DNA from: Sideroxydans sp.
GTDB lineage: Bacteria > Pseudomonadota > Gammaproteobacteria > Burkholderiales > Gallionellaceae
Assembly (NCBI GenBank): GCA_013140695.1
Contig: JABFSI010000068.1
Coordinates: forward strand, 1 to 40,301
Length of the DNA stretch: 40,301 bases
Direction: 5' to 3'
Positions 1-40,301 of the stretch are shown one piece after another. The translations under genes were made by a program, and so were the position numbers. Below the pieces are notes generated by a model. The model had not been told where the DNA came from and ran no database searches. It saw only the letters and a list, made by a program, of their open reading frames with translations. Numbering within the stretch: position 1 is the first letter of the stretch; each line of letters starts with the position of its first letter.

Positions 1-2266
1 TGTTCAACATGGATGCTTTGAAGGTCGCGATGCTGGTGCGGCCAGCCACGGGGATCTGATGTTGATGCAAGGGCGGACGGTAGGCCGTGGCATTGAGTGC
101 TTTGGCCTCTTCTTTGGCGATGTGGAGCAATTCGAATTTGTTGAGGACGATGCGATCGGACGCGCGCAGGTAACCCATCTCACGCGCCATCTCTGCACTC
201 TTGGCGACTTCTCCCATAGCTATCTGTTGGAAGTAGCGTTTCAAAATAGGGAAGATATCTCCTCCACGCGCTTCGGCGGCTGCACGCTGTGCCATTTCTT
301 TACAGCCACCGCCTGCGGGCAACAATCCCACCCCCACTTCAACGAGGCCGATATAACTTTCAAGTGCGGCGACGATGCGCGTGCAGTGCAATGCGAATTC
401 ACATCCACCGCCCAATGCAAGTCCTTCCACCGCTGCGATGGTAGGCACTTGAGAATATTTGAGGCGTTGTGAGACCTGCTGGAACTTGGCGACGACTTGC
501 TCGACCTTCGGCACGTTCCCTGTAGCAGCGTTGAATAGATCGCCCATGCCACCACCGCCTGCAGCGGTATATTTCACGCGACTCACTGCACCTTTGAGTT
601 TGCCGAACAGACCTGACTCTGCTGGCGTCTCTTGCACGCCTTGCATCAACTGCAGCAGATTCGCACCAGCGGAGAACGGCGCTTCGGTCTGCCAGATGAT
701 GAGGGCGCTGAAGTTGGCTTCTGCTTCGTCAACCGCGCGCAACACGCCATCCAACACTTCGTTGTTGACGGTGTGCATCTTGCTCTTGAAACTGAGGATG
801 CCGATGTTGTCGCCCATGTGCCATAGGCGCACTTCATCGGTCTCGAACACCGTCTCGCCGTAGGTATGCACCCCGCCTAGCAGCGCATCGGGGTAAAGTT
901 GGCGGCGATAGACGGGGAGAGAAGAGCGCGCTTGATTGCTGTTGCTTGATGGTGCGAACGAACCTTGCGCAGTGTGTACACCAGTACGCCCGGCTTCAGT
1001 CACCCATGCAGGCAGTGGCGCATTCGACATGGTCTTACCAGAAGCAATGTCTGCATTGATCCAACCTGCCACTTGTTGCCAACCCGCGGCTTGCCAGATC
1101 TCAAATGGGCCGGTGTCCCAACCAAAGCCCCAACGTACAGCCAGATCAAGGTCTCGTGCATTGTTGGCGATGCTACCGAGTTGCACGGCACAGTAATGGA
1201 AGGCATCGCGCAGGATGCACCACACGAACTGCGCTTGTGGATTCTCACTCGCGCGTAGTTTGAAAAGTTTGGTCGCCCAGTCACGCTCACGCAGCATGTC
1301 TTTCACATCATCATCGGCTTTGCCACTTGAAGGGCGATACGCACCGCTCACCAAGTCCATCACATGAATATCTTTGCCTATCTTCTGATACACGCCGCGC
1401 TTGGCTTTTTGCCCCAATGCGCCATCGGCGATGAGTTTGCTCATCCAGTCCGGCGATTTGAAATAACTATGCCAAGCATCGTCGGCAAGATTCTCTTGCA
1501 TGGTCTTCACAACATGGGCGAACACATCCAGCCCCACCACATCCAAAGTGCGGAAGGTGGCGCTCTTGGGGCGACCAAGATAACGCCCGGTCAATGCATC
1601 CACTGTTTCAAAGCCCAATCCCAGACGCTGTGCGTGATGCACGGTCGCCAGCATGGAGAACACACCAATACGGTTGGCAATGAAGTTAGGTGTGTCCTTG
1701 GCGCGCACCACGCCTTTCCCAACGGTAGAAACAAGGAAGGTCTCCAACTGATCGAGCAAGCCTGCCTCTGTTCCCGCACAGGGAATGAGTTCAACCAAGT
1801 GCATGTAACGCGGAGGATTGAAGAAGTGGATGCCGCAGAAGCGATGGCGCAAATTTTCGGGGAAGGCTTCGGCGAGTTTGTTAATAGAGAGGCCAGAAGT
1901 GTTGGTGGCGAAAATGGCGTTCGCATTCACAAACGGTGCGACCTTGCGGTACAGGTCTGACTTCCAATCTATACGCTCGGCGATGGCTTCGATGATGAGG
2001 TCACACTCGCGTAACTTTTCCAGATGCTGGTCGTAGTTCGCAGCTTGAATGTAACTGAGCTTGTTGGGACTTGAGATCGGTGCAGGGTCTAGCTTCTTCA
2101 GACCATCCAGTGCCTTGTTCACGTTACCGTTCGGATCCCCTTCTTTTGCCGGCAACTCGAACAACAAGGTCTCGACATTGGCATTCACCAAGTGCGCGGC
2201 AATCTGCGCACCCATCACACCTGCACCTAGGACGGCGACTTTGCGAATAATGAAATTATTGTTCAT
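1..2266 (-). CDS. 3-hydroxyacyl-CoA dehydrogenase / enoyl-CoA hydratase (FadN-type), C-terminus cut by window edge
   Basis: An open frame of 755 codons runs from the ATG at 2266 to position 1 with no stop, so the 3' end is missing. The first residues carry a Rossmann motif (GAGVMG, residues 14-19). The HFFNPP motif of 3-hydroxyacyl-CoA dehydrogenases, containing the catalytic His, lies near residue 150, and an enoyl-CoA hydratase domain follows from about residue 480, with FSAGAN near 530 and ALGGGCEFALH near 615. Dehydrogenase first and hydratase second is the order of FadN-type proteins (about 790-800 aa) and the reverse of FadB/FadJ. It should carry out the hydration and NAD-dependent oxidation steps of beta-oxidation in the cytoplasm. 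The start has an upstream GAGGAAACTTCG run (minus strand). It is the last visible gene of a fatty-acid degradation run, and a thiolase may follow outside the window. The family call is firm; its chain-length preference is unknown. Confidence 0.92.
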   Translation of the reverse strand, partial: MNNNFIIRKVAVLGAGVMGAQIAAHLVNANVETLLFELPAKEGDPNGNVNKALDGLKKLDPAPISSPNKLSYIQAANYDQHLEKLRECDLIIEAIAERIDWKSDLYRKVAPFVNANAIFATNTSGLSINKLAEAFPENLRHRFCGIHFFNPPRYMHLVELIPCAGTEAGLLDQLETFLVSTVGKGVVRAKDTPNFIANRIGVFSMLATVHHAQRLGLGFETVDALTGRYLGRPKSATFRTLDVVGLDVFAHVVKTMQENLADDAWHSYFKSPDWMSKLIADGALGQKAKRGVYQKIGKDIHVMDLVSGAYRPSSGKADDDVKDMLRERDWATKLFKLRASENPQAQFVWCILRDAFHYCAVQLGSIANNARDLDLAVRWGFGWDTGPFEIWQAAGWQQVAGWINADIASGKTMSNAPLPAWVTEAGRTGVHTAQGSFAPSSNSNQARSSLPVYRRQLYPDALLGGVHTYGETVFETDEVRLWHMGDNIGILSFKSKMHTVNNEVLDGVLRAVDEAEANFSALIIWQTEAPFSAGANLLQLMQGVQETPAESGLFGKLKGAVSRVKYTAAGGGGMGDLFNAATGNVPKVEQVVAKFQQVSQRLKYSQVPTIAAVEGLALGGGCEFALHCTRIVAALESYIGLVEVGVGLLPAGGGCKEMAQRAAAEARGGDIFPILKRYFQQIAMGEVAKSAEMAREMGYLRASDRIVLNKFELLHIAKEEAKALNATAYRPPLHQHQIPVAGRTSIATFKASMLN

Positions 2267-2284
2267 CGAAGTTTCCTCAATTTT

Positions 2285-2311
2285 GCTGGGTATCGCTGCG
2301 CTCAACCCAGC
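2285..2311. repeat. Short inverted repeat upstream of the FadN-type gene
   Basis: GCTGGGT (2285-2291) pairs exactly with ACCCAGC (2305-2311) around a 13-nt loop rich in GC. It lies in the 178-bp gap between yciA and the FadN-type gene, just ahead of the larger inverted element. It may be part of the same repeat insertion, or a weak transcript structure. No run of T follows on either strand, so it is not a clear terminator. Confidence 0.45.
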
Positions 2312-2320
2312 TTACGAAAG

Positions 2321-2433
2321 CGTCATTTCGACGCAGGCCGGAATCCAGTAAAAATATAAATCCCGCAAAGCGGTACAAATTCAAACTGCCTATTCAATAA
2401 AACCGCTGGATTCCGGCCTTCGCCGGAATGACG
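2321..2433. repeat. REP/MITE-like inverted repeat pair (about 113 bp)
   Basis: Two 28-nt arms (2321-2348 and 2406-2433) are reverse complements at 25 of 28 positions, separated by 57 A/T-rich bases. The right arm has its own hairpin, TTCCGGC-CTTC-GCCGGAA (2411-2428). Sequences of the type GTCATTCCGG..CCGGAATCCAG are common dispersed intergenic repeats in proteobacteria. The element splits yciA from the FadN-type gene, which otherwise sit in a tight run, so it is probably an insertion. A degenerate relative may lie at 36471-36512. Confidence 0.75.
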
Positions 2434-2444
2434 AACCCAAAAAA

Positions 2445-2840
2445 TTACTCTTCATTAGGCAGAGGACGTGGCTTTCTATCCTCACCCACTGCCACGTAGG
2501 TCAACGTGGCTTCAGTCACTTTCACACATTCGGGTTTTGCTGGGTTGCGTTGCACGAACACTTCGACATCGACGGTCACCGAGGTGCGACCGACCTTGAG
2601 GATCTTGGCATAGAAGCTGACGATGTCGCCCACGAAGATGGGTTGTTTGAACACGAAAGAATTCACCGCCACTGTCGCCACTCGGCCCTTGGCGCGATGT
2701 ACCGCAGGGATGCTCCCCGCGATGTCCACCTGCCCCATCAACCAACCACCGAAGATATCGCCCGTATAGTTGGCATCCGAAGGCATGGCTGCCACTCGGA
2801 TGGTGGGTTCGCGATTGGGGAGATGACTAGTGTCTGGCAT
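2445..2840 (-). CDS. yciA: Acyl-CoA thioesterase, YciA-like hotdog fold
   Basis: This 131-aa protein has the signature of YciA thioesterases: GDIFGGWLMGQVDIAG (residues 28-43) is nearly the E. coli YciA active-site segment, with the catalytic Asp in the GGWLM..D block. It is a single hotdog domain of normal length (about 130 aa), which in this family forms hexamers that hydrolyse a broad range of acyl-CoAs to free acid and CoA. The ATG is 3 bp past the stop of the acyl-CoA ligase gene, with an AAGGGA ribosome-binding site overlapping that gene's last codons, so the two are almost certainly co-transcribed. In a beta-oxidation operon it likely releases CoA when acyl-CoA accumulates. Its last codons are followed by an inverted repeat element. 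Confidence 0.93.
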   Translation of the reverse strand: MPDTSHLPNREPTIRVAAMPSDANYTGDIFGGWLMGQVDIAGSIPAVHRAKGRVATVAVNSFVFKQPIFVGDIVSFYAKILKVGRTSVTVDVEVFVQRNPAKPECVKVTEATLTYVAVGEDRKPRPLPNEE

Positions 2841-2843
2841 GGC

Positions 2844-4646
2844 TCAATGTCCCTTGTACATCGCTTCAATTTCAGCAGCGAATTTTTCGACGACCTTGTT
2901 GCGCTTCAAGCTTAATTTTGGCGTGAGCAAGCCGTTATCAATCGTCCAAGGATCGCGCAACAACAACACTCGATTCACTTTTGCGTAACCGGGGAAGGTG
3001 CTCATGTTGCGGGCGATGCGACGCAATACTTTGCCCTGCACATTACTATCGGTGAGTGATTCGGGCATGTCAGGCAAGATGCCCATTTTTGCCGCAATCG
3101 CCTTCCAAGCATCAGGATTCAACACCACCAAGGCCACCAGATACGGCTTTCCTTCGCCATACAACATCACTTGGTCAATCAGCGGATCAGTCGCAATCGC
3201 GGCTTCCATATCCGCTGGTGGGAATTTTTCTCCATTCGCCAGCACGATAATTTCTTTCAGGCGCCCCGTGATGTACAGATGCCCTGTCTCACTAATGCGG
3301 CCAATATCACCGGTGTTGAGCCAACCATCGGCATCAATCATGGCATCCGTGGCAGCTTTATTGTTCCAGTAGCCCATCATCACGTTCGGGCCTTTAACCA
3401 AAATTGCATTTTGCGCGCCCAACTTCACTTGCACGTTATTCAAGGGCTGCCCGACGCTGTCGGGGAAATTGTTTTCCAGATGATTGCCTGTGGCAATCGG
3501 GCTGGTTTCGGTGAGACCGTAACCTTGCACAATCGGCAAGCCCAAGCCCACAAAAGTGCGTGAAATATCGGGTGTTAAGGCCGCCCCACCACTCATCGCC
3601 GCGCGCAAACGTCCACCCAGCCTGTCCAATAATTTTTGTGCCACTAATTTTCTCAACAGCGGCCACAACAAGAATGATGGCTTCCAGCCGCCACGCCCTT
3701 GCTCATATAAAAAGTGCGCCCAGCCCACGGTGACGGCCAAGTGAAATAATTTTTTGCGTAACGCAGGACCTTCATCCAGCTTGGCGCTGATTGCCCCATA
3801 GATACGCTCATAAATACGTGGCACAGAAATGAGCAGCGTGGGCTTGATGGTTTGCAGGTCTTCCGACAGCAAGGGAATGGAACGCGCATAAGCAACCGTT
3901 GCGCCCGTCATCACTTGCAAGTAGTAACCGCAGGTGCGTTCAAACGTATGCGACAACGGCAAAAAAGACAGCATCAAATCTTCAGGTCGCACGATAAATG
4001 TACCCATCGCGCCGTGCGTATTACTCAACATATTGTTGTGGCTCAACATCACGCCTTTAGGTTTGCCCGTTGTGCCGGAGGTGTAGATGATGCTGGCAAG
4101 TTCGCTAATTTCCACCGACACCGGTGCTTGCAATGGCGCACTAACAGGTAGGTATTTTGCTTTCGAGATTAAGCGGGGCTCGTCATGGCTAAACTCATCA
4201 ATCGAGATGAAGCGTTGCACACAAGCCATTTGTGCGCGTACTGCGCCCAGCTCTTTCCATTGCTCGGCTGTTTCAAACAGTACTACTTTGCACTGCGCAT
4301 CATTCACGATGTACGCGATATTCTCGGCTCTATCCACGGTGTACAAGGGTACGGTAACGAGCCCTAGCGACATCGCCGCCTGATCAAACATCACCCACTG
4401 TGGGCAGTTACGCAACATCAAAGCGACGCGATCGCCTTTCTGCAAACCTTCCATGGCTAATGCAGCTTGCCAGCGCGCCACTTGTGTCAACATTTGCTGC
4501 CACGTCAGCGATTCCCAAACATTATTGGCCAGGTCGAAATAGCGATACGCCTCTTTGTTTGGCGAGCGTTTAACGCGCTCTAAAAACAAGCCATATAAGT
4601 TGCCCGCTTGTTCAGGTGTAATTGCATCGTCATGTTGAATACTCAT
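2844..4646 (-). CDS. Long-chain acyl-CoA synthetase (AMP-forming, COG1022 type)
   Basis: A 600-aa member of the ANL adenylating enzymes that activates fatty acids with ATP and CoA. The phosphate-binding loop YTSGTTGKPKG is at residues 188-198, and GYGLTETSP (A5) and GWLNTGDIG (A7) follow in order. The segment FLPLSHTFERTCGYY and the long insertion after it are typical of eukaryote-like FAA1/FadD15 ligases rather than E. coli FadD. The frame is open further upstream (to 4718), but that extension overlaps the end of the SDR gene. The ATG at 4646 has a strong AAGGGGG ribosome-binding site 6 nt away, so I chose it. It lies 22 bp after the SDR gene and 3 bp before yciA, inside the beta-oxidation run. 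Substrate length is not readable from sequence. Confidence 0.93.
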   Translation of the reverse strand: MSIQHDDAITPEQAGNLYGLFLERVKRSPNKEAYRYFDLANNVWESLTWQQMLTQVARWQAALAMEGLQKGDRVALMLRNCPQWVMFDQAAMSLGLVTVPLYTVDRAENIAYIVNDAQCKVVLFETAEQWKELGAVRAQMACVQRFISIDEFSHDEPRLISKAKYLPVSAPLQAPVSVEISELASIIYTSGTTGKPKGVMLSHNNMLSNTHGAMGTFIVRPEDLMLSFLPLSHTFERTCGYYLQVMTGATVAYARSIPLLSEDLQTIKPTLLISVPRIYERIYGAISAKLDEGPALRKKLFHLAVTVGWAHFLYEQGRGGWKPSFLLWPLLRKLVAQKLLDRLGGRLRAAMSGGAALTPDISRTFVGLGLPIVQGYGLTETSPIATGNHLENNFPDSVGQPLNNVQVKLGAQNAILVKGPNVMMGYWNNKAATDAMIDADGWLNTGDIGRISETGHLYITGRLKEIIVLANGEKFPPADMEAAIATDPLIDQVMLYGEGKPYLVALVVLNPDAWKAIAAKMGILPDMPESLTDSNVQGKVLRRIARNMSTFPGYAKVNRVLLLRDPWTIDNGLLTPKLSLKRNKVVEKFAAEIEAMYKGH

Positions 4647-4668
4647 TTTGAGCCCCCTTGTAAGCGTG

Positions 4669-5490
4669 TTATTCGAGAAATAAATCCTTAAACGGCACAA
4701 CATTTGCATCCACCGCATACTGCGAAAAATCGGTCATACCTGATTCACGCAACACTGCCTCATCAATAAAAAAATTACCACTACATGTACTGCTATCGCG
4801 CATCAAAATCACATGCGCCGCATCCGCCACGATGGCGGGCTTGCGCGAGGCGCGCAGAATGGCTTCGGGAAAATTAAATTCGATGGCGGCGGTGGCAATC
4901 GTGGTTTGCGGCCACAGACAATTGAAAGCGATACCGTCGATAGCAAATTCATGCGCCATACCCATTGTGCTCATGCTCATACCAAATTTGGACAGCGTGT
5001 AAGCGACGTGGGGCGAGAACCACTTGGGATTCATATCGAGCGGGGGCGACAAGGTCAACACATGTGGATTGACGGCGTTTTTTAGATGCGGCACGCAAGC
5101 TTGTGAGGCCAAGAAAGTGGCACGCATATTCACGCTCCACATCAAGTCCAAGCGCCGTGCGGGCGTGTTTAAGGTGTCAGTAAGTTGGATGGCGCTGGCA
5201 TTGTTGACCAGCACATCAATCCCCCCAAAATGCGCGACCGCTTGCGCAACCGCAGCCGCAATCGCATTCTCATCGCGCACATCCATCTGAATCGCCAACG
5301 CCTGCCCACCTGCCGCCACCACTTCAGCAGCCACACTATGTATCGTGCCGGGCAACTTGGGATGCGCGTCACCGGTCTTACCCGTAATGACAACCTGCGC
5401 GCCATCTCGCGCACAACGCAATGCAATCTCACGACCAATTCCGCGCGAGGAGCCTGTAATAAAAACTGTTTTGCCGTGCAAATTGGACAT
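4669..5490 (-). CDS. SDR-family oxidoreductase, HSDL2-like
   Basis: A 273-aa short-chain dehydrogenase with the cofactor motif TGSSRGIG (residues 12-19), the NNAS motif near 97, and catalytic Tyr164 and Lys168 (YTLSK). The segments KTGDAHPKLPGTIHS, NTPARRLDLMWSVN and GNFFIDE closely follow the mammalian hydroxysteroid dehydrogenase-like protein 2 (HSDL2). The C-terminal SCP2 lipid-binding domain of the animal protein is absent. The ATG at 5490 has GAGGGA 6 nt upstream; the TTG two codons earlier would be too close to it. HSDL2 proteins are linked to fatty-acid metabolism, but their substrate is not settled. Being between acyl-CoA dehydrogenase and acyl-CoA ligase genes, this one likely reduces or oxidises an acyl intermediate. 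Confidence 0.9.
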   Translation of the reverse strand: MSNLHGKTVFITGSSRGIGREIALRCARDGAQVVITGKTGDAHPKLPGTIHSVAAEVVAAGGQALAIQMDVRDENAIAAAVAQAVAHFGGIDVLVNNASAIQLTDTLNTPARRLDLMWSVNMRATFLASQACVPHLKNAVNPHVLTLSPPLDMNPKWFSPHVAYTLSKFGMSMSTMGMAHEFAIDGIAFNCLWPQTTIATAAIEFNFPEAILRASRKPAIVADAAHVILMRDSSTCSGNFFIDEAVLRESGMTDFSQYAVDANVVPFKDLFLE

Positions 5491-5564
5491 ATTCAATCCC
5501 TCGTATTTATCCGTTGACTGAACGGAGTTTTGGATGTCATCCGCCCAGCTAGGCGCGCTGTTTA

Positions 5565-8000
5565 TTACGCCCCCACACGCAATTGCGCAGGATCAAAATC
5601 ATCCACCATGATGACCTTGCGACGCAATGCGAAGTCGCGTTCTAACTGTACCGATTGCTCGGCATTAATCACCCCTTTTTCGCGCGCTTCCGCGACCAGT
5701 TTCATTTCGTCACGCGATTGGAGCGCACCTGCTTTACGCGCTTTTTCCAATTCAGCTTGCACAGGTTCGCATAGCAGCGTGCTTGCCAACGAGGCTTCCA
5801 ATGCCCCCACTGCATCTGCTTCATCGGTGGGAATATACATGCCTGCTGTCAGACGATCACGCGCTGCACTGGGCTGCATCAACAGCGTAGACACCTGATG
5901 GCCTAACGCATCTGAAGGCGGCCTGCGACATTGCCCCAAAGGGAAAATGAGCCCGCGCATAACGAAAGCAAAGAAGCGATTAGGGAAATTTTGCAACACC
6001 CCATCGAAGGCGACTTGAATGCGATACAGGGCATCGTCCATCGCCCAATTAAGCAACGGCAAATCTGCTTCTGGGCGACCGTCATCTTCAAATTTTTTCA
6101 GGGTTGCCGAACAGATATACAACTGACTCAACACATCGCCCAAACGTGCCGATAATTTTTCGCGGCGTTTCAATGCACCGCCCAAAGACAACATGGCAAT
6201 GTCAGATGCGAAAGCAAACGCGGCGGCGTAGCGTGTCATGTGTTGATAGTAACGATGCGTGGGCGCTTCAGTCGGCACATCAATCAAACGCCCATTTGCA
6301 AGGGCATACAGCAACGTGCGTACCGCATTACTCAAACTAAAACTAATGTGCCCAAAAAAAGCTGCGTCAAAATTGTGCACGGCTTTTTGGTGATTAGGTT
6401 CGCTCGCGGCTTGAATCTCTTTCAACACATAAGGATGCGCGCGTACTGCGCCTTGCCCAAAAATAATCAGACTACGGGTGAGGATGTTCGCGCCTTCCAC
6501 GGTGATGCCAATCGGCGCACTCTGATAAAAACGCCCCAGATAATTGTCGGGACCGAGGCAAATACCCTTGCCTCCATGCACATCCATCGCATCGTTAATC
6601 ACCATGCGTCCGCGCTCGGTACAGTGATATTTGACGATAGCCGAAATGACCGAAGGCTTCTCGCCCAAGTCCACCGCCAACGCGGTCATCTTGCGCGCCG
6701 CATCCATGGCATAAGCATGGCCGCCGATACGTGCCAGTGCTTCTTCCACGCCCTCAAACTTACCCACTGGTACATGAAATTGTTTGCGCACACGGCCATA
6801 AGCACCGCTGGTGCGCGCCGCCAACTTGGCGCCTCCTGTCGCACTCGCGGGTAGGGAAATAGAACGCCCTGCCGCCAAACATTCCATCAACATGCGCCAT
6901 CCTTGGCCGATACGCGTCATGCCGCCGATGATGTATTCCATGGGAATAAATACATCGTTACCTTGCGTAGGGCCATTTTGAAACGCGCAATTGAGCGGGA
7001 AATGACGCCGCCCAATTTTTACGCCGGGCGTGTTGGTGGGAATCAACGCCAAGGTAATGCCGCGCGATTGTTCTGCGCCCAAAATATGCTCGGGGTCGTA
7101 TAGCTTGAATGCCAAGCCCAGCAAGGTGGCCACGGGCGCTAACGTGATGTAGCGTTTTTCCCACGTGACCCGCACACCCAACACATTATGCTGGCCGTTA
7201 AATTCACCATAACACACGATACCCACATCAGGGATCGCACCCGCATCCGAGCCTGCCATCGGGCCGGTGAGTGCAAAACACGGCACTTCTGTCCCCTTTG
7301 CCAAGCCACGCAGATATTGGTCTTTCTGCTCGCGCGTGCCGTACTTCAGCAACAATTCAGCAGGGCCTAGCGAGTTCGGCACCATCACCGTCACCGCTGC
7401 CGTACCGCTGCGCGAAGCGACCTTGGTGACCACCGCTGAATGCGCTTGCGCGGAAAATTCCAAGCCGCCGTACTCCTTCGGGATAATCATGCCGAAGAAG
7501 CCTTTGTCTTTGATGAACTGCCAGGTCTCGGGGGATAAATCGTGACGTGTGTGCGTGATGTCCCAATCATCCAACATGGCGCACAACTGCTCAACTTCGT
7601 TATCTAAAAAAGATTGCTCTTCTGCACTCAACCCCGTTTTTGGAAACGCTAACAATTTTGTCCAACGCGGACGTCCACTGAACAACTCGCCCTCCCACCA
7701 CACCGTACCCGCGTCGAGCGCCTCCTGTTCGGTTTGAGAAACTTGCGGAAGTATTTTGCGGAAAATTTTGAGGACAAAACTACTAATCAACAGGCGGCGC
7801 AGAAAAGGCACACCCAGCACCAACACAAACACCGTCAACGCGATATACACCAGCTGCAAGGCATCGCCCGATATGCGACTTTCCATTGCAATCACCGGCA
7901 CCATCACACTGATAGCAATCAACCAACTCCAGATAGACGCTTGAAAGAAAGCCAGCACCAGCAGTGTCATCAGCACCACAATTGTTATCAGTATCGCCAT
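5565..8000 (-). CDS. fadE: Acyl-CoA dehydrogenase, FadE type
   Basis: This 811-aa protein matches the length of E. coli FadE (814 aa), much longer than classical acyl-CoA dehydrogenases. Two to three hydrophobic segments occupy residues 1-75, anchoring it to the inner membrane. The FAD-binding acyl-CoA dehydrogenase core follows (CFALTGPMAGSDAG and the segment VHGGKGICLGPDNYLG near the active site). A long C-terminal region corresponds to the DUF1974 extension of FadE. It introduces the 2,3-double bond in acyl-CoA, passing electrons to ETF. The frame is open to 8081, but the ATG at 8000 has GAGG 6 nt ahead and gives the hydrophobic N-terminus usual for FadE. It heads the minus-strand beta-oxidation run and is divergent from the copper-efflux genes (146-bp gap). 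Confidence 0.95.
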   Translation of the reverse strand: MAILITIVVLMTLLVLAFFQASIWSWLIAISVMVPVIAMESRISGDALQLVYIALTVFVLVLGVPFLRRLLISSFVLKIFRKILPQVSQTEQEALDAGTVWWEGELFSGRPRWTKLLAFPKTGLSAEEQSFLDNEVEQLCAMLDDWDITHTRHDLSPETWQFIKDKGFFGMIIPKEYGGLEFSAQAHSAVVTKVASRSGTAAVTVMVPNSLGPAELLLKYGTREQKDQYLRGLAKGTEVPCFALTGPMAGSDAGAIPDVGIVCYGEFNGQHNVLGVRVTWEKRYITLAPVATLLGLAFKLYDPEHILGAEQSRGITLALIPTNTPGVKIGRRHFPLNCAFQNGPTQGNDVFIPMEYIIGGMTRIGQGWRMLMECLAAGRSISLPASATGGAKLAARTSGAYGRVRKQFHVPVGKFEGVEEALARIGGHAYAMDAARKMTALAVDLGEKPSVISAIVKYHCTERGRMVINDAMDVHGGKGICLGPDNYLGRFYQSAPIGITVEGANILTRSLIIFGQGAVRAHPYVLKEIQAASEPNHQKAVHNFDAAFFGHISFSLSNAVRTLLYALANGRLIDVPTEAPTHRYYQHMTRYAAAFAFASDIAMLSLGGALKRREKLSARLGDVLSQLYICSATLKKFEDDGRPEADLPLLNWAMDDALYRIQVAFDGVLQNFPNRFFAFVMRGLIFPLGQCRRPPSDALGHQVSTLLMQPSAARDRLTAGMYIPTDEADAVGALEASLASTLLCEPVQAELEKARKAGALQSRDEMKLVAEAREKGVINAEQSVQLERDFALRRKVIMVDDFDPAQLRVGA

Positions 8001-8059
8001 ATCGAACCTCTTATTTTTGTTTGAGTGGATGGGACGAACTGTAACGCCAGCGGCGAGTG

Positions 8060-8091
8060 CTGACAATGTATAAATTCCCACTACCTATACT
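8060..8091 (+). promoter_or_regulatory. Possible promoter of the copper-efflux operon with an extended spacer
   Basis: CTGACA (8060-8065) and TATACT (8086-8091) are fair -35 and -10 matches, separated by 20 bp. A spacer this long is unusual for a plain sigma-70 promoter, but 19-20 bp is what MerR-family activators such as CueR act on. No clear CueR dyad is visible in the spacer and no merR-type gene is in the window, so this is a weak candidate. Confidence 0.25.
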
Positions 8092-8146
8092 GAGGTCTAA
8101 GCTCCTCCCGATTGACTCGCCCGCTTCACTTTGCCACACTGCGTCC

Positions 8147-8536
8147 ATGTCTCACCTAACCCGAAAATTTATTGCCGTATTCATGCTGTTGTGGTTGCCG
8201 CTCTCTAGCGGTAGCGCACTAGCGGCTTCGCTCGCGATGCAGTTGCAGCAGGGCGAATGTCATGAGTCGGCTGAAATGATGTCGATGTCGCACGAAGACA
8301 TGATGGATCACGACATGATGCAGCATGACCATGAAGCCATGCAGGCGAGCGATGAGAGCAATTCTGGTTGCACGTCTTGCGGCGTTTGCCATTTGGCTTG
8401 TACGGCTTATCTCGACACACCCGTGGTTGCCATGCAACTGTTCGATTCTGGTTCGCAAGCCGTTAGTTCTATCCCTGAAACTTTTGTTTCTCATCTTTCC
8501 GCACCGCTCGTTCCCCCTCCTCTCGCCCGCGTCTAA
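8147..8536 (+). CDS. Small secreted Met/His-rich protein, putative copper-binding
   Basis: A 129-aa protein starting MSHLTRKF, with a Sec signal peptide (hydrophobic residues about 8-24, cut after SALA). The middle (about residues 40-70) is crowded with Met, His and Asp (EMMSMSHEDMMDHDMMQHDH), a composition that suits Cu(I)/Cu(II) or Ag binding. A cluster of four cysteines follows in CTSCGVCHLAC. The frame is open 30 codons further up, but the chosen ATG gives a proper signal peptide; no strong ribosome-binding site is seen at either. It resembles the small proteins annotated as CopL or DUF2946 that sit in front of copper or Cus operons, though I cannot assign it firmly. It is first in the run with the TolC/CusB/CusA genes and is probably a periplasmic metal buffer or sensor. 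Confidence 0.75.
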   Translation: MSHLTRKFIAVFMLLWLPLSSGSALAASLAMQLQQGECHESAEMMSMSHEDMMDHDMMQHDHEAMQASDESNSGCTSCGVCHLACTAYLDTPVVAMQLFDSGSQAVSSIPETFVSHLSAPLVPPPLARV

Positions 8537-8538
8537 CG

Positions 8539-8580
8539 CAGGACGAGTCCGTCTGTCATTCCTAAACGTTTCTCGTCCTG
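8539..8580 (+). promoter_or_regulatory. Inverted repeat between the Met/His-rich gene and the TolC-like gene
   Basis: CAGGACGAG (8539-8547) and CTCGTCCTG (8572-8580) are a perfect 9-bp inverted repeat with a 24-nt loop, placed just after the stop codon at 8536. No T run follows. It may be an mRNA processing or attenuation structure that sets the ratio between the small protein and the efflux complex, or an operator. Confidence 0.3.
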
Positions 8581-8637
8581 TCCGTTCGGCAGTCGTTTTC
8601 GGCTGTCCGTTTGTTTTGAAAAAACAGGATGTGGATC

Positions 8638-9918
8638 ATGAAAAACTATTTAAGACTGATGACCTTGGTGTGCGGTGTGTGGCTATCCAGCAGCCATGCA
8701 GAGGTGTTGCCTCTGCAAAACAGCACCGCCCTCACCCAACCCACCGTGAATTTGACTGGCACGATTTCGCTCGGTAGCAACGTGGAAGGTTTGCTTCGTT
8801 ACGCGCGCGAGCACAACCCCAACCTTGCCGCCGCGCGCTTTGATGTTGCGGCTGCTACCCAACGTGCCGAGCCTTCTGCCGCTTTACCCGACCCCGTGTT
8901 GCGTATTGAGCCGATGGATGTGACTCGGAATGGAGGCACACGTTTTCTGGTGATGCAGAGTGTGCCGTGGATGGGTAAACGTGGATTACAACGCGAAGTG
9001 TCCGAGGCCAAGGTGGCGCAAGCCGATGGGCAGATGGCCGCGACTTGGACTGAGCTGGCGAGCCGCATCAAGCAAACCTATGCGATGTATCACTACACCG
9101 CCGCGAACGAACGCCTGACGCAGCAGACATTGGACTTGTTGGACAACATGGAGCAGATCGTCCAAACCCGTTATGCCAATGGATTAGCGACCCAGCAAGA
9201 CGTGATCCAAGTGCAAGTGGAAAAGACTTTGTTACGTGGCGAGCTCATTGCCTTGCAGAACGAACATCACCACAACCATGCACGGCTCAACGCACTGCTA
9301 TCGCGCCCAACGAGTGCGCCACTCGCCGAGCCAGAACAACTACGCAACATGCCCTCGCCCGCTTCCCTCGATGAAGCGGCCTTGCTGGAACAACTGCTCA
9401 TGCGGAACCCGCAACTGCGCATCGCCGAGGCGGATATTCAAACAGCAGAAAAGAGCCGTGAGTTGAGCTATGCCAAGCGTTACCCCGATTTCATTTTGGG
9501 TATCGCCCCCACCCAAAGCGGTAGCGCAATCAAACAGTGGGACTTGATGTTGGAGTTGAACATCCCTTTGCAACAATCCTCACGCCACGCACAGGAAGGC
9601 GAGACAGAAGCGATGTTGTCTGCCTCGACTGCACGCAAACAAGCGCTACTCGACCAGATGCAATCGGAACTCTCTGAAGCATTGTCGGCATTGGAATCGG
9701 CACGCCGCACGGAATCACTCATTGCCACGCGCCTGTTACCACAAGCAGAGATGACCTATCAGTCTGCATTGGCTGGATACGAAACGGGCAAAGTATCTTT
9801 CAGCATGCTCATCGAAGCGCAGAAACAAATCCTCAAAGCCAAGCAGCAACACCTGCAAGCACAGACCGACATGCAACTGCGTCTGGCTGACATCGAGAAG
9901 TCTTTAGGAGAAGAATGA
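8638..9918 (+). CDS. cusC: TolC/CusC-like outer-membrane factor of copper/silver efflux
   Basis: A 426-aa outer-membrane efflux protein. A signal peptide (MKNYLRLMTLVCGVW..SSHA) is followed by two repeats of the OEP family, with the long amphipathic helices that build the periplasmic tunnel, for example YAREHNPNLAAARFDVAAAT near residue 55 and the second-repeat segment LLMRNPQLRIAEADIQTA near 255. The ATG at 8638 has AGGA 8 nt upstream; the in-frame ATG at 8629 is next to that site, so it is less likely. The stop codon overlaps the start of the adaptor gene (ATGA), so it is in one operon with the CusB and CusA homologues. There is no lipobox cysteine, unlike E. coli CusC. The cus name rests on the neighbours. 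Confidence 0.9.
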   Translation: MKNYLRLMTLVCGVWLSSSHAEVLPLQNSTALTQPTVNLTGTISLGSNVEGLLRYAREHNPNLAAARFDVAAATQRAEPSAALPDPVLRIEPMDVTRNGGTRFLVMQSVPWMGKRGLQREVSEAKVAQADGQMAATWTELASRIKQTYAMYHYTAANERLTQQTLDLLDNMEQIVQTRYANGLATQQDVIQVQVEKTLLRGELIALQNEHHHNHARLNALLSRPTSAPLAEPEQLRNMPSPASLDEAALLEQLLMRNPQLRIAEADIQTAEKSRELSYAKRYPDFILGIAPTQSGSAIKQWDLMLELNIPLQQSSRHAQEGETEAMLSASTARKQALLDQMQSELSEALSALESARRTESLIATRLLPQAEMTYQSALAGYETGKVSFSMLIEAQKQILKAKQQHLQAQTDMQLRLADIEKSLGEE

Positions 9919-11426
9919 TGAACACCTCAACCAAATATATTCCCGTCGCCCTGTTGTTGCTGGTTGTCGCCGCCACTGCTTATTGGTTTGGCACGCAACA
10001 CAGCAGCAATGTACAGACCGCAACCAGCAAAACTGGTGAACGCAAGGTGCTGTACTACCGCAACCCGATGGGCTTGGCGGACACCTCACCCGTACCCAAG
10101 AAAGATTCGATGGGGATGGATTACGTCGCCGTGTATGAAGGCGAGGAACAATCCACCGCCTCCCTCAACATCAGCATCGACAAGGTGCAGAAGCTGGGCG
10201 TGAAGAGCGAAGCGACAGCGTTACGTGAACTGAACGGCAGTTTGCGCGTGACCGGACGTATCGAGATCGACGAGCGCCGCACCTACACCATCGCACCGAA
10301 ATTCGAAGGTTGGGTGGAGCGCCTGCATGTGAACACCACAGGTCAACTTGTTGCAAAAGGACAGGCGCTGTTCGATGTGTACAGCCCGGAACTGGTGTCT
10401 GCACAGCACGAACAGACGCTCGCCGCACAAGGCTTGGTCGCCATGAAAGACGCGGATGAGGAATCCAAGAAAAGCATGCAACGTTTGGCCGATGCTACCG
10501 CCACACGCCTGAAATATTGGGATGTGAGCGGTGCCAAGCTGAACGGCAACCGCATCACCTACCACGCTAAAGAATCCGGCATCGTGCTGGAGAAGAAAGC
10601 CGTGCAAGGCATGCGCTTCATGCCGGGTGAGGTGTTGTATCAGATCGCCGATCTCTCCTCCGTTTGGGTCGTTGCCGAAGTGCCAGAACAGGACATCGCG
10701 CAACTCCAACTCGGCAGCACGGCGCAGATCAAAGTCGACGCCTATCCTGAACGAATGTTCGACGGCAAAGTCGATTTCATCTACCCCACCTTGAACAGCG
10801 CGACGCGCACAGTGCAAGTGCGCATGCAGGTCGCCAATCCACAGACATTGCTCAAACCAGCCATGTTCGCCAATGCAACGATAGCGGTGGGCAAAGGTAA
10901 CAAGGTGCTGGCTGTGCCAACTTCGGCAGTGATCGACAGCGGCACAAGGCAAGTCGTGCTGGTGAGTCTAGCTGAAGGGCGTTTCGAACCACGCACAGTC
11001 TCGCTGGGCAATCGCTCAAATGACTACGTCGAAGTGTTGAACGGTATCGCGGAAGGTGAACAGGTCGTCACCTCCGCCAACTTCTTGATTGATTCGGAGA
11101 GCAACCTCAAAGCCGCACTAGGGAGCATGAGTGAAGCCCCCACCAAGCTGCAGCCCACGCAAAAAACAGTGGGGCATCAGGCCCACGGTGTACTCGAAGC
11201 GATCAATGACGATGGCTCAGTAAGCATCACGCACCAGCCCATCAAGTCATTAGGCTGGCCGGGAATGACGATGGATTTCGCCTTGGCAAACACGGCTTTG
11301 GTGAGCGGTATCAAACCGGGCAGCAAGATAGATTTCGAGATCGTCGAACGTGGCAAAGATGAATGGGTGATTACCAAACTGAGTAGCACCACACAGGAGG
11401 CTAGCCATGCTCAACACCATCATTGA
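9915..11426 (+). CDS. cusB: CusB-like periplasmic adaptor with C-terminal CusF domain
   Basis: A 503-aa membrane-fusion protein of an RND pump. There is one N-terminal anchor (residues 9-25), then a heavy-metal-binding domain (about 45-74, VLYYRNPMG..DSMGMDYV), then the hairpin, lipoyl-like and beta-barrel domains typical of CusB. From about residue 424 a CusF-like domain is fused on: H440, W448, M451 and M453 have exactly the spacing (8, 3, 2) of the Cu(I)/Ag(I) ligands H36, W44, M47 and M49 of E. coli CusF. The protein ends in a His-rich tail (HAQHHH). In E. coli CusF is a separate chaperone that hands metal to CusB, so here chaperone and adaptor are one chain. The gene overlaps cusC by 4 nt and cusA by 20 nt. 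Confidence 0.94.
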   Translation: MMNTSTKYIPVALLLLVVAATAYWFGTQHSSNVQTATSKTGERKVLYYRNPMGLADTSPVPKKDSMGMDYVAVYEGEEQSTASLNISIDKVQKLGVKSEATALRELNGSLRVTGRIEIDERRTYTIAPKFEGWVERLHVNTTGQLVAKGQALFDVYSPELVSAQHEQTLAAQGLVAMKDADEESKKSMQRLADATATRLKYWDVSGAKLNGNRITYHAKESGIVLEKKAVQGMRFMPGEVLYQIADLSSVWVVAEVPEQDIAQLQLGSTAQIKVDAYPERMFDGKVDFIYPTLNSATRTVQVRMQVANPQTLLKPAMFANATIAVGKGNKVLAVPTSAVIDSGTRQVVLVSLAEGRFEPRTVSLGNRSNDYVEVLNGIAEGEQVVTSANFLIDSESNLKAALGSMSEAPTKLQPTQKTVGHQAHGVLEAINDDGSVSITHQPIKSLGWPGMTMDFALANTALVSGIKPGSKIDFEIVERGKDEWVITKLSSTTQEASHAQHHH

Positions 11427-14400
11427 TTGGTCGGCGCGCAACCGCTTTCTGGTTCTGCTCGCCACGCTGTTCATCACACTGGCGGGTATCTATTCACTGG
11501 TAAAAACCCCGCTGGATGCGCTGCCCGACCTGTCCGATGTGCAAGTCATCGTCTATACGGAATACTCGGGGCAGGCACCGCAGGTCGTGGAAGACCAAGT
11601 CACCTACCCGCTCACCACGGCAATGTTGTCTGTGCCGAAGTCCAAGGTGGTGCGCGGCTTCTCGTTCTTCGGTGCGTCGTTCGTGTATGTCATTTTTGAA
11701 GACGGCACGGACATCTACTGGGCGCGTTCACGCGTGTTGGAATATCTCAACAGCATCGCGGGGCGCATGCCTAAAGGCGTCACGCCGCAGCTGGGGCCGG
11801 ATGCCAGCAGCGTGGGATGGGTATATCAATACGCGGTATTGCCTGTCCTGAGCTCCGTCGAAGGGAGCGAGAAGCACAACCTCGCGCAACTGCGCACCAT
11901 GCAGGATTGGTACCTGCGTTACCAACTGACCAAGGCACACGGCGTAGCCGAGGTCGCCAGCATCGGCGGCTTTGTGCAGCAATACCAAGTGACGGTTGAT
12001 CCGGTGAAGTTGCGCGCCTACGGCATCCCCTTGAGTAAAGTCACCCAAGTGATCCGCGATGGAAACCGTGATGTGGGCGGGCGCGTGGTGGAGATGGCAG
12101 AGACCGAGTACATGGTACGCAGCCGTGGCTATCTGCATGGCATCAGCGACATCGAGAATCTGGTGGTGAAGGCTGAACGCGGCACGCCCGTTTTGTTGCG
12201 TGATGTGGCGCGTGTTGAATTGGGGCCCGATGAGCGACGCGGCATTGCCGAACTTAACGGCGAAGGCGAAGTGGTGTCCGGCATCGTGATGGCACGCTAC
12301 GGACAGAACGCGCTGGATGTCATCGAAAATATCAAAGCCAAGATCGCCGAGATCACACCGGGATTGCCCGAAGGTGTGAGTATTCAAGCGGTGTACGACC
12401 GCTCGGAATTGATTCAGCGCGCCATCGCCACCCTAAAGAAGACGTTGCTCGAAGAAGGCGTCATCGTGGCGTTGGTGTGCATGGTGTTTTTGATGCACGC
12501 ACGCAGCGCACTGGTCGCCATCGTGATGTTGCCCATCGGTGTGCTGATCGCCTTCATCGCCATGCGCTTTTTGAATCTGAACTCGAACATCATGAGCTTG
12601 GGCGGGATTGCGATTGCCATCGGCGCGATGGTGGATGCGGCGATCGTGATGATAGAGAACGCGCATAAACATCTGGAGCGTATGTCAGGGGATGAATCAC
12701 GCTTTGATGCCATCTTGACTGCGTGTAAAGAAGTCGGCCCTTCCCTCTTCTTCTCGCTGCTCATCATCACTGTGTCGTTCCTACCGGTGTTCACGCTGGA
12801 AGCGCAGGAAGGAAGATTGTTCGCACCACTCGCCTTCACCAAGACCTTCGCCATGGCGGGCGCGGCATTGCTCTCCGTTACGCTGGTACCGGTGTTGATG
12901 CTGTTGTTCATCAAAGGCGAGATCAAACCTGAATCGGAGAATCCGCTGAACCGCTGGATGATCGCCGCTTACCGCCCGCTCATCGCCTGGGTGCTGCAAC
13001 GCAAGAAAGCCACGATGGGCATCGCTCTGGGTGCGATGTTGTTGTCCGCCTATCCCGCGCTGAAGCTGGGTAGCGAATTCATGCCGACACTGAACGAAGG
13101 GACGCTGTTCTACATGCCCACCGCATTGCCCGGCATGTCGGTGACCAAAGCCGCCGAGTTGTTGCAGACGCAGAACAAGATCATCAAGAGTTTCCCCGAG
13201 GTTGAGTCGGTGTATGGCAAGGCAGGACGTGCGCAGAGCGCGACCGACCCCGCACCGCTGGAGATGTTCGAGACAGTCATCAACCTCAAGCCGCAAGAGG
13301 AATGGCGCGACGGCATGGACACTGACAAGCTCATCGCCGAGATGGACAAGGCGCTGCAATTCCCCGGCGTAGCGAACTCTTGGACGATGCCCATCAAGGC
13401 ACGTATCGACATGCTTTCAACAGGTATCCGCACGCCCATCGGTATCAAAGTGTTCGGCAAGGATTTGAACGAGATGGAACGCCTTGCCAAACAAATCGAG
13501 GCCATCGTAAAGAAAGTGCCGGGTACGTCGAGTGCCTATGCAGAACGCATCACTGGCGGTTTCTATCTCAACATCGAACCGGATAGGTTGGCATTGGCGC
13601 GCTACGGTTTAACGATGGGGGAAGTACAAGATGTCATCGCCACTGCATTGGGGGGCGAGAACGTGACCACCACGGTGGAGGGCTTGGAACGCTTCGGAGT
13701 GAACGTGCGTTATCCGCGCGATTCGCGCAGCACACCAGAGCAGATCGCCCGCGAAGTGTTGGTTTCCACGCCTGACGGCGCGATGATCCCGCTGGGGCAG
13801 CTCGCCAAGGTGAGTCTCAGTAAAGGTGCGCCCTCGATACGCACCGAAAACGCTCTGCTCTCTGCCTATATCTACGTGGACATCCGCGAACGCGACATTG
13901 GCTCCTATGTGGACGAAGCGCGCAAGGCCGTGGCGGCAGAAGTGAAATTTCCGCCCGGCTATTACGCGACGTGGAGCGGCCAGTTCGAGTACATGGAACG
14001 TGCGACTGCGAAGATGAAGATCGTGATCCCTATCACGCTGCTCGTCATCTTCCTGCTGTTGTATCTCAACTTCAAGCGCGTCACCGAATCGCTGGTGGTG
14101 ATGCTGTCTGTACCGTTCGCGCTGGTGGGTGGCGTGTGGCTGCTGTGGTTGATGGATTACAACTTGAGCGTCGCGGTGGCTGTTGGCTTTATCGCGCTGG
14201 CGGGTGTGGCGGCAGAGACGGGGGTGGTGATGCTGATCTATCTGGAGAAGGCTTGGCAGGATGTGCTAACTCGCTGTCGTAACGAAGGGCACCGTCCAAA
14301 CGCTGTCGATTTACATCAAGCCATCATGCACGGCGCAGTGGAACGTGTTCGCCCCAAGATGATGACGGTGGTGGCCATCATGGCAGGCTTGTTGCCTATC

Positions 14401-14541
14401 TTGTGGAGCTCGGGTACTGGATCTGAAGTGATGCGCCGCATCGCCGCACCGATGGTGGGAGGAATGTTGTCTTCGGCGGTGCTGACGCTGTTGGTGATCC
14501 CAGTGATCTATGCTTTGATCAAAGCAAGGGAGACAAGATAA
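11407..14541 (+). CDS. cusA: CusA-type Cu(I)/Ag(I) RND efflux pump
   Basis: A 1044-aa heavy-metal-efflux RND transporter with 12 transmembrane helices and two large periplasmic loops. The TM4 segment IAIAIGAMVDAAIVMIEN is of the monovalent-metal (Cus/Sil) kind rather than the DFG..DGA form of CzcA. The three methionines that bind Cu(I)/Ag(I) in E. coli CusA (573, 623, 672) are all present as M570, M620 and M669, with identical spacing and local contexts (YMPTALPG, LEMFET, RIDML). It drives proton-coupled export from the periplasm through the cusB and cusC products. The ATG at 11407 has AGGAGG 6 nt upstream, within the end of cusB, indicating translational coupling. A 25-bp gap separates it from the convergent diheme cytochrome. 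Confidence 0.96.
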   Translation: MLNTIIDWSARNRFLVLLATLFITLAGIYSLVKTPLDALPDLSDVQVIVYTEYSGQAPQVVEDQVTYPLTTAMLSVPKSKVVRGFSFFGASFVYVIFEDGTDIYWARSRVLEYLNSIAGRMPKGVTPQLGPDASSVGWVYQYAVLPVLSSVEGSEKHNLAQLRTMQDWYLRYQLTKAHGVAEVASIGGFVQQYQVTVDPVKLRAYGIPLSKVTQVIRDGNRDVGGRVVEMAETEYMVRSRGYLHGISDIENLVVKAERGTPVLLRDVARVELGPDERRGIAELNGEGEVVSGIVMARYGQNALDVIENIKAKIAEITPGLPEGVSIQAVYDRSELIQRAIATLKKTLLEEGVIVALVCMVFLMHARSALVAIVMLPIGVLIAFIAMRFLNLNSNIMSLGGIAIAIGAMVDAAIVMIENAHKHLERMSGDESRFDAILTACKEVGPSLFFSLLIITVSFLPVFTLEAQEGRLFAPLAFTKTFAMAGAALLSVTLVPVLMLLFIKGEIKPESENPLNRWMIAAYRPLIAWVLQRKKATMGIALGAMLLSAYPALKLGSEFMPTLNEGTLFYMPTALPGMSVTKAAELLQTQNKIIKSFPEVESVYGKAGRAQSATDPAPLEMFETVINLKPQEEWRDGMDTDKLIAEMDKALQFPGVANSWTMPIKARIDMLSTGIRTPIGIKVFGKDLNEMERLAKQIEAIVKKVPGTSSAYAERITGGFYLNIEPDRLALARYGLTMGEVQDVIATALGGENVTTTVEGLERFGVNVRYPRDSRSTPEQIAREVLVSTPDGAMIPLGQLAKVSLSKGAPSIRTENALLSAYIYVDIRERDIGSYVDEARKAVAAEVKFPPGYYATWSGQFEYMERATAKMKIVIPITLLVIFLLLYLNFKRVTESLVVMLSVPFALVGGVWLLWLMDYNLSVAVAVGFIALAGVAAETGVVMLIYLEKAWQDVLTRCRNEGHRPNAVDLHQAIMHGAVERVRPKMMTVVAIMAGLLPILWSSGTGSEVMRRIAAPMVGGMLSSAVLTLLVIPVIYALIKARETR

Positions 14542-14566
14542 GACAGGCTACCGATGTGTAAATCGC

Positions 14567-15070
14567 TCACTTGGGAATGCGGATGTTGTCTTCATCGAAA
14601 TCCCCATTCTCCGCACCTTTGTGGCACGCCACACAATTTGCTGGGCTTTTCACCTTGGGATTCATCCAAGTGCGCTTTGAGACTTCGTCGTGTTCGTGCA
14701 CGAACCAATTGGTCTGGGTGATGCGCAGCAGCGGCTTTCTAGATGAGGTGTTGCGCTCTTCGCCGGCGTTCTCTTCTAGGAATGCGCTGACCTCTTTCGA
14801 CTCAGAACTAGTCAAACTGGCATCCGTCCCGAAGTGTTTATCCAATCCAGACATCACTGCGCGCCATGATTTTGCAGGTAATAAGCTCGGTGGGTAGGCT
14901 AGGTGACACGCGCTACATTCGGTCTGCCAAGTCGTATTGACCACCACAGGCATGCTGCCACCTTCTTCTTCGTCCTCATCATCATCTTCAGCATGGGTAG
15001 CCGACATCAAACCAGCCAACAAAAAAACGGCGACAAACATGCGCAACAAATTTCGATAGTCCAACGACAT
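14567..15070 (-). CDS. Periplasmic diheme cytochrome c (DHC family), copy 1
   Basis: A 167-aa secreted protein with a signal peptide (residues 1-27, ending THA) and two haem-binding motifs, CSACH (52-56) and CVACH (146-150). The layout ECSACHLAYPPSLLPAKSW and the tail FDEDNIRIPK are those of dihaem cytochrome c (DHC, PF09626), the partner of SHP in Rhodobacter. It is a paralogue of the gene at 25467-26027. A very acidic stretch (residues 28-37, EDDDEDEEEG) follows the signal peptide and is absent from the other copy. The ATG has GGGGAGG 5 nt upstream. It stands alone, convergent to cusA and with 127 bp between it and the end of radA. It probably shuttles electrons in the periplasm; its partner is not evident here. 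Confidence 0.9.
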   Translation of the reverse strand: MSLDYRNLLRMFVAVFLLAGLMSATHAEDDDEDEEEGGSMPVVVNTTWQTECSACHLAYPPSLLPAKSWRAVMSGLDKHFGTDASLTSSESKEVSAFLEENAGEERNTSSRKPLLRITQTNWFVHEHDEVSKRTWMNPKVKSPANCVACHKGAENGDFDEDNIRIPK

Positions 15071-15197
15071 AAATCCTCCCCAGTGTTCACAGCGAATTCA
15101 CTATTGAATGTCGCAATCTCTTTCTACGACGCTGTCTGGGGCAAGCGCGCGTTATAAAAGTTCAAAGCGCGGTGACACAATAAATTTTCACGCAGTG

Positions 15198-16559
15198 TCA
15201 ACGCATTTTCTCTACCGCTTCATCCACCCTATCCACCGCGATGATGGTCATGCCGTCTATCTTATGTTTAGGCGCGTTGGCTTTGGGGATGATGGCGTGA
15301 GTGAAACCTAGTTTCGCTGCTTCTTTCAAGCGCTCCTGCCCGCGTTGCACCGGACGCACCTCACCCGCCAGCCCCACCTCGCCGAACACCACCATCTTTT
15401 CCGGCAAGGGTTTGCTGCGCAATGACGACACGATCGCAAGCAACACGGCCAAGTCGGCCCCCGGCTCGGTGATCTTCACCCCGCCCACGGCGTTGATGAA
15501 CACATCCTGATCGAAACAGGCGATGCCCGCATGACGGTGCAACACAGCCAGCAACATCGCCAAGCGGTTCTGTTCCAAACCCAGTGATAGGCGACGCGGT
15601 GTGGGAGCATGCGATGCATCCAACAGTGCTTGTATCTCGACCAGTAAAGGACGCGTACCTTCTTGCGTGACCATGACGCAAGAGCCAGCCACCTGCGTAC
15701 CGTGCTGCGACAAGAACAGCGCGGATGGATTGCTCACTTCGCGCAGACCTTTTTCGGTCATAGCGAACACGCCCAATTCGTTCACCGCGCCGAAGCGGTT
15801 CTTGAACGCACGGATGAGACGGAAGCTGGAGTGGGTATCACCTTCGAAATACAACACGGTATCGACGATGTGTTCCAACACACGTGGCCCGGCCAACGCC
15901 CCTTCTTTGGTGACATGACCGACGAGGATGATGGTGACACCGTTACTCTTCGCGAGCCGCGTGAGTTGCGCCGCACATTCGCGCACCTGCGCCACCGAGC
16001 CGGGGGCCGAAGTCAGCTGTTCTGAATACACGGTCTGAATAGAATCGATGACCACCACATCGGGCTTCTCATTAGCGATGGTGGCTTGGATCTTCTCTAA
16101 CTGAATCTCGGGCAACAGATTGACCGAACGCGCATCCAGCGAAAGACGTTTGGCACGCAAGGCGATCTGTTGCGCTGATTCCTCGCCGCTGACGTAGAGG
16201 ACTTTTTGCGATTGCGATAGGTGCGCCAAGGCTTGCAGCAACAAGGTGGATTTGCCGATACCGGGGTCGCCGCCGATGAGTACCACGCCGCCCTCTACCA
16301 AGCCTCCGCCCAACACACGATCGAACTCGGAGATACCCGTTGGCGTGCGCGACACTTCGCTCGCTTCCACCTCGGCCAGTTGCTGCAACTTGCCCGATGC
16401 CGCCAAGGCGCTGAAGCGGTTCTTACCAGATGCGGGCAACGCTTCCGCCACCGATTCCACCAACGTGTTCCACGCATCACAATGCGGGCACTGGCCTTGC
16501 CATTTGGGCGATTGCCCTCCGCACTCGGTACAGGAATAGATCGTTTTTGCTTTTGCCAT
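15198..16559 (-). CDS. radA: DNA repair protein RadA (Sms)
   Basis: A 453-aa protein of the usual RadA length. It begins with a four-cysteine zinc finger (C10, C13, C24, C27; YSCTECGGQSPKWQGQCPHC), then a RecA-like ATPase core with Walker A GGDPGIGKST (96-105), the RadA-specific KNRFG motif near 255, and a C-terminal Lon-like domain (FINAVGGVKITEPGADLA). RadA is a DnaB-like helicase that promotes branch migration in recombination and repair. Its start is 2 bp after the stop of the nucleotidyltransferase-like gene. I see only a weak ribosome-binding site (AAGAA), so it may depend on translation of that gene. Confidence 0.97.
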   Translation of the reverse strand: MAKAKTIYSCTECGGQSPKWQGQCPHCDAWNTLVESVAEALPASGKNRFSALAASGKLQQLAEVEASEVSRTPTGISEFDRVLGGGLVEGGVVLIGGDPGIGKSTLLLQALAHLSQSQKVLYVSGEESAQQIALRAKRLSLDARSVNLLPEIQLEKIQATIANEKPDVVVIDSIQTVYSEQLTSAPGSVAQVRECAAQLTRLAKSNGVTIILVGHVTKEGALAGPRVLEHIVDTVLYFEGDTHSSFRLIRAFKNRFGAVNELGVFAMTEKGLREVSNPSALFLSQHGTQVAGSCVMVTQEGTRPLLVEIQALLDASHAPTPRRLSLGLEQNRLAMLLAVLHRHAGIACFDQDVFINAVGGVKITEPGADLAVLLAIVSSLRSKPLPEKMVVFGEVGLAGEVRPVQRGQERLKEAAKLGFTHAIIPKANAPKHKIDGMTIIAVDRVDEAVEKMR

Positions 16560-16561
16560 GC

Positions 16562-17020
16562 TTAAGGATTCTTTATCTTTAACAAGAACAGGCGATCAAT
16601 CGCATCTTTCTCGCGGTGACTCGTCTTGGTTTTTAACAGGCCATCAATATCAAGTGTCGGTATCGTCACACCATCGATCTCGATCTTGCGGATATAGGGT
16701 TTCAATGTTTCGTATGTCTCGCCATTCGCAGAAAAAAGAATGTCGATCACAAGTTCGTCCGCAACCCGAATGTTTTGTATCTCATCCGCATTGGCTTCTT
16801 TTGAAAACCACCAAGATTGAAGTTCTTTCGATGACTCAAGGAATTCCAGACTGCGGATCAGTCTTGCACCATTCTCAGCATCAAACGGAACAACCAAGTC
16901 GACATCCTCGGTCGCTCGGTTCAATCCATGCAGACGGACCGCCTGCCCACCTACCAAGATGTAATTCACGCCATTCGTTTGTAATGCTTGCAGCAGGCTA
17001 TGCAGATCTGGCGTGTTCAT
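16562..17020 (-). CDS. Nucleotidyltransferase-superfamily protein (MNT/DUF6036-like)
   Basis: A 152-aa protein with the minimal nucleotidyltransferase signature: GG at residues 24-25 followed by the acidic pair D39-x-D41 in RATEDVDLVV. The block VGGQAVRLHGLNRATEDVDLV is close to that of many small proteins annotated as nucleotidyltransferase-like, AbiEii-like or DUF6036. Some relatives in this fold are toxins or antitoxins that add nucleotides to proteins or tRNA; others are uncharacterised. The ATG at 17020 lies inside the preceding small gene (23-nt overlap), with AGGGAG 9-10 nt ahead. It sits 2 bp before radA. Fold and family are well supported; the substrate and any toxin-antitoxin role are inference. 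Confidence 0.8.
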   Translation of the reverse strand: MNTPDLHSLLQALQTNGVNYILVGGQAVRLHGLNRATEDVDLVVPFDAENGARLIRSLEFLESSKELQSWWFSKEANADEIQNIRVADELVIDILFSANGETYETLKPYIRKIEIDGVTIPTLDIDGLLKTKTSHREKDAIDRLFLLKIKNP

Positions 17021-17219
17021 TCACCCACTCCCTGATCTTGTTTGCACGTTCTTCATCCATTGCATCAAACATGGATCGCGCACCACGAAACACCCCTTTT
17101 GGTTGAAAGTCGGGGATCGCCAGCGAGCGACATTGTGCATCCAGACGCGCACCACGAAGCAATGCCTCCTCAGGCGAGGACGAGATCGGATTCCAGTCTT
17201 TATTTCCAACGATGCGCAT
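16998..17219 (-). CDS. Small unknown protein paired with the nucleotidyltransferase-like gene
   Basis: A 73-aa soluble protein (MRIVGNKDWNPISSSPEE...) with no recognised domain. The frame is open up to 17369, but the ATG at 17219 has a perfect GGAGG 5 nt upstream; the longer versions lack a site and would run into the divergent flavoprotein gene. It contains conserved-looking patches, SPEEALLRGARLD and KGVFRGARSMFDAMDEERA, and a charged helical C-terminus. The 23-nt overlap with the next gene indicates translational coupling. Two short overlapping genes, one with a nucleotidyltransferase fold, resemble a toxin-antitoxin or MNT/HEPN-like pair. However, it lacks the Rx4-6H motif of HEPN toxins, so I leave its function open. 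Confidence 0.72.
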   Translation of the reverse strand: MRIVGNKDWNPISSSPEEALLRGARLDAQCRSLAIPDFQPKGVFRGARSMFDAMDEERANKIREWVNEHARSA

Positions 17220-17286
17220 ATGAACCTCCGCCCAGATTGTACCTTGCGCAAGGATAACTCGGACATCATCGGTTAGAATAGTAAGC

Positions 17287-18888
17287 ATGCTAAGACTCAC
17301 TGAAATCAAGCTTCCGCTCGACCACCCACAACACGCCATCCACGATGCGATCATCAAGCGCCTCGGCATCCGCGTGGACGAATTGAAGGGTTTCAGCCTG
17401 TTCCGCCGCGGCTACGATGCACGCAAGCCCTCGGCCATAATGTTCATCTACACGCTGGATGTGGAAGTGGCGAACGAAGCCAAAGTATTACTTCGCTTCA
17501 AGAACGACCTGCATGTGAAGGTCGCCCCAGACACCAGCTACCACCCCGTCGCCCAAGCCCCTAAAGGATTAGCAGAACGCCCCGTCGTCATCGGTACAGG
17601 GCCGTGTGGTCTGTTCGCAGGATTGATACTGGCGCAGATGGGTTTCCGTCCCATCATCTTGGAGCGCGGCAAAGAGGTGCGTGAACGCACCAAGGACACT
17701 TGGGGCTTGTGGCGCAAACATGAGTTGAATCCGGAATCGAACGTGCAGTTCGGTGAAGGCGGTGCGGGTACGTTCTCCGACGGCAAGTTGTACAGCCAAG
17801 TGAAAGACCCCAAGCACTACAGCCGCAAGGTGTTGAAGGAATTCATCCTCGCGGGCGCACCCCCCGAGATCGAATACGTGAGCAAGCCGCACATCGGCAC
17901 TTTCCGCCTGGTAGGCATGGTGGAAGTGATGCGCGCGAAGATCATCGAACTCGGCGGTGAGGTACGTTTCCAAAGTCGCGTGAGCGATATCGAGATCGAC
18001 AATGGACAAGTACGCGGCGTGACCTTGGCGAACGGCGACCACATCGCCACACGCCATGTGGTGCTGGCCGTCGGCCACAGCGCACGCGACACGGTGGAGA
18101 TGTTGCACCAGCGTGGCGTGTACATGGAAGCCAAGCCCTTCTCCATCGGCTTCCGCATCGAACATCCGCAATCGATCATCGACGCGGCACGCTTCGGCAA
18201 GAACGCAGGCAATCCACTGCTCGGCGCAGCGGATTACAAGTTGGTGCATCACGCCAGCAATGGTCGCTCGGTGTACAGCTTCTGCATGTGCCCCGGCGGC
18301 ACGGTGGTCGCCGCCACATCCGAAGAGGGACGCGTCGTCACCAACGGCATGAGCCAATACTCGCGCAACGAACGCAACGCCAACAGCGGCATCGTAGTGG
18401 GTATCACGCCCGCCGATTATCCCGATGGCCCGCTGGCCGGCATCGAGTTCCAACGTCAGTGGGAGAGTCGCGCTTACGTGTTGGGCGGCAGCAACTACAA
18501 CGCACCCGCGCAACTGGTCGGCGATTTCATCGCACAGCGTCCTTCTTCCAAGCTGGGCGAGGTGCTGCCCTCCTACACACCGGGCGTGACACTGGGCGAT
18601 CTCTCTACGGCGTTGCCAGACTATGTGATCGACGCCGTGCGTGAGGCATTGCCCGCGTTCGAGAAGAGCATCAAAGGATTCTCCATGCACGATGCCATCC
18701 TCACCGGCGTGGAGACGCGCACCTCTTCCCCCGTCAGCATCAAACGTGACGAGAGCTATCAGAGCATGAACACCAAGGGTTTATATCCGGCAGGAGAAGG
18801 TGCGGGTTACGCGGGAGGCATCATGTCAGCCGCCATCGACGGCATCGAAGTCGCCGAGGCGGTGGCGTTGAGCATGCTTAACACGTGA
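17287..18888 (+). CDS. FAD-dependent oxidoreductase, COG2509 family
   Basis: A 533-aa flavoprotein. A short N-terminal domain with KGFSLFRRGYDARKP (about residues 32-46) precedes an FAD-binding site, VIGTGPCGLFAGL (about 99-111), and its continuation ILERGKEVRERT near 120. The C-terminal GEGAGYAGGIMSAAIDG is the second FAD motif. This order identifies the COG2509 group of uncharacterised FAD-dependent dehydrogenases, whose substrate is not known. The start MLRLTEIKLPLDHP is the usual start of the family, although the ribosome-binding site is weak. It is probably cytosolic. Its stop overlaps the GTG of the AraC-type regulator by 4 nt, so the two are co-transcribed. Confidence 0.9.
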   Translation: MLRLTEIKLPLDHPQHAIHDAIIKRLGIRVDELKGFSLFRRGYDARKPSAIMFIYTLDVEVANEAKVLLRFKNDLHVKVAPDTSYHPVAQAPKGLAERPVVIGTGPCGLFAGLILAQMGFRPIILERGKEVRERTKDTWGLWRKHELNPESNVQFGEGGAGTFSDGKLYSQVKDPKHYSRKVLKEFILAGAPPEIEYVSKPHIGTFRLVGMVEVMRAKIIELGGEVRFQSRVSDIEIDNGQVRGVTLANGDHIATRHVVLAVGHSARDTVEMLHQRGVYMEAKPFSIGFRIEHPQSIIDAARFGKNAGNPLLGAADYKLVHHASNGRSVYSFCMCPGGTVVAATSEEGRVVTNGMSQYSRNERNANSGIVVGITPADYPDGPLAGIEFQRQWESRAYVLGGSNYNAPAQLVGDFIAQRPSSKLGEVLPSYTPGVTLGDLSTALPDYVIDAVREALPAFEKSIKGFSMHDAILTGVETRTSSPVSIKRDESYQSMNTKGLYPAGEGAGYAGGIMSAAIDGIEVAEAVALSMLNT

Positions 18889-19910
18889 CCTCTCTGGCGC
18901 TACTACTGATCGGATTCTCCCTGTTCAGCGCACTCATCCTCGCGCTGACACACTTCCGTCGCGAGAACTATCAAGACCAAACTCTGGCGATGTTCATGGG
19001 GTTGGTTCTGGTGCTGGCTTTGAGCGGATTGCAGATCGCGCACTTCGCTTGGCTTTACCTCGATCTAGCGTGGGTTGAAACACCGCTCTATCGCATGACA
19101 CTTTTTGCCGTCGCGCCAGCGTTCTACCTGTTCAGTCAACCTTTGCTGCGCCCACAAAACCAGCCGCCGATACGATTAGCGCAGCTGTGGCATGCGCTGC
19201 CTGTAGTGGCTTCACTTGGGCTCCCGGCGGAAAGCTCGCTGCCTTTCGCGTTCATTGTCGGCGCGGGCTATTTGTTATGGCTTGGCCGCAGCCTTTATGC
19301 ACTTAGGAATGAGCGGGCCAATTTCCATCTAGAGCTCTTGTTGTTGGGAGGTGTGTTCCTCATCGCCGCTGTGGTTTCCGTGCTGGGTTTGCTTCAGGCG
19401 ACATTGCCTGAAAAACTGTTTTTCAGCCTGTATGCGATTTCGATAGGCACCGCCTTTCTACTGGTGCAACTCGCGCTGGGGCTGCGTCCGCAACTTTCCG
19501 CCGAAGTTAGCGAAGCCGCACAGGAGTCCTATGCCAGCTCCACGCTCACCCATGTCGATTGCGATGCTGTCCTGTCCGGCCTAAATACCCTGATGCAGAC
19601 TGAACGAGCTTATGAAGATGAGGAATTGAGCTTGCCACGACTGGCCTCCAGATTAGGAATCAGCGCCCACCAATTGTCCGAGTTGATGAACGCCCGTCTA
19701 GGCAAAGGATTTTCTCGCTACTTACGAGAACAGCGGATTGATGCAGCAAAAAGCATGTTATTGAATGAGCCAACCGCATCAGTGCTATCCGTAGGTCTCA
19801 GTATCGGATTCACCTCGCAGTCGAATTTCTATGAAGCCTTCCGCGAGATCGAAGGCATGACACCGGGCCAATACCGCAAACTGAATACCCAAAAAAAATC
19901 TGCCCCGTAA
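18885..19910 (+). CDS. Membrane-anchored AraC-family transcription regulator
   Basis: A 341-aa protein with about six to seven hydrophobic helices in residues 1-200 and an AraC/XylS DNA-binding domain at the C-terminus (about 235-335). The first HTH is LPRLASRLGISAHQLSELMN; the second ends SIGFTSQSNFYEAFREIEG, followed by the family signature MTPGQYR. A GTG start overlaps the flavoprotein stop (GTGA). Regulators with a multi-helix membrane sensor and an AraC output are known, and their signals are mostly unknown. A 132-bp intergenic stretch with an inverted repeat follows, then four tightly overlapping genes, which are its likely target. Confidence 0.9.
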   Translation: MTSLALLLIGFSLFSALILALTHFRRENYQDQTLAMFMGLVLVLALSGLQIAHFAWLYLDLAWVETPLYRMTLFAVAPAFYLFSQPLLRPQNQPPIRLAQLWHALPVVASLGLPAESSLPFAFIVGAGYLLWLGRSLYALRNERANFHLELLLLGGVFLIAAVVSVLGLLQATLPEKLFFSLYAISIGTAFLLVQLALGLRPQLSAEVSEAAQESYASSTLTHVDCDAVLSGLNTLMQTERAYEDEELSLPRLASRLGISAHQLSELMNARLGKGFSRYLREQRIDAAKSMLLNEPTASVLSVGLSIGFTSQSNFYEAFREIEGMTPGQYRKLNTQKKSAP

Positions 19911-19927
19911 CGTTTTTAGGAGACTTC

Positions 19928-19955
19928 TTGTTCCGAAATTATCTTTTCGGAGCAA
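19928..19955. promoter_or_regulatory. Inverted repeat, possible operator before the membrane-protein/SDR operon
   Basis: TTGTTCCGAAA (19928-19938) and TTTCGGAGCAA (19945-19955) form an 11-bp dyad with one T-G wobble and a 6-nt centre. It lies 17 bp after the AraC-type gene and about 90 bp before the next start codon. No T run follows, so it is more likely a protein-binding site or leader hairpin than a terminator. Confidence 0.4.
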
Positions 19956-20042
19956 AACGCTGTTCCTGAAAGATGAAACCGGAAGAAACGCGCCCCCCAA
20001 ATCCCCAAACTGCAGACTCCCTCAACTCAAAAGGAGTCTCAC

Positions 20043-20387
20043 ATGGAAAACTATCTTCTCTTGCTGGTCGAGTCGCTCACCAGCCTCTCCGTCAGCTTCG
20101 CAGTGCTTTACGTGTTATCCCGCCCTCTGATGAATGTCCTGAGCCGAATCTGCCCAGACGAACATGCCGCCGCCTTCTGGCTAAGCTATACAAAAGTCAT
20201 GCTACTGATCGCTCCGCTGTTGCTCGTGCTAACCATGGATCTGCTCGCACATTTCAGCAATCCTTTGGATAGCTGGCGTTTCGCCCTGATCGTGGCCTTA
20301 GGTGGAATATTGGTCGGTTTGTATACAGTCGGAGAACGTCTGGGCAAGTTCGTAACGACTCCTCAAAAAACAGGAGGCGCATCATGA
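20043..20387 (+). CDS. Small integral membrane protein, unknown function
   Basis: A 114-aa protein with three likely membrane helices (about residues 5-30, 48-72 and 78-97) and a short polar tail. A strong AAAAGGAG site lies 6 nt before the ATG. No known domain is recognised. Its stop overlaps the start of the SDR gene (ATGA, 4 nt). It opens a four-gene run (small membrane protein, SDR, DUF2269, DUF4166) that follows a membrane-bound AraC regulator. It may form a membrane complex with the DUF2269 protein, but that is only inference from order and overlap. Confidence 0.8.
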   Translation: MENYLLLLVESLTSLSVSFAVLYVLSRPLMNVLSRICPDEHAAAFWLSYTKVMLLIAPLLLVLTMDLLAHFSNPLDSWRFALIVALGGILVGLYTVGERLGKFVTTPQKTGGAS

Positions 20388-21250
20388 ACATCCTACTCAT
20401 TGGAGCAACCGGTTTCATCGGACGCAACATCGCATCGGCGCTTGCCGCCACCGGTCATCAAGTCACCCCAATGTCGCGCCAGAACGGCATCGATTTTTCC
20501 ACCATGACCAGCCCAGCACACTGGTTGCCGCATCTGAAAGGAATCGACGCGGTCATCAATTGCGTAGGCATCATCGGCGAAACAGCCACCCAACGCTTCG
20601 AGCCTTTGCACACCCTTGCGCCGTCCGCTTTGTTCCGCGCTTGCCACGAAACAGGCGTTCGGCGGGTGTTGCAAATCTCCGCGCTGGGGGCGGATGAAAC
20701 AGCATTCTCGGCTTACCATCTGAGCAAACGTGCCGCCGACAACATCCTGCGCAGCCTCGATCTTGACTGGTTCGTGCTACGGCCTTCTCTGATCTATGGC
20801 AAAGGCGGTAAAAGTGCAGATCTGTTCATGCGCTTGGCGCGCTTACCCTTGCTTACGGTCATCGGTGATGGATCACAAAAATTGCAGCCAGTGCATATCA
20901 GTGATGTGGTCGCTACCGTCCTGCAATGCCTCACCTCGCGAGAGGTCAAAAGAACATTAGACATCCTGGGCACAGAAACCTTCACCTTTACCGAGTGGCT
21001 GCAATGGATGCGTCGGGCGCAGGGGTTGCAACCCGCCCCCGTCATGCGCATCCCCTTTTGGTTGGCGATGCTTACGGCCAGATTGGCAAGCCCGCTCAGT
21101 CCTATGCTGCGACCGGAGAATCTGCGCATGTTGCAGATCGGATATTGGGCGGATGTGAAGCCGCTGGTGGATTTTTTGGGACGCAAACCACTTCCTGTCG
21201 AACCTCATTTGTTCTTTTCTAACGTTGATACGATCAGGAGGGCATCATGA
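20384..21250 (+). CDS. Atypical SDR / NAD(P)-binding epimerase-like protein
   Basis: A 288-aa protein with an N-terminal Rossmann motif, LIGATGFIGRNIA (residues 5-17), of the extended/atypical SDR kind (GATGFIG rather than TGxxxGIG). YHLSKRAAD near residue 111 keeps the YxxxK pair. The C-terminal part (PVHISDVVATVLQCL) is like NDUFA9/complex-I-like SDRs. These usually bind NAD(P)(H) and are often assigned to quinone, sugar or lipid metabolism; nothing here fixes the substrate. It overlaps both neighbours by 4 nt, indicating an operon with translational coupling. Confidence 0.9.
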   Translation: MNILLIGATGFIGRNIASALAATGHQVTPMSRQNGIDFSTMTSPAHWLPHLKGIDAVINCVGIIGETATQRFEPLHTLAPSALFRACHETGVRRVLQISALGADETAFSAYHLSKRAADNILRSLDLDWFVLRPSLIYGKGGKSADLFMRLARLPLLTVIGDGSQKLQPVHISDVVATVLQCLTSREVKRTLDILGTETFTFTEWLQWMRRAQGLQPAPVMRIPFWLAMLTARLASPLSPMLRPENLRMLQIGYWADVKPLVDFLGRKPLPVEPHLFFSNVDTIRRAS

Positions 21251-21726
21251 CCTACCTCACGTTCAAGACATTGCATATCCTCAGTATGGTTCTGTTGTTT
21301 GGCACGGGTTTAGGCAGTGCGTTTTATAAATGGATGGCTGACCGAAGTGGCAATGTCGCTCACATTGCTAACACCAACCGCCAAGTCGTATTGGCTGACT
21401 GGATATTCACCACGCCAACGGTGATCTTCCAACCTATCAGCGGCTTGTGGTTGACGTATCAGCTAGGTCTGTCATTGACGACCCCTTGGATAGCGGCCAG
21501 CCTCTTCCTGTTCTTCCTGGCGGGAGCTTGCTGGTTACCAGTGGTCTGGCTGCAGATTCGCATGAAGAATATTTCCGCCATCGCGGTCGCAGAGTCCACA
21601 CCGTTGCCAGAAATCTATTGGAGAATGTTGCGGTGGTGGTTCTGGCTAGGCGTACCCGCGTTCACTTCAATGGTGCTTGTTGTGGCATTGATGGTCTTTA
21701 AACATATTCCAGGAGTCGAATCATGA
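21247..21726 (+). CDS. DUF2269-family integral membrane protein
   Basis: A 159-aa protein with four hydrophobic helices. The first, TFKTLHILSMVLLFGTGLGSAFY (residues 5-27), and the following block with FTTPTVIFQPISGLWLTY are hallmarks of DUF2269 (PF10027), a predicted inner-membrane family of unknown role. His10 at the head of helix 1 and polar residues in the loops are conserved features I recall for the family. Its start overlaps the SDR stop by 4 nt, and its stop overlaps the DUF4166 gene by 4 nt. DUF2269 genes are often next to SDR and DUF4166 genes, which suggests one pathway; the reaction is unknown. Confidence 0.88.
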   Translation: MTYLTFKTLHILSMVLLFGTGLGSAFYKWMADRSGNVAHIANTNRQVVLADWIFTTPTVIFQPISGLWLTYQLGLSLTTPWIAASLFLFFLAGACWLPVVWLQIRMKNISAIAVAESTPLPEIYWRMLRWWFWLGVPAFTSMVLVVALMVFKHIPGVES

Positions 21727-22298
21727 ACAGTTTGATGCAAAACGCCTTAGGCGCAGATTGGGACAAACTGCCCCCCGCTCTGCAAGCGCACTATCGTTTC
21801 GGCAAAACGATAGACAACGGACACATGGACATCGAATATCCCCGCTTCATGCAGCCTTACCTGAGTATTCTCCACCTCATGGGGGCCTTGATTGATCGCG
21901 GCGGACACCAGATCCCCACCATCGTGGAAAAGAGTGTGGTCGGTGATCGCCAATATTGGCGCAGGACAATCACCTACCCAGACGGGAAGGTGGTTCATTT
22001 CAATAGTTTCTGGATAGCAGCGAACAGCAACCAGATGATCGAGTTCGTCAATCCAGTTTTGGGTTTGCAGATGGCCGTTCATGTTGAGGAAGGTAAGCTG
22101 CATTACCGTGGTGTTCGCTTCGTAGCGAAGCTGGGCCGATGGTTGCTGCCGATTCCCGAATGGCTGGTCCTCGGTCATACCACCATCACCGAATGCGCCA
22201 TCGACACAACTCACTTCGCGATGGACTTCCGTCTCACCCACCCGTTGTTCGGCCAAGTATTTCGCTATTCAGGCGTATTCGAAGCCAAGACAGCTTGA
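21723..22298 (+). CDS. DUF4166-domain protein
   Basis: A 191-aa soluble protein that fits DUF4166 (PF13761). It begins LMQNALGADWDKLPPALQAHY, typical of the family, and has VGDRQYWRRTITYPDGKVVHF in the middle and HPLFGQVFRYSGVF at the end. DUF4166 is predicted to be a lipocalin- or START-like beta-rich fold and is sometimes fused to SDR domains. It is the last gene of the AraC-associated run. The SDR/DUF4166 co-occurrence suggests the pair acts on one hydrophobic compound, but no substrate can be read from the sequence. Confidence 0.87.
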   Translation: MNSLMQNALGADWDKLPPALQAHYRFGKTIDNGHMDIEYPRFMQPYLSILHLMGALIDRGGHQIPTIVEKSVVGDRQYWRRTITYPDGKVVHFNSFWIAANSNQMIEFVNPVLGLQMAVHVEEGKLHYRGVRFVAKLGRWLLPIPEWLVLGHTTITECAIDTTHFAMDFRLTHPLFGQVFRYSGVFEAKTA

Positions 22299-22322
22299 TC
22301 CAGCCATCCTCATGCTGTGATG

Positions 22323-22355
22323 ATTGATACGGGAAATGATGATCCCCGTATCAAT
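22323..22355. terminator. Hairpin between convergent DUF4166 and hslO genes
   Basis: ATTGATACGGG (22323-22333) pairs perfectly with CCCGTATCAAT (22345-22355), an 11-bp stem with an 11-nt loop. It lies exactly between two convergent genes and overlaps the hslO stop codon. It lacks a clear T run on both sides, so it is a likely but not ideal bidirectional terminator. Confidence 0.5.
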
Positions 22356-23232
22356 GCCGAGTATCGCTAGGCTGTATCACGGCTAAGTCGCTGAACACCG
22401 CTTCGGCATCGACCGAGTCGAACACATAACGTTCGTTGCAGAATTCGCAGTGCACTTCGATCTCGCCACGCTCAGCGAGGATAGAGCCGACCTCTTCCCT
22501 GCCCAGCATCTGCAACATGCGGCCTACGTTCTCGCGTGAACACGCACACTGGAACACGATGGTCTGGGCTTCGAACAAGCGGATGTCTTCTTCGTGATAG
22601 AGGCGATGGATCAGCTCATCGGCGGGCAGTTGTAGAAGCTCATCTGGTTTGAGCGTATCGGCCAACTGCCCCGCCCTACCCCACGCATCAGCATCGTGCG
22701 ATTCATCTTTTTCGGGCAGTTTTTGCAACAACATCCCCGCTGCCACTTTGTCATCCGCTGCCAGCCACAACCGCGTCTCCAATTGCTCGGAGCGAGTCAT
22801 GTAGTTCTGCAGTATCTCGGCGATGGTATCGCCTTCGAGGGCGACGATGCCTTGGTAGGCTTGGTTGCCGTCTTTCGGATCGAGGGTGATGACAAAACGG
22901 CCATCCCCCACTAGGTCTTGCAATGTGCCTTGCGCCAAGTCACCTTCCCATTTGGCTGTGGCACGCAATGCCAAGTCACCGGTACATTCGACGACCAACA
23001 ATTTCACCGCGCCTTTGCCATGGATCTGCAACACCATGGAGCCTTGTAGTTTGAGCGTGGCCGAAAGCAACACAGCGGCGGCACACAACTCGCCCATCAG
23101 GTTCTTCAGCACAGGCGGATAGTCGTGACGCTCGATGACGGATCGCCAAACGCTGTCGAGATGCACGATCTCGCCGCGTATCGGCAGGTGTTCGAATAGG
23201 AAGCGATGCAGAGTATCAGTTGGATTTTTCAT
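22351..23232 (-). CDS. hslO: Redox-regulated chaperone Hsp33
   Basis: A 293-aa protein of normal Hsp33 length (about 290). It begins with DTLHRFLFEHLPIRGEIVHLD (typical N-terminus) and has the C-terminal redox switch: four zinc-binding cysteines arranged CxC (CACSRENV) and CxxC (HCEFCNERY) about 27 residues apart. In the cytoplasm, oxidation releases zinc and switches on holdase activity that protects proteins under hypochlorous acid or heat-plus-oxidant stress. The frame is open to 23259, but those codons start with ATT, so the ATG at 23232 is chosen although its ribosome-binding site is weak. It is convergent with the DUF4166 gene and 30 bp downstream of the M48 peptidase. Confidence 0.96.
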   Translation of the reverse strand: MKNPTDTLHRFLFEHLPIRGEIVHLDSVWRSVIERHDYPPVLKNLMGELCAAAVLLSATLKLQGSMVLQIHGKGAVKLLVVECTGDLALRATAKWEGDLAQGTLQDLVGDGRFVITLDPKDGNQAYQGIVALEGDTIAEILQNYMTRSEQLETRLWLAADDKVAAGMLLQKLPEKDESHDADAWGRAGQLADTLKPDELLQLPADELIHRLYHEEDIRLFEAQTIVFQCACSRENVGRMLQMLGREEVGSILAERGEIEVHCEFCNERYVFDSVDAEAVFSDLAVIQPSDTRH

Positions 23233-23262
23233 AGGCCGCGATGATACCACGCAGCCCAATAA

Positions 23263-24282
23263 CTACCGACGTTCAGGGCACATCTGCTGGATGCGTTCTG
23301 CTGTCGCCGGATGGCTGGAGAGGTAATCCATCACAACATCATCCGCATTGCGTGTGGTCGCTGGGGACGCTTGATGCGCAGCCTCTAGTTTTTCTAACAT
23401 CGTGCCCAACAAGCAAGACGATAGATGATTCGCACGCAAGGTTTGTTTCGCTATCTCGTCTGCTTCAGCCTCCATCTCGCGCGAGTATTGCGCCTGCATG
23501 ACGACGGAAGGTACGGTCGCTAATAAGCTGCTGACATCGCCCATATACCACGTCATCAACAATCCCACCGCCGAGCTTTGCAACACCATACGCGCGGCGT
23601 GACGTTGCTCCACGTGCGCGCGTTCATGTGCCAACACCGCCACAATCTCGTCATCGTTTTGCGTTAATGCGACTAATTCATCGAGCAACACAATTGTGCC
23701 GTCAGGCAATGCAAATGCGTTCGCACCCATCTTGGGCGCGCTGCGAAACTCAATGCGATACGGCATCTGTGCGGCAGTGAGGGGCGTGAGTTGCGCGAAA
23801 GCCCGCGCCAACGTTTGCTGACGTGTTGCGTCTAACTGGCTGGGTTGCAGCATCACGCGATCCAAAGTGGATAACGTAGAGCTGCCCATTTTCTGCAACA
23901 CGATGGAGGGCAAGCGCTGGGCCATCACTTGCGCGCTCCATGGCAACAGGTAGACATAAGAAAAAATCAGCACGGCCACAAATGCCACCGAGGCGATTCC
24001 TGCCCAGGCAAAACTGTGTTGCATAGCATCTAGCCAAGAACGCTGCGTTTGAGTGTGCACAAGGAGCGCATCTAATGCGGCGAGGTCGGTCACTTCGCAA
24101 TGTCCACCCGCCGAAAAAGTAAGGCGGCGCGGCGTATTACCGAGACGTTCGGAAATGTTCACTTGTGATAACGGCCACCGCAACTCAAATTCCGCGCCGC
24201 ACAGCACCCACACGTCATCTACTAATGTGATGTCCACTGCTTGCGCAGCAGCGGATTGCCCGTCGTAGTAATGCCCTTGCAT
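23263..24282 (-). CDS. M48-family zinc metallopeptidase, membrane-anchored
   Basis: A 339-aa protein with an N-terminal domain (residues 1-75, DVWVLCGAEFELRWPL) of the type that precedes bacterial M48C peptidases. One transmembrane helix (about 91-113) follows, then a peptidase domain with the zinc site HERAH (219-223) and third-ligand region EAEAD (271-275). The active site probably faces the periplasm. It is 5 bp downstream of the DUF898/YjgN gene, so the two are co-transcribed. This pairing recurs in proteobacteria as far as I recall and suggests a membrane protein/protease partnership in envelope quality control. The substrate is unknown. Confidence 0.9.
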   Translation of the reverse strand: MQGHYYDGQSAAAQAVDITLVDDVWVLCGAEFELRWPLSQVNISERLGNTPRRLTFSAGGHCEVTDLAALDALLVHTQTQRSWLDAMQHSFAWAGIASVAFVAVLIFSYVYLLPWSAQVMAQRLPSIVLQKMGSSTLSTLDRVMLQPSQLDATRQQTLARAFAQLTPLTAAQMPYRIEFRSAPKMGANAFALPDGTIVLLDELVALTQNDDEIVAVLAHERAHVEQRHAARMVLQSSAVGLLMTWYMGDVSSLLATVPSVVMQAQYSREMEAEADEIAKQTLRANHLSSCLLGTMLEKLEAAHQASPATTRNADDVVMDYLSSHPATAERIQQMCPERR

Positions 24283-24287
24283 ATCGC

Positions 24288-25274
24288 TTACAACGAGATG
24301 TCGAGGTCGAACATTTCAGCCGTTTCTTCTCCCAAGGCGTTGGTCAATTGCGCTTGCCCTGCAACGAATGTCGCTACATCGCCCGCCGCCAACAGCCCCA
24401 TATTCTCCAGTTTGTAACGCATCATACGAATCTGTGCGAAAGGAATGAACAAGCCCAAGGTGAAAATAATACCGAGCAGATTGGTGAAGCTAATCCACAC
24501 ATAGGGCTTGATTTGCAAGCGGCTATAGAAAGTGTGTTCGCCCAAGCCGGTTGAGTTCCAAATGAGATTGGGGAGGCTTACCGCAAAATAGCCTGCAATG
24601 AAAATGAAGGCGATCGGCAATAAAATAAACATTAAGTGCCAGCCGAGTGCCGCAAAAATCCCCACCAACAACCCAATCCCAAACAGCATGCCGAGCAAGC
24701 GTAGATAGATGCCGTAAAAACTTTTTACCGAGGCATCGAAACTAAAAAAAGTATCGCCAAACTCGCTGTTGCCATGCTGAAACTGCTTGATGCGCTGATG
24801 GGTGAAAGGTGCCAAGGTGTACAAACTCAACACCGTCAAAATAGGAAACAGCAAGAACACGGTGTACGCCGCCGCATCACTCCCCGCAAAAGAAAAACGC
24901 AAACCACGATAGCTGCTGTTGTGCAATTTGAAACGCAGTGAACGCACAATCATCCACGGCATAATCGCTGCAATAAGCAGAAAAATAATGATCGCCAGTA
25001 GAGGGCTAAACACACCCGCGAGGTAATAAATCGCCAATAATCCAAAGGCAATAAGACGGCCTTTTAGAATAGCTATCGGCAAGCCGTGATATTCAAAATG
25101 TGCGCCCGCGAGTTGCGTGTTGCGATAAAAATACTGCGTACGCCGCACCTTTGCCCACGCGCTGTAGATGCCCAGCGTCACCACCGAAAGCAGCAAATTA
25201 ACAATCCAGATTTTGAAGTACTCGCGCCCCGTACCCGTAAAAACGAAAGCGTGTTCTTGTTGTTGCGATTGCAT
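24288..25274 (-). CDS. DUF898/YjgN-family inner-membrane protein
   Basis: A 328-aa multi-pass membrane protein. The N-terminal block FTGTGREYFKIWIVNLLLS, followed by TLGIYSAWAKVRRTQYFYRN (about residues 13-60), is diagnostic of DUF898 (E. coli YjgN). Six or more hydrophobic helices follow, and the motif recurs as TLGLFIPFAQIRMMRYKLEN near the C-terminus, a repeat of the first block that indicates an internal duplication. A GAGGAG site precedes the ATG. Function is unknown; the coupled M48 peptidase gene points to a role in the cell envelope. Confidence 0.92.
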   Translation of the reverse strand: MQSQQQEHAFVFTGTGREYFKIWIVNLLLSVVTLGIYSAWAKVRRTQYFYRNTQLAGAHFEYHGLPIAILKGRLIAFGLLAIYYLAGVFSPLLAIIIFLLIAAIMPWMIVRSLRFKLHNSSYRGLRFSFAGSDAAAYTVFLLFPILTVLSLYTLAPFTHQRIKQFQHGNSEFGDTFFSFDASVKSFYGIYLRLLGMLFGIGLLVGIFAALGWHLMFILLPIAFIFIAGYFAVSLPNLIWNSTGLGEHTFYSRLQIKPYVWISFTNLLGIIFTLGLFIPFAQIRMMRYKLENMGLLAAGDVATFVAGQAQLTNALGEETAEMFDLDISL

Positions 25275-25410
25275 AGAGTTCTCCTCTTAAACACAGAATA
25301 AGTGTCGTGCGACATTCAGCCCACAACTCCCCGCCAAACGGGACGCGGGCACTATAACTGCCACTTCCCGCAAAAACCACCTGCCGTTCAGCCTTTTCGC
25401 CTCAACGGTC

Positions 25411-25446
25411 AAATAGAAAAGGCAGCCGAAGCTGCCTTTTCTATTT
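25411..25446 (-). terminator. Strong rho-independent terminator of the cytochrome operon
   Basis: AAATAGAAAAGGCAGC (25411-25426) and GCTGCCTTTTCTATTT (25431-25446) form a perfect 16-bp stem with a 4-nt loop. Read on the minus strand, the loop is C(UUCG)G, an extra-stable tetraloop, and the stem contains A/U-rich flanks with a T run. It lies 21 bp after the stop of the diheme cytochrome gene and so ends the b561-unknown-SHP-DHC operon. By symmetry it may work on the plus strand as well. Confidence 0.92.
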
Positions 25447-25466
25447 TCTATTGAAGCACCTAAAGT

Positions 25467-26027
25467 TCAATCATCCCAATCAGGGAAATTAGGAATACGC
25501 ACCGTATCTTCATCGAATACGCCCTTGTCCGCTTGGGTGTGGCAAGCATCGCAATAACTCAAAGACTTCACATCTTTATTGCCCTTAACCATACGTTCAG
25601 GAATTTCATGATGCTTGCGCTTGATGTAACGCACTTCAGTGATACGCAACGGTGCTTCGACACCTTCGGTCGCCTTGGCGATTTTGCGGGCGCGTTTGTA
25701 ATACGACTTGTCCGCCGCATTTTCCAACACGTAAGCTTTAATGGGTGCCAATACATCCGCATCCAATTCGGCATTTTCGCCAAAGTGTTCTGCTAAAGCC
25801 GTTTCGTTCAACAGCTTTTCCCATGATTGCGTGGGCAATAAGCCAGGTTGGTAAGCAAAATGGCAGGAACCACATTCGTCTTTGTATTGCTTGTTGGTCA
25901 CTGCATGTACTTCCTTTTGGCGCAAGGGAGTGAACATGGCTTCCGCCAAGGTTTCTTCGGCCACGGCAACGCCGCTGCTCAACAGTAAAGTGGCACACAC
26001 AGCGGCTATTTTTAATTTCAATTGCAT
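25467..26027 (-). CDS. Periplasmic diheme cytochrome c (DHC), copy 2
   Basis: A 186-aa secreted protein. The signal peptide spans residues 1-23 (ending AVA), and the haem motifs are CGSCH (52-56) and CDACH (149-153). The blocks DECGSCHFAYQPGLLPTQSW and GVFDEDTVRIPNFPDW assign it to the DHC family (PF09626), in which DHC passes electrons to the oxygen-binding haem protein SHP. The ATG at 26027 has AAGGAG 7 nt upstream; a TTG one codon earlier is less likely. It is last in the operon, 15 bp after the SHP gene, and followed by a perfect terminator. It is paralogous to 14567-15070, sharing the two-motif layout and the FDED.. RIP tail. Confidence 0.94.
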   Translation of the reverse strand: MQLKLKIAAVCATLLLSSGVAVAEETLAEAMFTPLRQKEVHAVTNKQYKDECGSCHFAYQPGLLPTQSWEKLLNETALAEHFGENAELDADVLAPIKAYVLENAADKSYYKRARKIAKATEGVEAPLRITEVRYIKRKHHEIPERMVKGNKDVKSLSYCDACHTQADKGVFDEDTVRIPNFPDWDD

Positions 26028-26042
26028 CAAGAAACTCCTTAA

Positions 26043-26447
26043 TTATTGCGCGATTAGAAAGGTCAGAAAGTCGGCCTTCTCTTGCACGGTGCATTCACGA
26101 CCCCAAGCATCTTTGCAATTGCGCTTGAACCATTTTTCGATTTTCTTTTCATCGGTGAAGCGCTCTGCATTCACCTTGGCAGACATCGGCTGAATCACTT
26201 TACTGGTCTTGTTATGTTTGCCAGCCTTACTCAAGTCGGTACCGTGGCAGGTAGCGCAAGACATCAGCGTACCATCTTCCCCCTTCACTTCTTTAGCCCA
26301 ATCTTGCTTGGCTTTAGCGGCATCCACCTTACTCACACCCGCAGCTTTATAGCCTGCCAATAAAGCATCACTCGCGGGACTTGCATGCGCCGTCGTCGCT
26401 GCAACCACACAAGCAATCAAACCCAACATTGAAAATATTTTATTCAT
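26043..26447 (-). CDS. shp: SHP-type monoheme cytochrome c (DUF1924)
   Basis: A 134-aa secreted protein with a signal peptide (residues 1-22) and one haem motif, CATCH (64-68), in a DUF1924 (PF09086) context: SDALLAGYKAAG, KGEDGTLMSCATCHG, IQPMSAKVNAERF and KKIEKWFKRNC. Rhodobacter SHP of this family has a high-spin haem that transiently binds oxygen or nitric oxide. C111 and C119 may form the disulphide described for SHP. A good AAGGA site precedes the ATG. In known clusters shp lies beside dhc and a cytochrome b gene, just as here. Its physiological substrate is not known, so oxygen/NO binding is transferred from the family. Confidence 0.9.
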   Translation of the reverse strand: MNKIFSMLGLIACVVAATTAHASPASDALLAGYKAAGVSKVDAAKAKQDWAKEVKGEDGTLMSCATCHGTDLSKAGKHNKTSKVIQPMSAKVNAERFTDEKKIEKWFKRNCKDAWGRECTVQEKADFLTFLIAQ

Positions 26448-26469
26448 TTCTCATTCCTTTTCGAGTGAT

Positions 26470-27078
26470 TTACCAAGTTAGCTTAATTGCAGCCACCATG
26501 CCCAGCGCGCCTAGCTCGGCGACCCCTGCATGGCTAACTTCAACGGAGGACTGCGCCGATTTGTTGACGGCGTACGCCATTAAGGCCGCGCCCGAAATAC
26601 CCAGCATGATGTGCAGATTGTCTGGGTCGGTAAAGCCATCTTCCAAATGAAAATCATTCCAGTGAAACAACACGCCACTGGTAATCGTTGCTGCGGCCAG
26701 CGCAACTGTCGCCTTGGCTAATTTGGCATGTGCGCCATTTACTTCGCGTGGCGGTTGCGGGCCGACACACGTACCTTCACAGCCTTCTGGTGCAGTGACC
26801 GCAGTCAAACCTGCCGCCACAATCGTTGCCAAGCCCAGCACCAAATGCGTGTTGCTACCAGAAATCCACGCCGGCTCAAACGGCGCTTGAGGGGTAGTGA
26901 TAGATGCGGCAACGGTGGTATTCGGTGCACCCACGTCATTCGCCGCCAATAAAAAAGAATGCGCTGTAGGCGTGGGCAAACTCAAATTCAAAGTTGACTC
27001 TTGCGCTTGCGCTGACACACTCGCCATGAGCAGCGTAGCCGCCAGCGTCAGTCGAGCTAATTGATGATGTTCCTGCAT
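26470..27078 (-). CDS. Unknown four-helix membrane protein with histidine-headed helices
   Basis: A 202-aa protein of no family I recognise. A signal peptide-like start (residues 8-25, cut after AQA) precedes an Ala/Thr/Pro-rich linker (about 27-75) and four hydrophobic segments: 78-96, 117-139, 155-172 and 183-200. Each segment begins at or within two residues of a histidine (H78, H117, H156, H183), with further H139 and H144 at the end of segment 2 and a CxxxC pair (C100, C104) in the first loop. This looks like a membrane cytochrome b-like arrangement. The gene is 22 bp before the SHP gene and 11 bp after the cytochrome b561 gene, with an AGGGAG site, so it is part of the redox operon. Confidence 0.82.
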   Translation of the reverse strand: MQEHHQLARLTLAATLLMASVSAQAQESTLNLSLPTPTAHSFLLAANDVGAPNTTVAASITTPQAPFEPAWISGSNTHLVLGLATIVAAGLTAVTAPEGCEGTCVGPQPPREVNGAHAKLAKATVALAAATITSGVLFHWNDFHLEDGFTDPDNLHIMLGISGAALMAYAVNKSAQSSVEVSHAGVAELGALGMVAAIKLTW

Positions 27079-27089
27079 GGATGACTCCC

Positions 27090-27686
27090 TTATGAATGTT
27101 GCGAATTCGTTGAAACTACTTTTTTCATACCCGTGATCATTGAGCGCACCAAGTTTTCTTTGTGTTGGATACTGCCCGCAAGCACGCCCAATAAATGCAG
27201 TGGGATAACCAGCAAAGCGACATCCACAAAGAAGCTGTGTGCATGGCGGAAAAAATAACTGGTGTCGTCACTCACTTGATTCGCCAAAAACAACAACGGA
27301 CCTTCGTAATCCACGGTCGCCAGCGTAATCAAGCCCGATGCAAAAATAGCCAACAACAAGGCTAGCAAACCAAACACCATCAGCGCTCCCGCCGGGTTAT
27401 GCCCGTAGTAATGAGCGGGCTGTCCGCCGCGCATAGCGCGCACATAAGCCAAGGTTTCTTGTCGAGAAAAAATAAAAGATTTGAAGCGCGCATACGGGTT
27501 GCCGATGAAGCCCCACAGCACACGCAAGGCCAGCAAGGCAATGAGCGCATAACCAATCAATACATGCGCATCCAAAATGCCCACTTCAGCTGATACATAG
27601 GCCAATACAAAACAAACCACCAGCGACCAATGAAACAGGCGCACTGGCACATCCCATACTTTTAACTGTTGATTATTTACATTCAT
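27090..27686 (-). CDS. Cytochrome b561-type membrane protein
   Basis: A 198-aa protein with four or five membrane helices. It starts with VWDVPVRLFHWSLV (residues 10-23), the signature of bacterial di-haem cytochrome b561 / Ni-Fe hydrogenase-type b cytochromes. Histidines likely to bind haem are H19, H41, and those in the FFRHAHSF and IPLHLLG blocks of the later helices. It would take electrons from quinol in the inner membrane and deliver them to periplasmic DHC and SHP. It is first in the operon; an AAGG lies about 5 nt before the ATG. A TAAAAT box on the minus strand at 27722-27727 is a possible -10. Confidence 0.93.
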   Translation of the reverse strand: MNVNNQQLKVWDVPVRLFHWSLVVCFVLAYVSAEVGILDAHVLIGYALIALLALRVLWGFIGNPYARFKSFIFSRQETLAYVRAMRGGQPAHYYGHNPAGALMVFGLLALLLAIFASGLITLATVDYEGPLLFLANQVSDDTSYFFRHAHSFFVDVALLVIPLHLLGVLAGSIQHKENLVRSMITGMKKVVSTNSQHS

Positions 27687-27731
27687 TTTTCGGCCTTAAA
27701 TGCGGAATAAAAAAGCGGCGTATTTTACCGT

Positions 27732-27753
27732 AAAAAGTTTGCTTCCCAAGCAA
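27732..27753 (-). terminator. Small hairpin with T run after the GGDEF-EAL gene
   Basis: TTGCTT (27739-27744) pairs with AAGCAA (27748-27753) across a CCC loop, and on the minus strand five T's follow at 27732-27736. It lies 73 bp past the stop of the GGDEF-EAL gene and about 45 bp ahead of the cytochrome b561 start. It could end the former or control the latter; the stem is short. Confidence 0.45.
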
Positions 27754-27825
27754 CCTTGCCTGCCCTTATTTTAAGCAGGAAGTACTTAAACGCGGACTAC
27801 GAGTGCAGGCCGATTATTTAGTTCC

Positions 27826-30165
27826 TCAATAGGGAAGATGACTAACAAATACTTCTTCAAACTGGGCGGCGGGTAGCGCTTTGGAGAACAGGAAGCCTTG
27901 CAATACTTCGCAGCCATGCGCCACCAGAAAACTACGTTGCGCTTCAGTTTCTACACCTTCCGCAATCACCTTCAGTTCCAACTCTTTGGCCATCGCAATC
28001 ATGGCTTTTATTAACGCAGCATCATTTGCGTCTTCTTCTAAATCTCGTACAAAGCTTTGATCAATCTTGATGCTGTCGAACGGCAAGCGCTTCAAATACT
28101 GTAGGGAGGAATAGCCCGTGCCAAAATCGTCCAATGAAAAACTCACCCCCAACGCTTTAAGCGCATTCATTTTGGCAATCACCTCGTCCACATTTTCCAG
28201 CAATATGCTTTCCGTCAATTCCAAATCTAAAAGCGCGGGCGGAATCCCCGTTTCAGCGAGAATGTGTTGCACAGTTTCAACAAAATCAGCCTGCCGGAAT
28301 TGACGCGCACTCACATTCACCGCCACCACTAAATCGCGCATCGCGTCATTCGCTTGCCATTGCGCAATTTGCAGACAGGCACTACGTATCGCCCACTTAC
28401 CCACCGATATGATGAGCCCCGTCTCTTCTAGCAATTCAATGACACCGTTAGGCAGACTCGCGCCGCGTTCAGGATGTTGCCAACGCAACAAGGTTTCCGC
28501 GCCCACCACACGCCCATCACAATCCCATTTGGATTGGTAGTAGAGGACAAATTGATGCGCTTTATGCGCCTCGCGCAATTCTTTTTCCAGCTGCGCACGC
28601 CACATCATCTCGGCTTGCATTTGCGGGTCAAAGAAGCGCACTACATTGCGCCCTGCCTGCTTGGCTTGATACATAGCCACATCGGCGCGCCGCAACAATT
28701 CTTCAACCGTTTCATCGCGCCCATTGAACATGGTCACGCCAATACTAGAGCTACAGTGATGCACCACTTGCACGCCCGACATCATAGGGTTGTTACGCTG
28801 CAAGTAGTAAGGCTGCGCCAACGCCTCGCGAATTTTTTCGGCCATCACACCCGCTTGCACGCCCGCTTGTGCCAAGTCTTCACTCAAGCCTTCACACAAC
28901 ACCACGAACTCGTCACCGCCCAAACGCGCCAACAAATCACTTTCGCGCACGCACAAATTGAGACGGCGCGCCACCTCGATGAGCAACTGATCGCCGACCT
29001 CATGTCCCTCGGTATCGTTCAAAGTTTTGAAATTATCCAAATCCAGAAATAGCAGCGCACCGTGAAAATGGTGGCGCGTCGTCATGGCAAGCAATTGGTT
29101 GATATCGTCATGCAGCAATCGGCGGTTAGCCAGCTGCGTGAGCGGATCATAGAAAGCCAAGCTGTGTGCAGACTCTTCAGCGGCGATACGCTGTGTCATA
29201 TCTAGGATGATGGCAAACACGCGCGCGCCCTTGCCAGATTTAAGCGGCGACAAATGCACTTCCACCGCACGAATCTCACCGCTTTGCAGGCGATGCCTAG
29301 CCTTGCTTTCGCCCGACCAAGTGTGTGTTCCCAACGGTGGCGGTGACTCATCCAATTGCAAAAAATTCAGCGTTTGAAATTGTGCATGCGGGTAGCCATA
29401 AAAAATACACGCCGCTTGGTTAGCTTCCAAGATGTTGCCTGTTTTTTCATCAATCAACAGCATGGGCATTAAAGGACGCTCAAATACTTGACGAAATTCG
29501 CTTTCGCTTTTCTTTAACTGGCGCGCTTGCACCAGAGCCATCAAACGAATTTCCACATTTTGTCGGGCGCGCACCGAGGTACGCCGAATAGTGAGCAACA
29601 GGTACATCAAAAACAAAATCAAAGGCAAGCCAATTTGCGAGCCGATTTCAGAATCAGAGGTAAAGCTCACAATGAGGAATGGCGTCACGCCTACCAAGGT
29701 AAAAGGCACAGCGCTCTTCAAGTCAGCGACATAGGACATGATGCCGCCCGCAATAAAGCCAATCAAAATGAACGTTAGGAAGGTTTGATTGAGGATGCCG
29801 CTATGCGGAAAAAACGACGTAACGCCTAATCCCCACACGGCTCCTGACGCAATCACCCCCACCCGAAAGCGGTTCAGCCACTGATTCACGTTATCCAAAT
29901 TCACCGTGGCTGAAAAATTGCGAAATATAGCCCCGCGTGCCAGTGAAACGAGAAACAACACCAACCACCACGTAATGAGCAAGCCATGATTGACCTTATC
30001 CCACTCCACGTAGGCCACCATGCAGGCCAGCACCAACCCCGTCAGCAAGGTGATGCGCAAACCCGCCCACATCTGCGCTAAAACATCGAGATTGATTTCA
30101 CGCGTCAGAACAGACTGCTCATCGTTTGGCAAGAAATGCTTTTGCTGCATTGAGGAGGTTTTCAT
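27826..30165 (-). CDS. Membrane c-di-GMP signalling protein (TM-PAS-GGDEF-EAL)
   Basis: A 779-aa protein with an N-terminal block of about five hydrophobic helices (residues 30-190), a PAS domain (about 220-330), a GGDEF domain and an EAL domain. RLGGDEFVV (about 414-422) is intact and preceded by an RESD inhibitory site at the canonical spacing (RxxD, 5 residues, GGDEF), so it is likely an active and feedback-inhibited diguanylate cyclase. The EAL motif reads GAETLLRW (about 553-560), with the catalytic Glu kept, and DDFGTGYSSL is intact, so phosphodiesterase activity is plausible too. The start is not backed by a strong ribosome-binding site. It stands upstream of the cytochrome operon and follows a second protein of the same kind. 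Confidence 0.95.
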   Translation of the reverse strand: MKTSSMQQKHFLPNDEQSVLTREINLDVLAQMWAGLRITLLTGLVLACMVAYVEWDKVNHGLLITWWLVLFLVSLARGAIFRNFSATVNLDNVNQWLNRFRVGVIASGAVWGLGVTSFFPHSGILNQTFLTFILIGFIAGGIMSYVADLKSAVPFTLVGVTPFLIVSFTSDSEIGSQIGLPLILFLMYLLLTIRRTSVRARQNVEIRLMALVQARQLKKSESEFRQVFERPLMPMLLIDEKTGNILEANQAACIFYGYPHAQFQTLNFLQLDESPPPLGTHTWSGESKARHRLQSGEIRAVEVHLSPLKSGKGARVFAIILDMTQRIAAEESAHSLAFYDPLTQLANRRLLHDDINQLLAMTTRHHFHGALLFLDLDNFKTLNDTEGHEVGDQLLIEVARRLNLCVRESDLLARLGGDEFVVLCEGLSEDLAQAGVQAGVMAEKIREALAQPYYLQRNNPMMSGVQVVHHCSSSIGVTMFNGRDETVEELLRRADVAMYQAKQAGRNVVRFFDPQMQAEMMWRAQLEKELREAHKAHQFVLYYQSKWDCDGRVVGAETLLRWQHPERGASLPNGVIELLEETGLIISVGKWAIRSACLQIAQWQANDAMRDLVVAVNVSARQFRQADFVETVQHILAETGIPPALLDLELTESILLENVDEVIAKMNALKALGVSFSLDDFGTGYSSLQYLKRLPFDSIKIDQSFVRDLEEDANDAALIKAMIAMAKELELKVIAEGVETEAQRSFLVAHGCEVLQGFLFSKALPAAQFEEVFVSHLPY

Positions 30166-30330
30166 GTTTGCTTAAAAGTTGAAATCACGTAATTAAGTTC
30201 GCACTGAGTTAAGGAAGGTCTGATTAAGTCTCACTCCGTCATTCCTGCCTTAATACAAGAAACGAATTCTACAGGGATGTGAACGACAAACTCAAAGCGG
30301 TACTGCATATCAAGCCTAGTAAATAGGCCT

Positions 30331-30354
30331 GAAAAAGCGATGATTAAATCGCTT
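30331..30354 (-). terminator. Terminator of the MHYT-GGDEF-EAL gene
   Basis: AAGCGAT (30335-30341) and ATCGCTT (30348-30354) pair over a 6-nt loop. On the minus strand the stem is directly extended by a T run (30332-30336). It is 45 bp past the stop codon at 30399, in a 233-bp gap that otherwise shows no gene. Confidence 0.65.
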
Positions 30355-30398
30355 CTCCTTTTGCAAGAGGGCGCTCAAAACACTGCGTCAGAGATTCA

Positions 30399-33305
30399 TT
30401 AGCGTTGCAGTAGCCATTGCTCGAACTGTTCAAGTGGCACAGGTCTACCGAACAGGTAGCCTTGAAAATTGCCACAGCCGTAACGATGTAACAGTTTGAA
30501 TTGCGCTTCTGTTTCAACACCTTCAGCCATCACATCCAACTCAAAATTCATGCACAAATCCACGATGGTCATCACCATCACTTTGTCGCCACTGTCCGTG
30601 GATAAGTTGCGCACAAATGACTGGTCAATTTTAATTTGCGTAAGCGGCAATTGCTTCAAGTGAGACAGCGAGGAATAACCGGTGCCAAAATCATCTAGGG
30701 CGAAGTTCACGCCAAACTCTTTTAGCGCCTGCATCTTGGCGATGGACTCCTCGATGTTGTTCAACACCATACTTTCGGTGAGTTCTAGCTTCAGCAACAT
30801 GGGATTGATGCCATGCTCAGTCACCGCACGCATCACTTGCGCCACAAAATCGGCCTGATGGAATTGTTTAGCGCAGACGTTCACCGCCAGACTCAGCTGT
30901 CCTAAATCTGCACGGCCTGACCAAGCTTGAATCTGCGCACACGCGGCATTCAACACCCACAGTCCTATCGGAACAATCAGCCCATTTTCTTCCGCCAAAG
31001 TGATGAAATCGTTAGGCAAAATTAGGCCCTTGAGCGGGTGCTGCCAGCGCAACAAAACCTCTGCCCCAATTGGCTTGCCTACTGCGTTCACTTGCACCTG
31101 ATAAAACAATTGAAATTGCTGATGCTTCAGTGCCACTTGCAAGTCGGTTTCCAGTGTGGCGCGCAATTCGATCGCTGCCTGCATCGCCTTATCGTAAAAA
31201 CGAATGGCGTTACGCCCTGCATGCTTTGCCTGATACATAGCAATATCTGCATGCTTCAACAACGCATCCTTGCTCTCTAAATGACCCCGAAACAAAGCCA
31301 CGCCAATGCTTGATGACGTTTGATGCGGCACAGCCCCTAAGTCATAAGGCTTACTCAAACCGATGCGTATTTTTTCGGCGACCACTTCCGCTTGCTTGGC
31401 CGCTTCTTCGTCCACCGTACTCAACGATTCCAGCACCACTACAAACTCATCGCCGCCCAAACGGGCCACGGTATCGCCTTCACGAATCACCGTTTGTAAA
31501 CGTTTCGCCACTTCGCACAGCAACAAATCGCCTACGTCATGTCCTTGGCTATCGTTGAGTTTTTTGAAGTCGTCCAAATCGAGCAACATCAGCGCCCCAT
31601 AACGTCCATTACGCGTGCTGACGGTCAACGCTTGTTGCGTACGTTCTAGCAACAAGCGGCGATTCGGCAAACGGGTCAGCGGGTCATAAAACGCGAGGTC
31701 GTGCATTTTATTTTCCATGGCTTTACGCTCGGTCATGTCCCAGATTGCACCAATGATGCCCACCGTTTTGCCGCTGCCATCCGTTAGCTTCGCCTTGTGA
31801 AAGATGACATCGCGCAACTCGCCGTCACCGCGCTTTACATTGCTTTCATACACCTGTTCATCCACGCCCTCTTGCAACAGGTCTAGGTCTTTATCGCGAT
31901 AATCTGCCGCTAGTTTTTGCGGTGAAATTTCGAATACCGTTTTACCCACGATGTCGATTTTGTCTTTACCCAAAAAATCGCAGAACTGCTTGTTACACCC
32001 CGTATAACGACCCTCGGCATTTTTATAAAAAATAGGTAGCGGCAACGCTTGCACCAACGTTTCCGTAAAGGCCAAACTGGCTTTCAATGAAGCTTCTATT
32101 TTTTTGCGCTCACGAATATCGCGGCAGGCACCATATACACGACCATTCGGCAATAGCACTGCATTCAATTCCAGCGGAATTTTTTGGCCTGTTTTGCTGA
32201 CTAGGCGAATGTCTAAAACTTGACGGGGGCCTTGCACAATTTGCTGTCCCACGCGCCGATAGGTATCGCGCCAATCTGGCGGTACTAAATCAAATACACT
32301 CATGCGATATAACTCAATGCGTTCATAACCTAACAGGGTTACAACGTTGTCATTGACATAAGAAATGCGCCCATCTTTCTCGGTAATGAATACCGCGTCG
32401 GGGGCATTTTGCAAAGTCATTAACAAACGCTCTTCACTCTCCCGCAATGCGGTAATCATCGACGCTGACACTTGATTAGAACGCTCCATCAGCGATTGAT
32501 ACTCACGTCCCAACACAGACAATTCGTAAGCATTTTTACGTGCCATTCGCTGATCAAACAAATTAGCCATCAATCCGCCGCCGAACCACACTAAGGACAA
32601 CGACGCAATCATCATGGCCAGCAACTTGGGTTCAATACGCAAGACGGTGACGAGACACATGCTCCCTTCAGGAATGTGCAGCCCCAACATGGCGGTGTAG
32701 TGCATCGCTGAAATCGCAGTCCCCATCATCAGCGCACCCAACACTGTGCGCGGCAATGCGGAAACGTGCAGCCAATCTTCACGATACATAATGAGCAACG
32801 CCCCCCATGATGCGGCGATGGCAATGAGCACCGACAAGGCAAACAACCAAGGGTCGTAAAAAATAGAGGGCGACATTTTGAGCGCAGCCATGCCCAGATA
32901 GTGCATGGCACTGATGCCCATCCCCATCAATAATCCGCTGATGAAAATGCGCCGCGAACTAACGATGGGATCGCGCAATACGCGAAAGCCTAGCAGAGCT
33001 GCAACAACCGAGGGCAGCAAGGAAAAAACCGTTAAGTGCAGGTCATAGCCGATTGCAACGGGTAACTGAAACGCCAGCATTCCCACAAAATGCATACTCC
33101 AAATTGCCAAGCCTAGGGTGGAAGCGCCCGCCAACATCCAGATTGTTGCAGTGCGGCCGCTGCTTTCGCGCATACGCTGGGCATGCAGCAAGGCCGTGTA
33201 CGAGCCGATGATGGCAATCAGTACGGACAGCACAACCAGCGATATATTCCAAGTGATAGACACGGTGCGCGAAGTTGAATGAGCGTGAACCCATTCTAAA
33301 CCCAA
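30399..33305 (-). CDS. MHYT-PAS-PAS-GGDEF-EAL c-di-GMP signalling protein
   Basis: A 968-aa protein. The membrane part carries three MHYT repeats (SMHFVGM near residue 70, SAMHYLGM near 132, SAMHYTAM near 198), a domain thought to sense O2, CO or NO through copper. Two PAS domains follow (about 290-410 and 425-540), then GGDEF (RLGGDEF near 615, with the REGD inhibitory site) and EAL (GAEVLLRW near 745, DDFGTGYSSL). Both enzyme domains look active. The frame begins right after a stop with TTG (33305); the alternative GTG at 33263 would also keep the first helix. Neither has a clear ribosome-binding site, so the start is uncertain. A gas or redox sensor fits the neighbouring cytochrome operon. 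Confidence 0.94.
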   Translation of the reverse strand: MGLEWVHAHSTSRTVSITWNISLVVLSVLIAIIGSYTALLHAQRMRESSGRTATIWMLAGASTLGLAIWSMHFVGMLAFQLPVAIGYDLHLTVFSLLPSVVAALLGFRVLRDPIVSSRRIFISGLLMGMGISAMHYLGMAALKMSPSIFYDPWLFALSVLIAIAASWGALLIMYREDWLHVSALPRTVLGALMMGTAISAMHYTAMLGLHIPEGSMCLVTVLRIEPKLLAMMIASLSLVWFGGGLMANLFDQRMARKNAYELSVLGREYQSLMERSNQVSASMITALRESEERLLMTLQNAPDAVFITEKDGRISYVNDNVVTLLGYERIELYRMSVFDLVPPDWRDTYRRVGQQIVQGPRQVLDIRLVSKTGQKIPLELNAVLLPNGRVYGACRDIRERKKIEASLKASLAFTETLVQALPLPIFYKNAEGRYTGCNKQFCDFLGKDKIDIVGKTVFEISPQKLAADYRDKDLDLLQEGVDEQVYESNVKRGDGELRDVIFHKAKLTDGSGKTVGIIGAIWDMTERKAMENKMHDLAFYDPLTRLPNRRLLLERTQQALTVSTRNGRYGALMLLDLDDFKKLNDSQGHDVGDLLLCEVAKRLQTVIREGDTVARLGGDEFVVVLESLSTVDEEAAKQAEVVAEKIRIGLSKPYDLGAVPHQTSSSIGVALFRGHLESKDALLKHADIAMYQAKHAGRNAIRFYDKAMQAAIELRATLETDLQVALKHQQFQLFYQVQVNAVGKPIGAEVLLRWQHPLKGLILPNDFITLAEENGLIVPIGLWVLNAACAQIQAWSGRADLGQLSLAVNVCAKQFHQADFVAQVMRAVTEHGINPMLLKLELTESMVLNNIEESIAKMQALKEFGVNFALDDFGTGYSSLSHLKQLPLTQIKIDQSFVRNLSTDSGDKVMVMTIVDLCMNFELDVMAEGVETEAQFKLLHRYGCGNFQGYLFGRPVPLEQFEQWLLQR

Positions 33306-33342
33306 TCAATACCGTACATTGATTGTGGGAACTCGCCACGCT

Positions 33343-33540
33343 TGTGGGGGCGCGATTCACCTCGAAGCAGTTCTTGTGCCCTGTGGGTATGGCGCAATGA
33401 CATGAAGATACCTATCGCCCGATAAATCAGGCTCCCACAAAACCGCTGCGCTGCAATTTTTGTGGGGGTGCGATTCACCTCGAAACGGTTCTTGTGCCTT
33501 GTGGGTATCACGCGATGGCATTGGAGAGCTCTATCGACCG
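33343..33540. repeat. Two-copy direct repeat, about 80 bp, 118-bp period
   Basis: Copy 1 (33343-33421) and copy 2 (33461-33540) share long runs: TGTGGGGG, GCGATTCACCTCGAA, GGTTCTTGTGCC or GTTCTTGTGCC, TGTGGGTAT. The 39-nt spacer holds an inverted repeat, CCCACAAAA (33434-33442) and TTTTGTGGG (33458-33466). The element fills most of the 398-bp gap between the MHYT gene and acnA; no gene is seen there. The two copies differ at about a quarter of positions, so the duplication is old or selected loosely. Confidence 0.8.
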
Positions 33541-33638
33541 CTACCCACAGCGCGCGCGGAGTTAATCCGATGTTCAGTATTAACCCTCGCAATACTCATT
33601 ATTAGCGACTTCCCGATCCAACTTTCACCTGTTTAGCG

Positions 33639-33668
33639 CTGACTTATCGAGCATGCGCGCTATATAAT
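33639..33668 (+). promoter_or_regulatory. Candidate sigma-70 promoter of acnA
   Basis: TATAAT (33663-33668) is a perfect -10 and CTGACT (33639-33644) a partial -35, spaced 18 bp. The -10 ends 35 bp before the ATG, leaving a short leader that carries the GGAG ribosome-binding site. Confidence 0.6.
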
Positions 33669-33703
33669 CTCGGCTCATTTTCTTCCCCCTCGGAGTCTTT
33701 GCC

Positions 33704-36391
<2,688 letters not shown>

Positions 36392-36419
36392 GCTTTCGCG
36401 TCTAGCTCACGTTGTTGCA

Positions 36420-36454
36420 AAAGAAGAAGCCCGCACCGCGGGCTTCTTCTTTTT
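36420..36454 (+). terminator. Rho-independent terminator of acnA
   Basis: AAAGAAGAAGCCCGC (36420-36434) and GCGGGCTTCTTCTTT (36438-36452) pair perfectly over 15 bp with a 3-nt loop, and T's continue past the stem. It starts 28 bp after the acnA stop. It may work on both strands and so also end the minus-strand cluster that stops at 36537. Confidence 0.93.
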
Positions 36455-36470
36455 CGTCCAAGCTCAATTA

Positions 36471-36512
36471 CTGGATTCTGGCCTACCCGCAGAGAAATTT
36501 ATCCTGAATCCA
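36471..36512. repeat. Degenerate REP-like inverted repeat
   Basis: TGGATTC (36472-36478) and GAATCCA (36506-36512) are exact inverted repeats with 27 nt between. The left half, CTGGATTCTGGCC, resembles the right arm of the element at 2406-2433. It is a short and decayed copy, supported mostly by that similarity. Confidence 0.4.
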
Positions 36513-36536
36513 TCTAAGGGCGGGACTTGCAAAAAA

Positions 36537-37235
36537 TCACGCAGGTTTTTGTTTGTCTTCCACCCCAACCACTTGCGTCAAATAATGTTCAAGATTGCGT
36601 TGTGGATGATGCGAATAGTGTTGTGCCAGCAGTGTGATGCTTTGTATGCGGTCGAGGCGAAAATTTCGGTAGTCATCCCGCTTTTCGCACCACGCGAGCA
36701 AAGTCCAGTGATCACCCCATCCAAACAATCCGAACGGCGAGAGCGTGCGCGAAGATTGATGCTCTTTCATATCACGGTAGGTGATGGTGATTTTTTGTCG
36801 CGCTTCGCAAGCTTTGCGCAATATGCCATGCACTTCATTCTCGGCGCGAGAAAAATTGGGAATGCGATACGGAAGTCGGGATACATCAATCAGCATCTGA
36901 GGCGTAAGGGCAGCGAGTATCTTCGTCTCCGCCTGCTTGGCGGCGAGTGCTAATTCCGAATCAGTCCAAGCCTGCACCATGCGGCTACCTACCAGCAATG
37001 CCGTGACCTCTTCGGATTGGAACATCAGCGGCGGCAGATCGAAGCCTTTACGCAGCCGATAACCGACACCTGCCTCGCCATCTATCGGCACTCCCGAAAG
37101 CACCAGCGCTTGGATGTCGCGATACACGGTGCGCATGGTGACCCCCAAGGCATCTGCCAATGTTTGAGCCGTGATGGCCGTGCGTCTGCCTTGTAGCAGC
37201 GTGACTAGCTTGAAAAGGCGTTCAGATTTCCGCAT
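36537..37235 (-). CDS. YafY-type HTH-WYL transcription regulator
   Basis: A 232-aa regulator. The N-terminal winged HTH (residues 1-60) has SERLFKLVTLLQGRR and ALGVTMRTVYRDIQAL, and is followed by a WYL domain (about 135-205) with the typical SPFGLFGWGDHWTLLAWCEKR and FRLDRI. This is a one-component regulator class whose WYL part senses nucleic acid or small ligands in some members. It is 3 bp after the TfoX_N gene and so probably last in that operon; such regulators often control the genes they are encoded with. The ribosome-binding site is weak, suggesting coupling to the gene before it. The ligand and targets are not known. Confidence 0.92.
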   Translation of the reverse strand: MRKSERLFKLVTLLQGRRTAITAQTLADALGVTMRTVYRDIQALVLSGVPIDGEAGVGYRLRKGFDLPPLMFQSEEVTALLVGSRMVQAWTDSELALAAKQAETKILAALTPQMLIDVSRLPYRIPNFSRAENEVHGILRKACEARQKITITYRDMKEHQSSRTLSPFGLFGWGDHWTLLAWCEKRDDYRNFRLDRIQSITLLAQHYSHHPQRNLEHYLTQVVGVEDKQKPA

Positions 37236-37238
37236 GGA

Positions 37239-37568
37239 TTATTTATTCATCTTGCGTGGTTTAGGTATGGGTAACTCACGCGCTGTCGCCTGCACTAGGC
37301 CACATAACCATTCACTATCTTCCCATTGATCTGCGGTAATCAGCAGATGCGGATTTGCGCCGGGATAGGGCGAACCCTCGATCACGCTAACGAGTTTTTC
37401 TTTCCCGGTCTTGGTGGGTTTTAGGTAAAGCTGATCGTCACACACCAAGCCCACGGGCTTGCCTGCAAAGTAGAGGCAATATTCGCCGAACATTTTTTTG
37501 GCCGACACCTCGCCCAAGACAGAAAGTTGGTCAAGCAGAAAGTCTATGGTGTTTTGAGCGGTTGCCAC
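37239..37568 (-). CDS. TfoX/Sxy N-terminal-domain protein
   Basis: A 109-aa protein made of only the N-terminal TfoX domain (PF04993): LLDQLSVLGEVSAKKMFGEYCLYFAGKPVGLVCDDQLYLK (given here by its parts LSVLGEVSAKKMFGEYCLY and VGLVCDDQLYLK) matches the family well. Full-length Sxy/TfoX, which activates competence with CRP, also has a C-terminal domain that is missing here but is present in the separate gene at 39446. The start is GTG with AAGGG 7 nt upstream. Stand-alone TfoX_N proteins are common and uncharacterised, so a competence role is not supported. It sits between the DUF1801 and WYL-regulator genes. Confidence 0.9.
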   Translation of the reverse strand: MATAQNTIDFLLDQLSVLGEVSAKKMFGEYCLYFAGKPVGLVCDDQLYLKPTKTGKEKLVSVIEGSPYPGANPHLLITADQWEDSEWLCGLVQATARELPIPKPRKMNK

Positions 37569-37592
37569 TTCCCTACCCTTTGCTTGAATAGC

Positions 37593-37952
37593 TCATTTCT
37601 TGGTTGCTGCCTTATGCGCAAGGACGAGATATTCCCGAACGTGCTTGCCTTGGACATCCTCAACTGTGTTTAGCTTGATGTGTCGACGCAGCTTGCCGTC
37701 ACCTTCCAGTACCTTGTATTTGTCCGACAACGATGCTCCCTCGCTAAACTCCAGCGAGATATGCTTGGCATACGAAAAGATGCCGCAAAACGGCTTGCCT
37801 GCCGCAAACAATATCCCGCCATATTTGACCTCTTCAGAAATACTTGCGTCTAGTCCAAGAGCCAGTTTTCTTACGGACTCTACTAATTGGTATCGGTCGT
37901 CACTCAACGAGCGGATATCTTCGAGCAGCTGGGTGACTCGTTCTGCACTCAT
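37593..37952 (-). CDS. DUF1801 (YdhG-like) protein
   Basis: A 119-aa protein with the DUF1801 core: EEVKYGGILFAAGKPFCGIFSYAKH and SLEFSEGASLSDKY, ending with a Lys-rich tail. The B. subtilis relative YdhG (Fra) is a frataxin-like iron carrier, but most members have no known role and the acidic iron-binding surface cannot be judged from sequence. The frame is open to 37982, but the ATG at 37952 has GGGAGG 5 nt upstream and is just 1 bp from the VOC stop, so it is chosen. It is co-transcribed with VOC and TfoX_N. Confidence 0.87.
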   Translation of the reverse strand: MSAERVTQLLEDIRSLSDDRYQLVESVRKLALGLDASISEEVKYGGILFAAGKPFCGIFSYAKHISLEFSEGASLSDKYKVLEGDGKLRRHIKLNTVEDVQGKHVREYLVLAHKAATKK

Positions 37953-37953
37953 G

Positions 37954-38346
37954 TCAGCCTCCCATCGCTGAACACAGCTCAATCAATGAACCCTCTTTAC
38001 TACGCACATAGCCCACCAATTGCCCCCAGGGTTTGTGTTCGGGTGGCTTGATAGGCGTTGCCCCTGCCGCAACAGCTTTGGCATAGGCAGCATTCACATC
38101 ATCGGCAACAAAAACCAGCTCCACGCCAAACGGCTTCTCGCTGGTATCGCATCTAACATAATTTCCACCCAAATTCATTTCGCCCATCGCATGGCTGGCG
38201 AAAGCCAAGGTCGTTTCCCCCGTGGACAATTCTCCATAATCACCCGCCTCATGCAAAAAACGCGTCTCAAATCCAAACGCTTCGCGGTAAAAGTTCAAGG
38301 TGTCTCCTACCGACTCAACATTCACAATCGTATATCCATACTTCAT
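37954..38346 (-). CDS. VOC-superfamily (glyoxalase/bleomycin-resistance-like) protein
   Basis: A 130-aa protein with the two-half VOC fold. The first half starts YTIVNVESVGDTLNFYREAFGFE; the second has ELVFVADDVNAAYAKAVAAGA and ends SKEGSLIELCS, which holds the usual Glu metal ligand. An AAGGAG site precedes the ATG. VOC proteins include glyoxalase I, dioxygenases and antibiotic-binding proteins, and the ligand here cannot be told. It starts the VOC-DUF1801-TfoX_N-WYL run and is preceded by 179 bp with no gene in the main annotation. Confidence 0.9.
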   Translation of the reverse strand: MKYGYTIVNVESVGDTLNFYREAFGFETRFLHEAGDYGELSTGETTLAFASHAMGEMNLGGNYVRCDTSEKPFGVELVFVADDVNAAYAKAVAAGATPIKPPEHKPWGQLVGYVRSKEGSLIELCSAMGG

Positions 38347-38525
38347 GGCATCTCCTTTTTAATGGTAACTTGCAATACATCAGGCACACCCACAAATGCT
38401 ACTGCGTTTCTCTGCATTATTTCGTCTTCACTCATACCTGTAATTGGGTTTCACAACATGATGCTTGCCTCATCAACCACATGCGTGGACTGGCAGATAG
38501 GGCGAGAATTTTCATTCGATAAGCC

Positions 38526-38942
38526 TCAAGGCTGATTGCGGGCGTAATTGATGAGCGCTTGAGTCTGTTTCGCCGCATCTTTGATTTGATTCTCACCGAT
38601 CACTTTGCGCCAGAAACAACCCAATACTCCCCATGTCTCGGCTTTGAAGCGCACGATTGTCTTCTCACCGCTCTGCACATACTCATGCGAGTTGCGCAGC
38701 TTCCCCAGAAAGAGATGTGCTGTGTCTACCTGCCGATATGGACGCATCTCATCAATCGTCAGCATCACTTTCGGCCCACCTTTTGGCTTAAGCGTAAAGC
38801 GCGCTCCTACTTGGGAGACACCCTCAAGCTTTGTCCATTCAAGCTCCTCATCCCACTTGTTCCAATTGTTGATGTCGCAAATCGCACGATAAAGTTTCTC
38901 GGCGGGCACATCGGTTGTTGTTTCGTATTGAGCTTGCCACAT
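38526..38942 (-). CDS. SRPBCC-family protein (polyketide cyclase/START-like), copy A
   Basis: A 138-aa protein of the SRPBCC fold: a hydrophobic pocket protein starting with YETTTDVPAEKLYRAICDIN and NWNKWDEELEW, with VGARFTLKPKGG and later VQSGEKTIVRFKAETWG. These proteins bind small hydrophobic ligands or catalyse cyclisations; the ligand is unknown. An AGGGA site lies 7 nt before the ATG. It is 30 bp downstream of the second SRPBCC gene, so the two are likely co-transcribed. Confidence 0.87.
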   Translation of the reverse strand: MWQAQYETTTDVPAEKLYRAICDINNWNKWDEELEWTKLEGVSQVGARFTLKPKGGPKVMLTIDEMRPYRQVDTAHLFLGKLRNSHEYVQSGEKTIVRFKAETWGVLGCFWRKVIGENQIKDAAKQTQALINYARNQP

Positions 38943-38972
38943 GTGTTAATCCCTATCGTTTGTCTTAAACAA

Positions 38973-39374
38973 TCAAGCTTGATTTTCAAGCAGCGATTTC
39001 AGCTTTGATAATTCTTTGACGAGGGTGATTGATTGTTCTGCCAACACACCTTCCAATAATTCAAGCGGCACTGGCGGTGGAGTAAGGACAAAGGTATATG
39101 CGCAGCTTTTTGAATCGAGCGGCACCACTCTTGAATAAGCTTTAGCCACATTGCCGTCAGGAAATGTCATCAACCAATCAATTGTCCCCTGCTCTTCTGA
39201 TGCTTGTACTGCAAGGCCAATTTCAACTTTACCATTCGGTGTCTGCAACATGGCTTTGCCATTTTTCACCAACGAAAATGCATTCGTCCAGAGCGGTAAC
39301 TTGTCTGCATCAGCGATATATGAGAACACTTTTTGTAACGGGGACTGAATGGTGACACCTTGTACATCGAACAT
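38973..39374 (-). CDS. SRPBCC-family protein, copy B
   Basis: A 133-aa protein with the START-like fold: VQGVTIQSPLQKVFSYIADADKLPLWTNAF at the N-terminus (shown by QSPLQKVFSYIADADK and LPLWTNAF) is the typical opening of SRPBCC proteins. DWLMTFPDGNVAKAYSRVVP and the long C-terminal helix (EQSITLVKELSKLKSLLE) follow. A strong AAAAGGAG site precedes the ATG. It has only low visible similarity to copy A, so the pair are distant members rather than a recent duplication. Ligand unknown. Confidence 0.85.
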   Translation of the reverse strand: MFDVQGVTIQSPLQKVFSYIADADKLPLWTNAFSLVKNGKAMLQTPNGKVEIGLAVQASEEQGTIDWLMTFPDGNVAKAYSRVVPLDSKSCAYTFVLTPPPVPLELLEGVLAEQSITLVKELSKLKSLLENQA

Positions 39375-39445
39375 CTTTCTTCTCCTTTTTTATGCTGGAA
39401 CAGCCAGCAAAGGGAAGGTACGCCACTGCTACTGACAGCGTGATG

Positions 39446-40165
39446 TCAGCAGACTTTGCGGCTAACCGCTTTGTTGTGGTGATAAGTGAGTGCAGCTGCG
39501 ATACAGAAGGCTAGAGAATCCATCGGCAGCGGTGCTACCTCTTCGAACACAATGGCGCGATTACCTTCGAATTTGAATTCATTCGGAAACAAGGTGCGAA
39601 AAGTTTCGATGAGGTTGGTCTGGCAGTGGAAATACAGTGCGCATTGCGAGGGCGCAGATTTCTTCCAGCCTAAACGAATCGTGCTGCCGCTTTTATTAGT
39701 CGTAAGGTAGGCGGGTTCGCCCCATTTGAGCGTCTCTTCCAAGCCCCCCACCCCATCGGTCTCTGCCGCAGTGCGATAGATTAGTTCACGCAGCGAAAGG
39801 AGTTTGCTACGCATGTGTGGCGGATACGATTCAAAAGTCTTGGCGACTGCTTCACTTCTGAATTCAAATTCACCGTCGCTCGTCTGCGGAATTTTCTTCT
39901 CATGGCGAATGGCAGCGCGTTCCGCATCTTCCAACTCAATCAGCAAACGCAATCTATCGTTCTGCGCCACCTCTTGCCAATGCCGCCCCGACAACGCCCC
40001 CTCTATCGCCCACAACAAATTGAGGCTGACCTTGCCAACACGCTTCACCTGCACATAGGCGGGCACTGAGCCTAAATAACGCAATTGCTCAATCGTCACG
40101 ATGCCCGCCAATGCAAGCATCTGCTGCGACTTGGCGCCAAAATTAGGCAGGTCGGCGATGTTCAT
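39446..40165 (-). CDS. TfoX_C-DUF1801 fusion protein
   Basis: A 239-aa protein. Residues 1-78 are a TfoX C-terminal domain (PF04994): MNIADLPNFGAKSQQMLALAGI, then LGSVPAYVQVK and SLNLLWAIEGALSGRHWQEV. Residues about 110-235 are a DUF1801 domain (SYPPHMRSKLLSLRELIYRTA, LKWGEPAYLTTNKSGSTIRLGW, LFPNEFKFEGNRAIVFEE). The TfoX_C part has a helix-hairpin-helix-like fold. It overlaps the DUF6157 gene by 4 nt (ATGA). The TfoX N-terminal domain is in a separate gene at 37239, together with another DUF1801 protein, so the cluster holds both halves and two DUF1801 units. Confidence 0.9.
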   Translation of the reverse strand: MNIADLPNFGAKSQQMLALAGIVTIEQLRYLGSVPAYVQVKRVGKVSLNLLWAIEGALSGRHWQEVAQNDRLRLLIELEDAERAAIRHEKKIPQTSDGEFEFRSEAVAKTFESYPPHMRSKLLSLRELIYRTAAETDGVGGLEETLKWGEPAYLTTNKSGSTIRLGWKKSAPSQCALYFHCQTNLIETFRTLFPNEFKFEGNRAIVFEEVAPLPMDSLAFCIAAALTYHHNKAVSRKVC

Positions 40166-40301
40166 TTGTCTGCTCGTTTGCTGCGCATCGCAAAATATTT
40201 CTGCATTTTCTTGTCGTTGACGAAGCGCTGATACTCATTGCTCTCGACGGCATACAAAGCAATCTTTCCCTGTTCGTCGTAATGCACGCCCCAGCCATAT
40301 T
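40162..40301 (-). CDS. DUF6157-family protein, N-terminal part outside the window
   Basis: Only the last 46 codons are visible, running off the right edge. The translated end has the segments YGWGVHYDEQGKIALYAVES and YQRFVNDKKMQKYFAMRSKR, which I recognise as the C-terminus of DUF6157 proteins (about 130-150 aa, function unknown). Its TGA overlaps the TfoX_C-DUF1801 start by 4 nt, so they share an operon. The family call rests on a short segment. Confidence 0.68.
   Translation of the reverse strand, partial: YGWGVHYDEQGKIALYAVESNEYQRFVNDKKMQKYFAMRSKRADK

Follow-up and report, generated by a model that had tools for sequence, protein, structure and literature searches.

IrcC of the ircABCD cluster: a membrane protein with five conserved histidines and a putative diheme b-type cytochrome

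Introduction

The window analysed here, a stretch of 40,301 nucleotides from a Sideroxydans contig (JABFSI010000068.1), contains an ORF inserted between a gene for a cytochrome b561 and a gene for an SHP-type cytochrome c. What would a protein without a recognised family do among these electron carriers? The periplasm-to-inner-membrane electron route in neutrophilic iron oxidisers is an open question, and this protein touches it.

The homologous genes have been reported before, and the statements here follow the available excerpts of each paper. In Zhou 2022 (PMC8788666), Slit_1321-1324 form a cluster that is highly expressed and responds to Fe(II); homologues were reported from Sideroxydans CL21, Gallionella ES-2 and Mariprofundus PV-1, and Slit_1322 was called a hypothetical extracellular protein. 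The cluster genes were co-located in 50 Gallionellaceae genomes according to Hoover 2023 (PMC10734462). The 2025 CL21 paper (PMC12442390) named the cluster ircABCD, listed IrcC as hypothetical with a predicted inner-membrane location, linked ircA/ircB to grcJ/grcI of Ghiorsea and proposed ircABCD as a marker of iron-oxidation ability. Fe(II)-induced expression was published for Sideroxydans homologues (PMC8788666, PMC12442390), that is, for genomes other than that of the window. In a proteome (PMC12016527), Slit_1322 was at the 56.8 to 87.3 percentile in seven of eight columns and at 0 in one, so the protein is made; cluster protein levels were comparable across all samples. SHP operons that include genes for a membrane cytochrome b and for DHC were described by Meyer 2010 (PMC2909971) as a likely quinol-to-SHP path, Mariprofundus included. 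The available excerpts of the literature on ircABCD/Slit_1322 and on SHP-DHC-b561 gave no description of IrcC as a cytochrome; where found, the published descriptions call it 'hypothetical', and invariant histidines, a helix bundle and a haem proposal are absent from them.

Here we propose, with a probability of roughly 0.55, that IrcC represents a new family of b-type cytochromes with two bis-His haems, which would exchange electrons between the membrane and DHC/SHP. A known gene of no known function is thereby given a strong conserved-residue signature and a two-haem proposal.

Identity of the gene and its neighbours

As shown in Table 1, the ORF is the second of a run of four genes in the order ircD, ircC, ircB and ircA, separated by 11, 22 and 12 nt. 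It starts with ATG and has GGGAG 5′ of the start codon. The first-pass annotation, made from the sequence of the window, had placed it between a b561 gene and an SHP gene, and the Pfam matches of the neighbours agree, with the DHC gene beyond. A putative single transcript for the four genes is supported by the tight spacing and by the published co-regulation of the homologous cluster. Lying between ircD and ircB with ircA next, and adjacent to genes for SHP and DHC, the window protein is identified by gene order and sequence as IrcC (Slit_1322), which in the Fe(II)-responsive ircABCD cluster of Gallionellaceae is the member annotated as hypothetical.

Table 1. Features of the ircC locus in the window.
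Feature	Position	Strand	Basis
ircD, prokaryotic cytochrome b561 (PF01292)	27090..27686	minus	Pfam E 3.9e-23
ircC, 202 aa, putative diheme b-type membrane cytochrome	26470..27078	minus	ORF, relatives alignment, structure model
ircB, SHP-type monohaem cytochrome c (PF09086)	26043..26447	minus	Pfam E 8.2e-38; structure 1dw0 E 3.5e-23
ircA, dihaem cytochrome c DHC (PF09626)	25467..26030	minus	Pfam E 1.5e-36; DHC structures 3u99 E 1.7e-34, 2fw5 E 9.8e-25
IrcC N-terminal hydrophobic segment, probable signal peptide, residues 1-25, AQA before Q26	27004..27078	minus	model helix 3-24; A25 near-invariant; putative cleavage
IrcC predicted helix 1, residues 74-94	26797..26859	minus	model
IrcC predicted helix 2, residues 116-142	26653..26733	minus	model
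IrcC predicted helix 3, residues 152-175	26554..26625	minus	model
IrcC predicted helix 4, residues 184-201, then invariant C-terminal Trp202	26476..26529	minus	model and alignment
H78 codon, side A (putatively periplasmic)	26845..26847	minus	82/82; 28/28, 13 new
H117 codon, side B (putatively cytoplasmic)	26728..26730	minus	82/82; 28/28, 13 new
H139 codon, side A	26662..26664	minus	82/82; 28/28, 13 new
H156 codon, side A	26611..26613	minus	82/82; 28/28, 13 new
H183 codon, side B	26530..26532	minus	82/82; 28/28, 13 new
Acidic stretch HWxDF..xDG..DPDN, residues 139-154, between helices 2 and 3; D142, D153 invariant	26617..26664	minus	alignment

Structure 1dw0, listed as 'cytochrome c', is taken by us to be the Rhodobacter SHP. 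The computed pI is basic for IrcB (9.06) and acidic for IrcA (5.72). The same parts make up the SHP/DHC/cytochrome b operon of Rhodobacter and others in the available excerpts of PMC2909971, with IrcB corresponding to SHP, IrcA to DHC and IrcD to b561; compared with that operon, IrcC is an extra component.

The Pfam search with the IrcC window protein gave no family above its cut-off and the NCBIfam search no match, and none of ten IrcC family members reached a Pfam cut-off. The earlier statement that no family was recognised therefore stands for the cut-offs of these two databases, but the gene itself was already in print as Slit_1322/IrcC (PMC8788666, PMC10734462 and PMC12442390, available excerpts).

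Further genes of the window lie on both sides of the run. Directly 5′ of ircD are two large proteins that by eye are of the GGDEF/EAL type (27826-30165 and 30399-33305, minus strand). A gene at 22351-23259 (minus strand) is probably that for Hsp33. Slit_1325 is called Hsp33 in print. Between it and ircA are genes for an M48 peptidase (23263-24282) and a DUF898 protein (24288-25274).

Conserved residues

Relatives were collected by a scan of species genomes, in which the best 80 of 86 relatives were kept, and by profile searches of a class sample and a phylum sample. For the alignment, 108 sequences were reduced to 82 by dropping those with the last 150 residues equal to another's; L104 and L080, which are cut by contig ends, are likewise not among the 82. 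Apart from the window gene, the profile searches gave 34 places, 10 in the class sample and 24 in the phylum sample; 29 of them became loci and were examined, the other five being weaker places of the phylum sample. One locus (L120) held a 33-residue fragment and gave no protein. The resulting 28 proteins comprise 15 that repeat members of the 82 and 13 that are new; ten of the new ones have 42-52% identity to the nearest of the 82, and one (L123) is 99% identical to a member.

H78, H117, H139, H156 and H183 were identical in all 82 non-redundant relatives, which have 29-89% identity to the window protein in the alignment, and these five histidines and the terminal Trp were present in each of the 28 profile-found proteins. 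The scan patterns contained H156 or H139, so the invariance of these two in the scan is partly built in; H78, H117 and H183 were outside the patterns. Conservation spans Gallionellaceae, Zetaproteobacteria and several other gammaproteobacterial families. Also invariant in the 82 members are G82, G135, D142, G148, D153, N154, L159, G163, M194 and W202. The first-pass annotation had drawn attention to H78, H117, H156 and H183 and had named H139 and H144 as two extra histidines. Its first four proved invariant, also in the 13 new members, and so did H139; H144 is in the window sequence as reported, but is kept in only 57 of the 82. In the alignment the five histidines form a real signature of the IrcC family, and H144 lies outside it.

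Two other features of the sequence were noted. The last residue, W202 (window 26473-26475), is Trp in every member of both sets, the 13 new ones included. Loop 1 has a CxxxC pair at residues 100 and 104 (window 26767-26781), with C100 in 52/82 and C104 in 51/82 members, which would be cytoplasmic under the topology proposed below.

Distribution and gene linkage

One ircC copy was found in the genome of the window. When 61 genomes were searched as relatives, 31 had a match: the own genome, 29 of 33 of the same genus and one of three others of the same family; no match was found in 24 genomes from other families of the order. The best 80 of the 86 relatives of the species-genome scan came from Sideroxydans, Gallionella, Sideroxyarcus and other Gallionellaceae or Nitrosomonadales, from Ghiorsea, Mariprofundus and other Zetaproteobacteria, and from a few other gammaproteobacteria. 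IrcC was present in 10/274 genomes of the class sample and 25/299 of the phylum sample, the own genome included in both. Three of the nine other class-sample genomes (G082, G188, G096) contribute loci already present in the scan as L097, L102 and L110. The other 24 of the phylum sample all belong to one family, f213, which we take for a Zetaproteobacterial family because its members equal Ghiorsea and Mariprofundus loci of the species scan. A plasmid search for IrcC gave no match.

Linkage was counted over 80 loci, the window included and L104 left out; 55 of them are flanked by 3 kb or more on each side. Within 6 kb, these 55 loci contained a gene for DHC in 53 cases, for SHP in 48 and for b561 (IrcD) in 43; all three were found in 42 loci and none in two. 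DHC is the most constant partner of IrcC and IrcD the least constant. Constant linkage to shp/dhc genes had been named earlier as a sign of a haem role, and the linkage is indeed near constant. The gene order is b561-IrcC-SHP-DHC in seven of the other nine genomes of the class sample; the remaining two carry IrcC-DHC, and their SHP gene is on a separate contig. In none of the 13 Zetaproteobacterial loci of the species scan was a b561 gene found within 6 kb of IrcC (flanks of 3 kb or more on each side in five, fewer than 400 bases upstream in two). In the phylum sample, b561 was absent in 14 of 19 f213 loci examined and present in five from other genera (flanks of at most 1.5 kb); 12 of the 14 repeat loci of the species scan. 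IrcC may be the only membrane electron carrier of the cluster in Zetaproteobacterial loci without IrcD.

SHP was found in all nine other class-sample genomes with IrcC, against 42 of the 273 other genomes of the sample; 33 of these 42 have no IrcC. Cyc2 matches were found in 42 of the 273, but in only one of the nine with IrcC, by a profile of three rows from one genome with which misses are possible. The own genome of the window has a Cyc2 match (E 2.4e-137). In the class sample IrcC tracks the SHP/DHC module and not Cyc2-type iron oxidation. At one locus (L153) an IrcC homologue stands in the order b561, IrcC, monohaem, dihaem, and three ORFs on the same contig, 464-472 aa long and each with a single N-terminal CXXCH, are taken by us for Cyc2.

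Predicted fold

An AlphaFold model made with the 82 sequences (mean pLDDT 84.1) has helices at residues 3-24, 74-94, 116-142, 152-175 and 184-201; an earlier model with 30 sequences had nearly the same helices at pLDDT 72.3. The predicted fold is a four-helix bundle of weakly hydrophobic helices, with Kyte-Doolittle family means of 1.53, 1.36, 1.34 and 1.37 for helices 1-4, that is, of marginal hydrophobicity. Charges in the helices are few (0.27-1.51 per segment).

The first-pass annotation had put a histidine at the head of each of four helices, all at one membrane face. The former holds, H78, H117, H156 and H183 being near or just before predicted helix starts, but an equal placing at one face is wrong for an up-down bundle. 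In such a bundle helices 1 and 3 begin on the side on which helix 2 ends, so H78, H156 and H139 are together there; helices 2 and 4 begin on the other side, which holds H117 and H183. In the model, the histidines would have to pair as H78/H156 and H117/H183, on opposite sides. With the histidines left out, the angle to the conserved face of the own helix is 11 degrees for H78, 2 for H117, 10 for H156 and -15 for H183; H139 is 42 degrees from the conserved face of its helix. The conservation moment defining this face was significant only for helix 4 (p 0.004; 0.26, 0.50 and 0.07 for the others).

Helices 2 and 3 are joined by an acidic loop, with 5.73 D+E against 0.30 K+R per member. Loop 1 has 1.16 K+R and 2.95 D+E, and loop 3 has 0.33 K+R. 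The loop charges and the signal peptide suggest, weakly, that the H78/H139/H156 side is periplasmic, the positive charges being too few for a firm topology. At 1.5 Å per residue, the 22 residues from H117 to H139 span roughly 33 Å along one helix, and the 16 residues from H78 to the end of helix 1 about 24 Å. The two histidine levels look far apart, so two haems at these levels would be close to the limit of the usual tunnelling range or past it.

Comparison with known cytochromes

Eukaryotic-type cytochrome b561 has six transmembrane helices and one haem-ligand His on each of four of them. IrcC resembles this type (PF03188; 4o6y, 5zle) in having His on four successive helices and one more before the third, and HxxLG motifs are common to both. 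The histidines are at positions 51, 84, 106, 118 and 157 in 4o6y and 50, 86, 108, 120 and 159 in 5zle, and the spacings are 39, 22, 17 and 27 in IrcC compared with 36, 22, 12 and 39 in 5zle. IrcC differs in helix number, the model having four after the N-terminal segment, and one His per helix on four helices is present in it as a sequence pattern only. With prokaryotic b561 (IrcD), IrcC would share four helices and a probable role between quinone and DHC; the His pattern differs, since PF01292 has its histidines on helices 1 and 2 and twice on helix 4.

Family searches gave matches below the cut-offs. For PF03188 (cut-off 23 bits) the window protein had no match at E up to 10, and L060 scored 15.7 bits. 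The weak Pfam matches (E up to 1) were most frequently to cytochrome b families: Cytochrom_B561 in 23/82 members (best E 0.0019) and Ni_hydr_CYTB (PF01292) in 12/82 (best E 0.0041). PF01292, with its cut-off of 30.1 bits, did not match the window protein. DUF4079 (PF13301, cut-off 31.4 bits) matched the window protein at 15.0 bits (E 0.03) and ten of the 82 (best E 0.0066), and it was found in none of 120 genomes in a genome search. Bacterial PF03188 matches (L140-L143) resemble, by eye, prokaryotic b561 proteins.

Profile comparison of IrcC with b561 gave E 0.028, with H117 aligned to H84/86 and H156 to H118/120, and with the IrcD profile E 0.15. Masking the b561 histidines lowered the score from 18.1 to 16.0. 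Scores as high or higher were obtained in 2/200 column shuffles, in 3/100 block shuffles and with a reversed template, and homology to b561 was not established. A test of helices 1-2 against helices 3-4 aligned H78 to H156 and H117 to H183 (E 0.002), and this score was equalled by 1/300 column shuffles and 1/48 rotations. Internal duplication was rejected: the reversed control scored higher (24.5 against 19.7), and with the histidines masked E was 0.2 and 84/200 shuffles were as high.

The PDB sequence-profile search gave no match for either IrcC alignment (A1, A2), and Foldseek with the IrcC model none at E < 0.001. A structural aligner matched the model to the de novo diheme bundle 4D2 (7ah0; Z 10.8, rmsd 2.8, 100 aligned) and to cytochrome b6 (4h0l; Z 9.9, rmsd 3.4, 122 aligned), but unrelated helical bundles tie with both, and the top row is a designed bundle (Z 13.4). 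Structures 4o6y and 5zle were absent among the 50 matches listed by Foldseek and the 50 listed by the structural aligner, which excludes nothing. By analogy, IrcC may work like b561; membership of that family is not claimed.

Discussion

In the reading we prefer, IrcC would be an inner-membrane protein with an up-down four-helix bundle after a signal peptide. One haem b, towards the periplasm, would have H78 of helix 1 and H156 of helix 3 as its ligands; a second, towards the cytoplasm, would be bound by H117 of helix 2 and H183 of helix 4. The periplasmic haem would be covered by H139 and the acidic loop HWxDF..xDG..DPDNLH, which would also provide a docking surface for the periplasmic cytochromes, the basic SHP (IrcB) and DHC (IrcA). 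Electrons would pass between the quinone pool or membrane and DHC/SHP, with IrcC working alongside the b561 protein IrcD in clusters that have it and substituting for it in those that do not.

We infer the haem content, the topology, and the electron transfer with its direction and partner. Two observations, the invariant histidines and the linkage to DHC/SHP, count for the two-haem reading, together with the confidently predicted bundle, the position of the histidines near conserved faces, the few helix charges, the b561-like His order, the weak Pfam matches to cytochrome b families and the 4D2 and cytochrome b6 structural rows. The main points against it are the distance between the two histidine levels and the absence of any family match; the failed b561 controls, the weak conservation moments, the marginal hydrophobicity and the tied structural matches also weigh against it.

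The invariance of D142 and D153 beside H78, H139 and H156 could be read differently, with H117/H183 still holding a haem b on the cytoplasmic side and these five residues forming a periplasmic mononuclear site for iron or another metal, for redox or binding. The residues HxxD...DxxH, at the ends of helices 2 and 3, read as a palindrome, and 3-His-plus-carboxylate sites are known from other metal enzymes. The expression of the Sideroxydans homologues rises with Fe(II) (PMC8788666, available excerpts). However, D153 could cap the N-terminus of a helix, the acidic loop could serve for docking, and eight of the nine other class-sample IrcC genomes have no Cyc2 match, so that a Cyc2-type iron-oxidation role is not general; we consider this site a serious rival, though an unlikely one. 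Quite unlikely, too, is a combined form, in which IrcC would be a transmembrane cytochrome with a 3-His/2-Asp periplasmic metal site above or instead of haem, exchanging electrons between a metal ion or SHP-bound ligand and the quinone pool, as a compact bacterial counterpart of the b561 ferric reductases that is unrelated to them or very distantly related by descent.

The near-constant position beside DHC, and an acidic loop facing a basic SHP, would also suit a cofactor-free protein that acts as a scaffold in the membrane or as an assembly factor, keeping DHC and SHP at the membrane or close to IrcD, with histidines that are structural or pH-responsive. This is doubtful, since it does not account for the invariance of five histidines at the ends of helices, of which four lie near conserved faces; moreover, the other neighbour, DHC, is acidic, and some copies have no such partners at all. 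These orphans (L058 and L060, genes at 7986-8597 and 7989-8591) have no DHC, SHP or b561 within 6 kb, and their genomes hold another ircC copy (L073 and L037). Four helices of marginal hydrophobicity with conserved His and Asp might instead belong to a cluster-linked protein that transports or exports iron, haem or protons, but with no transporter family at a cut-off and electron-carrier genes nearly always adjacent, this appears very unlikely.

Should IrcC prove to be a second b-type cytochrome, there would be two candidate membrane carriers in the cluster, of which IrcC, not IrcD, keeps its place next to DHC in the loci where IrcD is not found. The two-haem proposal is directly testable at the five named residues. 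Recasting ircB as SHP, a haem protein known for O2 binding, links the iron-oxidation and the SHP/DHC literatures. With no Cyc2 match in eight of the nine other class-sample genomes that carry it, IrcC alone may not mark iron oxidation; the test covered Cyc2 as the iron oxidase and the genomes of the class sample. In ten Zetaproteobacterial loci (L091, L093-L095, L098-L100, L105, L106 and L108), IrcC-SHP-DHC is followed by two to five small c-type cytochromes of one family; in four loci these are about 130-310 aa long, nearly all with one CXXCH.
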